From Methanomassiliicoccales archaeon (GTDB taxonomy: Archaea > Thermoplasmatota > Thermoplasmata > Methanomassiliicoccales > UBA472), in NCBI GenBank assembly GCA_036504055.1, contig DASXVU010000007.1, positions 1-64,000 on the forward strand: a stretch of 64,000 bases of DNA, given 5' to 3'. Below, piece by piece: positions 1 through 64,000 of this stretch; position 1 is the first letter of the stretch, and every line of letters begins with the position of its first letter. The notes below the pieces were generated by a model. It was not told the origin of the DNA and ran no database searches. It was given only the letters and a program-made list of their open reading frames with translations. Position numbers and translations under genes: made by a program.

Positions 1-430
1 GGCGACCATCAAGGTCACTGGCGTTTCGCGCGATAATCTGATCGGCACGGACTTCTCAAACTACTTTACCGAACCGGAGAAGGCCAGAGAAGGATACCAG
101 CAGGTCTTCGCGAAGGGCTATGTCACCGATTATCCGCTGACAATCAGGCACCGAGAGGGAAGGCATATCGACGTACTCTATAATGCCAGCGTCTTCAAGG
201 ATGTCAATGGGAACGTTATCGGCGTCTTTGCCGCCGCCAGGGATGTGACCGCGAGAAAAAGGGCAGAGGCCGAACTGGCCGAACAACGTCGCCGCGAGCT
301 CGACCGGCTCGCCGAGCTGGAGAAGTTCCAGAAGCTCACGGTCGGCCGAGAACTCAAGATGGTCGAGCTGAAAAAGGAGATCGAGGAGCTGAAGAAGGAG
401 ATCGACGGCCTGGGAAAGGGAACCGTCTAG
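1..430 (+). CDS. PAS-domain signalling protein, C-terminal part (cut by window edge)
   Basis: The reading frame is open from base 2 and ends at a TAG at 428-430, so the gene begins outside the window. The visible 142 residues are the C-terminal half of a PAS domain (core around residues 20-80, ending in the usual ARDVTARKRAE PAC-type motif) followed by a charged coiled-coil tail rich in Lys-Glu (GRELKMVELKKEI). PAS domains sense small ligands, redox or light and pass the signal through such coils. No kinase domain follows before the stop; the next gene, a histidine kinase, starts 11 bp downstream, so the two are probably co-transcribed and this protein may be an upstream sensor. What the missing N-terminus contains is unknown. 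Confidence 0.8.
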   Translation, partial: ATIKVTGVSRDNLIGTDFSNYFTEPEKAREGYQQVFAKGYVTDYPLTIRHREGRHIDVLYNASVFKDVNGNVIGVFAAARDVTARKRAEAELAEQRRRELDRLAELEKFQKLTVGRELKMVELKKEIEELKKEIDGLGKGTV

Positions 431-441
431 GAAGAGAAATC

Positions 442-1398
442 ATGGTGGAATCGGGACCAAGACCAGAGGATGTAGAAAACATTCTAAAAAGATATGATTC
501 ACTTGAGGAAACGCACCGTGCGACCTTGAACATCCTAGAAGATTTCGATCAGGAGCGACAGAAGCTCAAAATGCTCCAACGGGCCACCATGAACCTCTTG
601 GAGGATGTCGAGGAGGAGCGTCAGAGATCGGGGCCCATCCAGGCTGCTCTGCTAAACATGCTGGAGGACATCGAGGAGGAGCGGATCAAGACAGAGCTTG
701 CCAAGACGAAGCTGGAAGCGGCAAACCGGGAGCTCGAGGCGTTCTCTTATTCCATTTCCCATGACCTCCGCGCACCCCTCCGTGCCATCAGCGGTTTCTC
801 CCAGGCGGTACTAGAGGACTATGCTCCCCAGATCGACCATGAGGGACAGAGGTACCTCATGCTCATACAGGACAACGCCCACCGCATGGGCCAGCTCATA
901 GACGATTTGCTTACGTTCTCACGGCTGGGCAGACAGCAGATGACTGATTCGGTCATCGACATGGAGAGGATGTTCGGGGCTGTGTTCGATGAGCTTGCTG
1001 CCTCGGAACCGGATCGCAAGATCGGATTCGATCTGAAGAGATTGCCAAACGCAAGGGGGGATGAGGCGATGGTAAGGCAGGTACTGGTTAACCTAGTTTC
1101 GAACGCCATCAAGTTCACGAAGACCCGAGAGGAGTCCATGATCGAAGTGGGTTTCGATCCAGAGTCGGGCGCCTATTACGTGAAAGACAATGGGGTCGGG
1201 TTCGACATGAAATATGTCGGCAAACTTTTTGGAGTGTTCCAAAGGCTGCATTCCGTCAAGGAGTTCGAAGGCACCGGCGTGGGATTGGCGCTTGTGCAGA
1301 GGATCATCTTGCGGCATGGCGGGAAGGTGTGGGTCCAAGGGACGGTCGACGCAGGCGCCACATTCTACTTCACATTGCCATCCAGGGGATTGACATGA
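442..1398 (+). CDS. Sensor histidine kinase with N-terminal coiled-coil repeats
   Basis: A 318-residue cytoplasmic histidine kinase. HisKA: phospho-acceptor His107 in the motif SISHDLRAPL. HATPase: N box NLVSNAIKFT, G1 box VKDNGVGFDM, F box FGVFQRLH, G2 box GTGVGLALV. No transmembrane segment and no PAS or receiver domain. The first 90 residues are three copies of a 21-residue, three-heptad unit (near residues 27, 48 and 69, each containing N-x-LED followed by an acidic-ER stretch), which should form a dimeric coil that could take the signal from a partner such as the upstream PAS protein. It overlaps the next response regulator by ATGA, so kinase and receiver are translationally coupled. Family call is firm; signal unknown. 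Confidence 0.93.
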   Translation: MVESGPRPEDVENILKRYDSLEETHRATLNILEDFDQERQKLKMLQRATMNLLEDVEEERQRSGPIQAALLNMLEDIEEERIKTELAKTKLEAANRELEAFSYSISHDLRAPLRAISGFSQAVLEDYAPQIDHEGQRYLMLIQDNAHRMGQLIDDLLTFSRLGRQQMTDSVIDMERMFGAVFDELAASEPDRKIGFDLKRLPNARGDEAMVRQVLVNLVSNAIKFTKTREESMIEVGFDPESGAYYVKDNGVGFDMKYVGKLFGVFQRLHSVKEFEGTGVGLALVQRIILRHGGKVWVQGTVDAGATFYFTLPSRGLT

Positions 1399-1838
1399 AG
1401 GACAAGAGAGCGGTAGAGATATTGGTGATAGAGGATGACCCGAATGACGCGGAGCTGATAATCCGTGTCCTGAAGAAGGTCAAGCTAACGAACAACCTGG
1501 TCCTGCTAAAGGACGGAGAGGAGGCACTGGAATTCTTGAACCTGAATGACGAACATCCTGAAGATGAGGATGGTCAGCCCAAGGTGATCCTGTTGGACCT
1601 CAAGCTGCCCAAGGTCAACGGGATAGAGGTCCTGCGCAAGATAAAGTCGGATCAGAGGACCAAGAACATACCGGTCGTGATCATGACCTCGTCCAAGGAA
1701 GAGCGGGACATAAAGGAGGCCTATGAGCTGGGTGTCAACAGTTATGTGACAAAGCCGATCAACTTCGACGAGTTCGCCAAGGCCGTTGCCAACCTGGGAA
1801 TGTACTGGTTGTTGCTTAACAAGTCACCAGAAGATTGA
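1395..1838 (+). CDS. Single-domain response regulator (Rcp1-like receiver)
   Basis: A 147-residue stand-alone receiver. Visible are the acidic pocket VIEDD near residues 11-15, phospho-acceptor Asp68 in ILLDLKLP, the conserved Ser/Thr in IMTSS, and the Lys of VTKP. It has the acidic loop before the Asp that is typical of Rcp1-type receivers that pair with phytochrome-like kinases. No output domain, so it must act by protein contact or as a phosphorelay step. Start chosen at the ATG overlapping the kinase stop (ATGA); a longer upstream frame exists but would run deep into the kinase gene. It is the likely partner of the preceding kinase. Confidence 0.93.
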   Translation: MKDKRAVEILVIEDDPNDAELIIRVLKKVKLTNNLVLLKDGEEALEFLNLNDEHPEDEDGQPKVILLDLKLPKVNGIEVLRKIKSDQRTKNIPVVIMTSSKEERDIKEAYELGVNSYVTKPINFDEFAKAVANLGMYWLLLNKSPED

Positions 1839-1854
1839 ATCTGAGGTAGTTGTG

Positions 1855-3339
1855 ATGATACGAGTGAAGGTCGTGATCCTCGAGGACAACGAATCGGACT
1901 TTGAGCTGACCAAGCGAGAGCTCCGCGACCAGATGTATGATTTCACAGTCATTTGGGCCCACGACAAGGTGGGTTTTCAGAACGCCCTCGAGCAACGGCC
2001 TGACATACTTCTGTTGGATTATTCCCTTCCGGGATTCGATGGGATAAGCGCGCTTAGGATCGCCCGGGAAAGGTATCCGATAATGCCGGCGATCATCGTT
2101 TCCGGCGCGATCGGCGAGGAGGTTGCCATCGATACGCTGAAGGCCGGGGCAACGGACTATGTGCTCAAGCAGCATATCGGCCGGCTCATGCCGGCGATCC
2201 ATCGGGCGCTTCAGGAGGCGGACCGCCTGGCCGAATGCAAGCGGGCTGAGGATGACCTAATCAAGAGCACCCAGAAGTTCGAGTCGCTGTTCTCCTCGAG
2301 CAGCGAAGGGATCTGCTTGAACGAGATGGTCTTCGATGATACAGGCGATCCGGTGGACTATCGGATAATAGATGTCAATCCAGCATATGAAAAGATCACT
2401 GGTATCTCAAGGCCAAATGCAGTGGGGCGGCTGGCCTCTGACATCTTCGGAACAAAGAACCTACCGTTCCTGAAGACTTTTGCCAATGTATCGGAATCAG
2501 GCAGACCGGATTCCTTCGAGATATTCGATACGAAGATAGGAAAGCATCTGCGGATATCGACCTTCTCCCCGGGGAAGGGACAGTTTGCCAATCTGCTGCA
2601 GGATATCACCGACCGAAAGAACCTGGAGGCTCAACTGAAGCAGCGGGCTGATGACCTGGCGAGCACGAACGCCGAACTGCGGCAATTCGCCTATGTGGCC
2701 TCACATGACCTTCAAGAGCCCCTACGGATGGTCTCCACATACCTTGGACTGTTGCAGCGCAGGTATGAGCGTGACATGGCTGATGAGGCCCAGGAATACA
2801 TCAGGTTCGCGATCCAGGGTTCGGTCCGGATGAGGGAGCTGATCAAGGACCTGCTGGAATATTCCAGGCTGGAGACCAAGGTCCGAGGGTTCTATGAGGT
2901 GGACATGAACAATGTAGTGACCGACGTCCTAACGGACCTATGCCCCTCCATCGAGATGCATAGGGCCAGGATAGAGGTGGACAGACTGCCGACCATTATC
3001 GCCGATGATGTTCAGATGAAGCAGCTTTTATCGAACCTGGTCGGGAACGCCATCAAGTTCCATGGTCCACGGGACCCGGTGGTGCACATTTCCGCGGTAA
3101 ATGACCCGTCGTCTTGGACGATCTCAGTAAAGGACAACGGTATCGGGATTAACCCAGCCTACATGGTCAAGATATTCGATGTCTTTCAGCGCCTGCATAC
3201 GAAGGAGGAATACGAGGGGACCGGCATCGGCCTTGCCATAGCGAAGAAGATCGTGGAAAGGCATGAAGGGAAGATATGGGTCGAGTCCGTCGAAGGCACG
3301 GGGAGCACGTTCTTTTTCACCATACCGAAGAGGAGCTGA
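1855..3339 (+). CDS. Receiver-PAS-histidine kinase hybrid sensor
   Basis: 494 residues with three modules: an N-terminal receiver (about 1-120; acidic pair ED near 10-11, phospho-acceptor Asp55 in LLLDYSLPG), a PAS domain (about 150-265, preceded by the KSTQKFESLF linker), and a C-terminal HisKA-HATPase (His284 in VASHDLQEPL; N box NLVGNAIKFH; G1 VKDNGIGI; G2 GTGIGLAIA). No membrane segment. The receiver in front of the kinase suggests the kinase is gated by phosphorylation from another kinase, plausibly the one encoded upstream. ATG at 1855 is preferred over the longer frame because a GAGGT lies about 6 nt upstream and the earlier codons overlap the preceding receiver gene. A second stand-alone receiver follows after 6 bp. 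Confidence 0.92.
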   Translation: MIRVKVVILEDNESDFELTKRELRDQMYDFTVIWAHDKVGFQNALEQRPDILLLDYSLPGFDGISALRIARERYPIMPAIIVSGAIGEEVAIDTLKAGATDYVLKQHIGRLMPAIHRALQEADRLAECKRAEDDLIKSTQKFESLFSSSSEGICLNEMVFDDTGDPVDYRIIDVNPAYEKITGISRPNAVGRLASDIFGTKNLPFLKTFANVSESGRPDSFEIFDTKIGKHLRISTFSPGKGQFANLLQDITDRKNLEAQLKQRADDLASTNAELRQFAYVASHDLQEPLRMVSTYLGLLQRRYERDMADEAQEYIRFAIQGSVRMRELIKDLLEYSRLETKVRGFYEVDMNNVVTDVLTDLCPSIEMHRARIEVDRLPTIIADDVQMKQLLSNLVGNAIKFHGPRDPVVHISAVNDPSSWTISVKDNGIGINPAYMVKIFDVFQRLHTKEEYEGTGIGLAIAKKIVERHEGKIWVESVEGTGSTFFFTIPKRS

Positions 3340-3345
3340 GCATCG

Positions 3346-3768
3346 ATGATGGTCAAGGTCCTGATCGTTGAGGATAATCCCGCCGACCTGCGCATAGCGG
3401 AAGAGATGCTGAAAGAAACTGGACACGTCGTGGAGATCCTTTCGGCCAGTGATGGCGAAAAGGCGATCGCGATCATCTGCGAGCTGGCAAAGGGAGGACC
3501 CGGATCGAAGAATCTTATACTCCTCGACCTCAAGATACCAAAGGTCGACGGCATCGAGGTTCTCAGGAAGATAAGGGAGATAAAGGGTAACTCGCGGACG
3601 ATGGTGGCGGTCCTGACCGGTTCGCTCATGCCAGAGGATCGGGTCAGGGCTCTGGAACTGAAGGCGGATGCCTTCCTCACCAAACCTATGTCGATGGATG
3701 AATTCGAGTCGGTCACCGATGAGATAAAGGGCCTGTTGGCCTCTTTAGCACATCCATCAACTCAATAG
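3346..3768 (+). CDS. Single-domain response regulator (Rcp1-like receiver)
   Basis: A 140-residue receiver with acidic pocket VEDN near residues 8-11, phospho-acceptor Asp61 in ILLDLKIP, Thr in LTGS and Lys in LTKP. No output domain. It follows the hybrid kinase by 6 bp, with GGAG overlapping the kinase end as ribosome site, so it is probably that kinase's partner. An adjacent ATG at 3349 is an equally possible start. Its TAG stop overlaps by 7 bp the end of the convergent gene on the other strand. Together the cluster has two kinase/receiver pairs and no DNA-binding output. Confidence 0.93.
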   Translation: MMVKVLIVEDNPADLRIAEEMLKETGHVVEILSASDGEKAIAIICELAKGGPGSKNLILLDLKIPKVDGIEVLRKIREIKGNSRTMVAVLTGSLMPEDRVRALELKADAFLTKPMSMDEFESVTDEIKGLLASLAHPSTQ

Positions 3769-4139
3769 GCAAGGGGCAAGGGAACGAGCTCCATGGCCCC
3801 ATAATCGGTTGCCGATACGCCATCCGCTCCATAGTCCCTTACCAGTTCGAGCACGTCAGCCAGGGCTTGGTCCGGGACGATGACCAATACTTTTACCTGC
3901 TCCATGGCCGCTTGGGCATACTCCACCGCCACGTCGGTCCTTTTCCAGCTTTCTTCGCTCTCGATGAAGTCGTATTCGACGGTCCTGCCGCTGTCAGCGG
4001 TTATCGTGACAAGGCACCACAGGCCCGTTTCTCCTTCGAAATATATCTCCTCCGCTCTCATGGAATGGTTCCGCTTGTTGATGTCCGATAGGCGTTGCCG
4101 GACGATGTTCGGTAGATCGATGATAGCCATCAGCATCAT
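3762..4139 (-). CDS. Hypothetical protein, about 125 aa
   Basis: Not recognised. The protein has a polar N-terminal half (IDLPNIVRQRLSDINKR), a beta-rich middle (EIYFEGETGLWCLVTITAD) and a C-terminal half with a valine-rich strand (VKVLVIVPDQ) and helices. Nothing points to a membrane or secreted location. The frame is open back to 4208, but a TATA-like CAATAAAAAA on this strand (about 4163-4172) would start transcription near 4147, so the Met at 4139 (or 4136/4130) fits a nearly leaderless message. It converges on, and overlaps by 7 bp, the receiver gene of the signalling cluster. Confident that it is a gene, not what it does. Confidence 0.55.
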   Translation of the reverse strand: MMLMAIIDLPNIVRQRLSDINKRNHSMRAEEIYFEGETGLWCLVTITADSGRTVEYDFIESEESWKRTDVAVEYAQAAMEQVKVLVIVPDQALADVLELVRDYGADGVSATDYGAMELVPLPLAY

Positions 4140-4281
4140 TTCTTGGAGCGGCCGGTATACAACGTTTTTTATTGTATTGGTATGAGTTGCTGAGTCCTTC
4201 ACCGCCACTAAGGGATGGGTTGCCTTACCGGGCGAAAAGTATTACATATTTCCTAGTTAGGATATGCAAGACACGATAGGG

Positions 4282-4292
4282 TTTTATATTTT
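4282..4292 (+). promoter_or_regulatory. TATA box for the small basic-protein gene
   Basis: TTTATATTTTT, centred near 4287, would place a transcription start near 4313, about 11 nt before the ATG at 4324. A GGAG at 4314-4317 sits in the short leader. This spacing matches the archaeal TATA rule seen at many other genes here. Confidence 0.5.
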
Positions 4293-4323
4293 TGTCGTGA
4301 ATCATTGTTGACGGAGTTTTGCT

Positions 4324-4461
4324 ATGTCGGATCTAGAGCTGATAGCCACGGGCGCGCCGGTCGTTGTGTTAAAGCAGGTCAAGGAGAAGAGGACCAAGGA
4401 CAAGAAGAAGAACTTCGACAAACGCCCAAAGACCCAGAATATCAATCCCCGGAGAAGGTAG
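4324..4461 (+). CDS. Small, very basic protein (45 aa)
   Basis: A 45-codon frame with TATA box, short leader containing GGAG, ATG and TAG stop. The product starts with a short hydrophobic/neutral segment (LELIATGAPVVVLKQ) and then is almost entirely Lys/Arg/Asn (KEKRTKDKKKNFDKRP, ending NPRRR). Such a tail would bind nucleic acid or acidic protein surfaces; this is inference from charge alone. It stands alone between divergent genes. Its size makes it easy to miss in gene calling. No family recognised. Confidence 0.5.
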   Translation: MSDLELIATGAPVVVLKQVKEKRTKDKKKNFDKRPKTQNINPRRR

Positions 4462-4567
4462 GAAACATTTCGCGAGTAAGCAATTCGTCGGGGTCCATCA
4501 CGGTTGTCCATCGACCGCGTCGGTTCGGAGCCTCATTGATCAGAGTGGGGGAAATTGGGCACTCTCC

Positions 4568-5497
4568 TCATTGGCCATTGCGGTCCCGTTCGGATGGGGT
4601 TGCATTCTTGAGCAACATGTCGAGTATGGCATGCCGGTGCTCGTCATAATAGTAGATATCTCGGAGGATGTTCGGAACCACGGAGTGGAAAAAACCTTCT
4701 TCCTCCAGGTCACGGCAGTCCTTCTGCATCTCCTTCACGTTCCTGGTCCAAAGCATCACGATAAGTTGGTTCGGAAGGTTGCTGAACGAATAGGTCCGGA
4801 TCACTCCGGCGGACAGTTTCTTGATGAGCAGGAAAGCGACCTTATCTCTTTCCACATCTTCCTTGATAATAAGGTGGATGTTCGTTATGGTGTCGCCTTG
4901 GGTATCTGGACTCCAGTGTATGGAGAATTGCACTAGGTCCTCTCCGATCAGTCGGTCCAGCCTCTTCTTGGCGGTCTTGACGGAAACACCAACCTCATCT
5001 GCCACCTCGGAGATGGATCGTCGAGCGTCATTTTGAAGCGACTTGACCAGCCTCAGGTCCAGTCTGGACAATGCATCCTTTGTGGTCGACGGTGGCGATG
5101 GGAGGATGCCCACCTGAGCGTCGTGGATCTGAGCCAACCTCTGGACCTTGGTGACGAACGATGACATATCGTTGGTGTCCCTCACGCCACCGTGGATATA
5201 GACATAATTGCCGCTGGCAATGAAAAAGACCGCCACGTCATTTTCCCGCTTCAGGGCAGTGGCTACCTCGTCCATCGAGGGGGCTCTGGACCATCCGAAT
5301 ATCACCACCCACATCCGGCCTTGTGCCTTCAGGGTCAGGAATGTACCGGTTCCGGTTATGTTCTCAGCATCGATGAGGGCTTGGACCCTCCGGTGGACCG
5401 CCTGCGGGGTAAGGCCCATGTTCTTCCCCAACTCGGAGTAGGACATGCGCGAGTTCATGAGAAGGCTTCGGCAGAGGGCCAGGTCTGTCTCGTCCAT
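4568..5497 (-). CDS. Lrp/AsnC-like transcriptional regulator with two HTH domains
   Basis: 309 residues built as two winged-helix/AsnC-type HTH units: one at residues 1-55 (MSYSELGKNMGLTPQAVHRR) and one near 145-195 (SISEVADEVGVSVKTAKKRL), each followed by an alpha/beta domain resembling a divergent Lrp effector domain. Probably a dimeric DNA-binding regulator; ligand unknown. A TATA-like GCTTAAGG about 26 nt upstream of the ATG suggests a leaderless message. A paralogue of the same design lies at 16401-17357. Its proximity to the kdp operon makes it a candidate regulator of it, but nothing in the sequence proves that. Confidence 0.85.
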   Translation of the reverse strand: MDETDLALCRSLLMNSRMSYSELGKNMGLTPQAVHRRVQALIDAENITGTGTFLTLKAQGRMWVVIFGWSRAPSMDEVATALKRENDVAVFFIASGNYVYIHGGVRDTNDMSSFVTKVQRLAQIHDAQVGILPSPPSTTKDALSRLDLRLVKSLQNDARRSISEVADEVGVSVKTAKKRLDRLIGEDLVQFSIHWSPDTQGDTITNIHLIIKEDVERDKVAFLLIKKLSAGVIRTYSFSNLPNQLIVMLWTRNVKEMQKDCRDLEEEGFFHSVVPNILRDIYYYDEHRHAILDMLLKNATPSERDRNGQ

Positions 5498-5572
5498 ACA
5501 GCATCAATCATGTGGGCGTCCTTAAGCATTTGCTGCCGGTCGATCCAAGGCAGCACAATCGTCCCGGGAATA

Positions 5573-6853
5573 TCATATGGAAAGGAAAGTTTGCGGAGCC
5601 AGGCTGGTTGCTAACATGACCATGTTGATCTCCCTATGTTCCGACCAAGTGCTCGCGTTTTGGTTCTTCGGGGAAGTCCAGAACCGGTCGATCTTGACTC
5701 CGATGAACGAGAACCTTTCGAGATCGATCACTTTTTGGAGCAGATCGGCCGAGGGGTGCCTGTCCGCGTCATGGGCCAATGAACTCCTCATTCTGGGCAG
5801 AACTTTCATTCCTATTGAAAGCCCAAGCTCACGGAAAGCGAGCCTGCTCTCAGCATCCATCTCCAGATCCGTTTCTATGGCGAAATATCCGACGCTTACC
5901 AAAGCAGCATCGATGACATCTTCGAGCAGACCTTCTTTCATTCTACCGCCCAGCGCGACGATCTGCGAGATCCGGGAAGCATCGATGAGAAGTCCGCCCA
6001 TGCCTAATGGATCATTCGTAGTCATTCTCTCGGGTCCCAGAATATTCGCCATATCCTCGATTTCCTTCGCCAGGCCAGGATATTCTCCCTTCTTTTCCGG
6101 CGCGGTCATCTGAAGCTCGTTGTATGTTACATATCCATCGAGAGGATCGTGCTGGCCCATGGATGTGACCAACGGATAGCTCAGATCGATGCTCATCTTC
6201 CAATACATCCTCTTTCGGCCCCCAGATAGCGGCGAGTAGCAGAACGCTGAGCTTGCCTTCTTCGCCAGCTCGATGGCCCAGGTCGAATACTTCGGATCGG
6301 AGGTCACTCGATAGACACGGTTGAGCGCATGCATCCATTTTGTCAAGTAGTGATAGTACTGGCCATCCTGCTCCCACTCCAGACGCTCATTGATCGGGTC
6401 TTCGGGCTTCCGTTCCTTCAATTTCTTCCCTATCCGCAAACCGCCTGCGGTGGGGTGGAACTCTCCTTCCTCTTCTCCTAAACCGCTGATCCATCCCTTC
6501 CGGTCATCATCATCACGATGCCGCCCAAGCGTGTGATGGACTTGATCGACCAGATGTAAAGCGAGTTCCATAAAGGCTCCATCTGACGTCTGTCTGTAGA
6601 GTTCCAGATAGTTACACACGGCGAACGCGTCGGTCCAGAGATATCTTTTTGGATGTGGGTTGCTTGGTTCCAGGCCAGTTGATCGAGCATAATCAGTCAT
6701 GATCTCTTCCACATACTCAAAGGCCTCAGGATTTTCCATGCATTCACCACTAATCGGATCCGTACTTATTTGAAAGTCCCATTTCGTTGGGACCATACCT
6801 CGTTGACCATCGACGATTCTTGAGCTTACGGTCGAGTGCAATAGCTTGGTCAT
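5573..6853 (-). CDS. Six-hairpin glycosidase-like protein of unknown function
   Basis: 426 residues, soluble, no signal peptide. Repeating helical hairpins with Trp, Tyr and acidic residues (KRYLWTDAFAVCNYLELYR, then WEQDGQYYHYLTKWMHALNR, then KYSTWAIELAKKA) resemble the (alpha/alpha)6 barrel of six-hairpin glycosidases and N-acylglucosamine epimerase-like proteins. The Asp in WTDAF and the Glu/Asp in EWEQDGQY sit where such barrels place catalytic or substrate residues, but I cannot assign a reaction. The ATG at 6853 or the Met at residue 20 could be the start. It diverges from the kdp operon across a 350-bp intergenic region, so the two may share regulatory sites. Confidence 0.55.
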   Translation of the reverse strand: MTKLLHSTVSSRIVDGQRGMVPTKWDFQISTDPISGECMENPEAFEYVEEIMTDYARSTGLEPSNPHPKRYLWTDAFAVCNYLELYRQTSDGAFMELALHLVDQVHHTLGRHRDDDDRKGWISGLGEEEGEFHPTAGGLRIGKKLKERKPEDPINERLEWEQDGQYYHYLTKWMHALNRVYRVTSDPKYSTWAIELAKKASSAFCYSPLSGGRKRMYWKMSIDLSYPLVTSMGQHDPLDGYVTYNELQMTAPEKKGEYPGLAKEIEDMANILGPERMTTNDPLGMGGLLIDASRISQIVALGGRMKEGLLEDVIDAALVSVGYFAIETDLEMDAESRLAFRELGLSIGMKVLPRMRSSLAHDADRHPSADLLQKVIDLERFSFIGVKIDRFWTSPKNQNASTWSEHREINMVMLATSLAPQTFLSI

Positions 6854-6961
6854 TCATCGGATAATAACATTGGCATCAATGGAATTCGCCAGACGCATCT
6901 CATCAAATCGCTATGACGGATCATCCGATCGATCAAGAACCAAAAATCTCATTTTCTCCAT

Positions 6962-6972
6962 AGATATTTAAC
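6962..6972 (+). promoter_or_regulatory. Likely TATA box of the kdp operon
   Basis: AGATATTTAAC, centred near 6967, predicts transcription from about 6993. That would give kdpB a leader of roughly 215 nt, long for this genome. A palindrome CGGAT-C-ATCCG lies 40 bp upstream (6917-6927). The 6854-7210 stretch otherwise holds an 8-bp dyad (7034-7068) and a doubtful 87-codon frame that overlaps kdpB. Confidence 0.45.
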
Positions 6973-7033
6973 CTTCCAGGTTCGAGGCTTAATTGAGGAA
7001 TGGAGGTGTCAATTCTGATCAGAGGCATGGAGT

Positions 7034-7068
7034 GCACCGATGCCGGAATTTTCAACATTGATCGGTGC
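7034..7068 (+). promoter_or_regulatory. Dyad in the kdp leader region
   Basis: GCACCGAT (7034-7041) is exactly complementary to ATCGGTGC (7061-7068) with a 19-nt spacer. It lies about 40-75 nt after the predicted transcription start and 140 nt before kdpB, so it could be an RNA hairpin or a DNA operator. No known riboswitch class is recognised. Confidence 0.35.
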
Positions 7069-7210
7069 CTATCATTCATTTTGGATATCGATCATGATTG
7101 TACATTTGTCGTCATCTCCGAACATACAAACAGCTTATGTAGTGCAATTCAGCTCAGTGTAATACAAATGGCTAATCAGGCTGTTGTACTCCAAAACGGA
7201 GGCATGGACT

Positions 7211-9391
7211 ATGAGTTCAAAATCTGGCCCTCAAGATGGGAAATGGGCAACGACGACAGATGAAGAAGGTCATCGTCCGGAAAAGAAAGAGAAACGTAGG
7301 AAGGCCATAAGCAATGAGGAAAGGAAACGCATCATCAAATGGGCCATATGGCAAGCGATAGTGAAGCTTGATCCGCGTCATACGATCAAGAACCCAGTCA
7401 TGTTCGTGGTCGAGATTGGTAGCACCATCACATCCATCCTATTCGTCCAGGCACTAATCGGCAACGGTGACGCTTCAGCTCCTTTCATTGGTCTGATATC
7501 CGTATGGCTTTGGTTCACGGTCATTTTTGCGAACTACTCCGAGGCTTTGGCGGAGGGCAGAGGCAAGGCCCAGGCGGATTCTCTTCGGAAAATGCGCACA
7601 ACCATATCCGCTAAGAAGATCAGTGGCAGCTATTTGGTGACCAAAGGACAGAGGCCATCAGAGAATGAATACTCCCAACATCCTTCCAACGAACTCAGAA
7701 AGGGTGACCTGTTCCTTGTTACTGCTGGCGACATCATTCCTATCGACGGCGAGATCGTTGAAGGTGTAGCCTCCATCGACGAAAGTGCGATCACCGGAGA
7801 AAGTGCGCCGGTTATCCGCGAATCAGGTGGCGATAGAAGTTCGGTCACTGGCGGAACCCGTGTCCTATCGGACTGGCTCGTGGTGAGGTCGGTATCGGAA
7901 CCGGGGGAAGGGTTCATCGACAAGATGATATCGTTGATCGAAGGGGCAAAGCGGCAGAAGACCCCCAACGAGATCGCCTTGAACACATTGCTCATCGGCC
8001 TCACTGTCATTTTCATAGTGGTCTGCACGACCCTGTTACCATTCTCGATCTATAGTGTCTATGTCTCGGGACAGGGTAGTCCGATCTCGCTGACCGTGTT
8101 GATCGCCCTGCTGGTATGTCTTGCTCCGACGACCATCAGTGGACTGCTGAGTGCCATTGGGATTGCTGGTATGGACCGGCTCATTGGCAAGAACGTAATC
8201 GCTTCGTCTGGCCAGGCGATCGAGGCGGCGGGTGATGTTGATGTTCTGCTCCTGGACAAGACCGGGACCATCACCTATGGCAATCGGCAGGCCGTGCATA
8301 TCATACCTGTTAAGGGGCAAACGACAGAGCGAGTTGCCGAACTGGCCCTACTCGCCTCCATAGCGGACGAGACACCGGAAGGTCGCAGCATAGTGACACT
8401 GGTGTCAAACAAATACGGCATCAAAGAGGCCGATGTTGCCGATGCAGAAAAGAAATCCCAGATGCAGTTCATCCCATTCTCTGCCCACACTCGCCTAAGC
8501 GGCGTGGACACCAGTGATCTTTCCATACGCAAGGGGGCCTCAGATGCCATAGCCAATCTGGTAAAGACATCTGGTAATCAATTTCCTCCTCAACTCAAAG
8601 AAGAGGTAGACAAGATTGCCCGGTCCGGTGGAACACCACTGGTAATTGCCTGTGACTCGGTCGCCGTGGGCGTGATCCATCTCAAGGACGTTGTAAAACC
8701 AGGCATGAAGGAAAGGTTTGCCCAGCTCCGCCGAATGGGCATAAAGACGGTTATGATCACTGGGGACAACAAGCTCACTGCTGCCGCCATCGCCGCCGAG
8801 GCGGGAGTGGATGATTATCTGGCCGAAGCGACACCAGAGAACAAACTGAAATTGATCAGAGAGTATCAGGCGGAAGGGCGGTTGGTTGCCATGACCGGGG
8901 ATGGCACCAACGACGCCCCTGCGTTGGCCCAGGCCGATGTGGCGGTGGCAATGAACAGCGGCACCCAGCCGGCCAGGGAGGCGGCGAACATGATCGATCT
9001 GGACAGCGATCCTACGAAATTGATCGAGATCGTAGAGACCGGTAAGCAACTTCTTATGACCCGAGGTGCCCTCACCACATTCAGCATCACCAATGACGTT
9101 TCAAAGTACTTCGCCATCGTTCCCGCGGCCTTCGCCGCGACCTATCCGGCATTGAGCGCCTTGAACGTGATGGGTTTGCATGCAGCCATTCTTTCCGCGG
9201 TCATATTCAATGCCATAATCATAGTAATGCTGATCCCGCTCGCCTTGCGGGGGGTCAAGTATAGGCCATTGACGGCATCCGAAGCGCTTCGCAACAACCT
9301 CCTGATCTATGGAGTGGGCGGACTTCTCGTGCCTTTCGTCGGCATCAAACTTATCGATATCGTCCTGTTCGCATTGGGGGTAGGTAATTGA
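7211..9391 (+). CDS. kdpB: K+-transporting P-type ATPase subunit B (KdpB)
   Basis: Catalytic ATP-hydrolysing subunit of the high-affinity K+ uptake complex, in the membrane. 726 residues: a charged hydrophilic N-terminal extension (about 1-45), first membrane pair, actuator domain with the TGES loop ([10 protein letters not shown]), phosphorylation Asp349 in [10 protein letters not shown], nucleotide-binding domain with the KGAS motif, hinge [20 protein letters not shown], and C-terminal membrane helices. ATG at 7211 is preferred because GGAGG lies 8 nt upstream; a 4-bp CTCC/GGAG hairpin (7189-7201) overlaps that site. First gene of kdpB-kdpCA-kdpD. Its TGA stop overlaps a TTG start of the next gene (TTGA). 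Confidence 0.97.
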
Positions 9392-11841
9392 CCAACCCGG
9401 GCGCATCGAGAGGCATCGAGCCCTTCATGGCAAGACTGCATTCCCTGATCGCCATGACCAAGCGACATCTCCAACCGGCCATCGTTATATTCATAATCTT
9501 GATGCTGATCACCGGCATAGCCTATCCTCTACTGGTGACTGGCATTGCACAGATGGTCTTCCCCCACCAGGCCAACGGAAGCCAGATCGAGGTGAACGGT
9601 ACAGTCGTAGGGTCTGGCCTCATTGGCCAGCCGTTCAACGATACCAAGTATTTCTGGGGGAGACTATCGGCGACAACCGGCTTCTCTTATAATGCCAGTT
9701 TATCGAGCGGAACAAACTACGGTCCCAACAATCCATCGCTGGACCAGATGGTTCAGGATCGGATCGACGCATTGCATATCGCCGATCCTAACAACACTCT
9801 TCCTATACCATCAGACTTGGTTACGGCATCCGGCAGCGGATTGGATCCAGACATAAGCGTCGCCAGCGCCTTCTACCAACTTAACCGGGTCGCCATGACC
9901 AGAAACATGAACCAAAGCGTCGTTCAGGGTCTTATCGATACCAATACGCAAGATAGGCAGATCGGTATCTTGGGCGAGAAAACGGTCAACGTCCTTGAAC
10001 TCAATTTGGCCCTTGACGTGCTTCAAGCCAAGGGGGGCGGAGGAACATATGATCAATCGGCCCCTTCTCCCAGCGTTCACACCACTGATGATCGGGTCTT
10101 GGGAATGACACCGGTCAGCTGGGCTTTCATTGCCATCTTCGTTGTCCTGCTCGTCACAATGACGTACTGGACTAGCAAGCTGATAACTGTAGTCTATGAG
10201 GAAAAACCCGGCGTCATTATCAGAACCATAGGCAAGCTGGAATCATACATCTATCGGCCCGCCAAAATGGATGGACGTGAGATGGGTTGGAAGGAATATG
10301 CCCTGGCTATGGTCATCTTCAATCTCATCGGGTTTCTTTTCCTGTTCCTCGTAATAATGAGCCAGCAGTATTTGCCTCTCAATCCTCAGAACCTTGGCCC
10401 CGTATCGCCTGATCTGGCGTTCAACACTGCAGTCAGTTTCGTCACCAACACCAATTGGCAGTCATATTCGGGCGAGACGACGATGAGCTACTTCACCCAA
10501 ATGATCGGGCTAACGGTCCAGAACTTCCTTTCCGCGGCTATGGCGGTCGCAATTCTGATGGCATTGATCCGTGGTATTCGCCGCAGGTCGACTAAGACTC
10601 TCGGCAACTTCTGGGTGGACATAACCCGGGCGACGCTCATTCTCCTACCCCTGTCTCTGATCCTCGCCCTGATCCTGGTATCTCAAGGCGTCCCTCAGAC
10701 GCTCAACGGTCCGATAGTTGGGCACCTGGTTCAACCTGTGACCGATTATGGCGGTAACATGGTGACAACGCAGACCATACCCATCGGGCCGGTCGCCTCC
10801 CAAGAAGCGATCAAAATGCTGGGCACCAACGGAGGTGGGTTCTTCAACACCAATTCAGCGCATCCATTCGAAAATCCGACGCCTTTCTCCAACTTGATGG
10901 AGGTGATCGGACTTCTTCTTGTCCCAATTTCCCTCGTCCTTGTCTTCGGCAACATGGTTAAGGACAGAAGGCAAGGCATGGCGATCCTGGTCGCCATGGC
11001 GGTGATATTTACGGTCTTCCTCGGCCTTTGTATATGGGCAGAATCGACCGGCAATCCCGCTTTGACAAAGCTGGGGGTCTCCCAGACCTTCACCGGGATT
11101 CAGCCGGGCGGTAACATGGAGGGCAAGGAGGTGAGGTTCGGTGTGGTGTCCTCAGCCTTATTTGCCGTATCGACGACAGCCACCGGTTGCGGTGCGGTCA
11201 ATTCGATGCACGATTCATTTTCGTCGTTAGGAGGCATGGTTCCGCTCTTCCTAATCCAGTTCGGGGAGGTGGTGTTCGGAGGCGTGGGCTCTGGCCTCTA
11301 CGGGATGCTCGTTTTCGTCCTCATCGCCGTGTTCATAGCCGGCCTCATGATTGGCCGTATGCCCGACTACTTGGGCAAGAAGATCGGCCCCTACGAGATG
11401 AAGATGTGCACCATCATCATCCTGATACCGATAGTCACGATATTGACCGGTGCGGCCATCGCCGTCATGATACCCGAGGGGCGGGCGGGAGTCCTAAATC
11501 CCGGACCTCATGGCTTCACCGAGATCCTGTACGCGTTCAGTTCTGCGGCCGGCAATAACGGTAGTGCTTTCGCTGGTTTGTCGGCCAATAGTCTGTTCTA
11601 TAACATATCCCTGGGGCTAGCGATGCTCATTGGACGTTACCCCGTGGCAATACTGACATTGGCCTTGGCAGGTGCGCTGGCCGAGAAGAAGATCGTTCCG
11701 GTGAGCTCAGGCACATTACCCACCCACACCCCATTGTTCATCTCATGGCTGATAGGCGTCGTCGCCTTGATAGGTGCACTAAGCTTCTTCCTGACCCTGG
11801 TGCTTGGACCGATCGTCGAGTACCTCATATGGGGGGGATGA
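9388..11841 (+). CDS. kdpCA: KdpC-KdpA fusion, K+-transporting ATPase
   Basis: One 817-residue frame holds both other Kdp subunits. Residues about 24-212 are KdpC: one membrane helix ([19 protein letters not shown]) and the extracytoplasmic domain ([16 protein letters not shown], NQLxR-like motifs, ending in [11 protein letters not shown]). A Gly/Ser/Thr linker (213-241) leads into KdpA, about 242-817, the K+ channel-like subunit with selectivity-loop motifs [48 protein letters not shown] and [16 protein letters not shown]. In E. coli these are separate genes in the order A-B-C. KdpC's C-terminus and KdpA's N-terminus are both outside the cell, so the fusion is topologically sensible. TTG at 9388 gives a TTGA overlap; ATGs at 9427 or 9454 are alternative starts. 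Confidence 0.95.
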
Positions 11842-11844
11842 AAC

Positions 11845-13830
11845 ATGGCGGAGAACGATGGGAGGCCCAATCCAGACGAGCTGCTCAAGCAGGTGGAGGC
11901 AGAGGAGCGCAAACAGTCAAGGGGAAAGTTGAAGGTGTTCCTGGGCTACTCCGCTGGCGTAGGGAAGACGTACACGATGCTCGAGGAGGCCCAGCGTCAG
12001 AAGGAGGCGGGAATCGACGTTGTGGTAGCCTGCGTTGAATCCCACGGCAGGAGGGAGACCGAAGAACTACTTGCCGGTCTTGAGTCCATCCCACTTTTAG
12101 AGCTCGAATATCACGGCATCAAGATTCGGGAAATGGATCTGGACGCCGTGCTCATTCGTGATCCTCAGCTCGTGCTCGTGGATGAACTCGCTCACACCAA
12201 TGCTCCTGGCTCAAGGCATGCGAAGCGCCATAAGGACGTACAGGAATTTCTGGATGCGGGCATAGATGTCTTCACTACGCTTAACATTCAACATCTGGAA
12301 AGTTTGAACGACGCGGTCGAGCAGATATCCGGGATACAGGTAAGGGAGACGATTCCAGATTCTGTCCTAGACCAGGCCAACGAGATCAAGATCGTGGACC
12401 TTCCCCCCAAAGAATTGATACAGCGGTTCAAAGAGGGTAAGGTCTATGTCCCCGAGCAGGTAGGAGTGGCTCTGGATAATTTCTTCAACGAAGGTAACCT
12501 CATTGCTTTGCGAGAGATGACGCTGCGGCGCGCGGCTGAGCATGTTGACGAACAGATGTTGGCCTATATGCAGACCCGTTCGATCCCAGGTCCTTGGCCG
12601 GTAGGTGAGCGGCTTCTTATCTGTATAGGTAACAGTCAGACCCTTAATGACCGAGTGGTGCGCACGGGAAAGCGACTGGCGGATGAGCTCAAGGCAGAAT
12701 GGATCGCCATATATGTTGAGACCCCTGCGCACAATCGATTGTCCCGGAAGGCCAGGCATGAGGCTCTGAGAGGGATAGAACTCGCTTCGTCGCTGGGTGC
12801 TAAGACAGTGACTAGTTTTGCCATCTCAATCTCTGATGAGGTGGTTCGATACGCGAAAAAGAATAACGTAACGAGGATCATTGTGGGACATCCTGTCCAT
12901 GCCCGCTGGAGAGAACGGATCTTCGGCTCTGTCGCAGATCAGATCGTCCGAATGAGCGGGGCCATCGATCTGCTTATAATCAGTGAACTGAAGCCATATT
13001 CAGGGGATCAGGAAAAGGAAGATGGCCTTCAAACGCCCATATTCAAACGCAAACCCTACTGGTATAGCTTATGGCTCGTGCTTGTCATTTCCATATTCTG
13101 CACCCTCATCAAAACATTCATCTCCCCAACCAACGTGGTCATGTTCTTTCTCATTGGTGTGGTAGTGGCAGCTGTCAGCTGGGGCTTACGACCAGCGATA
13201 TTCACTGCGGCAATGAGCGTCGTAGCCTTTGATTTCTTTTTCGTCCCACCGACATTGACCTTTCGAGTATCTGATTCAGAATATCTCATCACGTTCGGTG
13301 CGTTCCTTTTCGTCGGCGTGGTCATCAGCTTCCTGGTCGTCCGTGCCAGGGATTTCGCCATGGCCACTCAGAGAAGAGAAGAATATACTGCCACCATGTA
13401 TGCCCTGAGCCTTGACCTTGCTTCTTCAAAGGAGACCAATGATATTTTGGAAGTTGTCGCCTCCCATGTATCGAGGGCCTGTCATTGTAAGTCCGCTTTT
13501 CTAATCCCGTCGAATGGTAAACTTAGGGTGGCATACATCAGTGAGGGCTTGAACCTCGACGAGAAGGACATGACCGCTGCCGAGTGGACTTTCAAGGCCG
13601 GATCGACTGCTGGAAAGGATACCGATACACTATCCACAGCCCTTCTTAGGTACTATCCTTTGAGGACCGTCAACGGCGTTATTGGAGTGATGGGGATCAT
13701 GTCAGATATTCATGAGGAATTAATTAAAATGGAACAGGAAAGATTATTGCAGTCTTTTGCCAGCCAGGCGGCAATCGCTCTGGAGCGGGGGCAACTATGG
13801 GACCAGGTGTGTAAAACAAAGGGGCCGTAA
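11845..13830 (+). CDS. kdpD: KdpD-like K+ sensor lacking the histidine kinase domain
   Basis: 661 residues. N-terminal KdpD domain (about 27-240) with Walker A GYSAGVGKTYTM and Walker B-like LVLVDELAHTNAPG; a universal-stress-protein-like domain (about 253-375, with IIVGHPVHARWRERIFGS); four membrane helices (about 400-510); and a GAF-like domain (about 525-655). The protein stops after the GAF: there is no HisKA or HATPase domain (E. coli KdpD has about 890 residues) and no kdpE follows. It may act as a ligand-responsive regulator of the Kdp pump rather than a kinase. In related KdpD proteins the USP domain binds cyclic di-AMP; that is family knowledge, not seen here. It starts 3 bp after kdpCA. 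Confidence 0.92.
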   Translation: MAENDGRPNPDELLKQVEAEERKQSRGKLKVFLGYSAGVGKTYTMLEEAQRQKEAGIDVVVACVESHGRRETEELLAGLESIPLLELEYHGIKIREMDLDAVLIRDPQLVLVDELAHTNAPGSRHAKRHKDVQEFLDAGIDVFTTLNIQHLESLNDAVEQISGIQVRETIPDSVLDQANEIKIVDLPPKELIQRFKEGKVYVPEQVGVALDNFFNEGNLIALREMTLRRAAEHVDEQMLAYMQTRSIPGPWPVGERLLICIGNSQTLNDRVVRTGKRLADELKAEWIAIYVETPAHNRLSRKARHEALRGIELASSLGAKTVTSFAISISDEVVRYAKKNNVTRIIVGHPVHARWRERIFGSVADQIVRMSGAIDLLIISELKPYSGDQEKEDGLQTPIFKRKPYWYSLWLVLVISIFCTLIKTFISPTNVVMFFLIGVVVAAVSWGLRPAIFTAAMSVVAFDFFFVPPTLTFRVSDSEYLITFGAFLFVGVVISFLVVRARDFAMATQRREEYTATMYALSLDLASSKETNDILEVVASHVSRACHCKSAFLIPSNGKLRVAYISEGLNLDEKDMTAAEWTFKAGSTAGKDTDTLSTALLRYYPLRTVNGVIGVMGIMSDIHEELIKMEQERLLQSFASQAAIALERGQLWDQVCKTKGP

Positions 13831-13841
13831 TCGGTATCAAT

Positions 13842-13874
13842 GAACGAGGCCTCTTGGATAGGCAGGTCTCGTTC
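13842..13874 (+). terminator. Stem-loop at the kdp operon end
   Basis: GAACGAGGCCT (13842-13852) pairs with AGGTCTCGTTC (13864-13874), 11 bp including one G-T, with an 11-nt loop. It lies 11 bp after the kdpD stop and ahead of the convergent gene. No T-run follows, so its role as terminator is a guess; it could stabilise the 3' end. Confidence 0.4.
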
Positions 13875-13897
13875 TTGACCGAGTCCTCGCCCTGAGG

Positions 13898-14254
13898 TCA
13901 GAAAGGTGATGTGATCCCGCATACCTTGTTCTTGAGGATACCGATCGCCTGCTCGGCCTGTTTTGTGGGCAACCTGATCGCATCCATCGTTTCTTCGGCG
14001 GTCTTGATCCTGAGCCTTATGATCGACCTCATGAACCCCTTTTCCATGCCGACCCCGGTGATCTCACGGTAGCTGTAGGCAGTGATGGCAGCCCCCGTTC
14101 CCTCTAGGTTGTGACGTCGGAGGATGACCCTTTCGTTTGTTAGGGCTACGGTATCGCTGGTGATCTCCGGATATTTCTCACCATCGACGTATAGTTCGAT
14201 CCTTTCCTCTGGCCCTATCAAATTCTGCATATCGGCTGGTAATTCCATCTTCAT
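13898..14254 (-). CDS. PH-domain-like (bPH) small protein
   Basis: 118 residues from the Met at 14254. The pattern of strands ending in one helix (IGPEERIELYVDGEKY, DTVALTNERVILRRHN, ITAYSYREITGVGMEKG, RSIIRLRIKT, then KQAEQAIGILKNK) is that of bacterial PH-like domains that follow the rule 'acidic strand, LTNxR turn, YxEI'. Role unknown; such domains usually mediate membrane or protein contacts. The frame is open to 14371, but a TATA box at 14286-14297 fits a start at 14254 with an 11-nt leader. Convergent with kdpD. Confidence 0.6.
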   Translation of the reverse strand: MKMELPADMQNLIGPEERIELYVDGEKYPEITSDTVALTNERVILRRHNLEGTGAAITAYSYREITGVGMEKGFMRSIIRLRIKTAEETMDAIRLPTKQAEQAIGILKNKVCGITSPF

Positions 14255-14285
14255 CCACTGCTCGGTTGCCACTCTACTGGTATCT

Positions 14286-14297
14286 AAGATTATAGTA
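14286..14297 (-). promoter_or_regulatory. TATA box of the PH-like protein gene
   Basis: CTATAATCTTAG on the minus strand, centred near 14291, predicts a start at about 14265, 11 nt before the ATG at 14254. It decides that start against the longer open frame. Confidence 0.45.
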
Positions 14298-14358
14298 GTA
14301 TTGCAACTGCGTCTTGCAGAAGGGCTGTCAATTCGCGATCGGACCGCATTCCTGTGAT

Positions 14359-15279
14359 CTATCCGAGCCATTTAGGATTGTAGAGGGTGCTATCGAAGTT
14401 GTGGGTTGTTTTGTATTGTTCGAATTTGCCGTGAGCGGCCGGCTCGGCCGTCCTGGCGAGGAGAGCGTCGACCTCAGCCCTCGTCAATGGCTGGAAAGTC
14501 CTGGCCGCGGTGAGCGCCTGTTCCAATATCTTCATCGAATCACAACCAGTTATGACGACGCTGGTCGGCAGGTTCAGGGCATAATGCAGACATTCCATGG
14601 GAGACGCCGCCCCGCTCTCCAGGAGGATATGGTCGCCCATCGATTTCATCCCCAAGACCCCGATCTTCTCCCTGGTCAGTATCGGCAGGACCTTCTTCTC
14701 GAAGCTCTGGAAGTGTGCGTCCATGACATTCAGCGGCATCTGCACCGTGTCGAACCGGAAATGGTTCCGGGCAGCGGTCTCGAGCATTTTCCTGTGAATA
14801 TCCGGGCTTTTATGTCCCGTGAATCCAATATAGCGGATCTTGCCTTCGTCCCTGGCCTCCAATGCCGCCTCCAGGGCCCCTCCTTCGCCAAAGATGCGTT
14901 CCGGATCGTTCTCGTAAATGATCTCATGGAATTGTAACAGATCGATCATGTCCGTATCCAGTCTTACCATGGATTCGTTCAGCTGCGTCATGGCCGAGTT
15001 ACGGTCACGACCGTCGACCTTGGTCATCAGGAAGGCTTTGTCACGGTAGCCGCCTTTTAGGGCTTTCCCCATGCGCGACTCGCTCTTGCCTTCATTGTAG
15101 TCCCAACTGTTATCAAGGAAGGTGATCCCACTCTCTATCGCTGTGCGGATGATGCGAACGCTCTCGTCCTCGCTGACGTTCGGTCTCCCAAGATGATAGC
15201 CCCCCAGACCGATAATCGATACCATCTCGCCTGTGTTACCAAGCATTCTTGTCGGTACGCCTCCTCCAGTGGTGTCCAT
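14359..15279 (-). CDS. Aldo/keto reductase
   Basis: 306-residue NAD(P)H-dependent oxidoreductase of the AKR superfamily, (beta/alpha)8 barrel. Visible are the N-terminal GNTGEMVSIIGLGGYHLG, the catalytic Asp/Tyr region TFLDNSWDYNEGKSESRMG, the Lys in FLMTKVDGR and the His in LLQFHEI, then IRYIGFTGHKSP and the C-terminal SVVITGCDSMKILEQAL cofactor segment. Substrate unknown. The frame is open to 15498, but GGAGATC 5-11 nt before the ATG at 15279 and the usual family N-terminus support the shorter start. Divergently transcribed from the dehydrogenase at 15419, so the two oxidoreductases may be co-regulated through the 140-bp region between them. Ends with TAG. Confidence 0.9.
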   Translation of the reverse strand: MDTTGGGVPTRMLGNTGEMVSIIGLGGYHLGRPNVSEDESVRIIRTAIESGITFLDNSWDYNEGKSESRMGKALKGGYRDKAFLMTKVDGRDRNSAMTQLNESMVRLDTDMIDLLQFHEIIYENDPERIFGEGGALEAALEARDEGKIRYIGFTGHKSPDIHRKMLETAARNHFRFDTVQMPLNVMDAHFQSFEKKVLPILTREKIGVLGMKSMGDHILLESGAASPMECLHYALNLPTSVVITGCDSMKILEQALTAARTFQPLTRAEVDALLARTAEPAAHGKFEQYKTTHNFDSTLYNPKWLG

Positions 15280-15399
15280 CGAAAGATCTCCATTGCATTC
15301 TATTGCCAAGGTGTTGCGGATAATCTTTTCGTTCCTGGGCCTCAAGCCGTTTGTCCGCTCCCTAGACTGGATAAGCGTAAATAGGAGGGTCTCAAAATC

Positions 15400-15413
15400 A
15401 TCCCTTAAGGGAT
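15400..15413. promoter_or_regulatory. Perfect 14-bp palindrome, putative operator
   Basis: ATCCCTTAAGGGAT is its own reverse complement. It ends 5 bp before the ATG of the dehydrogenase at 15419 and covers the start site predicted from a TATA-like GTAAATAGG near 15380. Position suggests a repressor site; an RNA hairpin hiding the AAGGGA ribosome site is also possible. Confidence 0.45.
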
Positions 15414-15418
15414 ATTTG

Positions 15419-16321
15419 ATGGCTATTTCCACTTTCGGCAAGGGCTCACGCATCGGCATCATAGGAATGGGGATAATGGGAAGCTCCTTCGCCTCCAATC
15501 TCCTGGACAGAGGTTATCAGGTTCACGTATACAATCGGACCAGGGAGAAAGCCCAACCGCTGATCGATAGGGGAGCCGTGTTCCATTCCACCCCGAAGGA
15601 GTTGGCCACGTTCTCGGACATTCTCATGACATCCCTCACGGACCAATCGGCGATCGATGCCGTGTGTCAAGGCGAGGACGGGTTTCTCGCTGGGTTAAGG
15701 AAAAACAGTCTGTGGATAGATCTGAGCACAATAGACCCGGCCGCCTCGTCCGTGCATGCAGATGCGGCCAAGCAGGCAGGGATAAAAAGGCTTGATACCC
15801 CAGTTGTGGGAAGCAAGGATGCGGCTCTTTCAGGCAACCTGATCGTATTGGTGGGCGGCGACGAGGATGTCTATCGAGACGCTGAAGGGTTCCTTGATGA
15901 GATAGGCAAGAATGTGATCTATCTGGGGAAGGACGGCAATGGTCACAGGATGAAGCTGGCCATAAATCTCTATCTCGGGCTTGTGGCCGAGTCGTTTTCA
16001 GAATCATTGACATTGGCAGGAAAAATGGGTCTCGACGCTAAAACGTTCGTAGACACGATCAACAAGACGCCCCATAGGAACTATTTCACCGAAGGTAAAG
16101 GACCAAAGATCGTGGCCAAAGATTTCGAACCTGCTTTCTCACTGGACAACCTGTTCAAGGACCTTGGATTGGTGAACGAGCAGGTGAAGAGGACCGGGGC
16201 GGTGCTCCCTTTCACCGAATTGGCAATAAAACAATATTCCGAGGCGATCCAAGACGGTAACGGTCAGAAGGACTTCAGTATAATAGCCGAAACAATCCAA
16301 AGAAGGAACGGGCTTGGCTGA
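15419..16321 (+). CDS. NAD(P)-dependent 3-hydroxyisobutyrate/beta-hydroxyacid dehydrogenase family
   Basis: 300 residues. N-terminal Rossmann domain with GIIGMGIMGSSFASNLLDRG and VHVYNRTREKA (an Asn/Arg pair often linked to NADP use), the substrate-binding motif LDTPVVGSKDAALSGNLIVL, and the all-helical C-terminal domain with the catalytic Lys in GNGHRMKLAINLYLG. Family members oxidise 3-hydroxyacids or reduce succinic semialdehyde and glyoxylate; the exact substrate cannot be read. ATG 15419 is chosen: the longer frame lacks family residues and crosses the divergent promoter. AAGGGA 7-12 nt upstream may serve as ribosome site and lies within the palindrome. Confidence 0.9.
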   Translation: MAISTFGKGSRIGIIGMGIMGSSFASNLLDRGYQVHVYNRTREKAQPLIDRGAVFHSTPKELATFSDILMTSLTDQSAIDAVCQGEDGFLAGLRKNSLWIDLSTIDPAASSVHADAAKQAGIKRLDTPVVGSKDAALSGNLIVLVGGDEDVYRDAEGFLDEIGKNVIYLGKDGNGHRMKLAINLYLGLVAESFSESLTLAGKMGLDAKTFVDTINKTPHRNYFTEGKGPKIVAKDFEPAFSLDNLFKDLGLVNEQVKRTGAVLPFTELAIKQYSEAIQDGNGQKDFSIIAETIQRRNGLG

Positions 16322-16400
16322 TAGACGGTTTGACCATCTCGAGTCCTGTTGGCCAATACATCCATGGTCATGAATATATACGATGGAATTTGTATAATTA

Positions 16401-17357
16401 ATGATGGATAAGCTCGATCGCCAAATGCTTGTAATGTTGGAAAGGAATCCACGAGCCACGTACAGGCAGCTTGCCGAGCAGTTGCATCTCTCGATCCCAG
16501 CCCTGCAGAGGCGCCTGACGATATTGGAATCTACAAAACGCATCCTGGGATATCGTACCCTTGTCAATCTTGAGGCCATGAACGGGGTCCGGTCCATGGT
16601 ATATGGGCAGATGGCCGGAAAGGTGGATTCAGAAACGCTCTCCAAGATCGAAAAGCAAGGATCCATCCACACGACGTCATTGGGCAGCCTGAACAGCATC
16701 TATCTGATGGCCCATCTGCAACGCTTTCTGGAACTGGATGATGTCATTAGGGTCGCTCAAGAGGTCTGCAGGATATCGGATCCGCAGATAATCATATTCG
16801 GCTGTGGATCGATCATCTCCACCTGTCCACCGGTAATCGAAGACATCAGGGGCGGTGACATCTCCTCCCTTTCTGAAGTGGATCTCAAGATCATCCGGTC
16901 ATTGCACTACAACGCCAGAAAACCAATCATCACCGTTGCGAAGGAAATCGATCTGTCTCCCAAGACGGTGAGAAAGCGCCTCGCCCGAATGATCTCCAAT
17001 AATCTCATCGAGTTCCGCACCATGTCCACCTTAGAAGGTCTGGGCACGCTCGTTTTTTTCGTCATCGTAAAGCTGAAGAAGGCAGGATCCCGGCCATCGA
17101 TACTGAAGAAGATCCGCGATGACCCTCAGTTCTACGTGGACTCTTCAGTAGTGGTGAGCAATGCCAGAGACCTGCTTTTCTTCGAGATGCAGACCGAGTC
17201 CGTGATCGAGATGAGCAGGATCGTCGAGGACATCCGGGCCTTGAAGGAGGTCGACTCGGTCTCCTCGGACCTTATCCAGAAGGTCTACTACTTTGACATA
17301 TGGAGGGATCGCATGATCGAAGATCCAAAACAAAAAGGAAAAGGGAAGGGGAACTGA
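16401..17357 (+). CDS. Lrp/AsnC-like transcriptional regulator with two HTH domains
   Basis: 318 residues with the same two-HTH layout as the gene at 4568-5497: first HTH at residues 1-55 (TYRQLAEQLHLSIPALQRRL), second near 155-205 (ITVAKEIDLSPKTVRKRLAR), each followed by an alpha/beta domain, and a basic C-terminus (DPKQKGKGKGN). Probably a sensor-regulator binding DNA as a dimer. AATATATAC about 25 nt upstream (16372-16380) indicates a leaderless start at 16401; ATG at 16404 is the alternative. It lies 79 bp after the dehydrogenase and may control the neighbouring oxidoreductases, which is inference from position. Confidence 0.85.
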   Translation: MMDKLDRQMLVMLERNPRATYRQLAEQLHLSIPALQRRLTILESTKRILGYRTLVNLEAMNGVRSMVYGQMAGKVDSETLSKIEKQGSIHTTSLGSLNSIYLMAHLQRFLELDDVIRVAQEVCRISDPQIIIFGCGSIISTCPPVIEDIRGGDISSLSEVDLKIIRSLHYNARKPIITVAKEIDLSPKTVRKRLARMISNNLIEFRTMSTLEGLGTLVFFVIVKLKKAGSRPSILKKIRDDPQFYVDSSVVVSNARDLLFFEMQTESVIEMSRIVEDIRALKEVDSVSSDLIQKVYYFDIWRDRMIEDPKQKGKGKGN

Positions 17358-17371
17358 GCCAATTGAACTAA

Positions 17372-17587
17372 TCAATGCCTCGGAGCATTGTGCCTTCCAA
17401 ATATCCAACTGACGAATTGGATCCTGGGCTTGGTGGAGGTCTCGTTCAACCCGCCCGGTTGAGCAGACCTTTTTGATATTTCGTTTTCCCGTTGGATCTC
17501 GAATTCTCTGGCTAGAAAGCCGACATCCGCCTTCCACTCGGAAGAAGCGTAGCCTCTTAGCTCGCTCGAATTCCTGATTCCTGCCAT
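17372..17587 (-). CDS. Possible small protein (71 aa)
   Basis: A 71-codon frame starting ATG with GGAGGT a few bases upstream and a TATA-like GGATAAAG centred near 17615, the right distance for a leaderless start. The product is hydrophilic with mixed charge (WKADVGFLAREFEIQRENEI) and no recognisable domain. It is the only reasonable coding candidate in the 640-bp interval between the regulator and the PIG-L gene. Low confidence. Confidence 0.3.
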   Translation of the reverse strand: MAGIRNSSELRGYASSEWKADVGFLAREFEIQRENEISKRSAQPGGLNETSTKPRIQFVSWIFGRHNAPRH

Positions 17588-18000
17588 TTGACCTCCAGCG
17601 AACGATCTTCCTTTATCCTGTTCCGTTGATGAAGGTTGCAGCCTATGATCGAGAAGGTCCTTGAGTACGGCCTCAAGTCATCTTCTTCAGAATCCTTTGA
17701 TTCCAGGCCTAACCCCAATAACAACTACATGTTCGTGCAACTTTAGGGTATGTTAGGTAACCGATAGAAAAATGGGTCATGTACAGAACTCATATTTCCT
17801 CATAGTTAACCGGTACCAATAAAATGTAGATTCCTGAACCTATCCAGTGATCGATCGGTGAACGATCTCGATCAAACCCAAGTGAATCCCACGATTTCCA
17901 ATGCCCGCGATTCATTGACCGGCATAGGGCGATAGAGCGCCCCCAGGCATCCTCGCGCTTCCATTCCGGTCTGCTTGAGCCGCCCACATATCTGAAATAA
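17588..18000. other. Intergenic region, nothing recognised
   Basis: Between the doubtful small gene and the PIG-L-type gene. Only short frames (at most 65 codons) without convincing ribosome sites; no repeat, RNA gene or mobile-element trace seen. GATCGATCGG-type partial palindromes occur near 17851-17872. Confidence 0.5.
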
Positions 18001-18789
18001 TCATGCGCGGTGAGCGGGGAGAAATCTAGTCATGTCCAGGAAATCCTTTTTTCCCTGCCTTAGGAAGGGTTCTCCATAGCGATCATCCTGCATGGTCGAC
18101 AGACGGAAACAGTTGGTCTCTTTGATCCGGTTCTCCTCGTCCACCATTTTCGACCGTCTCTTCCGAACCCTTATGGCGGCGATCTTGTCGTCTATGACGT
18201 CTGTTATCTCCACCATGGTGTTGGGAAAGAGGCCGCCCCACACCTCATAGGAATACAGAGTGAGACAGCCGGTGTAATCCTTCAGTGTGCGGGCAGCCAA
18301 CAACCCGGTCATCTTGTTGTCAGGATGCACATCCCGGAGAGATGGGATGAACAGGTGATCGGGAGAGTAATATTCGATAACCTTCAGCAGAGCGCGCCTG
18401 CTTTCGATATCGGGGCGTATCCCCATGCACGGCAGGTCGAGCCGCTCCGATTCGTAGCATCTCAACGAGGCGAGCGATTCCTTGACCTCCATAGGCTCCA
18501 TGGGGACAAGACCACATCCAGGGCCGACAATATCACAATAGGAGGAATCCGTCAGGAACAACACCTTGATGTGGGCGCCCTTTTTCGCCATCTTGCACAT
18601 CGTTCCTCCGCATCCAATTATCTCGTCAAAATGATGCGGTGCTATGACCAGTACCCGAGAGTTTGAGTTCACGTCCGGGTCCCTGATCAAAGGTTCGCTT
18701 GACCCAGCGCTCTTAATGAGACCGGTCAAGTGCTCTGATGCCGGACGGAACATTGTAGCGTGTCTTGCCATGGTCATAGATTTAATCAT
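18001..18789 (-). CDS. PIG-L/LmbE-family deacetylase-like protein, atypical active site
   Basis: 262 residues of the PIG-L/LmbE fold, zinc hydrolases that remove acetyl groups from N-acetylglucosaminyl compounds. Core motif at residues 50-63 is APHHFDEIIGCGGT; the family standard is A/PHPDDE. The zinc ligands His52 and Asp55 are kept, but the residue that acts as general base (first Asp of HPDD) is Phe54. The third motif is present (RDVHPDN, His155, Asp157). An N-terminal extension of about 45 residues precedes the domain. Either the enzyme uses another base or it has lost activity. Read directly from the codons CAT-CAT-TTT-GAC. Transcribed alone. Confidence 0.85.
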   Translation of the reverse strand: MIKSMTMARHATMFRPASEHLTGLIKSAGSSEPLIRDPDVNSNSRVLVIAPHHFDEIIGCGGTMCKMAKKGAHIKVLFLTDSSYCDIVGPGCGLVPMEPMEVKESLASLRCYESERLDLPCMGIRPDIESRRALLKVIEYYSPDHLFIPSLRDVHPDNKMTGLLAARTLKDYTGCLTLYSYEVWGGLFPNTMVEITDVIDDKIAAIRVRKRRSKMVDEENRIKETNCFRLSTMQDDRYGEPFLRQGKKDFLDMTRFLPAHRA

Positions 18790-19054
18790 CTCCCGAGGAA
18801 TCGGACCTCATTCCAGACTTCCCTCTGGCTCTCTATCGAATATGTAGATAATCCGGATTCTTCAACACTTGTTAACAATCGATCGGCAAAACAGCCGAAA
18901 TGCTCGATCAGAAATACCCAATTTTAAACCTCGATCTGAAAAAAAGGGAACCCTTTAGTCGGATTCCGATATAGCTGGCCTTTTGATATCTGGTGGGCTC
19001 AAGAATGAGCATTCCCGGAATGGAAGGTCAACTCAGAATTCAGAAGGAAATAAG

Positions 19055-19130
19055 TGGTGGGTCTGTCCGGATTTGAACCGGAGTCACTAGCACCCCAAGC
19101 TAGAAGGATTCCAAGCTACCCCACAGACCC
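19055..19130 (-). tRNA. tRNA-Pro (GGG)
   Basis: Acceptor GGGTCTG pairs with CAGACCC; anticodon stem CTAGC/GCTAG with loop TTGGGGT gives anticodon GGG; T arm TCCGG-TTCAAAT-CCGGA. Discriminator A is followed by an encoded CCA (19055-19057). No intron. It lies 28 bp after rpoN on the same strand and has no clear promoter of its own, so it may be processed from the ribosomal-protein transcript. A run of Ts on this strand (18937-18944) could end it. Confidence 0.93.
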
Positions 19131-19158
19131 AGTGGATAAAGGGGTTGATGAAAGGGGT

Positions 19159-19350
19159 TTAGCCAAGCGGAATGATCTCTTCGACCAGGTCCGAATGGGC
19201 GATTATCATACGGCGGCAGCAGTAGCGCTTTAATCCGAGATCGTCCAGGACCTCCTTGGGATCCTCTCCTAGCTGGACCCTCTTGATGTAGGTCTGGTAG
19301 GAACTCGCGATGACTTTCCCGCATGTGAAGCATCTTACTGGTATGATCAT
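19159..19350 (-). CDS. rpoN: DNA-directed RNA polymerase subunit N
   Basis: 63-residue zinc-binding subunit of archaeal RNA polymerase (eukaryotic Rpb10). Zinc motif CFTC near the N-terminus and the CC pair in RYCCRRMI. The canonical [11 protein letters not shown] beginning fixes the ATG at 19350; a GTG at 19359 overlapping the S9 stop is possible but would add MSG. Part of the conserved archaeal order L18e-L13-S9-RpoN. Confidence 0.97.
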
Positions 19351-19355
19351 TCCGC

Positions 19356-19757
19356 TCACCTGTACGATTTCTGTCTCTTCTTCCTGGCGCCACGTCCGAG
19401 CGGCTTCTTCGGCAGTTTACGCCTGATGTCGCTGATGAGCAGCGAACGGTCGTACTGCTTGAACGCCTTCTCGAGCGTCTCATCCTTAAAGAACTCGATC
19501 AAAGCTTTAGCGATTGCGGTCCTTGTGGCCTCCGCCTGTCCCATAACGCCGCCGCCTTGTACGCTGACAGTGATGTCGACCTTCGAGAACATTTCTGGAG
19601 CCAGGGTGACCGGTTCCATGATCTTGAGCTTGGCCAGTTCCGGAACGTACGCCTCGATCGGGACACTGTTGACGCGGATCTTTCCCGATCCCTCGGCAAT
19701 AACCGCCCGTGCGACCGCCGTCTTCCTCTTTCCACTGGTGTTAATAACCTCAGCCAT
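19356..19757 (-). CDS. rps9: 30S ribosomal protein S9 (uS9)
   Basis: 133 residues, normal length. Typical N-terminus with [11 protein letters not shown], the central [19 protein letters not shown], and the basic C-terminus KKRQKSYR that reaches the P-site tRNA. Starts 4 bp after rpl13 and ends just inside the rpoN 5' region, so it is in one operon with both. Confidence 0.97.
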
Positions 19758-19761
19758 AGTA

Positions 19762-20178
19762 TCACTTCACCTTCGAACCCATATGACCGGCGATCTCGCT
19801 GATCGTAACGAACCTGTTAGAGGTTAGGCGCATTGCGGCCTCGACCTTCTCGGCCTTGATGTCTGCAAACTCCTTCGGTACGCCCACATAGCACTTCAAC
19901 CGGTGGTAGGCATCCCTTCCACAGGTGTGATCGTACGGAAGCATGCCCCTTACGGTGCGCTTCAGGATGAGGTCTGCGCGGCGGGGGAAGAACGGTCCGC
20001 TGCGGACGTCTCCCTTGTACCTCTTGACCTCGTAATGCTCAAGGACCGTCCAGCGGTCTCCGCTGACGATCGCCTTCTCGGCATTGACGACAATAACGGT
20101 CTCGCCCTGGAGAAGCTTCTTGGCCACTGCGGTGGCGAGTCTTCCGGCGACGTGTCCAGTTGCATCGATAACGATCAT
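19762..20178 (-). CDS. rpl13: 50S ribosomal protein L13 (uL13)
   Basis: 138 residues. Family hallmarks: MIVIDATGHVAGRLATAVAK at the N-terminus, then VNAEKAIVSGD and RGMLPYDHTCGRDAYHRLK. Five bases separate it from rpl18e and four from rps9, the standard archaeal gene order. Confidence 0.97.
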   Translation of the reverse strand: MIVIDATGHVAGRLATAVAKKLLQGETVIVVNAEKAIVSGDRWTVLEHYEVKRYKGDVRSGPFFPRRADLILKRTVRGMLPYDHTCGRDAYHRLKCYVGVPKEFADIKAEKVEAAMRLTSNRFVTISEIAGHMGSKVK

Positions 20179-20183
20179 CTAGT

Positions 20184-20546
20184 TCACCTCATTATCCTTA
20201 TTCCGGCGCCGTCCGGGTGGTCCTTTACCATCTCGGGGATGGTCAAGTGCTTCCCGCCGGCCTCCGCGATCTTCTTCTTCGCGGACTCGGAGAAATCGTA
20301 CGCTGCAACGGTGAGCTTCTTGCTCAGGCTGCCAGATCCCAACACCTTACCCGGTACGACGATGACGTCGTTCTCGGCGGCGTTTCGTTCAAGCTTGCTC
20401 AGATTGACCTCGGCCCAATTCTGTTTGGACTTCTCCAGTCTTAGAGCAATGTCTCGCCAGATCTCCGCACCATTGGTCCTCGTCTCGGTCTTAAGCGAGT
20501 CGATGAGCACCAATAGGTTCGGATCAGTCTTTTTGTTAAATGTCAA
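20184..20546 (-). CDS. rpl18e: 50S ribosomal protein L18e (eL18)
   Basis: 120 residues. Recognised by TDPNLLVLIDSLK, the middle ENDVIVVPGKVLGSGSLSKK and the C-terminal GAGIRIMR. No ATG fits; the TTG at 20546 gives the expected N-terminus, has GGGAGAG upstream, and lies about 20 nt after the start predicted by the TATA box at 20590-20601. Longer frames would run through the promoter. First gene of the L18e-L13-S9-RpoN operon. Confidence 0.96.
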   Translation of the reverse strand: MTFNKKTDPNLLVLIDSLKTETRTNGAEIWRDIALRLEKSKQNWAEVNLSKLERNAAENDVIVVPGKVLGSGSLSKKLTVAAYDFSESAKKKIAEAGGKHLTIPEMVKDHPDGAGIRIMR

Positions 20547-20589
20547 TTTCTGACTCTCCCGACATTGGTAAGGGGCACATAATAAGAAG

Positions 20590-20601
20590 GCTTTTAAATA
20601 G
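20590..20601 (-). promoter_or_regulatory. TATA box of the ribosomal protein operon
   Basis: On the minus strand CTATTTAAAAG, a strong archaeal TATA box centred near 20595, predicts transcription from about 20569. The short leader then contains GGGAGAG before the TTG start of rpl18e. Confidence 0.65.
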
Positions 20602-20676
20602 TTTTGCCAGAGGGACTCAGGGAGGCAGGGTCCATCATCGGTCCTGCCAGTCGCAGAATCCGCCATCCAACGGCCG

Positions 20677-23600
20677 TTACCGGGAGCGATAGCGTTCGAC
20701 CAGCGCCTCTATCTTGCGCAGTTCTCGGTTCCTGTCCTCCACCCAGTCCCTCGACCAGACCCGGTGCATGTTCCAGCCCAGGCCCTGCAGGACCTCGCCC
20801 CGCAAACGTTCCCGGTCCCGGGCCGTCCGTCCGGAGGCGTAGTTGAGGCCGTCACATTCGATCCCCAGTATATGCTTTTGGTTCTTCTCTGGGTCCATCA
20901 CGGCCATGTCCAGCCGGTAGCCGGAGCATCCCACGCTGCGGTGCAGGGTAAGCCCCATCTTGGTCAGCGCGTTGAAGATCGAGTCCTCCAGAGGCCTCTC
21001 TCCTTCATCTTCATGACGGGTGTCACAGCCCAGCGCACCCCTTTCCCCCCGGCTCCGGGCGAATTCCATGTATCGGCGCAGGAGCAGGACGCCCTTGGAT
21101 GAAGAGCTGGGATCGATCTCCTCGGGCTGCATCGACGATATCAGCTTGACGTGCCGCCGGGCCCGGGTGATGGCAACATTCAGCCGCCGATGCCCTCCCT
21201 CCATGTTCAACGGTCCGAAGTTCATGACCAGCTTACCGTCCTGGTCTTTTCCGTATCCGACGCTGAAGAACATGACGTCCCTCTCGTCACCTTGGACGTT
21301 CTCCAGGTTCTTGACGAAGAATGATTCCTCCTGGCCTTCGTCGAAGTACTGCTGGAACTCCGGTCTCAGCTTCTTCATGTACTCGACGACCTCGAGGATG
21401 GCCAGCTGCTGCTCCTCACTGAACGCCACGACCCCCAGGGACATCTCCGGATGGGCCTTGAACTGTTCGAAGACCAGGTCGGCGACCTTCTTCGCCTCCA
21501 TCTTGTTCTCCCGCTTGCCGCCCCTATCGTAGACGCCTTCCGGCACATGCACGAACTCGATGCCGCTGGTGGGGCCCGGGAGGTCTGCCGACGGGAATGT
21601 GTAAAGACGGTTATCATAATAGTAGGCGTTGGAGAAGGCGATCAGCGATTCGTTCCGGGATCGGTAGTGCCAGAGCAGCATCTTCTGGGGCAGGCCGATG
21701 GTCGCACACTCGTCCAGTATGCTTTCCAGGTCCTGGACCTCGGTGTCGTCGTCGCCCTCTATCTTCTCGAAGAATCGGGTCGGGGGCAACTGCTTGCTAT
21801 CCCCGACGACCACCAGCTGTTTCCCGCGCATCACGCTGCCGACGGCATCCTCAGGACAGATCTGCGACGCCTCATCGAAGATCACCACATCGAAGTGCAC
21901 CTTCCTGGGGTCGACGAACTGGCAGGCGGAGAGCGGCGACATCATAACGCAGGGTTTGAGCAGTGGCAGGAGATCGGGTATGTCCGACAGCAGCTTCCGA
22001 ACGGCCATCTGCTTCGATTTCTTGGCCATCTCCTTCCGCAGCATGGACTCCTGCATCCGTACCGGGCTCGCCGGGTCTGCGGTCTTCATCTTTTCCACGC
22101 GCTGCCTCAGCTCGAACGCCAATCTCTTCCGCGCAAGCAGCAACTGAGTCTGATCCAGCTTGCGGAATTCCTCGATGAGCGCAGCATGCTCGGCGCTGTT
22201 GAAACCGGCCAACAGGGGGACGCGTCTGCGGCAGGAGTCGATCCACAGGGTGAAGAACCGTTTGCGGAACATCGGCACCAGCTTGGCCGCGTCCGCTGAA
22301 TCCCTCACAACAAGGTCCAGCATTGAGCCCAGTCCATTGGCGCTCACCTGTTCCTCGGCATCCCTGAGCTCCACCCACTCCCTGAGCCGGTCCCGGGCGT
22401 CCAGATGTGCCGAGACGAAGTTCCGTACATCGGTCATCGGCGCCGATTCCAGCGGACCGTCACCGATCCCGAGCTGATTGCCACGAAGGTATTGGCCAGG
22501 CACCTGGCAGGCGGATATGAGGGCGTCCAATGATGATATGGACTTGTCCAGGCTCTTGCTGATCTCCTCTATCCCTTCGGGATTCGCACACACCAGCTCT
22601 ACAAGCCCCTCATTAAGGTCGGCTCCCGCCCTCTGCATCAGCTCCTTCGTCCATCGCAGTGAGGAAATGAGCGCTTCCCAATCCGTACCCGGCCCGTCAA
22701 AGTACTTGCCGAAGGTCTTGTAGTCATCGGCGACCGATGAATTGAGCATTCTTCGCGAATCCTGGAATGTCTTGAGCTCCTTGATGTCGTTCAGCGCCTC
22801 CTCGTATTCCAGCTTGTGCTGGCTAAGGAGATGCATGGAGAGGACCTTCATATCTGTGCGGTAGTCGGAGCTCATCGATCTCAACGGGCTATCGTACACC
22901 TCTTCGAACTTCCGGCTGAAATGCGCCTCGTCATGTTCAAGGAACTCGTTATCATACTTGCCCAGGAGATGTTTTCTGGAGGATTCCATGGAGCGGAAGG
23001 CGGTCCTTTCGCTCTCCGCCTTGTTGATCAGGTCATCGATTAGCCGGGGCTCCATCCAGTTCTTCAATGGGAATGGAGTGGAGACGATCATGCTGGCCAT
23101 GTTTATAGTGCGCCTGCATTCGTTCAGTGACCTCGGGACGCCGATATGGGCCCTTTCGGCCAGTCTGGTCATTTTCGGCAAAGTGTCATCGATGGCGCTG
23201 ACCAGCGTTTCCAGCGAATGCAGGAACTCCTGCTGTTTGCCCATGTCCATGGACAGCGGTTCGACGTCGTGCCAGGGGTGTGTGGCTCGAACGGAGAGAA
23301 CGTCCTTCCTTCCGGCCAGTCGTTCCAGGCTCGACTCCATTGCGTCCACCTGTTTCCGTTCCAGATCAAAGGGGTCGTTCATCTTGAAGGGCAGATCAGG
23401 CACTTCATAGAGCTCCGCCAGGCGCCCATAGGCATTGAAAGGCGTGAGCCCCATTGCTCCCATCTTCATGTGCAGGAAATGCACGTATGCGTTCAGCCGG
23501 TCCCTGGTCGATGCCACCCTCTCAAGGTCGGTCAGGTCCGGTTCCTTGACCCTCTCGTTGCCGTCCAATGGCCGTCCTAGCGAGATGATCACATCGCCCT

Positions 23601-24723
23601 TGTTGGGCGTGTTGCTGTGCAGTTCTAGGCAAAAGTCGCCCAGACGGCATATATCCAGACGCTTCTTGACAACTTCCAGCGCGGCCATCTTTTCGCTGAC
23701 GAACAGGACCGTCTTGCCCGCCCACATGCATTCCGCGATCACGTTGGCGATGGTCTGGCTCTTCCCGGTCCCAGGCGGCCCCTGGAGGACCAGGTTCGCA
23801 CCCCGGCGGATGGCCTCGATGGCCTCTCCCTGGCTGGAATCGGCGTCCAGCACCAAATGGGAATCGATGGGCTTCACCAGCTCGTCCAGGCTTTCGGCGG
23901 TGGGCAGGTCCTTGGGTGTCGGCGGCAGAAGGCTGGGATCGCCGGCCAAGGCCCGTACTATCGGGTGGGCTGTGGCCACGTCCTCGTTGGTCTTCAGGTC
24001 CTCGTACATGGCCAGTTTGGTGAACGAGAATATGCCCAGGTAAGATTCCCTGGCTACGCTCCAGCCGGCCTTTTTGGCAACCGACTGCTCGACCAGCTTA
24101 AGATAGGCTTCGATATCGAAATCGTCCACATCGTCCGGAATGGCGGGTAGGTCGATGCCCTGGTCCGTGCTCATCTTCAGGACCAAGGAAGGATTCAGCA
24201 CCGCCTCGTCCCCGAAACGGACCAGCATATAAGGTTTGAACGGTTTCTTGCCCAGCTGCACTGGAACGAGCACGAGCGGGGAGGAGATCAGCCGGTCATC
24301 CCCTTCCTTTTCCTTCCAACGGAGGATGCCGAAGGTGACGTATAACACATTGACCCCCTGTTCCTGCATGAAGGTCCTCGCCTTGAGGCGAGTGGTGTAG
24401 AGAACTTTCTCGGTGTTCGGGTTAAGCGTCGAAGGCAGAACCTGTCCTGGGAGCACATGCAGCCGGTCCCTCAGCAAGCACTCCCTCGCGCCCTCCTCCG
24501 AAGCGTCCATGTCGTCCCTGATCTCGGGGCAGATGACCGCCATGGGCTTGTTCTTCTTGGCAATGAAATCAAAGAGTGCCTCCATCGATGGTTCTATGAA
24601 CTGAACGGTCGAGGATTTTGTGAGCTTGAAGTTCAACAGGCGGTTCCGAAGGCTCAGATCGATGAGCCGCGACCTCCAGTGGTCCATTTTTTTGGCCACC
24701 AATGAATTGCCATTCTCGGTCAC
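20677..24723 (-). CDS. DUF4011-type SF1 helicase with C-terminal PD-(D/E)XK nuclease domain
   Basis: 1348 residues. N-terminal DUF4011 (WRSRLIDLSLRNRLLNF, 16-32); SF1 helicase core with Walker A GPPGTGKS (315-322), FVSEKMAALEVV, Walker B VVIFDEASQICPEDA, motif III VVVGDSKQLPPTRFF and motif VI AITRARRHVKLI; a long helical insert between motifs; and a C-terminal very-short-patch/DUF559-like nuclease (GYRLDMAVMD, then GIECDGLNY and RDRERLRGEVLQGLGW). Such helicase-nucleases are often met in accessory or defence contexts (recollection), but here it stands alone between the ribosomal operon and a metabolic operon. GTG start at 24723. A TATA box and a dyad (24798-24830) lie upstream. DNA or RNA substrate unknown. 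Confidence 0.9.
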   Translation of the reverse strand: MTENGNSLVAKKMDHWRSRLIDLSLRNRLLNFKLTKSSTVQFIEPSMEALFDFIAKKNKPMAVICPEIRDDMDASEEGARECLLRDRLHVLPGQVLPSTLNPNTEKVLYTTRLKARTFMQEQGVNVLYVTFGILRWKEKEGDDRLISSPLVLVPVQLGKKPFKPYMLVRFGDEAVLNPSLVLKMSTDQGIDLPAIPDDVDDFDIEAYLKLVEQSVAKKAGWSVARESYLGIFSFTKLAMYEDLKTNEDVATAHPIVRALAGDPSLLPPTPKDLPTAESLDELVKPIDSHLVLDADSSQGEAIEAIRRGANLVLQGPPGTGKSQTIANVIAECMWAGKTVLFVSEKMAALEVVKKRLDICRLGDFCLELHSNTPNKGDVIISLGRPLDGNERVKEPDLTDLERVASTRDRLNAYVHFLHMKMGAMGLTPFNAYGRLAELYEVPDLPFKMNDPFDLERKQVDAMESSLERLAGRKDVLSVRATHPWHDVEPLSMDMGKQQEFLHSLETLVSAIDDTLPKMTRLAERAHIGVPRSLNECRRTINMASMIVSTPFPLKNWMEPRLIDDLINKAESERTAFRSMESSRKHLLGKYDNEFLEHDEAHFSRKFEEVYDSPLRSMSSDYRTDMKVLSMHLLSQHKLEYEEALNDIKELKTFQDSRRMLNSSVADDYKTFGKYFDGPGTDWEALISSLRWTKELMQRAGADLNEGLVELVCANPEGIEEISKSLDKSISSLDALISACQVPGQYLRGNQLGIGDGPLESAPMTDVRNFVSAHLDARDRLREWVELRDAEEQVSANGLGSMLDLVVRDSADAAKLVPMFRKRFFTLWIDSCRRRVPLLAGFNSAEHAALIEEFRKLDQTQLLLARKRLAFELRQRVEKMKTADPASPVRMQESMLRKEMAKKSKQMAVRKLLSDIPDLLPLLKPCVMMSPLSACQFVDPRKVHFDVVIFDEASQICPEDAVGSVMRGKQLVVVGDSKQLPPTRFFEKIEGDDDTEVQDLESILDECATIGLPQKMLLWHYRSRNESLIAFSNAYYYDNRLYTFPSADLPGPTSGIEFVHVPEGVYDRGGKRENKMEAKKVADLVFEQFKAHPEMSLGVVAFSEEQQLAILEVVEYMKKLRPEFQQYFDEGQEESFFVKNLENVQGDERDVMFFSVGYGKDQDGKLVMNFGPLNMEGGHRRLNVAITRARRHVKLISSMQPEEIDPSSSSKGVLLLRRYMEFARSRGERGALGCDTRHEDEGERPLEDSIFNALTKMGLTLHRSVGCSGYRLDMAVMDPEKNQKHILGIECDGLNYASGRTARDRERLRGEVLQGLGWNMHRVWSRDWVEDRNRELRKIEALVERYRSR

Positions 24724-24797
24724 ATCTACACCTTCAGGTATGATGGTGCGGAACTGTCATAAGGGATTCGGTCTGACATAGAGGCCTTAGAAATATC

Positions 24798-24829
24798 TCC
24801 GTGCTATCCTATACCACGGATATATATGG
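24798..24829 (-). promoter_or_regulatory. TATA box plus dyad ahead of the helicase-nuclease gene
   Basis: On the minus strand CCATATATA (24821-24829) is followed directly by TCCGTG ... CACGGA, a 6-bp inverted repeat with an 11-nt spacer (24798-24820). The dyad lies between the TATA box and the predicted start near 24799, where a bound repressor would block polymerase. The rest of the 310-bp gap shows a TATA-like GATTAAATATG (24986-24996) for the gene on the other strand. Confidence 0.4.
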
Positions 24830-25033
24830 CTGCCGGATTGATAATGCCGGGCAGAGATTTGACCTTGATAAAACACCTATTATTAACAGATGATGCTCCA
24901 GAGTATAATTGTCAGACACAAAGCCATATAAGCATCCAACCTAATCGAAAAACTAGGCACGCGTATACCCACCAGAATGAATAGTGATTAAATATGAAGT
25001 TCGTCATACGGTGATGCTTATCGGGGGGAGAAT

Positions 25034-26179
25034 TTGATACGGTTTGGTCCAGCTGGAATTCCGCTTTCATGTAAAGGTAGGACTCTCAAAGATGGCATCG
25101 AGGATGTGCACAACCTCGGTCTCAATGCCATGGAAGTCCAGATGGTCAGAGTAAACGTTGTGGAAAGGAATCCCGACGACGAAGAGGTCGGCATGACCCC
25201 GCTGGAAATTGCCAGCGATGTCGTGGTCGAGATCGTCCGGCACAAGGGCAAGAAGGACACCATAATCGCCGACCTGGATGAGAAGATCAAGGCTGACGAT
25301 ACACTAATCACGCTGGCCTCCGGTCTGGTCCAGAATTTCCAGGAGCTCATCACCCTCGGGCATATGGGGGCGGAGCTAGACGTCCAATTGTCCATGCACA
25401 CTCCCTATTACATGGACCTAACGAGCGACAACGAGCTCACCCAGAAGAGCATCGACAGCATACGCTGGGCGGGAATGCTCACCAACCAGATGAAAGGGAA
25501 CATGGTCATATCCCACCTGGGCCTGTACGGCAACATGTCAAAGAAGGAGGCCGTGGAGACCATCACCGGCAACGTGACCACGATCATGGAGTGGTGGGAG
25601 AAGAACGAGATAAAGCCGATCCTCGGTTTCGAGACCTCCGGAAGGCAGGAAGTGTTCGGTTCCGTGGAGGAGCTCATGGACCTGTGCGACAGCGTCGACG
25701 GGATCGTCCCGGTCATCAACTTCGCCCACGTCCATGCCAGGCAGAACGGCACCCTCAGAGAGCCTCAGGACTTCAGCGAACTGTTCGATAAGGTCAGGTC
25801 CCAAGTGAAGGGACACTATTACACTCATTTCTCTGGCGTGGAGCATGAGGCGGGCAACGAGAAGCGGGTCACCCCGATCAAGAAGGGCGATCTCCGGTTC
25901 GAACCGCTCGCCGAATTCCTGGTGGAGGAGAACCCGGAATGTACCATCATCTCCAGCTCTCCGCTGCTCGAGCACGACGCCATGTACATGAAGGTCATCT
26001 ACGAGCGTATTCTGACGAAGAAGGTCTCAAAGGAGACCAAGGTCAAGAAACCGGAGAAGTCCGAGAAGGGGGAAAAGCCGGAGAAGGCTGAGAAGGCCCC
26101 CAAGCATGTCAAGGACGCCAAGGGTCGCTCCCCCCGGGTCGAGACCGACGAAGACGACCTGGAAGATGATTACGATTGA
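25034..26179 (+). CDS. Endonuclease IV/xylose isomerase-like TIM-barrel protein with charged tail
   Basis: 381 residues. The first 330 form an AP-endonuclease-2 type TIM barrel (GPAGIPLSCKGRTLKDGIED, LSMHTPYYMDLTS, VISHLGLYGNMS, LGFETSGRQEVFGS, VPVINFAHVHARQNG, YYTHFSGVEHE), with His/Glu/Asp in positions where endonuclease IV binds metals. Residues about 335-381 are a Lys-Glu-Pro-rich low-complexity tail ending in acidic residues (VETDEDDLEDDYD). It may be a DNA-repair AP endonuclease or a sugar-phosphate isomerase; the operon partner, a SIS-domain sugar isomerase, leaves both open. TTG start with GGGGGGAG upstream. Its TGA overlaps the TTG of the next gene. Confidence 0.8.
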   Translation: MIRFGPAGIPLSCKGRTLKDGIEDVHNLGLNAMEVQMVRVNVVERNPDDEEVGMTPLEIASDVVVEIVRHKGKKDTIIADLDEKIKADDTLITLASGLVQNFQELITLGHMGAELDVQLSMHTPYYMDLTSDNELTQKSIDSIRWAGMLTNQMKGNMVISHLGLYGNMSKKEAVETITGNVTTIMEWWEKNEIKPILGFETSGRQEVFGSVEELMDLCDSVDGIVPVINFAHVHARQNGTLREPQDFSELFDKVRSQVKGHYYTHFSGVEHEAGNEKRVTPIKKGDLRFEPLAEFLVEENPECTIISSSPLLEHDAMYMKVIYERILTKKVSKETKVKKPEKSEKGEKPEKAEKAPKHVKDAKGRSPRVETDEDDLEDDYD

Positions 26180-26715
26180 AGGAAGCCTCAGCCTACATAC
26201 TTAAAGAGGTCCAGGAGGCGCTGGACAAGGTCGACCACACGAAGGTGGCCGAGGTCATCGACATGATCCTTTCGTCGAAGAAGATATTCATCTACGGGGT
26301 CGGCAGGTCCGGTCTCGTGGGCAAGTCCTTCGCGGTCCGCCTGGTGCAGCTGGGCATGGACGTCCATTTCGTCGGTGACATGACCACTCCGATCGTGGAG
26401 CAGGACGACCTGGTCATCCTGATCTCGAACACCGGCGAGACCATGTCGGCGGTGCAGACGGCCAATATCGTCGGGCGCATCGGCTCCAGGATCGTATCGG
26501 TGACATCCTCCTCCCATTCCAAGCTCGGTTCCATTTCAGACGTGGTGCTGGAGATAACCCAGAACAAGGATGAGCAGAGAAAGAGGCTGGCGCCCCTGGG
26601 AACGATCTTTGAGGTCTCCACATCCATACTTCTCGATTCATTGGTCCCGGTGCTGATGCAACGCCTTTCCCAGACCGAATCGTCAATGAGGAAGAGGCAC
26701 GCCATCTGGGTGTGA
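26176..26715 (+). CDS. SIS-domain protein, 6-phospho-3-hexuloisomerase-like
   Basis: 179 residues, one SIS domain: FIYGVGRSGLVGKSFAVRLVQLG, FVGDMTTPIVEQDDLVILIS, NTGETMSAV, then PLGTIFEVSTSILLDSLV. Closest in pattern to archaeal 6-phospho-3-hexuloisomerase (HxlB/PHI) of the ribulose monophosphate pathway, which archaea use to make pentoses. No hexulose-phosphate synthase gene is nearby. It is translationally coupled (TTGA) to the upstream TIM-barrel gene, so the two products may act on the same sugar phosphate. It converges on the JAMM protease gene with 15 bp between stops. Confidence 0.85.
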   Translation: MKEASAYILKEVQEALDKVDHTKVAEVIDMILSSKKIFIYGVGRSGLVGKSFAVRLVQLGMDVHFVGDMTTPIVEQDDLVILISNTGETMSAVQTANIVGRIGSRIVSVTSSSHSKLGSISDVVLEITQNKDEQRKRLAPLGTIFEVSTSILLDSLVPVLMQRLSQTESSMRKRHAIWV

Positions 26716-26730
26716 TCCACGACCGGTCTA

Positions 26731-27363
26731 TCATTTGAGGAGCCGCTTCCGCACGCTCTCCCCGTAATAAGGATTCTGGAACTCATCCCAGTAGATGGCG
26801 AACGGCCGATGCAATGACCTTCCGTTCTCCACCTTGAAGTTCTCTATCTCCATGTTCACTGGATCGATGACCAGGGCGCTGTGGAACGGCCGATTGAACA
26901 TCGAGACCTGCGTGTCTATGTCGGTCTGCGAAAGGAAGCAGCCGTGTCCCGGATGCGAGTGGTACCAGCCAACGATGATGTAGTCGAAACCGCTGTCGTC
27001 CAGCGAGTCGAACAGCTTCTCGAATCCCTGCCGGTCGAACTTGACCGATACCATCGAGGCATCGAGGTCGGTCGTCACCACATCCCTGACGAGGACATAC
27101 TCCTTTTCTCCATAACGGTATATGGTTCCAAGAAGAAACCCCATCACCTCCATGCGGGGGGACAGCCGGCTGATAGCATGATTCCTCATCTTTTCCTCGG
27201 CCAGCTTTGAGATGTAGAGGTCGAACCCTCCCGGTTCCGCCTCTTTGTACCGTTCGAGCGACGCGTTCGACAGCCACTTGTGCGGCGCCATCCGTTCCTT
27301 CTCCGGGGGCGCCTTATCCATGACCGTCCTCTCGTTGCTGCCGATGATCTTAGGCTTGGTCAC
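26731..27363 (-). CDS. JAMM/MPN+ metalloprotease, Rpn11/CSN5-like deubiquitinase-type
   Basis: 210 residues. JAMM zinc site complete: Glu72 in MEVMGFLLG, His135-x-His137 and Ser145-xx-Asp148 in VGWYHSHPGHGCFLSQTDID. The surrounding residues match eukaryotic Rpn11/CSN5 (GWYHSHPG-x-GC-x-LS-xx-D-I-x-TQ) far better than bacterial RadC or short archaeal JAMM proteins. Expected role: release the ubiquitin-like protein from targets and trim its C-terminus. The GTG at 27363 overlaps the E2 stop as GTGA; the longer frame to 27540 would lie inside the E2 gene and is rejected. A 45-residue N-terminal stretch precedes the MPN fold. Last gene of the Ubl-E2-JAMM operon. Confidence 0.92.
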   Translation of the reverse strand: MTKPKIIGSNERTVMDKAPPEKERMAPHKWLSNASLERYKEAEPGGFDLYISKLAEEKMRNHAISRLSPRMEVMGFLLGTIYRYGEKEYVLVRDVVTTDLDASMVSVKFDRQGFEKLFDSLDDSGFDYIIVGWYHSHPGHGCFLSQTDIDTQVSMFNRPFHSALVIDPVNMEIENFKVENGRSLHRPFAIYWDEFQNPYYGESVRKRLLK

Positions 27364-27863
27364 CTCCTCACCACCTTGGGAAGGGTGGTCGTGACGATCG
27401 GCAGGGTCCTGGTCCCATTGTTGAAGAAGGCCGCTGCCTCCGTGCAGCTCGAGGTACCGAAGGGGCTTTCGCCGTTGGGAGCAATGAGCAATGACTCGAT
27501 GCCCTTGACGAAGGTAAGCATGGTGGAATTGAAGCTCCATTCGCTAAGCAGCTTTGTGCATACGTGGCCCCCGTCCTCCGGGGCCATGATGTTGGGGTGA
27601 AAGATAGGAGTCTTCCAGATGACGGCCGGTTTCTCAAAGGGATAATTGGATGAGATTATGATACGGAACCTGTGATTGTACCGGTTGATGATCTTGCCGT
27701 TCTCACGAACTGGACCAGGCGTGTTGTGAAGTTCGATGTCTAACTCGACGGGATAGTGTTCCAGTTTCCCATCGGTCGTGTCCATTGTCGTTTTCAGGTA
27801 TTTCGAGCATTGGGTAAGTTCATTGCGGAGTCGGGAGATCAGGATGTCCTTGGGCAAGGGCAT
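27360..27863 (-). CDS. E2 ubiquitin-conjugating-enzyme-like protein (UBC fold)
   Basis: 167 residues with an almost canonical UBC core: strand RFRIIISSNYPFEKPAVIW, the HPN tripeptide (89-91) in IFHPNI, catalytic Cys102 in GGHVCTKLL, Trp109 in SEWSF, and the helix MLTFVKGIESLLIAPN. The spacing from HPN to the catalytic Cys (11 residues) is that of typical E2s. It should carry the ubiquitin-like protein as a thioester and transfer it to a target lysine, probably without E3, since none is encoded here. Its ATG overlaps the Ubl stop (TGATG) and its stop overlaps the JAMM start, so the three are translated as one unit. Confidence 0.92.
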   Translation of the reverse strand: MPLPKDILISRLRNELTQCSKYLKTTMDTTDGKLEHYPVELDIELHNTPGPVRENGKIINRYNHRFRIIISSNYPFEKPAVIWKTPIFHPNIMAPEDGGHVCTKLLSEWSFNSTMLTFVKGIESLLIAPNGESPFGTSSCTEAAAFFNNGTRTLPIVTTTLPKVVRR

Positions 27864-28105
27864 CAGATACCGCCCTCGGGATCAGGGATCAGTTCTATTT
27901 CGTCATTCTCTACGAAACCCAGGTCTCCGATCATTTGTTCTCCCTTGAGCAGCTTCTTTCCCTTTCGGATGACGTAAGCGCCAGCATCCTTTTCCCAGTA
28001 CATGGCGATGCTGTCGATGATCTCCTGCACCGAATTGGTCGGCTCCAGGTCCATCGCTACGTTCGAACCGGTCTCAGCATTCTTGATTATGACCCTGACA
28101 CCCAT
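27863..28105 (-). CDS. Ubiquitin-like modifier (beta-grasp) ending Gly-Gly-Ile
   Basis: 80 residues from the ATG at 28105 (GTG at 28114 would add three). Strand pattern beta-beta-alpha-beta-beta of ubiquitin: VRVIIKNAETG, SNVAMDLEP, SVQEIIDSIAMYW, AYVIRKGKKLLKGEQMIGDLG, DEIELIP. The C-terminus is PEGGI, i.e. a diglycine (78-79) plus one residue, as in ubiquitin precursors. The extra Ile must be removed before adenylation by E1; the JAMM protease two genes downstream is the natural candidate. A TATA box at 28135-28146 drives Ubl-E2-JAMM. Family call from pattern and context; sequence identity with ubiquitin is low. Confidence 0.87.
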   Translation of the reverse strand: MGVRVIIKNAETGSNVAMDLEPTNSVQEIIDSIAMYWEKDAGAYVIRKGKKLLKGEQMIGDLGFVENDEIELIPDPEGGI

Positions 28106-28134
28106 GATTTGCACCGGAATCTCGGACGTTTTCA

Positions 28135-28146
28135 GATATAAAATAG
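28135..28146 (-). promoter_or_regulatory. TATA box of the Ubl-E2-JAMM operon
   Basis: Minus strand CTATTTTATATC, centred near 28140, predicts a start at about 28114, nine bases before the ATG at 28105. It lies in the 89-bp gap after the E1 stop, so Ubl-E2-JAMM can be expressed apart from E1. Confidence 0.55.
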
Positions 28147-28194
28147 CTTGGCACTAGAGTAATCATATCTGAGAACGACGTCCGTTGGGACCAA

Positions 28195-28983
28195 TCACGG
28201 ATCTTGATGCATCGGACAGGCCGGGTCTATGTCGATCTCAAGCTGTTCGTCCGTACCATTCAGTCCGTCATAGAAAACCACGTTCTTGATGCATTTCTCC
28301 GGTCTGCCGCTCGTCAATTTCAAGGCTTCTCTGACTTGGATGGCCGCCACCACGCTTGTCGTGGTGATCTCGGCGGGCATCTTCGGCTCGAAGTAACTGA
28401 CATCCGACCCGGTGCAGCTGAACCTCTTTTCCATCACCCGGTAATGGGAGCGGTTCATGGCACACTGGAGGCACGGAGTCAGCGGCGGGAGCACCACCTG
28501 AACCTTTCCCCGGAAACCGTTCGTTCCGCCGTCGATGTAAGGCACACGGGCCAGGTATGAATGGGAGTTGACATGCAGTCTAGCGGCGATGTTGTCCAAA
28601 CATCCGAACACCAGGTCGAAGGACCGGAACCGGTCCACATCATAGGTCTCCACCCGGGCGATCGACGGGACGATGGTGGCGGAGGGGTCCAGCTCAGCTG
28701 CCCTGGTCGCGACGATCTCTGCTTTCATCAGTTTCCTTTCCGCATCCCCTTCCCGGAAGAAGACACAGCGGTTGAGGTTGGACCTGACCACATGGTCCAT
28801 GTCGACCAGTTCGATGTGTTTGAACCCAGAGAGCACCAGGTCCTTGACCGCCTCGTTGCCCAATGCCCCGGCCCCCACGACCAGACACCTCATGGCCGCT
28901 ATCCGGTCCATGTCCAGCCAGGTGATCCTTCGGGAGCGCTCCAGGCGGTCCTGGTCGAACATCCCCGGTCTCAGGTCCTGCAT
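28195..28983 (-). CDS. E1-like ubiquitin-activating enzyme (ThiF/UBA fold)
   Basis: 262 residues, single adenylation domain. GAGALG nucleotide loop (37-42), ELVDMDHVVRSNLNR with the Asp and Arg that bind ATP (Arg72), GCLDN (128-131), YIDGGTNGFRGKVQVVLP, Cys171-xx-Cys174 plus Cys256-xx-His259 as probable zinc site, candidate catalytic Cys190 in RFSCTG, and MPAEITTTSVVAA, the E1-type crossover segment. The SCTG Cys sits where UBA3/UBA1 carry the thioester Cys. No separate Cys domain or ubiquitin-fold domain. A TATA box 28 nt upstream makes ATG 28983 leaderless; GTG 28989 is the alternative. Context excludes a simple MoeB/ThiF role. Confidence 0.9.
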   Translation of the reverse strand: MQDLRPGMFDQDRLERSRRITWLDMDRIAAMRCLVVGAGALGNEAVKDLVLSGFKHIELVDMDHVVRSNLNRCVFFREGDAERKLMKAEIVATRAAELDPSATIVPSIARVETYDVDRFRSFDLVFGCLDNIAARLHVNSHSYLARVPYIDGGTNGFRGKVQVVLPPLTPCLQCAMNRSHYRVMEKRFSCTGSDVSYFEPKMPAEITTTSVVAAIQVREALKLTSGRPEKCIKNVVFYDGLNGTDEQLEIDIDPACPMHQDP

Positions 28984-29005
28984 TGTCACGTCGATTGAAC
29001 GAATG

Positions 29006-29016
29006 GCTAGATAAAA
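29006..29016 (-). promoter_or_regulatory. TATA box of the E1 gene
   Basis: Minus strand ATTTTATCTAG, centred near 29011, predicts transcription from about 28985, i.e. a leaderless message starting at the ATG 28983. This supports the short start over the GTG at 28989. Confidence 0.5.
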
Positions 29017-29223
29017 TGGTAAGGCATGATTACGGAAAAGGATGTTGAGCGTTCAATGCTCCGAGGACCGGTGACGGTCGGGTGAAATCTGGTAGCATTT
29101 ATCAGTGTTCGACAAATGGTTGAACCAGTTCGAATAACCTAAATACGCATAGACATTTTGCCTCATTTAGCTATTGGATATCAAGTCACCAAGCCGTGAA
29201 TATCCATAGGATGGGCGAGCCGT

Positions 29224-30342
29224 TTGACCGACATCAGCACGGAATGGATCATATTTCTAGTCAGCATCTTCGGACTTTTGGCACTGGACCTGGGGGTCTT
29301 CAACCGCAAGGCCCACGTCATCAAGCCGAAGGAAGCCCTCCTGCAGGCCGCCTTCTTCATCTCTGCGGCGGTCGTGTTCAACATCTGGATATACATATCG
29401 ATGGGGTCGACCAGCGGCCTCGAATTCACCACTGGTTACCTGATGGAGCTGATGCTCAGCGTCGACAACCTGTTCGTCATCATCCTGATCCTTAGCTCGT
29501 TCTGCGTACCCTCGAAGGACCAGCACAAGGTCCTGTTCTGGGGCATACTGGGCGCATTGGTGTTCAGACTAGCGTTCATAGTGGTCGGTGTCACCCTGGT
29601 CGAGTCGTTCTCGTTCGTCCTCTACATCTTCGGGGCCTTCCTGATCTACACCGGGATCAAGATGGTGGTCAAGAAGGAGAAGGAGTCGGTCGAGCCAGAG
29701 CACAACCCCATGGTGAAGTTCTTCCGCAGGTTCATGCACGTGACCAAGAACTACGAAGGGGACAAGTTCTTTGTCAGGAGGCCCAACTCCAAGGGGACCA
29801 GGAAGATCATGTGGGCCACCCCGCTGTTCATCGCTCTCATCGTGGTCGAGACCACCGATATCGTGTTCGCGGTGGATTCGATACCGGCCATCCTGGGGAT
29901 CACCACCACCACGTTCATCGTGTTCAGCTCCAACGCGTTCGCCATCCTCGGCCTGAGGTCATTGTACTTCTCGTTGTCGCACATCATGAGCCTCTTCTGC
30001 TACCTGAAGTACGCGCTCGCCGGCATCCTGTCCTTCGTCGGGGCGAAGATGCTCCTGGCCGACTACGTGCACATCCCGGTGCTGGGATCGCTGGCCGTCA
30101 TAGTCGCGATCCTCGTTGTCGCGATCATCGCCTCGATCATGAAGAACAAACGCACCGCGAAAAGCAAGGCGGCTGCAGAGGAGACGTGCGAGCCCTGCGC
30201 CGCCTTGAAGCAACTTGAGAGATCCGAGGCAGAAGAGGGCGAGGGATCCTGCGCAGCGGAGGGAGCGGAAGTAAACGGTGCAACCTGCCCGTCCCTGAAG
30301 GAGCTCAGGGATACCGAGGAGAAGTACCACAAGGACGAATGA
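29224..30342 (+). CDS. TerC-family integral membrane protein
   Basis: 372 residues with seven to nine membrane helices and the TerC signatures: acidic residues in LMLSVDNLFVIILI and in VVETTDIVFAVDSIPAI, which probably bind a metal, and the helix NAFAILGLRSLYFSL. Family members (TerC, Alx, MeeF/MeeY) export Mn2+ and help metallate exported proteins. The C-terminal 55 residues are unusual: hydrophilic, acidic and Cys-containing, with a repeated motif, CAALKQLERSE (325-335) and CPSLKELRDTE (355-365). TTG start at 29224; no clear ribosome site. Divergent from the E1 gene. Confidence 0.9.
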   Translation: MTDISTEWIIFLVSIFGLLALDLGVFNRKAHVIKPKEALLQAAFFISAAVVFNIWIYISMGSTSGLEFTTGYLMELMLSVDNLFVIILILSSFCVPSKDQHKVLFWGILGALVFRLAFIVVGVTLVESFSFVLYIFGAFLIYTGIKMVVKKEKESVEPEHNPMVKFFRRFMHVTKNYEGDKFFVRRPNSKGTRKIMWATPLFIALIVVETTDIVFAVDSIPAILGITTTTFIVFSSNAFAILGLRSLYFSLSHIMSLFCYLKYALAGILSFVGAKMLLADYVHIPVLGSLAVIVAILVVAIIASIMKNKRTAKSKAAAEETCEPCAALKQLERSEAEEGEGSCAAEGAEVNGATCPSLKELRDTEEKYHKDE

Positions 30343-30410
30343 TCACGATTTTATGGGCAATCCTCCCTCAATTTTAATGGCAGTCTCGACCGCCAATAGC
30401 ATAAAGTCTT

Positions 30411-30422
30411 GTCTTTTTTTAT
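30411..30422 (+). terminator. Poly-T terminator after terC
   Basis: A run of seven Ts (30414-30420) with further Ts around it, about 70 nt past the terC stop. Oligo-T stretches of this kind end transcription by archaeal RNA polymerase. Confidence 0.5.
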
Positions 30423-30482
30423 TCTTGACTGTTCGCAATCCTTTTTACCTCCGTCCCCGTTCTCCGCCCCGCTGGTGTGCAA

Positions 30483-31604
30483 ATGGAAAAGGATTTCAAG
30501 GTCACGCCCTGGGAAGTGACAGGCGACATCGACTACGACGAGCTGGTCGTCCGCTTCGGCACGAAGCGCATAGACGACGAGATGCTGGCACGCCTCTCCA
30601 AGTATGGCGAACTGCATCCGATGCTGAAGCGCGGCATCGTCTACTCGCAGCGGGACCTGGAATGGATCCTGAACGAGTACGACAAGGGGAACAAGTTCTT
30701 CCTCTACACCGGCAGGGGCCCGTCCGGCCACACCCACCTGGGCCATCTCATGCCCTGGCTGTTCACCAAGTACCTGCAGGACACGTTCGGCTCCAACCTG
30801 TACTTCCAGATGACCGACGACGAAAAGTACCTGTTCAACGAGACCCTCCATCTGGAGGACACCAGGAAGATGGCCTACGAGAACGCGCTCGACGTCATCG
30901 CCCTCGGATTCGACGTCACCAAGACCAAGATCATGGTGGACACCGAGGTCATCAAGACCCTATACCCGCTGGCATTGAAGGTGGCCAAGCGGGTCACGTT
31001 CTCCACCGCCAAGGCGGTCTTCGGCTTCGATAACAGCACCAACATCGGCTCCATCTACTACACCAGCATGCAGGCGGCGCCCTGCTTCATCGAGAACGAG
31101 CTGTATGGTAAGAGCACGCCCTGCCTGATCCCCTGTGGCATAGACCAGGACCCGCACTTCCGCGTCGCCCGCGATGTGGCGCCCCTCCTCGGATACAACA
31201 AGCCAGCGCTCATCCACAACAAGATGTTCCCCGGGCTTACCGGCAGCGACAAGATGTCCTCTTCCCAGCCGAACTCGACGATCTACACCACGGACAGCGC
31301 CAAGGCGATCAGGAAGAAGGTCGGCTCGGCGTTCACCGGTGGTGCGGTATCGGTCGAGGAGCAGCGCAAGACCGGCGGCAAGCCAGAGGTATGCTCCGTT
31401 TTCAAATACCAGTACTATCTGTTCGAAAAGGACGACAGGGCCATGGACGACCTGTCGGAGAAATGCCGTAAGGGCGAGATCCTGTGCGGGGAGTGCAAGA
31501 TGATGCTGGCCGACAAGATAGTCAAGTTCCTCGAGGTGCACCAGCAGAAGCGCGAGGAGGCCAGGGACAAGATCGAAGAATTCATGATGAAGGCACCATG
31601 TTGA
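30483..31604 (+). CDS. trpS: Tryptophanyl-tRNA synthetase
   Basis: 373 residues, archaeal/eukaryotic-type class I synthetase that charges tRNA-Trp. HIGH-like motif in GRGPSGHTHLGHLMPW, the signature TDDEKYLF, IPCGIDQDPHFRVARD and the KMSKS equivalent DKMSSS. A TATA-like CTTTTTACC near 30441-30449 fits the ATG at 30483 with a 12-nt leader; GTG 30477 is the alternative. It overlaps trmO by 7 bp. Confidence 0.97.
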   Translation: MEKDFKVTPWEVTGDIDYDELVVRFGTKRIDDEMLARLSKYGELHPMLKRGIVYSQRDLEWILNEYDKGNKFFLYTGRGPSGHTHLGHLMPWLFTKYLQDTFGSNLYFQMTDDEKYLFNETLHLEDTRKMAYENALDVIALGFDVTKTKIMVDTEVIKTLYPLALKVAKRVTFSTAKAVFGFDNSTNIGSIYYTSMQAAPCFIENELYGKSTPCLIPCGIDQDPHFRVARDVAPLLGYNKPALIHNKMFPGLTGSDKMSSSQPNSTIYTTDSAKAIRKKVGSAFTGGAVSVEEQRKTGGKPEVCSVFKYQYYLFEKDDRAMDDLSEKCRKGEILCGECKMMLADKIVKFLEVHQQKREEARDKIEEFMMKAPC

Positions 31605-31978
31605 ACATCGAACCTATCGGATACGTGCGCAACGACATCGAGTCCAGCATGGACTTCACCGATGTCGTTTCAGAGATAGTCATAGAAGAGGATCTGGTCG
31701 AAGGGCTTTACCGCATTGAGGAGTCGAAGGAGATCGACGTGATCTTCTGGTTCGACCGGAGCAGGCCAGCACGGATGAAGCTCCACCCCAAAGGCAATCC
31801 TAGTGATCCTCTGGTCGGGGTGTTCGCCTCGCGCAGCCCGGACCGCCCGAACCCGATCGGCGTGACCAGGGTGCAATTGATCGCGATCATGGGCAACATC
31901 CTCACCGTCAAAGGCCTGGACGCGTTCAACGGGACGCCCGTCATCGACATCAAGCCGGCCGATCGAGGTCCGCGATAG
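31598..31978 (+). CDS. trmO: TrmO/TsaA-like tRNA methyltransferase (UPF0066)
   Basis: 126 residues. Pattern of the TrmO beta-barrel family: IEPIGYVRNDI at the N-terminus, VIFWFDRS, LHPKGNPSDPLVGVFASRSPDRPNPIG split over residues 65-90, and GLDAFNGTPVIDIKP. In bacteria TrmO uses S-adenosylmethionine to methylate t6A37 in tRNA. Shorter than E. coli TrmO, which has an extra C-terminal domain, as usual in archaea. ATG 31598 overlaps the trpS end; TTG 31601 would give a TTGA overlap. Ends with TAG. Confidence 0.92.
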   Translation: MLNIEPIGYVRNDIESSMDFTDVVSEIVIEEDLVEGLYRIEESKEIDVIFWFDRSRPARMKLHPKGNPSDPLVGVFASRSPDRPNPIGVTRVQLIAIMGNILTVKGLDAFNGTPVIDIKPADRGPR

Positions 31979-31993
31979 ACAAACTGTCAAATA

Positions 31994-32013
31994 GAGAGGA
32001 GTTTTTTCCTCTC
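31994..32013 (+). promoter_or_regulatory. Hairpin covering the pheS ribosome site
   Basis: GAGAGGA (31994-32000) pairs perfectly with TCCTCTC (32007-32013) across a 6-nt loop of mostly Ts, four bases before the pheS ATG. The 5' arm is the only Shine-Dalgarno-like sequence, so folding would hide it. A translational switch or simply a compact terminator for the upstream transcript are both possible. Confidence 0.45.
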
Positions 32014-32017
32014 GCAT

Positions 32018-33538
32018 ATGAACGCCAAGGAGATCCTCGAAGGCCTGAGCTACCAGGAGAAGCGGGTGCTGCTCACGCTGAACCAGCTGAACGGCAATGC
32101 GTCGCCGGAAAGGATCTTCGAGGCCGGTCAGTTCGAGCAGCTGGTAGAGGTCATGAACGCCTCGTCCTGGCTCCAGGCCAAGGGTCTGGTGACGGTCAAG
32201 GAGAGCGCCAGGAAATGCTATTCGCTGAAGGCGAAGGACATCAACGCCGTCGGACTGCCGGAACGCCGCGCGCTGAACTATCTAGCCACGGTGAACGGGT
32301 CCGCCTCCTTGAAGGAGCTGGAGGCCAACATAACGCCTGAGGTTTCCTCACTGGCGGTGGGATGGCTGAAACGAAAGGGCCTGGCCAACATCGACAAGTC
32401 GTCGGGCCAGCCGACCATCACATTGACGGAGCAGGGAAGGAAGCACGTCAACGGCGATATGGCTGACGAGACCTTCCTGAAGATACTAGTGGAACGGGAC
32501 CTCTTCGAAGATGAGGCGGACAAGAACATCATCGCCCAGCTCAAGTCCCGCCAGGACATCATCTCTGAAAAGCTGATCATCTCCCGGGAGCTGATCATGG
32601 CAGAAGCGGGCAGGGAGGTCATTTCGCTGGGGATCGAGCTCACCCAGGAGGTCGCCCAGCTCACCCCGGAGATGATCCAGTCTGGCAAATGGAGGGAGGT
32701 CCAGTTCCGGAAGTACGACATACGCACGTTCGCCTCGGCCGTCTACCCGGCCAAGAAGCACCCGCTGACGCGCATTGCCGACGAGGTGCGCCGGATCTTC
32801 ATCGAGATGGGCTTCACCGAGATCGATGATGAGTACGTTCAGCCGGCCTTCTGGAACATGGACGCGCTGTTCACGCCGCAGGACCACCCGGCCCGCGACC
32901 TGCAGGACACTTTCTACCTGAAGAACCCGGCCAGGCTGGACCTGGACGAGGAGATGGTGGTCGAGAAGGTCAAGCAGATGCATGAGAACGGCGGGGACAC
33001 CGGTTCTCTCGGATGGCGCTACAAGTGGTCCCGGAACGAGGCGGAGAGGGCACTGCTGAGGACGCACACCACCGTCAACTCGGTCCGGTACCTGGCAAAG
33101 CATCCGGAACCGCCGGCCAAGCTGTTCTCGATCAGCCGCATATTCCGCAACGAATCGATCGACATGACCCATCTGCCCGAGTTCGTGCAGATCGAAGGCA
33201 TCATCATGGAGGAGGATGCCAGCTTCGACATGCTGGTGGCCGTGCTGAAGGATTTCTATCACCGGATGGGATTCGATACCGTCCGTGTCCGACCGGGGCC
33301 GTTCCCGTACACAGAGCCGTCGCTCGAGGTCGACATCTACTATAACGGGACCTGGATGGAGCTCGGCGGGGCCGGGGTCTTCCGCCCTGAGGTCACCGCC
33401 CCTCTCGGCATACACCACCCCGTTCTGGCCTGGGGTTTGGGATTCGAGCGTTTGGCGATGCTGCGCTATGGTCTGAAGGATATCAGGGAACTGTACGCTA
33501 CTGACATGGACACGCTGAGGCAGAGCCCGATCATTTGA
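32018..33538 (+). CDS. pheS: Phenylalanyl-tRNA synthetase alpha subunit
   Basis: 506 residues, the long archaeal/eukaryotic form: winged-helix N-terminal region (about 1-150, with repeated LNxLNG and LxxTEQGRK segments) and class II catalytic domain with motif 1 KKHPLTRIADEVRRIFIEMGF, motif 2 KLFSISRIFRNESIDMTHLP and motif 3 PVLAWGLGFERLAMLRYGL. Acts with PheT, which is not in this window. Its end overlaps by 8 bp the convergent HTH-TPR gene. Confidence 0.97.
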   Translation: MNAKEILEGLSYQEKRVLLTLNQLNGNASPERIFEAGQFEQLVEVMNASSWLQAKGLVTVKESARKCYSLKAKDINAVGLPERRALNYLATVNGSASLKELEANITPEVSSLAVGWLKRKGLANIDKSSGQPTITLTEQGRKHVNGDMADETFLKILVERDLFEDEADKNIIAQLKSRQDIISEKLIISRELIMAEAGREVISLGIELTQEVAQLTPEMIQSGKWREVQFRKYDIRTFASAVYPAKKHPLTRIADEVRRIFIEMGFTEIDDEYVQPAFWNMDALFTPQDHPARDLQDTFYLKNPARLDLDEEMVVEKVKQMHENGGDTGSLGWRYKWSRNEAERALLRTHTTVNSVRYLAKHPEPPAKLFSISRIFRNESIDMTHLPEFVQIEGIIMEEDASFDMLVAVLKDFYHRMGFDTVRVRPGPFPYTEPSLEVDIYYNGTWMELGGAGVFRPEVTAPLGIHHPVLAWGLGFERLAMLRYGLKDIRELYATDMDTLRQSPII

Positions 33539-34796
33539 GCCTGGCCTTCTTGCCATACTCGACGGACTTCTCTTCCATCCCGATGGACAGGTATGCCTCG
33601 GACATGCACCGGTAGATGCGGCTCTTGTCCCCCGGTCTGGCCAATCCCAACGCCTTGCTCAGGTAGCGGATCGCCTCGTGGCCGTTTCCCGATCGGAACA
33701 GAACGCTTCCCAGTTGGTAATATACCAGTTCCAGGCTCTCCGGGTCCATTCCCTTGAGGCCGCTGGCCATCATCTTCTCCAGACACTGCCGGGCCTCCTC
33801 GAACCTCCTCAGCCTGGTCAGCGCCTCGGCGTAATCGCATTCCAGTTGCGTGTCCGTCAGAGGAGCGATCGACCTTGCCGACAGGTATGAGGCTATGCTC
33901 TCCTCCAGGTCACCTCGGTCCATGAGCGTCCGGGCCTTGAGGCACATGCCCACCCTTCTGTCGGCCTCGTTCGTCATGCTCATGAGTCTATCCGCCGAGG
34001 CCAGCGCCTTGTCGAACTGCAACGACCCACGCGCCGCCTCACCCTGGGCGAAATAGACCCGGGAGGCGTACCGTTCCGCCGGAGCCGTTATGGCGGAAAG
34101 CAGATCGTACAGGTCCTTATCCGGGTTGGCCAGCAATTCCGGTCCCTTCGAGGCCACCATCATTTCCGCTTCCTTGACCCGGCCGGAATGGACCAAGTGA
34201 TAAAGCCTTTCCCGGTTGTTACCTTCCTTCAGCCAATAGTCGGCGGCAAAGCTGTGGTATTGCCTAAGCTCCGGTCTCGAAGCCAATCCGGGTATCGAGT
34301 TCCGAAGCGCTTCCGGGATGTCCACCATGCCGCTCTTATCCTCTGGCAATAAGGATATGGTGATCGTGGGCAGGGCCGATCGTTTGAAAGGCGCTCTGAA
34401 CACGCAGGCCTGGGCAAGCAATGGACGGAAGCTGGGGTCCAGGGACTCCCATAGTTCGGGGCCTTGGCACTTTTTCAGGTCCAGAAGGGGCTTGATCTGT
34501 ATGCCCTCCCTGTCTGCATAGGCTCTCAGGCTGTTCGCCTTGTCCTCGCCGGGCTTGTTGAGATAGTATACCTTCCTCTTGGTGCTGCCCCGGCGGATGT
34601 GGGCTATCCTTTCGTCCACGAGGGCCGATTCCTTCAGTTTCTTCAGTTCGATGGCGGCGTGCGCCCTCGAGATGCGCAGGGCTTCGGCGATGCCGTCCTG
34701 GCTTACGTCTACGGGCGCATCGAAGTCGTCCTTGAATTTTGAGTACTGAGCAAGATGGAGGATTATCCTCTCGCCGATGGTGACAGGGCTCGGCAT
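33531..34796 (-). CDS. Winged-helix protein with tetratricopeptide-like repeats
   Basis: 421 residues. N-terminal winged helix (about 1-75: QDGIAEALRISRAHAAIELKKL, then RRGSTKRKVYYLN wing), a middle region without clear family, and from about residue 230 a series of helical TPR-like repeats (RRFEEARQCLEKMM, GNGHEAIRYLSKALGLARPGD, AYLSIGMEEKSVEYGKKA). No ATPase P-loop, unlike STAND/MalT proteins of similar design. Probably a transcription regulator controlled by protein or peptide binding to the repeats. Convergent with pheS; single gene. Confidence 0.8.
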   Translation of the reverse strand: MPSPVTIGERIILHLAQYSKFKDDFDAPVDVSQDGIAEALRISRAHAAIELKKLKESALVDERIAHIRRGSTKRKVYYLNKPGEDKANSLRAYADREGIQIKPLLDLKKCQGPELWESLDPSFRPLLAQACVFRAPFKRSALPTITISLLPEDKSGMVDIPEALRNSIPGLASRPELRQYHSFAADYWLKEGNNRERLYHLVHSGRVKEAEMMVASKGPELLANPDKDLYDLLSAITAPAERYASRVYFAQGEAARGSLQFDKALASADRLMSMTNEADRRVGMCLKARTLMDRGDLEESIASYLSARSIAPLTDTQLECDYAEALTRLRRFEEARQCLEKMMASGLKGMDPESLELVYYQLGSVLFRSGNGHEAIRYLSKALGLARPGDKSRIYRCMSEAYLSIGMEEKSVEYGKKARLK

Positions 34797-34908
34797 GTTA
34801 ATCGGATTCCAAAAATGCTATTTCAGACTATGTTGCTGATTATTACAATCAGACTAACCTCTCGCTAAGAAGAAAGATTATTCTCAGTGGAACGTTTGAG
34901 GTCTCCTC

Positions 34909-35739
34909 ATGAGGCTTTTTGTGTGCAGCTTGGAAGACGTTGCAAGCGTAAACATAAGGGACAGGCTGCTCGAGAAAGGTGATTTCGAGGTCAGGGGAGA
35001 GTATGAGGGAAGCCTCGTCAAGTGCATAGGCGATACCGCGATGATCACCATCAGGGACAAACATCTCTTCGCGGACGACATAGACCAGCACTTCACCGAC
35101 AGGCTGGGCGTCAAGGTCGACGAGGTCGTTTTCCTGTCCAAGCACCGTTCTGAGTCCAAGATACCCACGCTCACGGTTCATCCGATAGGCAACTACGGCA
35201 ATGCCGAGTTCGGTGGCAAGAAGGGCACTTTGGTCCGCTCCGCCCCGCGCCTTATGACATCGCTTCTGCGCGGCCTAAAGGTCAACGCTGTTGACCTGCC
35301 TTTCCAGGTCTCTTTCGAGACCACTCATCACGGTCCCATGCTGAAGAAGCCGACCCTTTTCATCGAGATCGGCAGCGACAAGACCAATTGGGAGAACCAA
35401 CGCGCCGCCCAGGTCATTGCCAAGACGCTGTTGGAGGTTGACGTGCAGGAACATCCGATCGCGATCGGGATCGGCGGCGGTCATTACGCCCCCAGGTTCA
35501 CCGAGATCGCGTTGTCGAAGAAGATATCGTTCGGCCATCTGTTCCCGAACTACGCCATGGAGGGCATGACCGAAGAGAAGTTCAAAGAAACGGTCGTGGC
35601 CGCTGCCAATGCCAGTTCGGCGACTTTGGCCTACATCCACAAGAAATCCATGCCCAAGGCGAAGGCCAACCACATCAAGGAGATCGCCGAGTCCTGCGGT
35701 CTGAAGGTGGTCGAAAGCGCCGACCTGGAAGACCTCTGA
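34909..35739 (+). CDS. dtdA: D-aminoacyl-tRNA deacylase (archaeal DTD2/GEK1 type)
   Basis: 276 residues. Removes D-amino acids wrongly attached to tRNA. Recognised by the N-terminal SLEDVASVNIRDRLLE, the region VSFETTHHGPML, FIEIGSDKTNW and the GIGGGHYAPRFTEI motif of the archaeal/plant DTD2 family. A short leader with GAGG-like bases precedes the ATG. It fits the surrounding group of aminoacyl-tRNA synthetase and release-factor genes as translation quality control. Confidence 0.95.
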   Translation: MRLFVCSLEDVASVNIRDRLLEKGDFEVRGEYEGSLVKCIGDTAMITIRDKHLFADDIDQHFTDRLGVKVDEVVFLSKHRSESKIPTLTVHPIGNYGNAEFGGKKGTLVRSAPRLMTSLLRGLKVNAVDLPFQVSFETTHHGPMLKKPTLFIEIGSDKTNWENQRAAQVIAKTLLEVDVQEHPIAIGIGGGHYAPRFTEIALSKKISFGHLFPNYAMEGMTEEKFKETVVAAANASSATLAYIHKKSMPKAKANHIKEIAESCGLKVVESADLEDL

Positions 35740-35743
35740 CGCA

Positions 35744-36451
35744 TCAGTCCAGTTCTGCCCCGCAGATCGGGCACTCATCCCAATTGGATTTGACCTGGGC
35801 GCCGCACTTGGGGCATTTCATCCCCTTGCCCTTCGATCTTTCCGGGGGCAGGACGTACTCTTTCTCTTCTTTCGACTCCCTGCTTTTGGCCCACCGTTCC
35901 GGGAGTTCGGCCTTTTCCTCATCCCTCATGACGTCGGCGAAGAGCGTCAGTGAACCGGCGATGGCCAGCACCGCCCCGAAGACGCAGAGGAACACTCCCG
36001 GTCCATACGTCCCGTCGTTCCCGGCCGGCCTTATGATCAGGTCCTGGAGCCAGAAGACCGATATGATGGAGATCACCGAGGTTGTGAGCGCCAGCGCCAG
36101 CGTGACCGCCGCGACCTCCCGTTTCCATCTGCCTTCCACGATGATGCGGGAGAGCTGGGCTACCGAGGATACCGCCAGAGCGATGCCGCCGAACGGCAGG
36201 ATCCATAGCAGACCGAAGTTGCCCGAGAGCTGGACCAGGTCCACGAAGTATCGGTGATCGACGGTTGAGCCGGACATCTTGATGTCGGCCCAGCTGACCG
36301 CTGCCGAGAGGGCGAACAGCGCACCGGCGAAAATGCAGAAGGCGACGCCCACCAACAGGGCGTCCTGGTAGGTCGAGTGCGGACGCTTGGCCTTCTCGAT
36401 CCTCTTCTCAAGCTTCCTCCCCTTGGAATCGGAGCCCCCACCTAGCTTCAT
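35744..36451 (-). CDS. Four-helix membrane protein with C-terminal zinc ribbon
   Basis: 235 residues: basic N-terminus, membrane helices near residues 30-52, 72-95, 110-135 and 150-172, then a charged cytoplasmic segment (ERWAKSRESKEEKEY) and a zinc ribbon (CPKCGAQ, then CPICGAELD) as the last 25 residues. Function unknown; membrane proteins with such ribbons are common in Thermoplasmatota. Its end is 5 bp from the convergent dtdA end. Confidence 0.75.
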   Translation of the reverse strand: MKLGGGSDSKGRKLEKRIEKAKRPHSTYQDALLVGVAFCIFAGALFALSAAVSWADIKMSGSTVDHRYFVDLVQLSGNFGLLWILPFGGIALAVSSVAQLSRIIVEGRWKREVAAVTLALALTTSVISIISVFWLQDLIIRPAGNDGTYGPGVFLCVFGAVLAIAGSLTLFADVMRDEEKAELPERWAKSRESKEEKEYVLPPERSKGKGMKCPKCGAQVKSNWDECPICGAELD

Positions 36452-36492
36452 ATCAGGGATGCATATGCATCCAGGCCAATAATGTTATGCCA

Positions 36493-37176
36493 CTAATCAC
36501 TGACGAGCGTTCCCTTGATCTTCTTGCCCTGGACGGCCGCCCTCATCTCGTCCATGTTCCGGCCGTTGATGATGTAGATCGGTATGTTCTTCCGGGCGGC
36601 GATGGAAGCGCCCAGCGGATCGAAGACGTGCGAGGGTCCGGCACGATGCATCCCATGGCTGACCAGCTGGTTCAGTTCCGCGTGGGTGATGGTGTGCAGA
36701 CGTTTCGCATCCTTGACCTTTTTCGGGTCGGCGGTGAACGCCGCGTCGACCGATGTGCCGTTGACGATCCTTGCCGCTCCGACCCTCTCTGCCAGCATCG
36801 CGCTCACGGCATCGGTCGTGTGGCCCGGGACCGTTCCGCCCATTACCACTATCTTGCCCTTCTCCGAAGCCTTCTCCGCATCTTTGATCGTTACCGGTAC
36901 GGTATCGATCGCCTGTTCCCCCAGCGACAGCGAGACCAGTTTGGCGTTTATCCGGGTGGTCATGATGCCGAGCTCGTCCAGCTCTTTCTCGCTGGCTCCG
37001 ATGTCACGGCCGGTGGTGATGTAATAGCGGGCCACCTTTCCCCCACCGCAGACCAGGAACAAACGGTACTCGGATGACATATCCTTCAATAAGCTGGAAA
37101 GGTTGGACAGGTGATCGGCATCCTCCTCATCGGGGATCAGAACAGAGCCGCCCAACGAAACAACGACAGTATCCAT
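36493..37176 (-). CDS. pyrH: UMP kinase
   Basis: 227 residues, archaeal amino-acid-kinase-fold enzyme that phosphorylates UMP to UDP. SLGGSVLIP at the N-terminus, VCGGGKVARYY, GIMTTRINAKL, VMGGTVPGHTTDAVSAMLAE and FDPLGASIAARK. The ATG at 37176 (MDTVVVSLGGS) is the family start; the frame to 37227 adds 17 unlikely residues. Divergent from aRF1 across 65 bp. Confidence 0.95.
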   Translation of the reverse strand: MDTVVVSLGGSVLIPDEEDADHLSNLSSLLKDMSSEYRLFLVCGGGKVARYYITTGRDIGASEKELDELGIMTTRINAKLVSLSLGEQAIDTVPVTIKDAEKASEKGKIVVMGGTVPGHTTDAVSAMLAERVGAARIVNGTSVDAAFTADPKKVKDAKRLHTITHAELNQLVSHGMHRAGPSHVFDPLGASIAARKNIPIYIINGRNMDEMRAAVQGKKIKGTLVSD

Positions 37177-37241
37177 GTGGGCACCAACAGCTTTATGTGG
37201 GTAATTGTTACTGCTAGAAAAAACCATAGGTTGTCATAGAA

Positions 37242-38486
37242 ATGCAAGTCGATATTCAAGGGGAGCAGCTCTCCGATCGCCAGAAGTATGACTTCAAAAG
37301 GGCGTTGGAAGAGATAAGGACCCTCAAGGGAAGGGGCACCGAGCTGATCTCTGTTTACGTTCCGCCGAACAAGCAGATATCCGACGTAGCCGCATACCTG
37401 CGAGAGGAGTTCTCACAGTCATCGAACATCAAGTCCCAGGGGACCAGGAAGAACGTCCAGGGAGCCATCCAATCCATTCTGGCGAGGCTCAAGTACTTCA
37501 AGGCCCCGCCGGCGAACGGGGTCATCTTCTTCGTCGGCGAGATCGCCGCCAGCGGCGACCAGACCAGGATGGTGCAGTATGTCCTGGAGCCGCCAGAGCC
37601 CATTACCACGTTCCTTTACCGATGCGACTCCGACTTCTATCTCGAGCCTCTCTCCGACATGCTTCTGGAGAAGAAGGTCTACGGTTTGATCGTCATCGAC
37701 CGGAGCGAGGCGACATTGGGGCTGCTGCGAGGCAAGAAGATCACGGTCATCCGTAACTTTGCTTCGCTGGTCCCGTCCAAGCACCGAATGGGAGGTCAGT
37801 CGGCGCAAAGGTTCGAGCGTCTGATCGAGATCTCCGCCAACGAGTTCTACAAGAAGGTGGCGGACATCGCCACCGAGTCGTTCTACAACCTGGAAGGCCT
37901 CCAAGGCATCCTCATCGGAGGCCCCGGCCCCACGAAGGATTACTTCGCCACCGAAGGCTATCTGCACCACGAGCTGCAGAAGAGGGTGGTCGATACATTC
38001 GACATTGGCTATACCGACGAGTACGGGCTCAAGGAACTGGTGGACAAGGCCAAGGACCGCCTGCAGGACATGGACCTGATGCGCGAGAAGCGGCTGATAC
38101 TCCGGCTTCTCGAGGAGATCCGGAAGAACGAAGGTTCGCTGGCGACGTATGGTGAGGACCAGGTGCGTGCGGCGATCAAGATCGGCGCGGTCGAGGTGCT
38201 TCTCCTTTCGGAAGGCATCAGGAAGCGCCGGCTGACGCTCGAGTGCCCGTCCTGCGGCACCACGTCAGAGATCACGGTCTCCGAGGTCCCCAGCATCGTT
38301 CCGTGCCCCAAATGCAATGCCAACGCCAACGTGGCCAAGAACGTGGACATTGTGGATGACCTGTTCGAACAGGCGGAGGCGATGGGAACCAAGGTGGAGC
38401 TTATCTCCGCCGACTCTGAGGAAGGGGAAATGCTGCTGAAGGCGTTCGGCGGGATCGCCGCCCTGCTGCGTTACTCGACCGGGTGA
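37242..38486 (+). CDS. prf1: Peptide chain release factor aRF1
   Basis: 414 residues. Decodes stop codons and triggers peptide release with aIF5B/ABCE1 partners. NIKS stop-recognition motif at 62-65, preceded by Ser rather than Ala (SSNIKS), GGQ motif at 184-186 in HRMGGQSAQRF, and the C-terminal zinc-ribbon-like Cys pairs CPSC and CPKC. Normal length. UAG, UGA and UAA all end genes here, consistent with a three-stop factor. Overlaps the argS GTG as GTGA, so the two are coupled. Confidence 0.98.
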   Translation: MQVDIQGEQLSDRQKYDFKRALEEIRTLKGRGTELISVYVPPNKQISDVAAYLREEFSQSSNIKSQGTRKNVQGAIQSILARLKYFKAPPANGVIFFVGEIAASGDQTRMVQYVLEPPEPITTFLYRCDSDFYLEPLSDMLLEKKVYGLIVIDRSEATLGLLRGKKITVIRNFASLVPSKHRMGGQSAQRFERLIEISANEFYKKVADIATESFYNLEGLQGILIGGPGPTKDYFATEGYLHHELQKRVVDTFDIGYTDEYGLKELVDKAKDRLQDMDLMREKRLILRLLEEIRKNEGSLATYGEDQVRAAIKIGAVEVLLLSEGIRKRRLTLECPSCGTTSEITVSEVPSIVPCPKCNANANVAKNVDIVDDLFEQAEAMGTKVELISADSEEGEMLLKAFGGIAALLRYSTG

Positions 38487-40207
38487 TCTCGATGGATGCG
38501 ATGGGTCAGTTCAGAGAAGAGGTAACGTGGGCGGTCGATTCGGTCCTCGACGCGATCGGTGCAAAGGTCCAGTTCGAAGTGGAGGTGCCGGACCCGGAGA
38601 AGGCCGATCTGGCCATCCCCTGCTTCCCGATGGCCAAGGCCATGCGCAGGAATCCCGTGGATATCGCGAACGAGATCGTATCGAAACTGCCCCCGATGCC
38701 CACCATCTCAAAGGCGTGGGCTGACCGGGGATATCTCAACTTCAAGATCAACGAGGAGTTCCTGGCCCTGACAACGGTCAGGGGGATCATCTCGACGAAG
38801 ACCCATTATGGAATGGGCTCGTCCAAGGATGCCAGGGTCCTGCTCGAGCACACATCGGTCAACCCGACCGGGCCGTTGCACGTGGGACGTGCCCGCAACC
38901 CGCTCATCGGTGACACACTGGCCCGCTGCCTGAGGACCTGCGGTTATGATGTGACCACCGAGTATCTGGTGAACGACGTGGGCAAACAGGTGGTCCTTTT
39001 GACATGGGGCGTGCACAACGTGCCCGATGCCGAGGTCCCGGAATCCGAAAGGAACAAGGACGACCACCGTCTGGTTGGTTATTACCAGAAGGCCAACCAG
39101 AGGATGGAGGCCGAGGCGGACGTGCAGGAGCAGATCTCCGGGATGCTCAGGCGGTTCGAGCTGGGCGATCAGCTGGTCATCAAGCAGGTGCGCGACACCA
39201 CCGAGAGGATGCTCAACGGGATCCGCTCCTCGCTGTCACTGGTCGGCGTGGAGATCGACAACTATGCCTGGGAATCACAGTTCATCCTGGACGGCAGCGC
39301 CAAGGAGGTGGTCGAGCTGCTCAAGAAGACCTCCTTCTGCAGGGAGGAGAACGGTGCCTACTATCTTGACCTGGAGACGTTCGGCATCCACGGCAAGAGC
39401 ACCAAGTTCTTCTTCACCCGGGCGGACGGGACCACGCTGTACACCACCAGGGACATCGCCTATCACCTGAACAAGTTCACCAGGGCGGACGTGCTCATCA
39501 ACGTGCTGGGCGAGGACCAGAAGCTGGGCCAGCAGCAGCTGGCGGCGGCGCTCAAGATATTGGGGAGGACCTGCGTTCCGGAATGCGTGTTCTACTCGTT
39601 CGTGTCGCTGCCCGAGGGACGCATGTCCACCAGGAAAGGGGTGGTCGTCTATCTGGACGACCTCATAGACGAAGCGGTCGACCGGGCGTACGAGGAAGTG
39701 AAGGTAAGACGCCGGGACCTCTCCGAGGAGAAGATGAGGCAGATCGCCAAGGACATCGGGACCGGCGCGATACGCTACAACATCCTGAGGGTGCAGGCGG
39801 AGAAGCAACTGGTCTTCAAGTGGGAGGAGGCGCTCAACTTCGAGGGGAACAGCGCCCCGTTCGTTCAGTATGCCCACGCGAGGGCGTGCAGCATCCTGCG
39901 CAAGGTGGAGTCCTACGACCGGGAGGCGGACCCGAGAAAGCTCATCGACCCATATGAGAGAAAGCTTATCCGTGTATTATCGTTATACCCCTCGGTTGTC
40001 AGGGAGGCAGGGGAGAAAAGGCGAGTCCATCTGCTACCCGCGTATGGACATGAGGTCGCGGCGGCGTTCAATCAGTTCTATGGCGCTGTTCCGGTGCTCA
40101 AGTCCGGAGAGCTCCAGGATGCCAGGCTGTGCCTGGTGGAATGCTCGATGTGGGTGCTAAAGAACACGCTCGTCAACCTGGGCCTCGTAGCGCCGGAGGA
40201 GATGTAA
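38483..40207 (+). CDS. argS: Arginyl-tRNA synthetase
   Basis: 574 residues, class I enzyme. N-terminal tRNA-binding Arg-S domain (about 1-85), HIGH motif in TSVNPTGPLHVGRARNP, LGEDQKLGQQQLAAAL, the KMSKS-like EGRMSTRKGVVVYL, and the helical DALR anticodon domain with FVQYAHARACSI. GTG 38483 overlaps the aRF1 stop; ATG 38492 is an equally good start and gives a more usual beginning. Directly followed by a GNAT gene with no gap. Confidence 0.97.
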   Translation: MISMDAMGQFREEVTWAVDSVLDAIGAKVQFEVEVPDPEKADLAIPCFPMAKAMRRNPVDIANEIVSKLPPMPTISKAWADRGYLNFKINEEFLALTTVRGIISTKTHYGMGSSKDARVLLEHTSVNPTGPLHVGRARNPLIGDTLARCLRTCGYDVTTEYLVNDVGKQVVLLTWGVHNVPDAEVPESERNKDDHRLVGYYQKANQRMEAEADVQEQISGMLRRFELGDQLVIKQVRDTTERMLNGIRSSLSLVGVEIDNYAWESQFILDGSAKEVVELLKKTSFCREENGAYYLDLETFGIHGKSTKFFFTRADGTTLYTTRDIAYHLNKFTRADVLINVLGEDQKLGQQQLAAALKILGRTCVPECVFYSFVSLPEGRMSTRKGVVVYLDDLIDEAVDRAYEEVKVRRRDLSEEKMRQIAKDIGTGAIRYNILRVQAEKQLVFKWEEALNFEGNSAPFVQYAHARACSILRKVESYDREADPRKLIDPYERKLIRVLSLYPSVVREAGEKRRVHLLPAYGHEVAAAFNQFYGAVPVLKSGELQDARLCLVECSMWVLKNTLVNLGLVAPEEM

Positions 40208-40699
40208 ATGGTGGAGATCAGGGCACTGAAAGAAGAGGACAGAGGGCACGTGAGGGCGCTGGAGTTGTTCTGCGTCAGAGAGTACCTTGAATCAGCTCTT
40301 AAGAAGAACTGGGACACCCTCCCGCAGGAGCTCATAGACCAGCTCGGTGCGTCCGCCAAGGGTTCCTTCGACTATTACAAGGACGCCGGCCTGAGCTACG
40401 TCGCCATCGAGGACAAGCAGATCGTCGGCTTCGTCTTCGCCCAGATGGTACAGCACGTCTTCAACGTGGAGAAGGTGGTCTGGATCGAGAGCTTGATGGT
40501 ACATCCCATGCAGAGGCGGAAGGGCATCGGCTACAAGCTCCTGCGGAAGGTCTCCGGGGATGGCAAGAAGAAGGGGGCCAAGGCCGTCCAAAGCGTCATC
40601 CTACAGGATAGCCAGAGCGCAATATTGCTGCACAAGAAGGTAGGCTTCTTCATCGATGGCAGGAAGCTTGCGTTCCTGGACCTCGAATCGTTCGAATGA
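40208..40699 (+). CDS. GNAT-family N-acetyltransferase
   Basis: 163 residues. Acetyl-CoA-dependent transferase fold with motif A RRKGIGYKLLRKV (Q/RxxGxG/A type) preceded by strand VVWIESLMVHP and followed by AVQSVILQDSQSAILLHKKVGF. Substrate unknown; a protein N-terminus or amine is typical. Starts at the base after the argS stop, so it is in the aRF1-argS unit. Its stop abuts the convergent lipoate ligase gene with no base between. Confidence 0.9.
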   Translation: MVEIRALKEEDRGHVRALELFCVREYLESALKKNWDTLPQELIDQLGASAKGSFDYYKDAGLSYVAIEDKQIVGFVFAQMVQHVFNVEKVVWIESLMVHPMQRRKGIGYKLLRKVSGDGKKKGAKAVQSVILQDSQSAILLHKKVGFFIDGRKLAFLDLESFE

Positions 40700-41437
40700 T
40701 CACCGCTGGAAGGTGAAAACCTCTTTCCCGTATTTCTCTTCAGAGAGCCTCTTGGCAAGTTCCCGTTCGTCGCATGACAGCGCTCCAGGTGCGATCTTTG
40801 CACCGAACGCCTTTTCGAACCCGGTGACGAGCGCCACCTTCACCTCACCGATGTCGACCTTACGGCCTAGCTCCTTCGTGACCGAGGTCATCCCATCGAC
40901 GCTGCGCGGCTTGCCCGGTCTCTGACGGATGACGCGCATCATCAGGTCCAGGTCCGAATCCACTATGACCGTACCGTGCTGGAGCACTACGCCTGCCTTT
41001 CTGGTCTGGGCGCTGCCTGAGATCTTCCGGCCTTTCACCACGACGTCGTTGAGCGGTTTATGTTCGGCCTCGATGCCCAGGCTTTGGAGGGCGTTGACCA
41101 CGCCTCCGCAGATAAGCGGATAGGACTCCTTCGGATTTTCCGGTATCAAATCTGCCCCGACGGTCGCTGTGTATATTATCTGGCCGGGATCGGTGAAGAT
41201 CGCGCTCCCTCCGGACAGGCGTCTGACGACCTCGATGCCCAACTCCCGGCATAGATCGAGGTCTATGCACTCTGCCGCCTTCTCAAAATATCCCAGTGAA
41301 ACGGTGGGGCGGTCACGCGAATAGAAGCTGAGGGTGTTCCCGACATGCCCGCCGGAACGGAATGTAAGGATCGCCTCGTCCGTTGCTGCGGTGAGGGCGG
41401 GACTCATTGTTCCCAGGTCGACGGCGCGCCATTCCAC
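40700..41437 (-). CDS. Lipoate-protein ligase A-like protein (catalytic domain)
   Basis: 245 residues of the biotin/lipoate ligase fold: SLGYFEKAAECIDL, the lipoyl-binding RRLSGGSAIFTDPGQIIYT, NDVVVKGRKISGSAQTRK with the catalytic Lys, and VLQHGTVIVD. It attaches or transfers lipoate/octanoate to E2 or H proteins. The C-terminal part is short; archaeal ligases often need a separate LplB-like partner, not seen nearby. Other members act on other acyl groups, so substrate is likely but not certain. Confidence 0.9.
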   Translation of the reverse strand: MEWRAVDLGTMSPALTAATDEAILTFRSGGHVGNTLSFYSRDRPTVSLGYFEKAAECIDLDLCRELGIEVVRRLSGGSAIFTDPGQIIYTATVGADLIPENPKESYPLICGGVVNALQSLGIEAEHKPLNDVVVKGRKISGSAQTRKAGVVLQHGTVIVDSDLDLMMRVIRQRPGKPRSVDGMTSVTKELGRKVDIGEVKVALVTGFEKAFGAKIAPGALSCDERELAKRLSEEKYGKEVFTFQR

Positions 41438-41507
41438 GCTCGACAGACCGTAGGATGATAGATAAAAGATTTGCCCAGCGCCTTAATGTTCGTTCCTTGG
41501 TTCGGGC

Positions 41508-42683
41508 TCAGGTGACTATCTCATCCACCCGTTCCTGTTCGATCGCGTGCCTTACTTCCATGGCCAGCCTCCTTCCGGTGGACATGTTGGTGCGCCACAT
41601 CGAGTTGCCGTAGGCATGACCGACCGCCATGTGCACGTTGGTCCCTCCGCCGATCCTTGGGGCAACGTCATAGATATAGAATTTGAGGTCCTTGTCGACG
41701 CAGGTCTGGAGGCAGAACGGACCGATGATCCCGGGCTTGAAGTGCTCCTTGCAGGCCTTGACGTATTTCTCCGCCAGGTCGAACGCGTTCTCCAGGAGCG
41801 ATTCCCTCAGGGTGGCGGAGTTGTGGCCGCAGACGGTGTATTCCGGTATGCTCTGTTTGTCATTGAGCGCCAGCTGCTGGGCCGCCGGCAGCCGGACATG
41901 GCCGTCCAGTGAGCTCTCGAAACGCCAATCGACGCCTATCAGTTCGATCTTTGAGCCCTCCTCCTCCAGCGGGGAGTAGAAGAAATCCAGGTTGAAGACC
42001 GGACCGATTATGTACTCCTCCATGCGCGCCCCGGCAAGGTTCTCTTCCTCGATGACCCCCTGGGCGATCAGTTTGTCCGCCTTGGAACGGTATTCGTCAT
42101 ACGACGAGGCGGTGAAGAATCCTCGCTCCAGCTTCTTCTTGGCGTGATGCAGCTTGACGATCGTGAGGGCGTTGATGTCCTCCGGTTTGGACACCTTCTT
42201 CGGCGAAGGCATGCCCGCCTCGTTCAAGAGCCAATAGTAATCCTGGGGGCCGCCCCGGTCCTCGCTCCGTAATAGGTTCCTGGAACCGACCATGGGCACC
42301 GCGAAATCGTTCTCCACCGCGTCCAGGCTGCAGTATGAGGTGAATGACCGGTTCGGCACGAACAGGGCGTTATTGGCGACAAGCTGGTCCATGACCGCCT
42401 TCGATATGGTATCCTTGAATTTCTTCACCATGATGACTTCATCCACCATGCCCCGGCGGACGGTCCCATCCCGGTTACGGTAGGCCTTGAAGTACTTGGT
42501 ATAGGTCTGGTCCCTTCCTTCCTCACATACCGCCAGCGTGCGGAACCCTTCCTCCACCGCTCCATCGCACACGTCCAATGCAGAGTGGGATGCCAGGACG
42601 CCGATCTTGGCGTTCTTGAGGTCGTAGGATTCCAGTTTGCCGAGGACTTGCTGCCGGTCTATCAAATCGGTCACTTCCGTCAA
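41508..42683 (-). CDS. purP: 5-formaminoimidazole-4-carboxamide ribonucleotide synthetase
   Basis: 391 residues, archaeal ATP-grasp enzyme making FAICAR from AICAR, formate and ATP in purine synthesis. KIGVLASHSALDVCDGA near the N-terminus, FVPNRSFTSYCSLDAVENDF, GSRNLLRSEDR, EEYIIGPVFNLDFFYSPL and the C-terminal DVAPRIGGGTNVHM. Length and motifs match PurP. Single gene, divergent context not obvious. Confidence 0.95.
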   Translation of the reverse strand: MTEVTDLIDRQQVLGKLESYDLKNAKIGVLASHSALDVCDGAVEEGFRTLAVCEEGRDQTYTKYFKAYRNRDGTVRRGMVDEVIMVKKFKDTISKAVMDQLVANNALFVPNRSFTSYCSLDAVENDFAVPMVGSRNLLRSEDRGGPQDYYWLLNEAGMPSPKKVSKPEDINALTIVKLHHAKKKLERGFFTASSYDEYRSKADKLIAQGVIEEENLAGARMEEYIIGPVFNLDFFYSPLEEEGSKIELIGVDWRFESSLDGHVRLPAAQQLALNDKQSIPEYTVCGHNSATLRESLLENAFDLAEKYVKACKEHFKPGIIGPFCLQTCVDKDLKFYIYDVAPRIGGGTNVHMAVGHAYGNSMWRTNMSTGRRLAMEVRHAIEQERVDEIVT

Positions 42684-42719
42684 ACGGGTATGCTGAATGG
42701 AATTAAAACTTGTCGCTGC

Positions 42720-43964
42720 TCAGGCTAGGTTCAACAGGATGATCATCACCATCAGGGAGATCGCCCCGACCGCATCGATGGCGGAGGATGTCAGGGGGAT
42801 GCTGTGGTCGTCCGGGTCAAGAGCAAACCGGTAGGTGTAGATGGCCACATAATAGGAGATGAAGTTCAGCACTGTTACCGTTATGAGGCCCGCCGCGAGC
42901 GACAACAGGACCATCTCCAGCAGACCGGGCGAGCCCATCCCGAGGATCTCGGCAACGAAATGAGAGGTCACTCCTACCAGTGTGAAGACCCATATGGAGA
43001 AAATGTAGATGATGGCGAAGTTCTCCCAGGAAGTCCGGCCTGGTGTCCTCGTCGGCTCGATCGTACCCATGTGCAGCATCGAGGAGAGCCTGGAGGTGAG
43101 TATCCCTCCCAGCGCGTTGGCATCCTCCAAGAACGGCGGGATGAGTATGAGCAACGCCGGCAATGTCACCAATCCCGTTATCTGATTGTCGATGGTAAGA
43201 CCAGCAGCGATGTCCAAGACGATGCATATGAGGAGAACCGGCACGCTCTGCATTATGATCCGTTTCGTCTCGCTCTTCTTCATCATAAAGGCCCGATATG
43301 ACAAGTAAACGGTCAGCACCAGGAATATCAGAGAAAAGGTCAGCGTGTTTGAAGAGAGAAAGGAGCCGAAATCTCCGGTCACGATCAGCGCCGCGATGAA
43401 CAGCATGGGCAATGTGACTATGTCCCCGGCCGCGGTGATGATCGGAGCCGAGATATTGTCGATGTCCCATCCTCGTCTATAGCCTATCGACGCGACAAGA
43501 ATGTTGATGAGCACAATGACCACGCCGGCCAGTGCGCCTCCGAGGACCGAGATGAAAACGAATCCCTCGATCGAGATGCTGGTTACTCCTAGAGCAACAG
43601 AGATCGACTTGGCCATCACTCCCATCACCAAGGACATGACAACCGTCAGGAGAAGGGAAGCGCTCAGGTTCTGGCGCAGCATGCTTCCCCTCTTCATCGA
43701 CAGTTCGAACGTGCCGACATGCATGGCGGTACCCAACCTGCTGCCCAAGGCGCCAAAGATGTTACCCCTCATGCCGATTGCGGGTGGGATCAGGATCATC
43801 AGACCGGGGAGCAGTGCCAAGGTTTCGGTCATGAAACCCAATGTCGCTCCAGCCGCCAGGTCTCCGATGGATGAGATGACCAGCCCGATGAATCCGAGGG
43901 TGAACACACTTCGGTTGCGTCCGAAGAAACTGCGTATTCTTCCCCCCGATGCCACCCCATTCAT
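42720..43964 (-). CDS. MgtE/SLC41-like divalent cation transporter, duplicated
   Basis: 414 residues with about ten membrane helices in two homologous halves, each an MgtE-type channel unit: LALLPGLMILIPPAIGMRGNIFGALGSRLG and GTAMHVGTFE in the first, LPALLILIPPFLEDANALGGILTSRLS and MLHMGTIEP in the second (motifs given in shortened form). No cytoplasmic N or CBS domains as in bacterial MgtE. Probably Mg2+ or another divalent cation. The two PhoU-TrkA_C genes just across the divergent region are likely its regulators. Confidence 0.88.
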   Translation of the reverse strand: MNGVASGGRIRSFFGRNRSVFTLGFIGLVISSIGDLAAGATLGFMTETLALLPGLMILIPPAIGMRGNIFGALGSRLGTAMHVGTFELSMKRGSMLRQNLSASLLLTVVMSLVMGVMAKSISVALGVTSISIEGFVFISVLGGALAGVVIVLINILVASIGYRRGWDIDNISAPIITAAGDIVTLPMLFIAALIVTGDFGSFLSSNTLTFSLIFLVLTVYLSYRAFMMKKSETKRIIMQSVPVLLICIVLDIAAGLTIDNQITGLVTLPALLILIPPFLEDANALGGILTSRLSSMLHMGTIEPTRTPGRTSWENFAIIYIFSIWVFTLVGVTSHFVAEILGMGSPGLLEMVLLSLAAGLITVTVLNFISYYVAIYTYRFALDPDDHSIPLTSSAIDAVGAISLMVMIILLNLA

Positions 43965-44233
43965 CTCCCTGCATGAGCATACTCATCCTATATTTGATGT
44001 TCGAAGGGTGGAGTCCAGTGATATGGTTTTCTCACTTCGGCATGGGCAATAGATAAATATCGCTGAATAGGATTGATGGTAGTCCGCTTTTCAGGGCAGG
44101 TAGAGATTCTCTAGCCATGACCTGGGGCGGAAGGGTCGGGATCAAATTCAATGTGTTTGGGCTGTTTCAGCGGCATCCTCCTCGTGAACGATAGAAGAAA
44201 TACCATTCACGGAGTACATGAGGTGTGCACCTT

Positions 44234-44875
44234 ATGACCGAACATCATGAGCACACACCTGACCGGACAGAGATATCCCATACCACCGTCCGTGAGCTCC
44301 TCACCGAGATGAAGGACATCTCCGAGGTGATGGTAGATCTGGCATATGCCGCCATCATGTTCGATTCGGAAGAGATCGCCGAAGAGGTCGCGCATCTCGA
44401 GGAAAGGATGCACACCCTAAACTATGAGATCCGGATCAAGGCGATGCTATCGGCGAGGACATACAACGACGCGGTGAAGATCGCGGGGTTGTTACAGGTG
44501 GCCGCCGCCTCCGAATCTATATCGAATGCTGCGGGGGACATAGTCACGCTGTCCGGAGTAGATCCGACCAAGAAACCGTTCCTTTCCTTTGTACTTAGAG
44601 AGGCGGAAGAGAAGATCCGCAGGCTCACCATATCGGATAGCTCGGACATGGTCTCCCGGAGCATCGCTGACCTGAGCATCGAATCAGAGACCGGGATGAG
44701 GGTCATAGCGATCAAGCGCGGGAAACGCTGGATATACGATCCCGAAGAAGATACCGTTCTCAAGGCAGGCGATGTCATCATAGTGAGGGGAACCGAAAGT
44801 GGTTCGGAGGTGCTGCGCAAGCACGTTTCCGGTGAAGCGAAATGGCCGGTCTATCCGGTCGAGGAGGATGAGTGA
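44234..44875 (+). CDS. PhoU-like helical domain plus TrkA_C (RCK-C) domain protein, copy 1
   Basis: 213 residues: helical PhoU-like part (about 10-125: ELLTEMKDISEVMVDLAYAA, EVAHLEERMHTLNYEIRIKA, ASESISNAAGDIV) and a C-terminal RCK-C domain (about 140-210: MRVIAIKRGKRWIYDP, TVLKAGDVIIVRGTESG). RCK-C domains bind small ligands to gate K+ or divalent transport. ATG at 44234 has GAGGTG 8 nt upstream and is preferred to GTG 44225. Paired with a paralogue directly downstream and divergent from the MgtE-like transporter. Confidence 0.85.
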   Translation: MTEHHEHTPDRTEISHTTVRELLTEMKDISEVMVDLAYAAIMFDSEEIAEEVAHLEERMHTLNYEIRIKAMLSARTYNDAVKIAGLLQVAAASESISNAAGDIVTLSGVDPTKKPFLSFVLREAEEKIRRLTISDSSDMVSRSIADLSIESETGMRVIAIKRGKRWIYDPEEDTVLKAGDVIIVRGTESGSEVLRKHVSGEAKWPVYPVEEDE

Positions 44876-44876
44876 A

Positions 44877-45455
44877 ATGGACGAGATCGACGAAATGCTG
44901 TTGGAGCTCAAGGACACCTCTGAGCTGATGATAGACCTGGCATACTCTTCCCTGCTCTACAACAACCGCGACATCGCCGAAGAGGTCTTCGAGATGGAGG
45001 AGGCGCTCGATGAACTGGCAATGGAGATCCAAAAGAAGGCCATCGAAAGGGCGGTCAAGGACTCCGATCCGGACAAGGCCTATGCGGTGATCAGGCTGGC
45101 ACAGTCGGTGGAGGAGATATCCGATGCCGCCCGGCAGATCGCCGACGTGGTATTGCACGATGTGGAGCCTCATCCGGTCATAGCGCTTTCCTTGCAGGAG
45201 AGCGAGTCCATCATCAGCAGCGCCATCGTATTGGAGAACTCCGACCTGGCCGGCTCCACCTTGGGAGACACCAAGCTGGCCAACCAGTGCGGCATGTGGG
45301 TGGTGGCGATCAAGAGAGGGCGCAAGTACATCTACGGCCCGGACAAGTCCACCCGGGTGTCCGCGGGGGACCTCCTCTTCGTGCGGGGCCCTCAGGACGG
45401 GGAATCCTGCTTCAGGGAGATAGCGGCAGGAGAGGCCCACATAGAACCGATTTGA
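44877..45455 (+). CDS. PhoU-like helical domain plus TrkA_C (RCK-C) domain protein, copy 2
   Basis: 192 residues with the same layout as the preceding gene: ELKDTSELMIDLAYSSLLYN, EVFEMEEALDELAMEIQKKA, SVEEISDAARQIADVV, then RCK-C with MWVVAIKRGRKYIYGPD and RVSAGDLLFVRGPQDG. The two probably form a heteromeric, ring-like gate for the transporter. ATG 44877 lies 9 nt after GAGGAGG; ATG 44868 would overlap the first gene by 8 bp with no room for the ribosome site. Confidence 0.85.
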   Translation: MDEIDEMLLELKDTSELMIDLAYSSLLYNNRDIAEEVFEMEEALDELAMEIQKKAIERAVKDSDPDKAYAVIRLAQSVEEISDAARQIADVVLHDVEPHPVIALSLQESESIISSAIVLENSDLAGSTLGDTKLANQCGMWVVAIKRGRKYIYGPDKSTRVSAGDLLFVRGPQDGESCFREIAAGEAHIEPI

Positions 45456-45508
45456 TCAGAAGATCATGAGAACAACAGAATGAACGACTATTCTTGATGG
45501 AGATGAAG

Positions 45509-45581
45509 TAGCCCCGGGCAGATTCGAACTGCCGTCGCTGCCTCCAGAGGGCGGCATGATTGACCGCTACACTACGGGGCT
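45509..45581 (-). tRNA. tRNA-Gln (CTG)
   Basis: Acceptor AGCCCCG/CGGGGCT, T arm GGCAG-TTCGAAT-CTGCC, anticodon loop CTCTGGA giving CTG. The anticodon stem CCGCC/GGCAG has one mismatch (C28 with A42). CCA is not encoded. A TATA-like GGTTAAAGACC 26-30 nt upstream gives it its own promoter. Confidence 0.88.
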
Positions 45582-45605
45582 ATGAAATGTGGGTAAAAAG
45601 TTCTT

Positions 45606-45616
45606 GGTCTTTAACC
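45606..45616 (-). promoter_or_regulatory. TATA box of tRNA-Gln
   Basis: Minus strand GGTTAAAGACC, centred near 45611, predicts a start at about 45585, four bases before the mature 5' end of the tRNA. It overlaps the region just after the adk stop. Confidence 0.45.
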
Positions 45617-45633
45617 TTTTGCTCCCGTTCAGA

Positions 45634-46275
45634 CTATTTCGTCTTATGGGACCTCAAGGCCTTCAGGATGCGCGCGTAAACGTCGCCGATCTCTCCTTGT
45701 CCGTCGATACGCACCAAGATCTGTTTGTCATAGTAGTATCTGGTGAGGGGCAGGGTCTTTTCTTTGTATACGCGGAGCCTCTCCCTGACGACCTTTTCCG
45801 AGTCGTCGTTCCTCTGGATAAGTTCAGAACCGCACTTGTCGCACTTGCCCGCGACCTTTGGCGGGTTGAACTCCAGGTGGAAGACCGAGTTGCATGACTT
45901 GCAGACGCGCCTTTCGGTGAGCCTCTTGACGAGCAGCTCCTCATCCACCTCAAGGTCTATGGCCATGTCCACGGTTATGATCTGGTCCAGCATCTTGGCC
46001 TGCTCGACGGTCCTCGGGAATCCGTCCAGGATGACGCCTCCCTGCAGTCCGGTGAGCTTCTCCTTGATCAGGTCCCCGACCAGCTGGTCCGGCACCAATC
46101 CGCCGGATTCCATGAAGGACTTCGCTTTGACCCCCAACGGGGTTCCGAGCTTGACCGCTTCCCTCAGCAGGTCGCCGGTGGAGATCTTTGTGAACTTGAG
46201 CTCGGCGCACAGCCTCTCGGTCTGGGTGCCCTTTCCAGAGCCCGGCGGTCCAAGGAGAACGATCTTGAGGTCCAT
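45634..46275 (-). CDS. adk: Adenylate kinase, bacterial-type with zinc LID
   Basis: 213 residues. P-loop LLGPPGSGKGTQ, ISTGDLLREA, GVILDGFPRT, and a LID domain with four Cys (CKSC and CDKC) that binds zinc. This is the bacterial/eukaryotic Adk family rather than the trimeric archaeal type, as in several Thermoplasmatota. ATG 46275 follows a TATA box by 28 nt, so the message is leaderless; the frame to 46296 adds MKSVPTP and lies over the promoter. Confidence 0.97.
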   Translation of the reverse strand: MDLKIVLLGPPGSGKGTQTERLCAELKFTKISTGDLLREAVKLGTPLGVKAKSFMESGGLVPDQLVGDLIKEKLTGLQGGVILDGFPRTVEQAKMLDQIITVDMAIDLEVDEELLVKRLTERRVCKSCNSVFHLEFNPPKVAGKCDKCGSELIQRNDDSEKVVRERLRVYKEKTLPLTRYYYDKQILVRIDGQGEIGDVYARILKALRSHKTK

Positions 46276-46297
46276 GGGCGTAGGAACGGACTTCAAA

Positions 46298-46309
46298 TAA
46301 ATAAATCAT
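46298..46309 (-). promoter_or_regulatory. TATA box of adk
   Basis: Minus strand TTTATTTATTTG, centred near 46303, predicts transcription from about 46277, two bases before the ATG at 46275. Confidence 0.55.
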
Positions 46310-46398
46310 GCGAAAGCTTGACACTGCCTGCCAGATGTTGGGATGCCGCTATCCCAGTTTCCCATAGCTATTTATGATTTCTTGATGGTCACTCACAC

Positions 46399-46935
46399 AT
46401 GATCAAGGGGAAACACGTCGGTATCCGGCCGCTCCAGTCCGACGATGCCTGGATCCTGTTCAAATGGTTCAACGATCCCAAAGTGACTGACGATCTCGGA
46501 ATCAGGGAACCTCGGCCTTCCGTCTCCCTGGAAGAGGAGATGGAGCTGACCCAGGACAAGATCGGAAAGCGGACCGTCCGCCCTTTCATCGTGCAGGACC
46601 TGGACCTCGATGTCCCGGCTGGCCTGGCCGAACTGACCCGCATAGACCTTAAGAACGCATCGGCAAAGGTCTTCCTGGTGATCGGAGAGCCGGACCTTTT
46701 CACCGATGGTTTCTTTCTCGAGTCCCTAGGATTGGTCGCCAGCGTCGCTTTCAGGAACATGAACCTGCATCGGTTGGAGGTAAGGGTTCCGGCTTACAAC
46801 GACAGGTTGATCCGGCTCTACCTCGCCTCCGGTTTCGAAACGGAAGGCAGGCTCCGGCATGACCATTTCCGCCACGGGGCCTATGTCGATTCCGTTATCC
46901 TTTCCAAGGTCCGGGGCATCGGAGGTGTGGACTGA
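46399..46935 (+). CDS. GNAT-family acetyltransferase (RimJ/RimL-like)
   Basis: 178 residues of the Acetyltransf_3 type: IRPLQSDDAWILFKWFNDPKV at the N-terminus and NMNLHRLEVRVPAYNDRLIRLYLASGF with the C-terminal GAYVDSVIL. The usual acetyl-CoA motif Q/RxxGxG/A is weak here (the matching stretch is DLFTDGFFLESLGL), so activity is uncertain. It overlaps the next GNAT gene by one base (TGATG); the pair may form a heterodimer. Confidence 0.82.
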   Translation: MIKGKHVGIRPLQSDDAWILFKWFNDPKVTDDLGIREPRPSVSLEEEMELTQDKIGKRTVRPFIVQDLDLDVPAGLAELTRIDLKNASAKVFLVIGEPDLFTDGFFLESLGLVASVAFRNMNLHRLEVRVPAYNDRLIRLYLASGFETEGRLRHDHFRHGAYVDSVILSKVRGIGGVD

Positions 46936-47468
46936 TGCTCGAGGGAGATAAGGTAAGGCTCCTGGCGGTCGACCGGGAGAACTTGCCGAAGTTCCTTGGC
47001 TGGGTCAACGACCCGGAGGTGACCCAATACCTGATGGTCGACCCGCCGCTGGGCATGGAACAGGAGGAGGCGTGGTTCGAGGGACTGCGTGACCGGGAGG
47101 CCATGGTGTTCACCATCCTGAGCAAGGAAGGTGAGGTGATCGGCAACTGCGGTCTGGAAAAGATATCCTGGAAGGACCGGAAGGCGACGCTCGGCATCAT
47201 GATTGGCTCAAAGGAGCACTGGGACAAAGGCTATGGCACCGACGCGGTCAGGACCCTTCTCCGGCTCAGCTTCGATGAGTTGAACCTTATGCGGGTATGC
47301 CTGATTTGCGATCAGAGCAACGTCCGGGCCCAACGTGCCTATGAGAAATGCGGTTTCCGTCGCGAAGGGGTGATGCGTGCCTATCGGTACAAGAACGGCG
47401 CCTATGTCGACGAGGTGCTGATGTCCGTCCTGCAGCCTGAATGGCTCGAGCTGCGGAATAAGCCCTGA
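46935..47468 (+). CDS. GNAT-family acetyltransferase (RimJ/RimL-like)
   Basis: 177 residues, complete Acetyltransf_3 pattern: FLGWVNDPEVTQYLM, VIGNCGLEKISWKDRKATLG, acetyl-CoA loop HWDKGYGTDAVRTLLRLSF, LMRVCLICDQSNVRAQRAYEKCGF (in parts) and GAYVDEVLMSVL. Unlike its upstream neighbour it keeps the GYG loop, so it is probably the active member of the pair. It converges on the ATP-grasp gene with 6 bp between. Confidence 0.9.
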   Translation: MLEGDKVRLLAVDRENLPKFLGWVNDPEVTQYLMVDPPLGMEQEEAWFEGLRDREAMVFTILSKEGEVIGNCGLEKISWKDRKATLGIMIGSKEHWDKGYGTDAVRTLLRLSFDELNLMRVCLICDQSNVRAQRAYEKCGFRREGVMRAYRYKNGAYVDEVLMSVLQPEWLELRNKP

Positions 47469-47474
47469 TCGCTC

Positions 47475-48377
47475 TCAGTTGTTAGCATCCTTGATGCCAG
47501 GCGCTCCTTTCTCCAGCAGGAACTCGATGATGCGGCTGTAGATCTTCGGATAGCAGCCGTCCTCCCCTGATTCCAGTGAAGGGTTGTCATTGACCTCGAT
47601 GACGTACGCCCCGTCCTCGCATTCCTTTATGTCCACGCCATAGAGTCCGTTGCCGATCGCCCTGGCGGCCTTGAGGCCGGCCTCCAGTACCGCGGGCGGG
47701 ATCTTATCCATAGGCACACTTTCCGTAGTGCAGTACACCAGATGGCCGTTCACCTCCGCCTGGATCTTGAACGTCTCCGGCGGGATCATGTACTTGCAGG
47801 CATAGAGCAGCTCCCCGCCCAGGACGCCGATCCTCCAGTCGTACTTGCTCGAGACGAACTTCTGTACCACGATCCAGTCGGACATCTTCATGAAGCGGTT
47901 GGCCGTCTTCATGAAATCTCCCGGATCCCGGGCCTTCTCTACACGGGCGGAGAAGCAAGTGGACGGCTCCTTCAGTATCAACGGCGTTCCCCAGCTGTCG
48001 AACATCGCTTTGGCATGGTCGATCGTGATGTCCTTCTTCTTCAGGAAGGCGGTCTTCGGGATCTTCACGTTGTTCTTGAGAAGATGGTAGTACATGTTGA
48101 CCTTGTCCGCACAGATCTGGATGGAGGCAGGGTCATCCACCACCGGGATGTTGTGCAGGCTCGCCATCTTCGAGGCCACGAACGCCACGTTCATCGGGTC
48201 GGTGTTGGTGCGGATGAAGAGCCCATCGGTCTTCAGCAGGCGCTTGATCTCCTCGGGGAAGATGAAGTCCACGCTGTGCCCCATGTCCTCGGCCGCGTCG
48301 CGGCATTTCAAAAGTGCGCTCAGCTGCTCTGCATTGCTCAGGGTCTGCCTGTTAACAAAAACACCTAGATTAGACAT
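47475..48377 (-). CDS. RimK-like ATP-grasp ligase
   Basis: 300 residues. ATP-grasp amide-bond-forming enzyme: N-terminal pre-ATP-grasp part (GLFIRTNTDPMN, VVDDPASIQICADKVNMYYHL), P-loop-like LILKEPSTCFSARVEKA, VVQKFVSSKYDWRIGVLGGE and the metal-binding end YGVDIKECEDGAYVIEVNDNPSL. It should couple a carboxylate to an amine using ATP. It overlaps by 8 bp the RLAN-like gene upstream; in bacteria these two parts form one protein predicted to make small peptides or modify proteins. Substrates unknown. Confidence 0.87.
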   Translation of the reverse strand: MSNLGVFVNRQTLSNAEQLSALLKCRDAAEDMGHSVDFIFPEEIKRLLKTDGLFIRTNTDPMNVAFVASKMASLHNIPVVDDPASIQICADKVNMYYHLLKNNVKIPKTAFLKKKDITIDHAKAMFDSWGTPLILKEPSTCFSARVEKARDPGDFMKTANRFMKMSDWIVVQKFVSSKYDWRIGVLGGELLYACKYMIPPETFKIQAEVNGHLVYCTTESVPMDKIPPAVLEAGLKAARAIGNGLYGVDIKECEDGAYVIEVNDNPSLESGEDGCYPKIYSRIIEFLLEKGAPGIKDANN

Positions 48378-49053
48378 TTAATTTTTCGCCTTCCGTGAAC
48401 GGGGCCCACCTGCTCTGCAGGTACTCTCCAAGGAGATGCTTCTCCCGCCTGGTGAGCTTGGAATACCTCACCGGCCCCATGGAAGAGAGTGAATACTTGC
48501 CATCATGCTCGATCAGGATCGCGCTGAAAAGCGGGATCCGGAACAGCCTATAAACATCCGATACCATCCTGGCCACCTCTGGATCGTCGTTTTCGACGGT
48601 CTTCCCGAAAACCGAGGTCACGGCCACCATGTTCGCACCCTGGGGCAGCTTCTGGTAGCAGAATGGATACTTGCCCTTGTTCGTGACATGCTTGATGACG
48701 TCCTTGGCCGTCTCCTCGTCCTTGACGACGAAGAACTCCGACGGGGTCGAGAAGTAGTTTAGACCATAGATCACGCAGGGGGTGCTGGCATACTGATACG
48801 ATATCTCCCAGTCACTGACCTCGATCCCGGAGAGCTTTGCCTTCTCCAGGCAGATCGGGACCACGTACGCTTCGATCACCTGGCCGCTCGAGGGAACGGT
48901 GTTGATGCCGCTCATCTCGCTGCTCACAGCGGTATAGTAGGCCTCGGATTTGTAGAAATGGTTCTCGCTGACGACGTGCATGGAATCGTCCATGGACACC
49001 TTGAATATCGAATCCTCCTTGAGGACACGATCCTTCCTCTCGTGCGCGGTCAT
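48370..49053 (-). CDS. RLAN-like protein (N-terminal partner of RimK-type ATP-grasp)
   Basis: 227 residues. Resembles the RLAN domain that normally precedes a RimK-like ATP-grasp: SENHFYKSEAYYTAVSSEMSG, VIYGLNYFSTPSEF, VYRLFRIPLFSAILIEHDGKY with SLSSMGPVRYSKL. Here it is a separate gene whose end overlaps the ATP-grasp start by 8 bp, i.e. the fusion is split but the order is kept. Predicted to hold the acceptor or carrier for the ligase; this is family-based inference. No membrane segment. Several GNAT genes lie around it. Confidence 0.65.
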   Translation of the reverse strand: MTAHERKDRVLKEDSIFKVSMDDSMHVVSENHFYKSEAYYTAVSSEMSGINTVPSSGQVIEAYVVPICLEKAKLSGIEVSDWEISYQYASTPCVIYGLNYFSTPSEFFVVKDEETAKDVIKHVTNKGKYPFCYQKLPQGANMVAVTSVFGKTVENDDPEVARMVSDVYRLFRIPLFSAILIEHDGKYSLSSMGPVRYSKLTRREKHLLGEYLQSRWAPFTEGEKLNV

Positions 49054-49134
49054 CTAGTGCATCACCAGAATATCGCTCATCGAGGTTGCCACTGACACAG
49101 GTCCATGACAACACAAAATCCATGTAATATTTGG

Positions 49135-49283
49135 ATTTAAACAGAAATCAGACCACTGCGTCTCGGTCCCACACTGTTCCTCGCCCCTTTGCCGAGAGGC
49201 AGGAACGCGATTATCACTACTATCGCCATCTTCCGATTCTTCGCCTGAGTCTTCCATTCGAAACACTCTTGCGGTACCCTCAT
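49135..49283 (-). CDS. Doubtful small basic protein (49 aa) in a 350-bp gap
   Basis: In the interval 49054-49405 this is the only candidate: ATG at 49283, basic N-terminus with FEWKTQAKNRK, a short hydrophobic stretch MAIVVIIAFLPLG and a basic end, TAA stop. A TATA-like GGTTTTAAG lies upstream but about 6 nt too close for the usual spacing. Otherwise the gap holds only the upstream region of the RLAN gene. Confidence 0.2.
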
Positions 49284-49405
49284 GTCCGAGAGATGCTTAA
49301 AACCTTTTTCCTAATTCTCGCTGGGTCGCAAAACAACGGCATCACATGTTAACTCCGTGGATCTCCAGGTGATCCTTGTCAGAACATCCGATGCTTCATT
49401 CCAGC

Positions 49406-50245
49406 CTATCCCTTTTCTGGAGACATCATGGAAACGATTGAGGTCGGCTCTTCGAACGGTTCTCCCCTAGACATGCGGGTCGCTCCTTCATGCTGTTCAA
49501 AACCCAAGGCCCTGATAAGCTTAGCCACCTTCACATTATTGCCCGGGACGCACAATCTGAACGTCTCGGCACTTATGTTCGATACAGTTGCCCGGAGCAA
49601 CTGCTCGACCAGCACCGGTTCTCCATCCTTCACCACGCACGGACCCAGGTCCACCCTCCCCTGCGCCTGCCTGCACATGATGTATCCGGTGATATTGTTC
49701 CTTTCTCCGCAGGCGTAGACATGCGCCGTCGGTTCTTCGAATAGCACCTTCAGTATCCGGGCCCGATCAATACCCACCTCATCGATATCGAGCTTTACCA
49801 CTTCCTCCAGGCCCGGAGTGAACACCTCGATCGACGGAGGTTCGATGTTGTGCACGTTACCCATGAACCTGAGCGAGAGGAACTCTGTCCTGAATCCGAA
49901 CCTTTCGTAGAACGGTTCGACGCCTGGAACGCTGTCCAGCTTGATGCTGGTGGCACCGGAGCGTTCCGCCGCTTCGAGGCAGTGGGACAGCAGTTCCTTC
50001 CCGATCTGCCTCGCCCTCGACTCTTTCCGAACGATAAGCGAGTTGATCCAGGCCAGCCGGTCGTATCTTATGAAGCCAATGATGCCGACCTCCAGGCCAT
50101 CCAGCCTGGCCTTGAAGAAACCGTCCGGCTCGAGCCGGAGGAGCCGTTTCCAATCCGCCTCGTTCCTGTTCCATCCTTCCGAATCGGTCAGTCCCTTTCC
50201 GAAGGCCAGGTCCTCCTGGGTGAATCGGACGATCTCCACGCTCAC
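49406..50245 (-). CDS. GNAT acetyltransferase with YitH-type C-terminal domain
   Basis: 279 residues. N-terminal GNAT (about 1-135) with LAWINSLIVRKESRARQIGKELL (in parts; acetyl-CoA loop RARQIGK) and GATSIKLDSVPGVEPFYERFGF, then a second GNAT-like Acetyltransf_18 domain (about 140-275, DRARILKVLFEEPTAHVYAC, GPCVVKDGEPVLVEQLL). Proteins with this layout are uncharacterised acetyltransferases. It lies upstream of the RLAN/ATP-grasp pair on the same strand, 350 bp away. Stop is TAG. Confidence 0.85.
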   Translation of the reverse strand: MSVEIVRFTQEDLAFGKGLTDSEGWNRNEADWKRLLRLEPDGFFKARLDGLEVGIIGFIRYDRLAWINSLIVRKESRARQIGKELLSHCLEAAERSGATSIKLDSVPGVEPFYERFGFRTEFLSLRFMGNVHNIEPPSIEVFTPGLEEVVKLDIDEVGIDRARILKVLFEEPTAHVYACGERNNITGYIMCRQAQGRVDLGPCVVKDGEPVLVEQLLRATVSNISAETFRLCVPGNNVKVAKLIRALGFEQHEGATRMSRGEPFEEPTSIVSMMSPEKG

Positions 50246-50375
50246 AAAATGGGAGCATTCTACCGGCAGATAGCGTTATCGTTTAAAGGGCATTCAAAGC
50301 ACCATCGAAATGTAGGATCGTATGTCCAGTCGGAAGGGTTATTGTATCCGACCCTGCAATATCGGTCCGATTCCG

Positions 50376-51119
50376 ATGAAGGTCAGTTTCCTTGGCACCA
50401 ACGGCTGGTACGATTCACCGACCGGGCTCACCACATGCCTGCTCATCGACACCGAGGAATGCCACATCATCCTCGATGCCGGAAACGGGTTCCATAAGAT
50501 CGATAAACTCATCCAGGACGAGAAGCCGATCTATGTCTTTTTGAGCCACCCGCACCTGGACCACATCTCCGGATTTCACACGCTTAACAAATACAAGTTC
50601 AAACAAGGGATCAAGATATTCGGACAGCCTGGGTGCAAAGAGGTGCTCAACCGGATCATAGCCCCTCCTTTCACCGTACCATTCGATCTCCTTCAATGCA
50701 AGGTGGAGGTGGAGGATGTGGCCGAGGGCAGGCATGAGATGCCGATCCGTTTCGAATGCCGATACCTGGTCCACAGTACTCCCTGCTTCGGCTACCGATT
50801 CGAAGTGGATGGAAAAGTACTGGCATTCTGCACGGACACCGGCGTCTGCGAGAACGCCATTGAGCTATGCCGGGAGGCTGACCTGATGATCACTGAATGC
50901 TCCTATAAGCCCGGTCAGTACAGTTTCGTATGGCCTCACCTGAATCCGGAGGACGCCGTTGACATGGCCAAGAACGCTAATGCCAAGCGTTTGGCCCTGG
51001 TCCATTTCGACGCCGCCCAGTACCAGACAATAGCGGAACGTTACGAAGCTGTGGAACCTCTCAAGGCCAAGTTCAAGGACATCTTCGTGGGTGAGGACGA
51101 CAGGGAATTGACGGTCTGA
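50376..51119 (+). CDS. Metallo-beta-lactamase-fold hydrolase (RNase Z-like)
   Basis: 247 residues. Zinc motif His58-x-His60-x-Asp62-His63 in LSHPHLDHISG, further ligands in FCTDTG and LVHFDAA. N-terminal FLGTNGWYDSPTGLTTCLLI and ILDAGNGFH match the RNase Z/phosphodiesterase branch. Lacks the exosite arm of true tRNase Z, so a small-molecule or nucleotide phosphodiesterase is as likely. ATG 50376 is preferred to the longer frame because it starts directly at the first beta-strand. Confidence 0.88.
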   Translation: MKVSFLGTNGWYDSPTGLTTCLLIDTEECHIILDAGNGFHKIDKLIQDEKPIYVFLSHPHLDHISGFHTLNKYKFKQGIKIFGQPGCKEVLNRIIAPPFTVPFDLLQCKVEVEDVAEGRHEMPIRFECRYLVHSTPCFGYRFEVDGKVLAFCTDTGVCENAIELCREADLMITECSYKPGQYSFVWPHLNPEDAVDMAKNANAKRLALVHFDAAQYQTIAERYEAVEPLKAKFKDIFVGEDDRELTV

Positions 51120-51159
51120 CCATTCCGATAATCAGCAACTATTTCAGACAAATAATCAA

Positions 51160-52602
51160 TTGGTGGGCGTGCTCAGCAAGGAAATCCTCGACCAATTGGC
51201 CGCCATCATCGGCCCGGATAATCTGTCCACCCGGATCGCGGACATCTACACCTATGGTTTCGACTCGTCCATCCATCATGCCGACCCAGAGGTCGTGGTC
51301 CGTCCCGGATCGGCCGAAGAGGTGTCTGCCATAGTCAAGGTGGCCGCAAAGCACAAGGTCCCAATCACCGCCCGGGGCGGAGGGACCGGTCTGTGCGGGG
51401 GCGCCGTTCCGCTCTTTGGCGGCATCGTCCTCCAAACGACCAGAATGAACCGGATCAAGGAGATCAGGGTCGAGGACCTCTACTGCGTTGTCGAAGCAGG
51501 CGTCGTATATGATAAACTGAACGAGGCGCTGGCGCCAAAAAAGTTCTTCTTCCCTACGGCTCCAGGCAGCGGGGAGGCATGCACCATCGGGGGGATGGTG
51601 GCAACAAACGCGTCCGGAATGAGGGCGATCAAGTACGGGGCTACCAGGGACTACGTGCTAGGATTGAAGGTGATTCTGGCCAACGGCGATGAGATGGAGG
51701 TTGGCACCAGGACGCTGAAGAACTCTTCCGGTTATCAGCTGGAGAGGCTCTTCGTGGGCAGCGAGGGTACCCTGGGCATAATCACCGAGATCACTCTCAA
51801 AGTATCACCGAAACCGAGGTCGTCGGCCATGGTGGTGGCCGCCTTCGAAACGCTGGAGGCCGCGGGGAAGTGCGTGTCCAAGCTCATCGCGACGCCGTTG
51901 CTCCCTTCCGCCACCGAGTTGATGGACCGGACCTGTATCCGGGCGGTCAACAAAGCGATCAACGCAGGTCTGCCAGACTGCGAGGCATTGTGCATGATCG
52001 AGGTGGACGGCGACCCGCTGGTGGTCGCGAAGGATCTGGAAGCGGTACAAAACGTATGCCATGACATAGGCGCCGCCAGCGTTCAGCAATCCAGCGATCC
52101 GAAGCAGATGGCCAAGTGGACCAACGCCCGAAAATCGGTCATGTCCGCGCTTAGCCGATACGGTGAGAATTCAGTGTCTGTCTCACTGGCGGACGACATG
52201 GCGGTCCCGATATCCCGGATACCGGAGGCGGTGGTCGCGTTCCAGAGGATATCGTCGGAGAACGGGATCATTGTCGGCACATATGGACACGCGGCCGACG
52301 GCAACCTGCACACTAAGCTCCTGGTAGACCCCTGCTCAGAGGATTCGTGGAGGCATGCCGAGAAAGCCGTCACCGAGATCTATGACGTGGTCATCGCGCT
52401 CGGAGGAACGGTAACCGGGGAGCACGGAATCGGAATAACCAAAGCGCCGTTCCTGAAGAAGGAGAGGCCGACCGCAATCTCCACCATGTTGGCCATCAAG
52501 AAGGCGTTGGACCCGGACAACATCCTCAACCCGGGCAAACTGGTCCAATGGGAGGGCGGGATCATCACCCGCCTCCGGTATCCGTGCAAGGACCTGGACT
52601 GA
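51160..52602 (+). CDS. FAD-linked oxidase (GlcD/D-lactate dehydrogenase-like)
   Basis: 480 residues. FAD-binding PCMH domain (about 35-215: VVVRPGSAEEVSAIVKVA, ITARGGGTGLCGGAVP, APGSGEACTIGGMVATNASG) and FAD-linked oxidase C domain (GIIVGTYGHAADGNLHTKLL, GGTVTGEHGIGITKA, LDPDNILNPGKL). Oxidises 2-hydroxyacids such as glycolate or D-lactate; no Fe-S partner subunit is adjacent. The start is unclear: TTG 51160, GTG 51163 or GTG 51169. Confidence 0.94.
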   Translation: MVGVLSKEILDQLAAIIGPDNLSTRIADIYTYGFDSSIHHADPEVVVRPGSAEEVSAIVKVAAKHKVPITARGGGTGLCGGAVPLFGGIVLQTTRMNRIKEIRVEDLYCVVEAGVVYDKLNEALAPKKFFFPTAPGSGEACTIGGMVATNASGMRAIKYGATRDYVLGLKVILANGDEMEVGTRTLKNSSGYQLERLFVGSEGTLGIITEITLKVSPKPRSSAMVVAAFETLEAAGKCVSKLIATPLLPSATELMDRTCIRAVNKAINAGLPDCEALCMIEVDGDPLVVAKDLEAVQNVCHDIGAASVQQSSDPKQMAKWTNARKSVMSALSRYGENSVSVSLADDMAVPISRIPEAVVAFQRISSENGIIVGTYGHAADGNLHTKLLVDPCSEDSWRHAEKAVTEIYDVVIALGGTVTGEHGIGITKAPFLKKERPTAISTMLAIKKALDPDNILNPGKLVQWEGGIITRLRYPCKDLD

Positions 52603-52634
52603 TCATTTGTTCATTCTGTCGTATGTCCGTCCAA

Positions 52635-53276
52635 TTACCCGATAGTAATGAATCCCATGACCAGCAGCAATGAGACTCCCGTCAACGCCACCATCGTCAC
52701 ATAGACTGGAATGGACCAGACGGCGATCTTATAACCATCCAGTGGTGGGATCGGAATCAGATTGAACCCTCCCAGGAAGAGGCTCATTATCGCAACCAAA
52801 TTCAGGATCAGGCCGGTGCTCCCGAACGGATATACGAGCCAGGCGGCCAGGAAAATCCCTCCGATGGCCAGATTGACGATCGGACCGGCCAGACTGATCA
52901 AGCCATTCTGTTTCTTTGTCACCCTGCCGGAGATATACACGGCACCTGGCGCCGCGAACAGGACGCCCATGAACGACATGACCACCGCCAGCAACAGTCC
53001 GAGCGGATACATCCTGAACTCCGCCCAGGCACCGTAGCGTTGGGCCACGAATTTGTGACCAAGCTCGTGAAATAGGAAACCTGCCAAAACCACCAATGCC
53101 GATACTCCCACTATTACCGGCAAGCTCAGTGATGATGCCAGCCCGGCGTAGAGGTACACTGTAAACGCCAGCGTCAGCGCCGCCACTCCGATCAATATGT
53201 GTGTGATCTCTACGCGGCTGAAACGTATCTTGCCATATCCTTGGGGGATATAGACCGTATTGTACTCGGGAAACAT
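52635..53276 (-). CDS. Site-2-protease-like membrane metalloprotease (M50)
   Basis: 213 residues, about six membrane helices. Zinc motif His70-Glu71-x-x-His74 in FHELGHKFVAQRYG and the second motif NLIPIPPLDG near 176-185. No PDZ or CBS domain. Regulated intramembrane proteolysis is the family role; substrate unknown. Divergent from the PAPS-reductase-like gene. Confidence 0.9.
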   Translation of the reverse strand: MFPEYNTVYIPQGYGKIRFSRVEITHILIGVAALTLAFTVYLYAGLASSLSLPVIVGVSALVVLAGFLFHELGHKFVAQRYGAWAEFRMYPLGLLLAVVMSFMGVLFAAPGAVYISGRVTKKQNGLISLAGPIVNLAIGGIFLAAWLVYPFGSTGLILNLVAIMSLFLGGFNLIPIPPLDGYKIAVWSIPVYVTMVALTGVSLLLVMGFITIG

Positions 53277-53412
53277 AGGTTCGCGGACCTACGAATTCTG
53301 GACGACTAGTTAAAACTTGGGCGCAAACTTCGTCTTGGCCCGATGGGTGAGTCCGATGGGACAAAAACGGATATCTTTTTGTACGGGTGCGCGGAATAGC
53401 AGCCGTTTCCAA

Positions 53413-55311
53413 ATGTCACATTTTCTTCATGGCAAGGCATTGTTCCGTTGGTGCGACAAGTGCGGCACGTTGCTCCTGGGGACCGGATGCGATACCTGCG
53501 GCGCCACGGGCCGGGAGTTCGAGGTATCATTGCCCGGCGATATGAGGCCAGCCATGGGGAAGGCGGCCGAGGGTGTCGCATTGATTTTGCGAAAACACTT
53601 CGGGTCCAGCGTTCCTACGGACAGCAAGCTCATCTTCCTAAACAAGGTGGCTGGAGAGGACCGGTCCGATGAGATAGTGGTCGACGGAAGGATAATCGGA
53701 ACGATGCGTTTCGATGTCCGCATAAAGGAGTTTGCTTTCGACCTCAAGATGGACGGTGCGCAGCAATTGCTCCCAGTGGCAAAGAAAGGGATCGTCACCG
53801 TGGCCAAGCTGACCGGGCACCTGAAGGGAAAGAAGGTGTCTGGCCAGGAGATAGTGGATATCAAGGGTGAGTTCTCCGAGGGCGACCCGCTGATCGTCGT
53901 TTCTGGCAACACCCTGTGCAGCGCCGTGGCAAAGGTCGGCTCGGGCGAGGCGAAGACGGCCGAGAAGGCCATTCTGATACGGGACGTCGGCAAGGTGGAG
54001 AAACAGCCGTTCGGGAAGCGAGCCTCAAGACAGGACTTCGTGGCGGCGAACCGCAGGTTCCTGGAAGGATTGGAATCCAAGGGTGTCAGCGACATCAAAT
54101 CATTCGTTGGCAACAGGGGATTGCCGGTCACCCTTTCGTTCAGCGGAGGGAAGGATTCCCTGGCCGCTTACGGGATCTCCAAAAAGGCCAAGCTCAAGAT
54201 CACCCTCATCTTCATCGACACCGGCCTGGAATTCCCGGAGACCGTCGATTACGTGCACAATTTCGTGGCCAAGCATAACGAACAGCTGATAGAGGCCTCG
54301 GCAGGGAACGCGTTCTGGGAGCAGGTGGACACCTTCGGACCGCCTGCCAAGGACTTCCGATGGTGCTGCAAGGTCTGCAAGCTGGGGCCAGTGACGACGG
54401 CCATCGAGGAGAACTATCCCAAGGGAACGATCACCATCGAAGGGAACCGCGGTCTGGAGTCGTTCTCCCGGTCGCGCATGAACTTCGTCGAATCCAACCC
54501 CTTCGTTCCGAACCAGACCATCCTCAATCCGATCAAGGATTGGAGGGCGGCGGACGTCTGGGGGTACATATGGCTGAGAGGCCTTGACTTCAACCCGCTC
54601 TATGAGCAGGACTTCGAACGCATCGGCTGCTATCTGTGCGCTTCATGCCTGGAGAGCGAATGGAAGAGGACCTCTGAGCTCCATCCGAAACTGCACAGCG
54701 ACTGGCAGGCCTATCTGGACAAATGGTCCAGGCGGGTCGGGGTGGGACCGGACTTCGTCAGGTACGGGCTCTGGCGTTGGAAGGTGCTGCCGCCAAAGAT
54801 GAGGCAGCTGGCCGACGAGGTCAATCTGAAGGTGCCACAGGCCCGCTCCGACCGGCTGGAGCTCAAGATGACCAAGGGAGTGAGCCCATGCGTCACCGGA
54901 GGATACTCGATCGAGGGGGTGCTCATCCTCCCCAAGAAGCGTGACTTCTCCCGGGTCGGGGAAACGTTGAAAACGGTAGGGAAGGTGAAGTTGTCGGAGG
55001 AGTTCGAGATCGCCCTGGTAAAGAACCGGGAAGGTACGGTGAAGGTCTTCGGCGGCGGGCAGGTGCTCGCCACCGCGGCGAACGAGAGCGCTGCGCAGAA
55101 GCTCTTCGAGTCAGGGGTGAAGGCGATCCTCAAGGCCCAGATGTGCACCAGATGTAACATCTGCGTGAAGAACTGCCCGCAGCGAGCCATCAGGATCGAG
55201 GATTCTCCGATCATCATAGAGGAGCGGTGCAACCAGTGCGGCAGGTGCACGGATGCCTGCGTGGTGGCACACTATTACGACAAGCTAGTGGCGGGAAAGG
55301 ATAGGGTCTGA
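53413..55311 (+). CDS. PAPS-reductase-like protein with zinc ribbon, PUA-like domain and two 4Fe-4S clusters
   Basis: 632 residues: N-terminal zinc ribbon (CDKCGTLL, CDTCGATG), a PUA-like RNA-binding region (about 140-205, QQLLPVAKKGIVTVAKLTGH), PP-loop of the PAPS reductase/CysH family (SFSGGKDSLAAYG), a Cys-rich part (RWCCKVCKLGP, IGCYLCASCLESEW), and a C-terminal ferredoxin domain (CTRCNICVKNCP, CNQCGRCTDAC). This layout is a known archaeal family without settled function; the RNA-binding part points to sulfur chemistry on RNA rather than sulfate reduction (inference). A TATA-like ATATCTTTTT (about 53370-53380) supports ATG 53413 over the longer frame. Confidence 0.88.
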   Translation: MSHFLHGKALFRWCDKCGTLLLGTGCDTCGATGREFEVSLPGDMRPAMGKAAEGVALILRKHFGSSVPTDSKLIFLNKVAGEDRSDEIVVDGRIIGTMRFDVRIKEFAFDLKMDGAQQLLPVAKKGIVTVAKLTGHLKGKKVSGQEIVDIKGEFSEGDPLIVVSGNTLCSAVAKVGSGEAKTAEKAILIRDVGKVEKQPFGKRASRQDFVAANRRFLEGLESKGVSDIKSFVGNRGLPVTLSFSGGKDSLAAYGISKKAKLKITLIFIDTGLEFPETVDYVHNFVAKHNEQLIEASAGNAFWEQVDTFGPPAKDFRWCCKVCKLGPVTTAIEENYPKGTITIEGNRGLESFSRSRMNFVESNPFVPNQTILNPIKDWRAADVWGYIWLRGLDFNPLYEQDFERIGCYLCASCLESEWKRTSELHPKLHSDWQAYLDKWSRRVGVGPDFVRYGLWRWKVLPPKMRQLADEVNLKVPQARSDRLELKMTKGVSPCVTGGYSIEGVLILPKKRDFSRVGETLKTVGKVKLSEEFEIALVKNREGTVKVFGGGQVLATAANESAAQKLFESGVKAILKAQMCTRCNICVKNCPQRAIRIEDSPIIIEERCNQCGRCTDACVVAHYYDKLVAGKDRV

Positions 55312-55369
55312 TGATCCGAGACCTCCCGGACATGCTATTATATCGTTGAGCGTCTTCCCCGGAGCGTAA

Positions 55370-56080
55370 ATGAATTACGACATGTTCATCGCCGGCGCCA
55401 TTGGCTTTGCGCCAGCCATATTGCTGATGTTCTACACGTTGAAGAACTACACCTATCCCGCCGTGGAAAGGCCATTCTTCGATGACCGCAAGGTCTTCTT
55501 CATGTTCGCGGTGGGCATCATGATCGGAGTGGTCCTGGCGAGCATCAATTACCTATTCGTGACCGGTGACGCCTATTCCCTGATCATCTTCGGCATCCTG
55601 TTCGCGCTCCTGGAGGAGATGGCCAAGTTTGTCATCTTGAACCTGAGGCGCTTCCTGCAGAAACTGGACACCACGTTCTACGGGGTCACGTTGGGCCTGG
55701 GCATCGGCAGCACCACCGGTTTCGGGGCCGCCTTCTTCGCTCTGACCGCGCTCAACGGACAGGGCGGTCCGTTGGACTATGTGTTCCTGGTCCTTCTCGC
55801 GATCCAGCTGGTCCTCTTGCATGGGGCGACGGCCACCACCATCGCCATCGGGTCGGCCCGCGGCAACCCCTGGCCATTCCTGATGCAGGCGATAATGGTG
55901 CATGTGGCGGTCAACCTGCTGATGGTCCCCTACTATTTGGCCGAGAAACCGCTCGGTTTCATCAGCTTCGCCATTGCGCTGGGTTTCCTAGCAATGTACT
56001 ATCGGCATGTCTCCAAGACCATGATCCCGGACGTGGTCTCTGAGGCCTTATCAAGAATGAGGCACGCCTCAAAACGTTAA
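55370..56080 (+). CDS. PrsW-like intramembrane protease family protein
   Basis: 236 residues, seven to eight membrane helices. The conserved motifs of the PrsW/CPBP group are visible: LLEEMAKFVIL (Glu-Glu-x-x-Lys), GFGAAFFALTA, LLHGATATTIAIGSARG and VHVAVNLLM (His and Asn). Bacterial PrsW cuts anti-sigma factors; archaeal role unknown. It is followed after 26 bp by a membrane-anchored transglutaminase-like protein, possibly a substrate or partner. Confidence 0.8.
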   Translation: MNYDMFIAGAIGFAPAILLMFYTLKNYTYPAVERPFFDDRKVFFMFAVGIMIGVVLASINYLFVTGDAYSLIIFGILFALLEEMAKFVILNLRRFLQKLDTTFYGVTLGLGIGSTTGFGAAFFALTALNGQGGPLDYVFLVLLAIQLVLLHGATATTIAIGSARGNPWPFLMQAIMVHVAVNLLMVPYYLAEKPLGFISFAIALGFLAMYYRHVSKTMIPDVVSEALSRMRHASKR

Positions 56081-56106
56081 TATCGGCAGGGTTCATTGAA
56101 CTCGCT

Positions 56107-57324
56107 GTGGAGCAAACAGGGCCCAATCCGAACCAGCAGACGTATGCCCAACAGTACGATCAGACCTATGGACCTCCACCGCCGCCGCAACCGGGACCCA
56201 GTCAATTGCCTCCTCCAAGGAGGAGGAACCGCGGGGCACTTAAGGCAGGTGTGGTCCTGGTCATCGTGATCGTCATAGCGGTCATTTTGATCATGCCCTC
56301 CACTCAGGATTTCCTTAAGAGATCGTTCATATCGCCGTTCCAGGAATCGTTCCCTGAGTACGCGGACATCTCTTTCAAGAGGACCTTTACGGTCGGGGCG
56401 AACGGAGGGTCGCTCATCAATTACACAGTGGGATCCATCCGCCCGCAGAACATATCGCAGGAAGGGGTCAACCTGCAATTGGTTGAATCGTTCTCTACCA
56501 ATCCGACCCCGACATCCGTGATACAGCGCGGATCGGCCAGCGGACTCTTGTGGGAAGGTGGTCAGTTGGTGGGTCAGCAACAAGAGACCATCACTGTCCT
56601 GTACCATGTCAGGGAAACAACCAGACAATGGTCCCTGGCATCGACCGATTCAGGGACCGCTTCCCAGATCCCATCTTCCCTCAAGGTGGCCTACCTGGGA
56701 GACGAATGGAAGATACAGGCCACCGATCCCAGCATTGTGGCGTTGTCGAAACAGATAAACGGCAACGGGACCAACGTCTATACCATTCTCAAATCGACAT
56801 ATACCTGGGTCACGAACAACATTGCTTATCCCGGCTCTCCGGTCGCCGGCGAACCGAAGACCTCATTGGAGACGCTCCAGACGAAGGTAGGGGATTGCGA
56901 TGACCAATCCAACCTATTCCTGGGCCTCATACGGGCTGCGGGCGTCCCCGGATGGCTCCAGTTAGGGGCTCTGTACAACCCAGCAACCAACCAGATGGAG
57001 GGGCATGCATGGGTGCAGACCTATGTTCCTTATGCCAGCGGGGGAGGTGTCTACGTCAACATCGATCTGGTCAACAAGAACTTCCTCGTATGGAAGTCAT
57101 CATTCGTATGCGACTACACCGACAACGGAAACGCCGTGGACCTAAGGAACTACTATTACACGTTCTACAGCGTCTATGACCCATTGACCTATCCATCCAG
57201 TTCCGGCCCCTCGTTCCAAGATAGCTATGCGGTGCTAAGCTACAGCGAATCACCGAACAGGGTCACCGTCAATCAGCTGGTCGACGGCGGTGGCTGGTCG
57301 ATGCTGGCGACGGTCAGATCATAA
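56107..57324 (+). CDS. Membrane-anchored transglutaminase-like protein
   Basis: 405 residues. Pro/Gln/Tyr-rich cytoplasmic N-terminus (about 1-40, QTYGPPPPPQPGP), one membrane helix (AGVVLVIVIVIAVILIM), then an extracellular transglutaminase-like domain with a complete triad: Cys264 in VGDCDDQSNLF, His300 in EGHAWVQTY, Asp320 in VNIDLVNK. Such domains act as peptidases, amidases or cross-linkers outside the cell. GTG start; overlaps the convergent zinc-ribbon gene by 6 bp at the end. Confidence 0.87.
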   Translation: MEQTGPNPNQQTYAQQYDQTYGPPPPPQPGPSQLPPPRRRNRGALKAGVVLVIVIVIAVILIMPSTQDFLKRSFISPFQESFPEYADISFKRTFTVGANGGSLINYTVGSIRPQNISQEGVNLQLVESFSTNPTPTSVIQRGSASGLLWEGGQLVGQQQETITVLYHVRETTRQWSLASTDSGTASQIPSSLKVAYLGDEWKIQATDPSIVALSKQINGNGTNVYTILKSTYTWVTNNIAYPGSPVAGEPKTSLETLQTKVGDCDDQSNLFLGLIRAAGVPGWLQLGALYNPATNQMEGHAWVQTYVPYASGGGVYVNIDLVNKNFLVWKSSFVCDYTDNGNAVDLRNYYYTFYSVYDPLTYPSSSGPSFQDSYAVLSYSESPNRVTVNQLVDGGGWSMLATVRS

Positions 57325-57771
57325 CGGACGGAAGCGCCCCGGCCTCGGCTCGTATATGATTCCCTCGTTCAACATGACCGAGGCGATCTTGGCGGGATCC
57401 AGGTCGTAACCCTCTTTCACCAGGGCATCCTTCAGATCGTCCAGGCTGAACCCTGTCTCTGAGGACAGTGAATTGGCTAGAATCACCATGCCATCAAAAT
57501 CGAGCGACTGGTTCCTGGCCTTCTTTCTCTGTTCCTCGGTGGCCTGGCGGGCGAGTATGACGCCATCGTCGTAGTCCTCTATGGATTGCTGCATCCGGGA
57601 GCTGGTCCGGCGGACCGCCTCCGCCAGTTCCAGTTCGTTGTCGGTCTGAAAATAGACGCGCAGGCGGTCCACCTCGGAATGGACGCCGCAGCCGGGACAT
57701 TTTGAGGTTTTTACCGAGAGGTCGACCCCCCGGGCCCGATTGCATCTCGGGCAGATGATCACTCCGAACAT
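57319..57771 (-). CDS. Zinc-ribbon protein with C-terminal winged-helix-like part
   Basis: 150 residues. N-terminal ribbon (ICPRCNRARG, then KCPGCGVHSE), a charged helix (LAEAVRRTSSRMQQSIEDYDD) and a C-terminal region resembling a small winged helix (FSLDDLKDALVKEGYDLDPA, IIYEPRPGRFRPL). Probably nucleic-acid binding. Its ATG overlaps the arginine decarboxylase stop by one base (TGATG), so the two are coupled. Similar to archaeal DUF1922-type proteins only in the ribbon. Confidence 0.72.
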   Translation of the reverse strand: MFGVIICPRCNRARGVDLSVKTSKCPGCGVHSEVDRLRVYFQTDNELELAEAVRRTSSRMQQSIEDYDDGVILARQATEEQRKKARNQSLDFDGMVILANSLSSETGFSLDDLKDALVKEGYDLDPAKIASVMLNEGIIYEPRPGRFRPL

Positions 57772-58241
57772 CAGTACTCTACAAAGACCAACGAGCCGAG
57801 GCAGGTGCCATAGTGGTCCATGGGGATGGAGAGCTCCTCAACGGCATAACGTATCGGCTTCAGCTCAATGTCCCTGAGGTTGGCCATCTCGTTCATCTTC
57901 CATTCCAGGACTTCTCGCAGCGCCTTCTTGGTGCCATGCATGTGTCCCTCGGCCACGTATCCGCCCTGTCCGTCCTTGCGGAAGGCATAGGCGATACCGG
58001 CAGAGATCATCTCTCCCTCTCCGCCCCTCATCTGGGCCAGGACGCAATGTGTGATGGACCCCATAGGAAGGTCCCGCGGGGCGACCTGCTTGGCGCCTAC
58101 TGGCAGGACCGATGACACGGAAACCAGGTTAAGCTCGCCAATCTTTGCCTCTTTCAAAGCCTGGTCGAAAGCATTGAGGTCCGAGACCTTGGAGACGGCG
58201 CAGCCTGAAGTGACAAAGAATTTCTTTGGCAGTAAGTTCAT
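57771..58241 (-). CDS. pdaD: Pyruvoyl-dependent arginine decarboxylase
   Basis: 156 residues. Converts arginine to agmatine, the first step of archaeal polyamine and agmatidine synthesis. Self-cleavage site in LVSVSSVLPVG between Ser43 and Ser44, which becomes the pyruvoyl group. PRDLPMGSITHCVLAQM, AGIAYAFRKDGQGGYVAEGH (in parts) and the C-terminal GSLVFVEY match the family; length is normal. A TATA-like GCTTAAATTC near 58265-58274 suggests a leaderless message. Confidence 0.95.
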   Translation of the reverse strand: MNLLPKKFFVTSGCAVSKVSDLNAFDQALKEAKIGELNLVSVSSVLPVGAKQVAPRDLPMGSITHCVLAQMRGGEGEMISAGIAYAFRKDGQGGYVAEGHMHGTKKALREVLEWKMNEMANLRDIELKPIRYAVEELSIPMDHYGTCLGSLVFVEY

Positions 58242-58296
58242 ATTCCGATGTAAATTTATTATGGAATTTAAGCGTTTGCATATATGTACGGTTGTG

Positions 58297-59244
58297 CTAT
58301 TTCAGCTCCAGAAGGTGAAGTTCCCGCTCCAAAAGTCGGACATCCTTCTGATTGAGCGTCTCGGTCGATAATGGCAACAGCAGCATGCCTTCGTTCATTG
58401 CGATATTGTCATTGATCAATTGTATGAACTTGAGGATCTTCGGGAAATTGTTCTGACTTATGAGGTATTCCACTCCAGAGATGAGCACGATCGGCCGGAC
58501 GGACGTTCCCAGGAAGTTCTTGATCTCTGAATAGATCAAGGGGACATTGGTCGGTTCACGGCCGTACTTGTTCTGGATCTCGTAGGAAAGCCAGAGGTAG
58601 GGAACCCGGTCCAGGCCCCATCTCTTTTGGACCTTTTCAGGGTACTCCCTGGCCACTATCATTCCTTTGTATCCTTCAGATATCTGGTCCTGGAAGATCT
58701 CATAGGCGATGGCCGGGTCTGCCACTTCCAATAGATACGAATTTCCCGGCTGCAAGACATATTTTTGGTCGCCTGTAGAACGCTTTGTCACTGTCTCTGG
58801 CACGTCGTAGGCGACCCCTGGTGTCAGGACATGCACGCATCTTTCCGCTCCTTCCGAAATGCAGGACACCTCGGTCGATTCGAATCTTCTTCCGAGCAGC
58901 GACGAGACCACCCCGGTCAGATACCCTCGGGTGAAATCGCACCGGCGGCCAGATCCTGCCTCCAGGGATTCCTGGAACGTAACCATGATCTGATGATCGG
59001 TGACAATGTCGACGTGGATCCGGCTCAGGCCGGTCTCCGACCATATCTGGGCCAGCATGTCCTTGGCCTGATCCAGGTCATTGCATTTTATGTCCAGGGT
59101 CTTGAGCAGTCCGACCCCGGCCCGGTAACCGTAGCGCTCCATGGTCGCCGCTGATGATGTGCCTTCCATCAGCTCCAACTCTTCCCGCAGGTCCCTCAGG
59201 GCCGAAGCGGGCATCACGAAGAACGGTCTCGTTTCCTGGGCCAT
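58297..59244 (-). CDS. V4R domain plus DUF835 protein
   Basis: 315 residues. N-terminal V4R domain (about 30-145: the family end motif CISEGAERCVHVL, preceded by FTRGYLTGVVSSLLGRRFES) and C-terminal DUF835 (about 168-310: GNSYLLEV, GYKGMIVAREYPEKVQKRWG, YLISQNNFPKILKFIQLIND, ELHLLE). V4R is the ligand-binding fold shared with Bet3 of the eukaryotic TRAPP complex. The gene starts one base after the stop of a Rab-like GTPase gene, so the two products very likely work together, perhaps as GTPase and regulator or effector. No membrane segment. Function not established. Confidence 0.85.
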   Translation of the reverse strand: MAQETRPFFVMPASALRDLREELELMEGTSSAATMERYGYRAGVGLLKTLDIKCNDLDQAKDMLAQIWSETGLSRIHVDIVTDHQIMVTFQESLEAGSGRRCDFTRGYLTGVVSSLLGRRFESTEVSCISEGAERCVHVLTPGVAYDVPETVTKRSTGDQKYVLQPGNSYLLEVADPAIAYEIFQDQISEGYKGMIVAREYPEKVQKRWGLDRVPYLWLSYEIQNKYGREPTNVPLIYSEIKNFLGTSVRPIVLISGVEYLISQNNFPKILKFIQLINDNIAMNEGMLLLPLSTETLNQKDVRLLERELHLLELK

Positions 59245-59245
59245 A

Positions 59246-59752
59246 TCAGCCGCCCACCATCAGTTTGCCGAGCTGAAGGAACGCTTCCTCCACGCCCTCC
59301 CCGGTCTTTGCGCTAGTTCTCCTGAAATCCCGGCCTATGACCGCCGAGAGCGACCTGAGCGAGTCCTCGGTGGCTTGGGGGATTAGATCGCACTTGTTAA
59401 CTAGCGGTATCACCGGGACCTTTCCCGCCACCCGGGAGAATTCCTGAAACCAGGAGTTCAGACTTTCGACGGTATCCTGTCTGGTGTTGTCGCACACCAT
59501 GAAGGCACCGTTCGCGCCGGAGAAATAGGCAGAGTGCATGGAGGCACCGCCCTTCTGACCCAGTATGTCCCAGATCATGATGGTGAGCTCGACATCTCCC
59601 AGGGTTATGACCTTCTTCGACACCTTTGCGCCGAAGGTCGATATGTAATCATCACCGAAAACATCAAGAACGTAACGCCTTACAAGACTGGTCTTCCCGA
59701 CCGCACCGTCCCCTATCAAGCAGACCTTCCGTATGAATTGCTTCTTTTCCAT
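59246..59752 (-). CDS. Rab/Ras-like small GTPase
   Basis: 168 residues with all five G motifs: P-loop GDGAVGKTS (14-22), switch I Thr39 in ISTFGAKV, WDILGQ (61-66), NKCDL (119-123) and TSAKTG (146-151). The WDxxGQ and NKxD/TSAK set is of the Ras/Rab type rather than the MglA or Era type. Gln66 is kept, so GTP hydrolysis should be possible. No C-terminal Cys for lipidation; it ends MVGG. Coupled (1-bp gap) to the V4R-DUF835 gene. Cellular role unknown. Confidence 0.93.
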   Translation of the reverse strand: MEKKQFIRKVCLIGDGAVGKTSLVRRYVLDVFGDDYISTFGAKVSKKVITLGDVELTIMIWDILGQKGGASMHSAYFSGANGAFMVCDNTRQDTVESLNSWFQEFSRVAGKVPVIPLVNKCDLIPQATEDSLRSLSAVIGRDFRRTSAKTGEGVEEAFLQLGKLMVGG

Positions 59753-59857
59753 GGTCCAGTGTTTGTTATTTGCAGTGCTCTATTAAAGGGTTCTCCGATG
59801 ACATCGAAGAATGATAATCAGGACCTATCGAACACTGACAAGTTTGTGATGGACAGA

Positions 59858-60619
59858 CTATCCATACAGATATGATTCCTCACCCGGCTTCTTGGTCTGT
59901 TTCATGCTCTCCATGGCGCTCTTCATCTCCCTCTCGATGGCCTCAGCCTCCATCCTCAGGGGTTGCGGGTCGAGCTTGATCTCAGGAAGCATCTCACCGA
60001 TGATCTCGAGGAGCCTCGCTGCCCCCCTGGCATCTGGCATGTCCGCCTTGGCCGGCCCGAGCAGGCACATCACATCGATGCTCAGCCGGTCCCCTTCGGA
60101 GAGCAGGACACCTGATATGCCAGACACCATCCCTTCTCGCATTTCCGATATCCGGTACGTTTTGAGCATGTTCTTCATCCTCCCGGTCGTTCCGACGCCG
60201 AAGGTCCGGGTCTCCTGGAGGTTGTCAGAGGTGTTGACGCCCTCTAAGGTAAGGATGGTGTCTATCCCCTTCTTTTGGCACCATTCCAGGATGACCTCGC
60301 TCAGTCTCTTGATCAGGTCGGGCCTGGGCATGAACTCTGAAAGGATGACCACGATCTGCTCGCACTTCTCCCCTTCACCGTCGCATATGCGTTTGCCGGC
60401 ATAGATGCGTACGGGCGGGGACGGGATCCCGTCATGGAGGATGGTGTATGGCGGAAAATCCTTGGAGATGATGGTGGCGATCCGTTCCAGCTTCATCGTT
60501 CTGACGATATAGTTGGCAGCGATGGAGCTCACCAAGCCTACGCTCGGGAACCCTATCACCGCCATGGAATTGGTGATCTGCGCGTCCTTGTACTCATGGA
60601 GGAACATGTCTTCGTCCAT
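59858..60619 (-). CDS. PAC2-family protein (proteasome assembly chaperone-like)
   Basis: 253 residues. PAC2 pattern: MAVIGFPSVGLVSSIAANYIV, RIYAGKRICD, VVILSEFMPRPDLIKRL, ILTLEGVNTSD, GISGVLLSEGDRL and a helical C-terminal end with EREMKSAMESMKQTKK. Archaeal relatives are called proteasome assembly chaperones by similarity to yeast Pba2/PAC2; their real function is not proven. Single gene next to the GTPase. Confidence 0.9.
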   Translation of the reverse strand: MDEDMFLHEYKDAQITNSMAVIGFPSVGLVSSIAANYIVRTMKLERIATIISKDFPPYTILHDGIPSPPVRIYAGKRICDGEGEKCEQIVVILSEFMPRPDLIKRLSEVILEWCQKKGIDTILTLEGVNTSDNLQETRTFGVGTTGRMKNMLKTYRISEMREGMVSGISGVLLSEGDRLSIDVMCLLGPAKADMPDARGAARLLEIIGEMLPEIKLDPQPLRMEAEAIEREMKSAMESMKQTKKPGEESYLYG

Positions 60620-60735
60620 TTACATCTACCCGATCGAAATCATTGGACCTCAACCGTATTAATGGTTGGTGGACCCCGATTCTCTGGGGTGAATCGCCGG
60701 CAAAGAGATTTACGTCAAGCATGCATTAGGATTTC

Positions 60736-62013
60736 GTGGCCCAAGACAGCTTGAACATCACTCACACTCCGGGCGGCATCCCGGTAATCGTCGAGCGCCT
60801 ACCGTACTTCCGTTCCGTGGCGCTTTCGGTCAACGTCAGTGTCGGCTCCCGGGACGAGCCCCAGGACCATTGCGGAATCGCCCACCTGCTGGAGCATCTC
60901 ATGTTCAAGGGGACCAGCGAGCGCAGCACCAAGGAGATCTCTGAGATCATCGAGGGGGCCGGCGGCGAGCTGAACGGATACACGACCAAGGAGCTTACCT
61001 CCTTTCACGTCTTCTCATTGGACGAGACCGCCGAGACCGCTCAGAACATCCTCTCCGACATGATCGTGAACCCGCTCATCGACGAGGAGCATGTCGAACT
61101 GGAAAGGAGCGTCGTCACCCAGGAGATCAACATGATGGTCGATGAGCCCGAGGACTATTCCCGGGTCCTGCTGGACCAGACGATCTGGAAGGGACACCCG
61201 ATGGCCACTCCGGAATCCGGCCTGGTGGAGAGCGTCAAAGGCATCGAGACCCCCGACCTGCGTGGATTCTACACCGACAACTATCTCCCCCCAAACCTGA
61301 CCGTGGTGGCATGCGGTCATGTGGACCGGAAGAAGGTCCTGAGATGGGCCACTGAAAGCTTCGACCATCTGCCCCGGGCGAAGAAGGCGCCGGAACGTGT
61401 GCCTCCCCTTACGCATTCATCCATCAACGTTTTCCCAAGGGAAGGGGACCAGGCCTATGTGGAGATGGGATTTCCCGGTGTGGATGCGAGGGACCCGGAC
61501 CGGCAGGCAGTATGGCTGGCCTGCGGCGTTCTGGGGGCCGGGACCAGCTCCCGCCTGTACCAACGCATACGGGAGGACGAAGGGATGGTATACACCATAT
61601 ACACCTTTCCGCAACTGTTCAGCGATTGCGGTCTGATCGAGACCCATTTCTCGACCGAGTCGGATAAGGCCGAGACGGTCATCAAGCACATAGCCGAGGA
61701 GCTGAAACGGTTGAAGGACGAAGGCTTGGTGCAGGGAGAGCTGGAAAGGGCCAAGCGCTGGGTCAAGGGAACTCTGGTCAGGAAGCTGGAGAACACCGAA
61801 TCACGCATGTACTGGCTCGGAGAACATTACATGATGACCGGCGAAGTGGTGCCTCTGGGTAAGATGCTGGAGGATTTCGACAAGGTGACCGAGGACGATG
61901 TGGTCCGGGTCGCCAACGAGCTGTTCAAGCGGAACAAGCTCTGTGTCGTTTTGCATGCCCCGGACAGCCAGGGAAAAAAGATCGCCAAGAACATAAAGAC
62001 ACTGGACTTCTAA
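60736..62013 (+). CDS. M16-family zinc peptidase
   Basis: 425 residues, a single M16 protein with two homologous halves. Inverted zinc motif His50-x-x-Glu53-His54 in GIAHLLEHLMFKGT and the distal Glu in ERSVVTQEINMM. The second half carries the Arg/Tyr region GTSSRLYQRIREDEGMVYTIY. Resembles bacterial processing-peptidase-like PqqL/YmxG proteins. Dimerises in relatives. GTG start. Soluble; no signal peptide. Confidence 0.95.
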   Translation: MAQDSLNITHTPGGIPVIVERLPYFRSVALSVNVSVGSRDEPQDHCGIAHLLEHLMFKGTSERSTKEISEIIEGAGGELNGYTTKELTSFHVFSLDETAETAQNILSDMIVNPLIDEEHVELERSVVTQEINMMVDEPEDYSRVLLDQTIWKGHPMATPESGLVESVKGIETPDLRGFYTDNYLPPNLTVVACGHVDRKKVLRWATESFDHLPRAKKAPERVPPLTHSSINVFPREGDQAYVEMGFPGVDARDPDRQAVWLACGVLGAGTSSRLYQRIREDEGMVYTIYTFPQLFSDCGLIETHFSTESDKAETVIKHIAEELKRLKDEGLVQGELERAKRWVKGTLVRKLENTESRMYWLGEHYMMTGEVVPLGKMLEDFDKVTEDDVVRVANELFKRNKLCVVLHAPDSQGKKIAKNIKTLDF

Positions 62014-62116
62014 CAGCCATTTACATCTTCAACTCCGGAACAGATACGGGACTCGACATGAAGGATAAAAGATAACGGCAGGTGTTGGCAGGTCAATTCT
62101 TGGCCGGAAGCATACC

Positions 62117-62127
62117 CTTATTTATTC
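62117..62127 (+). promoter_or_regulatory. TATA box of the 117-aa protein gene
   Basis: CTTATTTATTC, centred near 62122, predicts a start at about 62148, ten bases before the ATG at 62158. The short leader contains AGAGG. Confidence 0.5.
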
Positions 62128-62157
62128 GTCCCTCTCAATTGTTTCTAGAGGTTTACC

Positions 62158-62511
62158 ATGGAATCAACAATTATGGCCCTACCGATATTACCAGGGAAAA
62201 TAGACGCAGTAAAGGCTATGTTCAAGACCATAAGGGACGAGAAATGGAAAGACAACGAAAGGGTCGATAAGATGGCAGGTGTCGAGAAGGAACAGGACTT
62301 CGTCCAAACAACACCGATGGGCGACATGCTGTACATGTATATCGAATCCAAAGATATTCAGAAGACCTTAGCTGCGTTTGCCGCATCAAAGGATCCCTAC
62401 ATCCTCTGGTTCACTGAGGAGATAATGAAAAACACTGGTATAGACCTATCCAAGCCGCCTACCGTAGCACCGCCTGAGAACGTACTTTCCTACCACAGGT
62501 CTTTGCTCTGA
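62158..62511 (+). CDS. Conserved-looking small protein (117 aa), possible ferredoxin-like fold
   Basis: Not recognised with certainty. Two similar parts: ALPILPGKIDAVKAMFKTIRD with a long helix, then MGDMLYMYIESKDIQKTLAAF, i.e. strand-helix-strand units as in small dimeric alpha/beta-barrel proteins (ABM, DUF6176 and similar). Met-rich N-terminus. Own promoter and 3' stem-loop, so a single-gene unit. Could bind a small molecule or haem; no evidence here. Confidence 0.7.
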   Translation: MESTIMALPILPGKIDAVKAMFKTIRDEKWKDNERVDKMAGVEKEQDFVQTTPMGDMLYMYIESKDIQKTLAAFAASKDPYILWFTEEIMKNTGIDLSKPPTVAPPENVLSYHRSLL

Positions 62512-62515
62512 GTGA

Positions 62516-62572
62516 ATTCAGAAGGTAAGGCTTCTGTGATAACGATCTTCTGAATCCTTTCCTTATTCTTTT
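62516..62572 (+). terminator. Stem-loop and T-rich tail after the 117-aa gene
   Basis: ATTCAGAAG (62516-62524) pairs with CTTCTGAAT (62547-62555), 9 bp, followed by a pyrimidine-rich tail with Ts to 62572. The 5' arm can also pair with an inner CTTCT (62531-62535), giving an alternative smaller hairpin. Confidence 0.5.
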
Positions 62573-62753
62573 ATGACAAGATCATGCCTGAAGGAACGAT
62601 ATTCATTGCCAGATGTGTTCCTGTTCACCATCGCATAAGAAGTGATGACGGCGTTTCTCTACGCCCACCCGGTTGTGCTATTGCTCTTGGCATGCTCCAG
62701 TCCAATTGACCTCACGGACTGCTCGATGGCAATAAACATCAAGACCCGGACGT

Positions 62754-63227
62754 TTAGGCCCGGTGCTTTCCCTCGATCAGATCGAGGACTGTCTGGACGG
62801 CCTCGGGCAGAGACTCTTCGACTTCCGGGGTCATGGTGTCTCCCACTGTCCAGACGTCGTTAACCTCGACCGCCACGAAGAATATCTCTCTTGGCATCCT
62901 TTCCGGCTCCAGCTTTCGTCCGAGTTCCAAAGCGGTCCCCACGTTAACCTCGTGCGGATTGGTGCCGTGGATCGTGGCGTGGAATGATTCCTCGCCCAGG
63001 ACCATGACGGTTCCTGGGGCGTAGTTGGTGGTCACGATGGCATCGACCACGATGACAAGCTGATAGTCAAGCATCATCTCGATGAGGTCGAGGCCACTGG
63101 TGCTGGCCTCCTCCAAGTCGACATCCTTCAGGGCCATTGTCCTCAGCTGGTCGACTATGCGGAAACCGATGGCGTCGTCGGTCACGATCGGGCTTCCTAT
63201 GCCCAGTACTAGCGTCCTTGACTTCAT
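62754..63227 (-). CDS. Hydrogenase maturation protease (HycI/HyaD family)
   Basis: 157 residues. Cleaves the C-terminal peptide of the large subunit of [NiFe] hydrogenase after nickel insertion. LVLGIGSPIVTDDAIGFRI carries the first conserved Asp; VVDAIVTTNYAPGTV the second; MPREIFFVAVEVNDVW follows. The usual His of the GxSxHxx motif is probably in ESFHATIHGTNPHEV. No hydrogenase genes are in the window. ATG 63227 follows a TATA box by 30 nt; the frame to 63275 crosses that promoter. Confidence 0.9.
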   Translation of the reverse strand: MKSRTLVLGIGSPIVTDDAIGFRIVDQLRTMALKDVDLEEASTSGLDLIEMMLDYQLVIVVDAIVTTNYAPGTVMVLGEESFHATIHGTNPHEVNVGTALELGRKLEPERMPREIFFVAVEVNDVWTVGDTMTPEVEESLPEAVQTVLDLIEGKHRA

Positions 63228-63249
63228 GTGCCGAATCTGATGGCCGGTA

Positions 63250-63262
63250 CGCATAAAAATTT
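63250..63262 (-). promoter_or_regulatory. TATA box of the hydrogenase protease gene
   Basis: Minus strand AATTTTTATG, centred near 63257, predicts a start at about 63231, four bases before the ATG at 63227. Divergent from the TATA box of the next gene 30 bp away. Confidence 0.45.
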
Positions 63263-63280
63263 TCCCTATTCCCATCGGTC

Positions 63281-63291
63281 ACATTTATCCA
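63281..63291 (+). promoter_or_regulatory. TATA box of the ModE/LysR-like gene
   Basis: ACATTTATCC, centred near 63286, predicts transcription from about 63312, i.e. exactly at the GTG 63313. A leaderless GTG start is therefore likely. Confidence 0.45.
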
Positions 63292-63312
63292 TGCCGTACC
63301 TGATACACCAAT

Positions 63313-64000
63313 GTGAAGCTGGAGCCCAAGGTAGCATTGGAGGTCAACGGAGTCGACCTGACCTCCCATCAGCTCGAGGTCATCGCAGCCATATATCGTC
63401 ATGGCAGCCAGCGTTCGGCCGCCCGGAGCCTGGGCATCGCCACCCCGGTGCTGAACCGGTATGTCAGGCAGATCGAGGCCAAGACGAAGCTGAAGCTTGC
63501 GGAAGGTACCGCATCCGGTACTGTGCTTACTGCAGATGGGGAAAGGATCGCCAAGGAATACGAAGCCCTCCGTGTCCGCATGTCCAAGTCGCCGGTCTTA
63601 GTGGTGGGATGCACCATCATAACCGAGGACCTCCTGCTATCATCTCTTTCTAAGGTGGACCCGGAAGGGAAATTCGACCTGATCATATCCGATGACCTGA
63701 GAAACCTCAAGGACTTCCGAGCCGGAATGATGGACCTGGTAGTGCTGGACGATCCGCTCTATGCTTTCGACGAGAGCGAGGCATTGTTCGACGAGATCGG
63801 TTTCGATCGGCTCCTCCATGTCGATCGCGGGACCACCTATCTTCGCTTCCTGTACGGTGCCCAGCGTATTGGCTTCAAGCATCTGGAGGTAACCGGAAAG
63901 ACCTACCGGGTGGAAAGGACGGAACGTTCATTGACCTCGTTGATGAACTCCAACATGAGCTTCTTTGTGAACGAGAGCTTGGCGGCCAGAAAGGGTCTTA
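63313..64000 (+). CDS. ModE/LysR-type winged-helix regulator, N-terminal part (cut by window edge)
   Basis: Open from GTG 63313 to the window end, at least 229 residues. N-terminal winged helix (about 1-75: SHQLEVIAAIYRHGSQRSAA, SLGIATPVLNRYVRQIEAKT) like ModE and LysR regulators, followed by an alpha/beta domain (VLVVGCTIITEDLLLSSL, FDLIISDDLRNLKDFRAGMM, LVVLDDPLYAF) that looks like a periplasmic-binding-protein-type ligand domain. Many archaea have such fusions that sense molybdate, tungstate or other ligands; the ligand here is unknown. Divergent from the hydrogenase protease gene, which it may control. Confidence 0.8.
   Translation, partial: MKLEPKVALEVNGVDLTSHQLEVIAAIYRHGSQRSAARSLGIATPVLNRYVRQIEAKTKLKLAEGTASGTVLTADGERIAKEYEALRVRMSKSPVLVVGCTIITEDLLLSSLSKVDPEGKFDLIISDDLRNLKDFRAGMMDLVVLDDPLYAFDESEALFDEIGFDRLLHVDRGTTYLRFLYGAQRIGFKHLEVTGKTYRVERTERSLTSLMNSNMSFFVNESLAARKGL

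Follow-up and report, generated by a model that had tools for sequence, protein, structure and literature searches.

Archaeal ubiquitin-type conjugation is best described in Caldiarchaeum subterraneum and the Asgard archaea, which encode ubiquitin (Ub), E1, E2, the RING protein srfp and Rpn11, and the Caldiarchaeum system has been reconstituted in vitro (PMC5654768, PMC6043591). As this studied E1–E2–RING cascade comes from an uncultured organism, its cellular substrates and its purpose are not known. RING E3s were placed with Caldiarchaeum and Asgard archaea by Fuchs et al. 2018, who also described a 'JAMM-3' group and JAMMs nearer Rpn11 located in Ub/E1/E2 operons (PMC6043591). In 2015 the Methanomassiliicoccus luminyensis JAMM protein WP_019177758 had already been reported as related to Rpn11 (PMC4453063), and Hennell James et al. 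2017 refer to a further Cluster III in a supplement (PMC5654768).

Organization of the cluster

The window, a 64,000-nucleotide stretch of contig DASXVU010000007.1, belongs to a Methanomassiliicoccales genome of 2.66 Mb in 49 contigs that also encodes two proteasome-family subunits. The features of the locus are listed below; the residues given are those of the window proteins.

28195..28983, minus strand: gene for an E1-like activating enzyme of about 262 residues; ATG start, with GTG at 28989 possible
27863..28105, minus strand: gene for the ubiquitin-like modifier (Ubl), 80 residues; ATG start, with an alternative GTG at 28114
27360..27863, minus strand: gene for the E2 conjugating enzyme, 167 residues; HPN (89-91) and catalytic Cys102
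26731..27363, minus strand: gene for an Rpn11/CSN5-type JAMM (MPN+) protease, 210 residues; GTG start; E72...H135-S-H137...D148
29016-29008, minus strand: TATA-like TTTTATCTA 5' of the E1 gene, read directly from the sequence
28143-28136, minus strand: TATA-like box TTTTATAT 5' of the Ubl gene, read directly; candidate promoter for Ubl–E2–JAMM

The original prediction, made from this sequence, described four adjacent genes on one strand for E1, Ubl, E2 and JAMM, and all four are present, the families of E1, E2 and JAMM being assigned by Pfam. The overlaps of 1–4 bp that it gave for Ubl/E2 and E2/JAMM measure 1 bp and 4 bp, respectively. The E1 and Ubl genes are separated by 89 bp, and two promoters in the window, one for E1 and one for Ubl–E2–JAMM, are plausible on the basis of the TATA-like elements. 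In several genomes the E1 and Ubl genes overlap by 4 bp or lie at most 4 bp apart, and the two therefore probably belong to a single operon there.

Families, folds and active sites of the four proteins

The E1 matches Pfam ThiF (4.8e-49) and carries a GAGALGNE loop, an SNLNR motif, a CxxC...CxxH zinc site and a conserved Cys in SCTG; the SCTG Cys is invariant in alignment A4, and the CxxC/CxxH site is also conserved. With this Cys and with SUMO E1 subunit 2 as its best PDB match, it is a eukaryote-like E1 with a catalytic Cys, as in the Caldiarchaeum/Asgard-type system. The protein consists of the adenylation domain alone. Eukaryotic E1s bind E2 via a UFD domain, which has no separate counterpart in the window E1.

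The Ubl ends in PDPEGGI, a single residue beyond the diglycine, which would be trimmed in the mature modifier. Its sequence profile match to the Pfam ubiquitin family is marginal (0.027, below the cut-off). The AlphaFold model (pLDDT 88) adopts a beta-grasp fold that comes closest to SUMO, ubiquitin and CsUb (Caldiarchaeum Ub), with TM scores of 0.80-0.87. The fold is thus the one originally proposed and not another, and a beta-grasp modifier with a C-terminal diglycine is shared with the Caldiarchaeum/Asgard type.

The E2 matches Pfam UQ_con (9.7e-14) and, in the PDB, UBE2C (5.9e-9), and its model (pLDDT 84, with a weak C-terminal tail) matches E2 enzyme structures with TM scores of about 0.5-0.66. 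The HPN motif and the Cys are invariant in alignment A2, again as in the Caldiarchaeum/Asgard type. The JAMM protein matches Pfam JAB (1.8e-13), carries E72 and HSHPGHGCFLSQTD, and ranks eukaryotic Rpn11 (2.9e-17) ahead of Caldiarchaeum Rpn11 (1.3e-13) and CSN5 (8e-12) among its PDB matches; its metal ligands (Glu, HxH, Asp) are invariant in alignment A3. An Rpn11-type JAMM with these residues is likewise a feature of the Caldiarchaeum/Asgard type. These findings bear out the identification of a ubiquitin-like conjugation/deconjugation cluster, with a beta-grasp modifier, a canonical E2 motif and an Rpn11-type JAMM, in a Thermoplasmatota archaeon.

The E1 is nonetheless a short ThiF/MoeB-fold protein, and archaeal SAMPs serve both conjugation and sulfur-carrier jobs, so that the Ubl could be conceived as a ThiS/MoaD/SAMP/Urm1-like carrier whose thiocarboxylate, made by the E1, serves tRNA or cofactor thiolation. 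We regard such a role as most improbable. The conserved HPN and Cys of the E2 speak against it, as does the closer similarity of the E1 to SUMO/NEDD8/ubiquitin E1s than to MoeB (the best PDB match is SUMO E1 subunit 2, 8.8e-30, against 8.5e-17 for MoeB); moreover, contig C19 encodes a separate, stronger ThiF paralogue, and the cluster is wholly lost from many otherwise complete relatives. The SAMP-type, E2-less identity was rejected on account of the E2, which is present and conserved.

Conservation and chromosomal site

Of 61 relatives, 51 yielded an E2 match; 14 control genomes yielded none. Every sufficiently long locus of the Methanomassiliicoccales (about 50 genomes) has the order E1–Ubl–E2–JAMM, a conservation that exceeds chance. 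The Ubl GG is found in all 51 loci of the order, followed by 0-9 residues, and the E2 Cys is kept in all readable copies from the order. The loss of catalytic residues across orthologues, named at the outset as a possible weakness of the assignment, was not seen, the exceptions being the JAMM proteins of two genomes of genus g13. At these two loci (L082, L083) the JAMM HxH metal motif is lost, the E2 Cys is retained and the Ubl has nothing after its GG, as though no trimming were needed.

Among sampled Thermoplasmatota genomes, 80 of 392 have an E2 match, a count that includes G061 and G066, whose matches are weak or of another type. The G061 locus (L114, 8768-11141) holds a different system, with a tandem Ubl, a Ubl–E2 fusion, JAMM, E1 and an adjoining HerA-like ATPase, and looks like a bacterial-type cluster. 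Other variants were observed within the phylum. G065, G074, G094 and G107 encode two E2 copies apiece, with a second Ubl also in G065 and G074. In three class-level relatives (L099, 8810-13875, and similarly L100 and L102) zinc ribbons and a DUF835-type domain precede the Ubl in one fusion protein, the JAMM includes a long coiled coil and the E1 gene is the last of the cluster. Family f21 (L107, 9910-10626; L108, 6288-7004) encodes E2-like proteins, possibly a UEV-like remnant, in which the catalytic Cys is displaced or absent, close to a helical-repeat protein with a RING.

The cluster occupies a single chromosomal location in most genomes of the order and in several further families of the class. 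TrpRS and PheRS flank it on one side; on the other lie either SIS and TIM-barrel genes or the ribosomal genes L18e-L13-S9. A concatenated E1+Ubl+E2 tree, which has no clean outgroup, recovers families f5 and f6 as monophyletic and f1 and f2 as incompletely so, and loosely favours vertical inheritance.

The original description of the neighbours as metabolic or membrane genes rather than defence genes stands for the adjoining SIS and TIM-barrel genes, which are metabolic-type, and is not strictly right in view of a gene further away. At 20677-24723 (minus strand), beyond these two convergent genes and about 2 kb from the cluster, lies a gene for a 1348-residue DUF4011/helicase/MTES_1575 nuclease protein with a strong match to the PADLOC candidate PDC-S37 and to Hhe; among the loci examined, 15 hold related genes. 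With this candidate defence gene as the reservation, the position of the cluster reads as housekeeping.

A Bil-, Bub- or CBASS-Cap2-like antiviral operon would be built from the same kinds of parts, and besides the nearby PDC-S37/Hhe-like gene it could draw on weak PADLOC matches of the E1 (to E1–E2 models; BilD 0.005) and the JAMM (BilC 5.7e-6). The Ubl and the E2 are without a PADLOC match, however, and the one fixed site, loosely tracking taxonomy and having TrpRS, PheRS and ribosomal L18e-L13-S9 among its neighbours, is not what such an operon would lead one to expect; nor did searches of plasmids and viral contigs return a match to the cluster. We therefore consider an antiviral role very unlikely. 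On the same observations (fixed site, no Ubl or E2 match, no plasmid or viral copies), the candidate identity of a Bil/CBASS-type mobile defence operon was rejected.

Natural losses and relics

In genomes without E2, the site of the cluster is still recognisable and is either cleanly empty or holds relics. In G026, G038 and G053 the SIS gene abuts TrpRS directly. A lone Ubl relic persists in G035 and four g21 genomes, in none of them with GG, and the RING protein described below is gone from the genomes with Ubl relics. G058 retains an E1 relic that has neither the Gly-rich loop nor the Cys, together with a JAMM relic from which HxH is missing; a JAMM relic also persists in G042. The scores of full-length E1 orthologues are 360-428 bits, as against about 107 or less for the best E1-like matches in the E2-lacking genomes.

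Since GG is lost in every Ubl relic, the diglycine is retained only in the presence of E1 and E2, a pattern that a conjugation function predicts. The losses in genera g13, g18 and g21 indicate that the parts are retained or lost as a set. We also considered a vestigial locus, which is ruled out, as the active sites in the window are intact and signs of decay are confined to genomes that are losing the system.

A RING-like protein encoded elsewhere in the genome

The original prediction noted no RING or other E3 nearby. This is true of the neighbourhood, as none is encoded in the four-gene clusters of the order; an E3-less system, as the remark implies, is not supported, because contig C37 of the genome encodes a RING-like protein. 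Its RING domain matches PF13639 below the Pfam cut-off; the protein carries CQICMGRVKPGLNVAKCECGKSFHDVCLERTGFCPYC, followed by zinc ribbons. The ligand order is C-C-C-C-H-C-C-C, compared with the textbook C3HC4, and in some f6 genomes Ser or Ala replaces one of the ligands. The PDB matches listed for the RING profile (A6) are nearly all eukaryotic RING E3s (best 4e-6) and include Ark2C/RNF165, Arkadia, RNF24, AMFR and RLIM. Relatives share the architecture, most of them with a hydrophobic segment ahead of the RING that the copy in the window genome is without; the protein is apparently membrane-anchored in many relatives and soluble in the window genome.

In a first search, with RING coverage judged by eye, the RING part was found in 48 of 51 relatives with E2 and in none of 10 without; of the three genomes missed, two are incomplete and one (G027) was recovered by a later RING-only profile. 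That profile was built because a further search mixed in ribbon-only matches, and generic zinc-ribbon matches were not counted. With it, the RING was detected in 39/39 E2-containing genomes of the order as compared with 1/21 among the E2-lacking genomes listed, and across the phylum in 72/80 versus 25/312, leaving eight E2-containing genomes without a match. Within genera g13 and g18 the figures are 6/6 and 0/6. Fisher values for this association are overstated because the genomes are related, and the contrast within the two genera is the safer one. The RING and the cluster are retained or lost jointly.

Physical linkage was found in four genomes of three other Thermoplasmatota families (G065, G074, G088 and G079), where the RING gene lies immediately 5' of cluster genes. 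In the first three it forms the end of a very large helical-repeat protein encoded immediately 5' of the Ubl or E2 gene, and in G079 a RING gene with an apparent membrane anchor directly precedes E1–Ubl–E2–JAMM. A RING gene inside the operon, as in the Caldiarchaeum/Asgard type, was not found in the Methanomassiliicoccales clusters examined.

Conjugation might proceed without any E3, the E2 modifying its targets directly and the RING being an unrelated zinc protein co-inherited by coincidence. E2s are able to transfer without an E3 in vitro, the four-gene cluster of the order is without a RING, and the RING domain is present in the 25 E2-less genomes. The co-loss within g13 and g18, the distribution in the order (39/39 versus 1/21 of those listed) and the linkage in the four genomes of other families all weigh against this possibility, which we judge unlikely. 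We favour instead a RING protein that would act as the E3, as its similarity to eukaryotic ligases suggests.

The RING-bearing proteins of the 25 E2-less genomes, many of about 1500 residues, indicate that the domain therefore has another use or partner. In family f25 (L228, L229, L233) the RING proteins are receptor-like, with Ig/PKD-like repeats, which are probably extracellular, a single membrane span and a RING at the C terminus; in this predicted layout they are like eukaryotic transmembrane RING E3s. In the window genome and in G291, which is of another family, the RING gene has an FtsZ/CetZ-like gene as its neighbour (L138, L230).

Proposed cascade

Taken together, our data make it likely that the locus encodes a vertically inherited Ubl conjugation/deconjugation cascade that is part of the cell's own complement of genes and has an unlinked RING ligase, and the cascade is probably a working one. 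The E1 would adenylate the C-terminal Gly of the Ubl and load it on its own conserved Cys, from which the Ubl would pass to Cys102 of the E2. The unlinked RING protein would then bring the charged E2 to substrates, while the Rpn11-type JAMM would cut the Ubl precursor back to GG and may also strip the Ubl from substrates. Proteins of the cytosol or the membrane, we infer, would thereby be modified reversibly. This chemistry (activation, transfer, RING-assisted transfer, and trimming or removal) is proposed by analogy, because of what is known of the family of each part and of the reconstituted Caldiarchaeum system (PMC5654768, PMC6043591). Against the cascade count the sub-threshold score and atypical ligand order of the RING, its occurrence in the 25 E2-less genomes, the eight E2-containing genomes in which it was not matched and the lack of a UFD domain in the E1.

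As the Methanomassiliicoccales include cultured methanogens, the system is testable and its substrates could be read by mass spectrometry. No Arg or Lys lies near PDPEGG, so that a tryptic digest would leave a long remnant of the Ubl. If the RING protein is a ligase, ubiquitin-type systems of one more archaeal branch included E3s, which would bear directly on the origin of eukaryotic ubiquitin signalling. We give even chances to the broader proposal that the Methanomassiliicoccales and several other Thermoplasmatota, next to the Caldarchaeales and the Asgard archaea, have a third archaeal branch of complete E1–E2–RING–JAMM systems. Its ligases would be unlinked, often membrane-anchored RING proteins, and the supposed E3-less intermediate stage of ubiquitin evolution would be an artefact of an operon-only view.

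Relationship to known systems

The claim that no system had been described in this lineage holds in part. The M. luminyensis JAMM (PMC4453063) and the JAMM-3 operons (PMC6043591) are published, and likened by description they probably represent the same JAMM family and operon type as the window; the four-gene cluster may thus, also in view of the Cluster III of Hennell James et al., already be on record. The two JAMM papers give no E3 for the group, whereas here a RING partner emerges through co-inheritance. No report of a RING association with the cluster was found in the literature searched, whose scope stops short of the supplementary 'Cluster III' of Hennell James 2017, and the RING link appears new.

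Bil (BilABCD) and Bub or CBASS Cap2-Cap3 systems share with the window the set of Ubl, E1, E2 and JAB. They differ in that the window Ubl and E2 match no defence model and the locus is fixed, housekeeping-like and absent from the plasmids and viral contigs searched; the window Ubl is also single-domain, whereas Bil combines an ISG15-like BilA with two Ubl domains with BilB, BilC and BilD. The Haloferax SAMP system (UbaA, JAMM1) shares an archaeal setting, an E1-like protein and a JAMM. To our knowledge SAMP systems are without an E2, unlike the window cluster. The UbaA model scores 80 bits on the window E1 against a cut-off of 450, and the desampylase model likewise falls far below its own cut-off.

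A close likeness in parts is to the Ub–E1–E2–srfp(RING)–Rpn11 system of C. subterraneum and Asgard archaea (PMC5654768, PMC6043591), with which the window genome shares a diglycine Ubl with a short tail, E1, an E2 with HPN and Cys, an Rpn11-type JAMM and a RING protein. The best fold matches of the window Ubl include CsUb, yet the two are only 19% identical. Unlike in Caldiarchaeum and Asgard, the JAMM gene of the window lies inside the operon on the same strand, and the RING protein of the order is unlinked, has another ligand order and is often membrane-anchored or fused to zinc ribbons.
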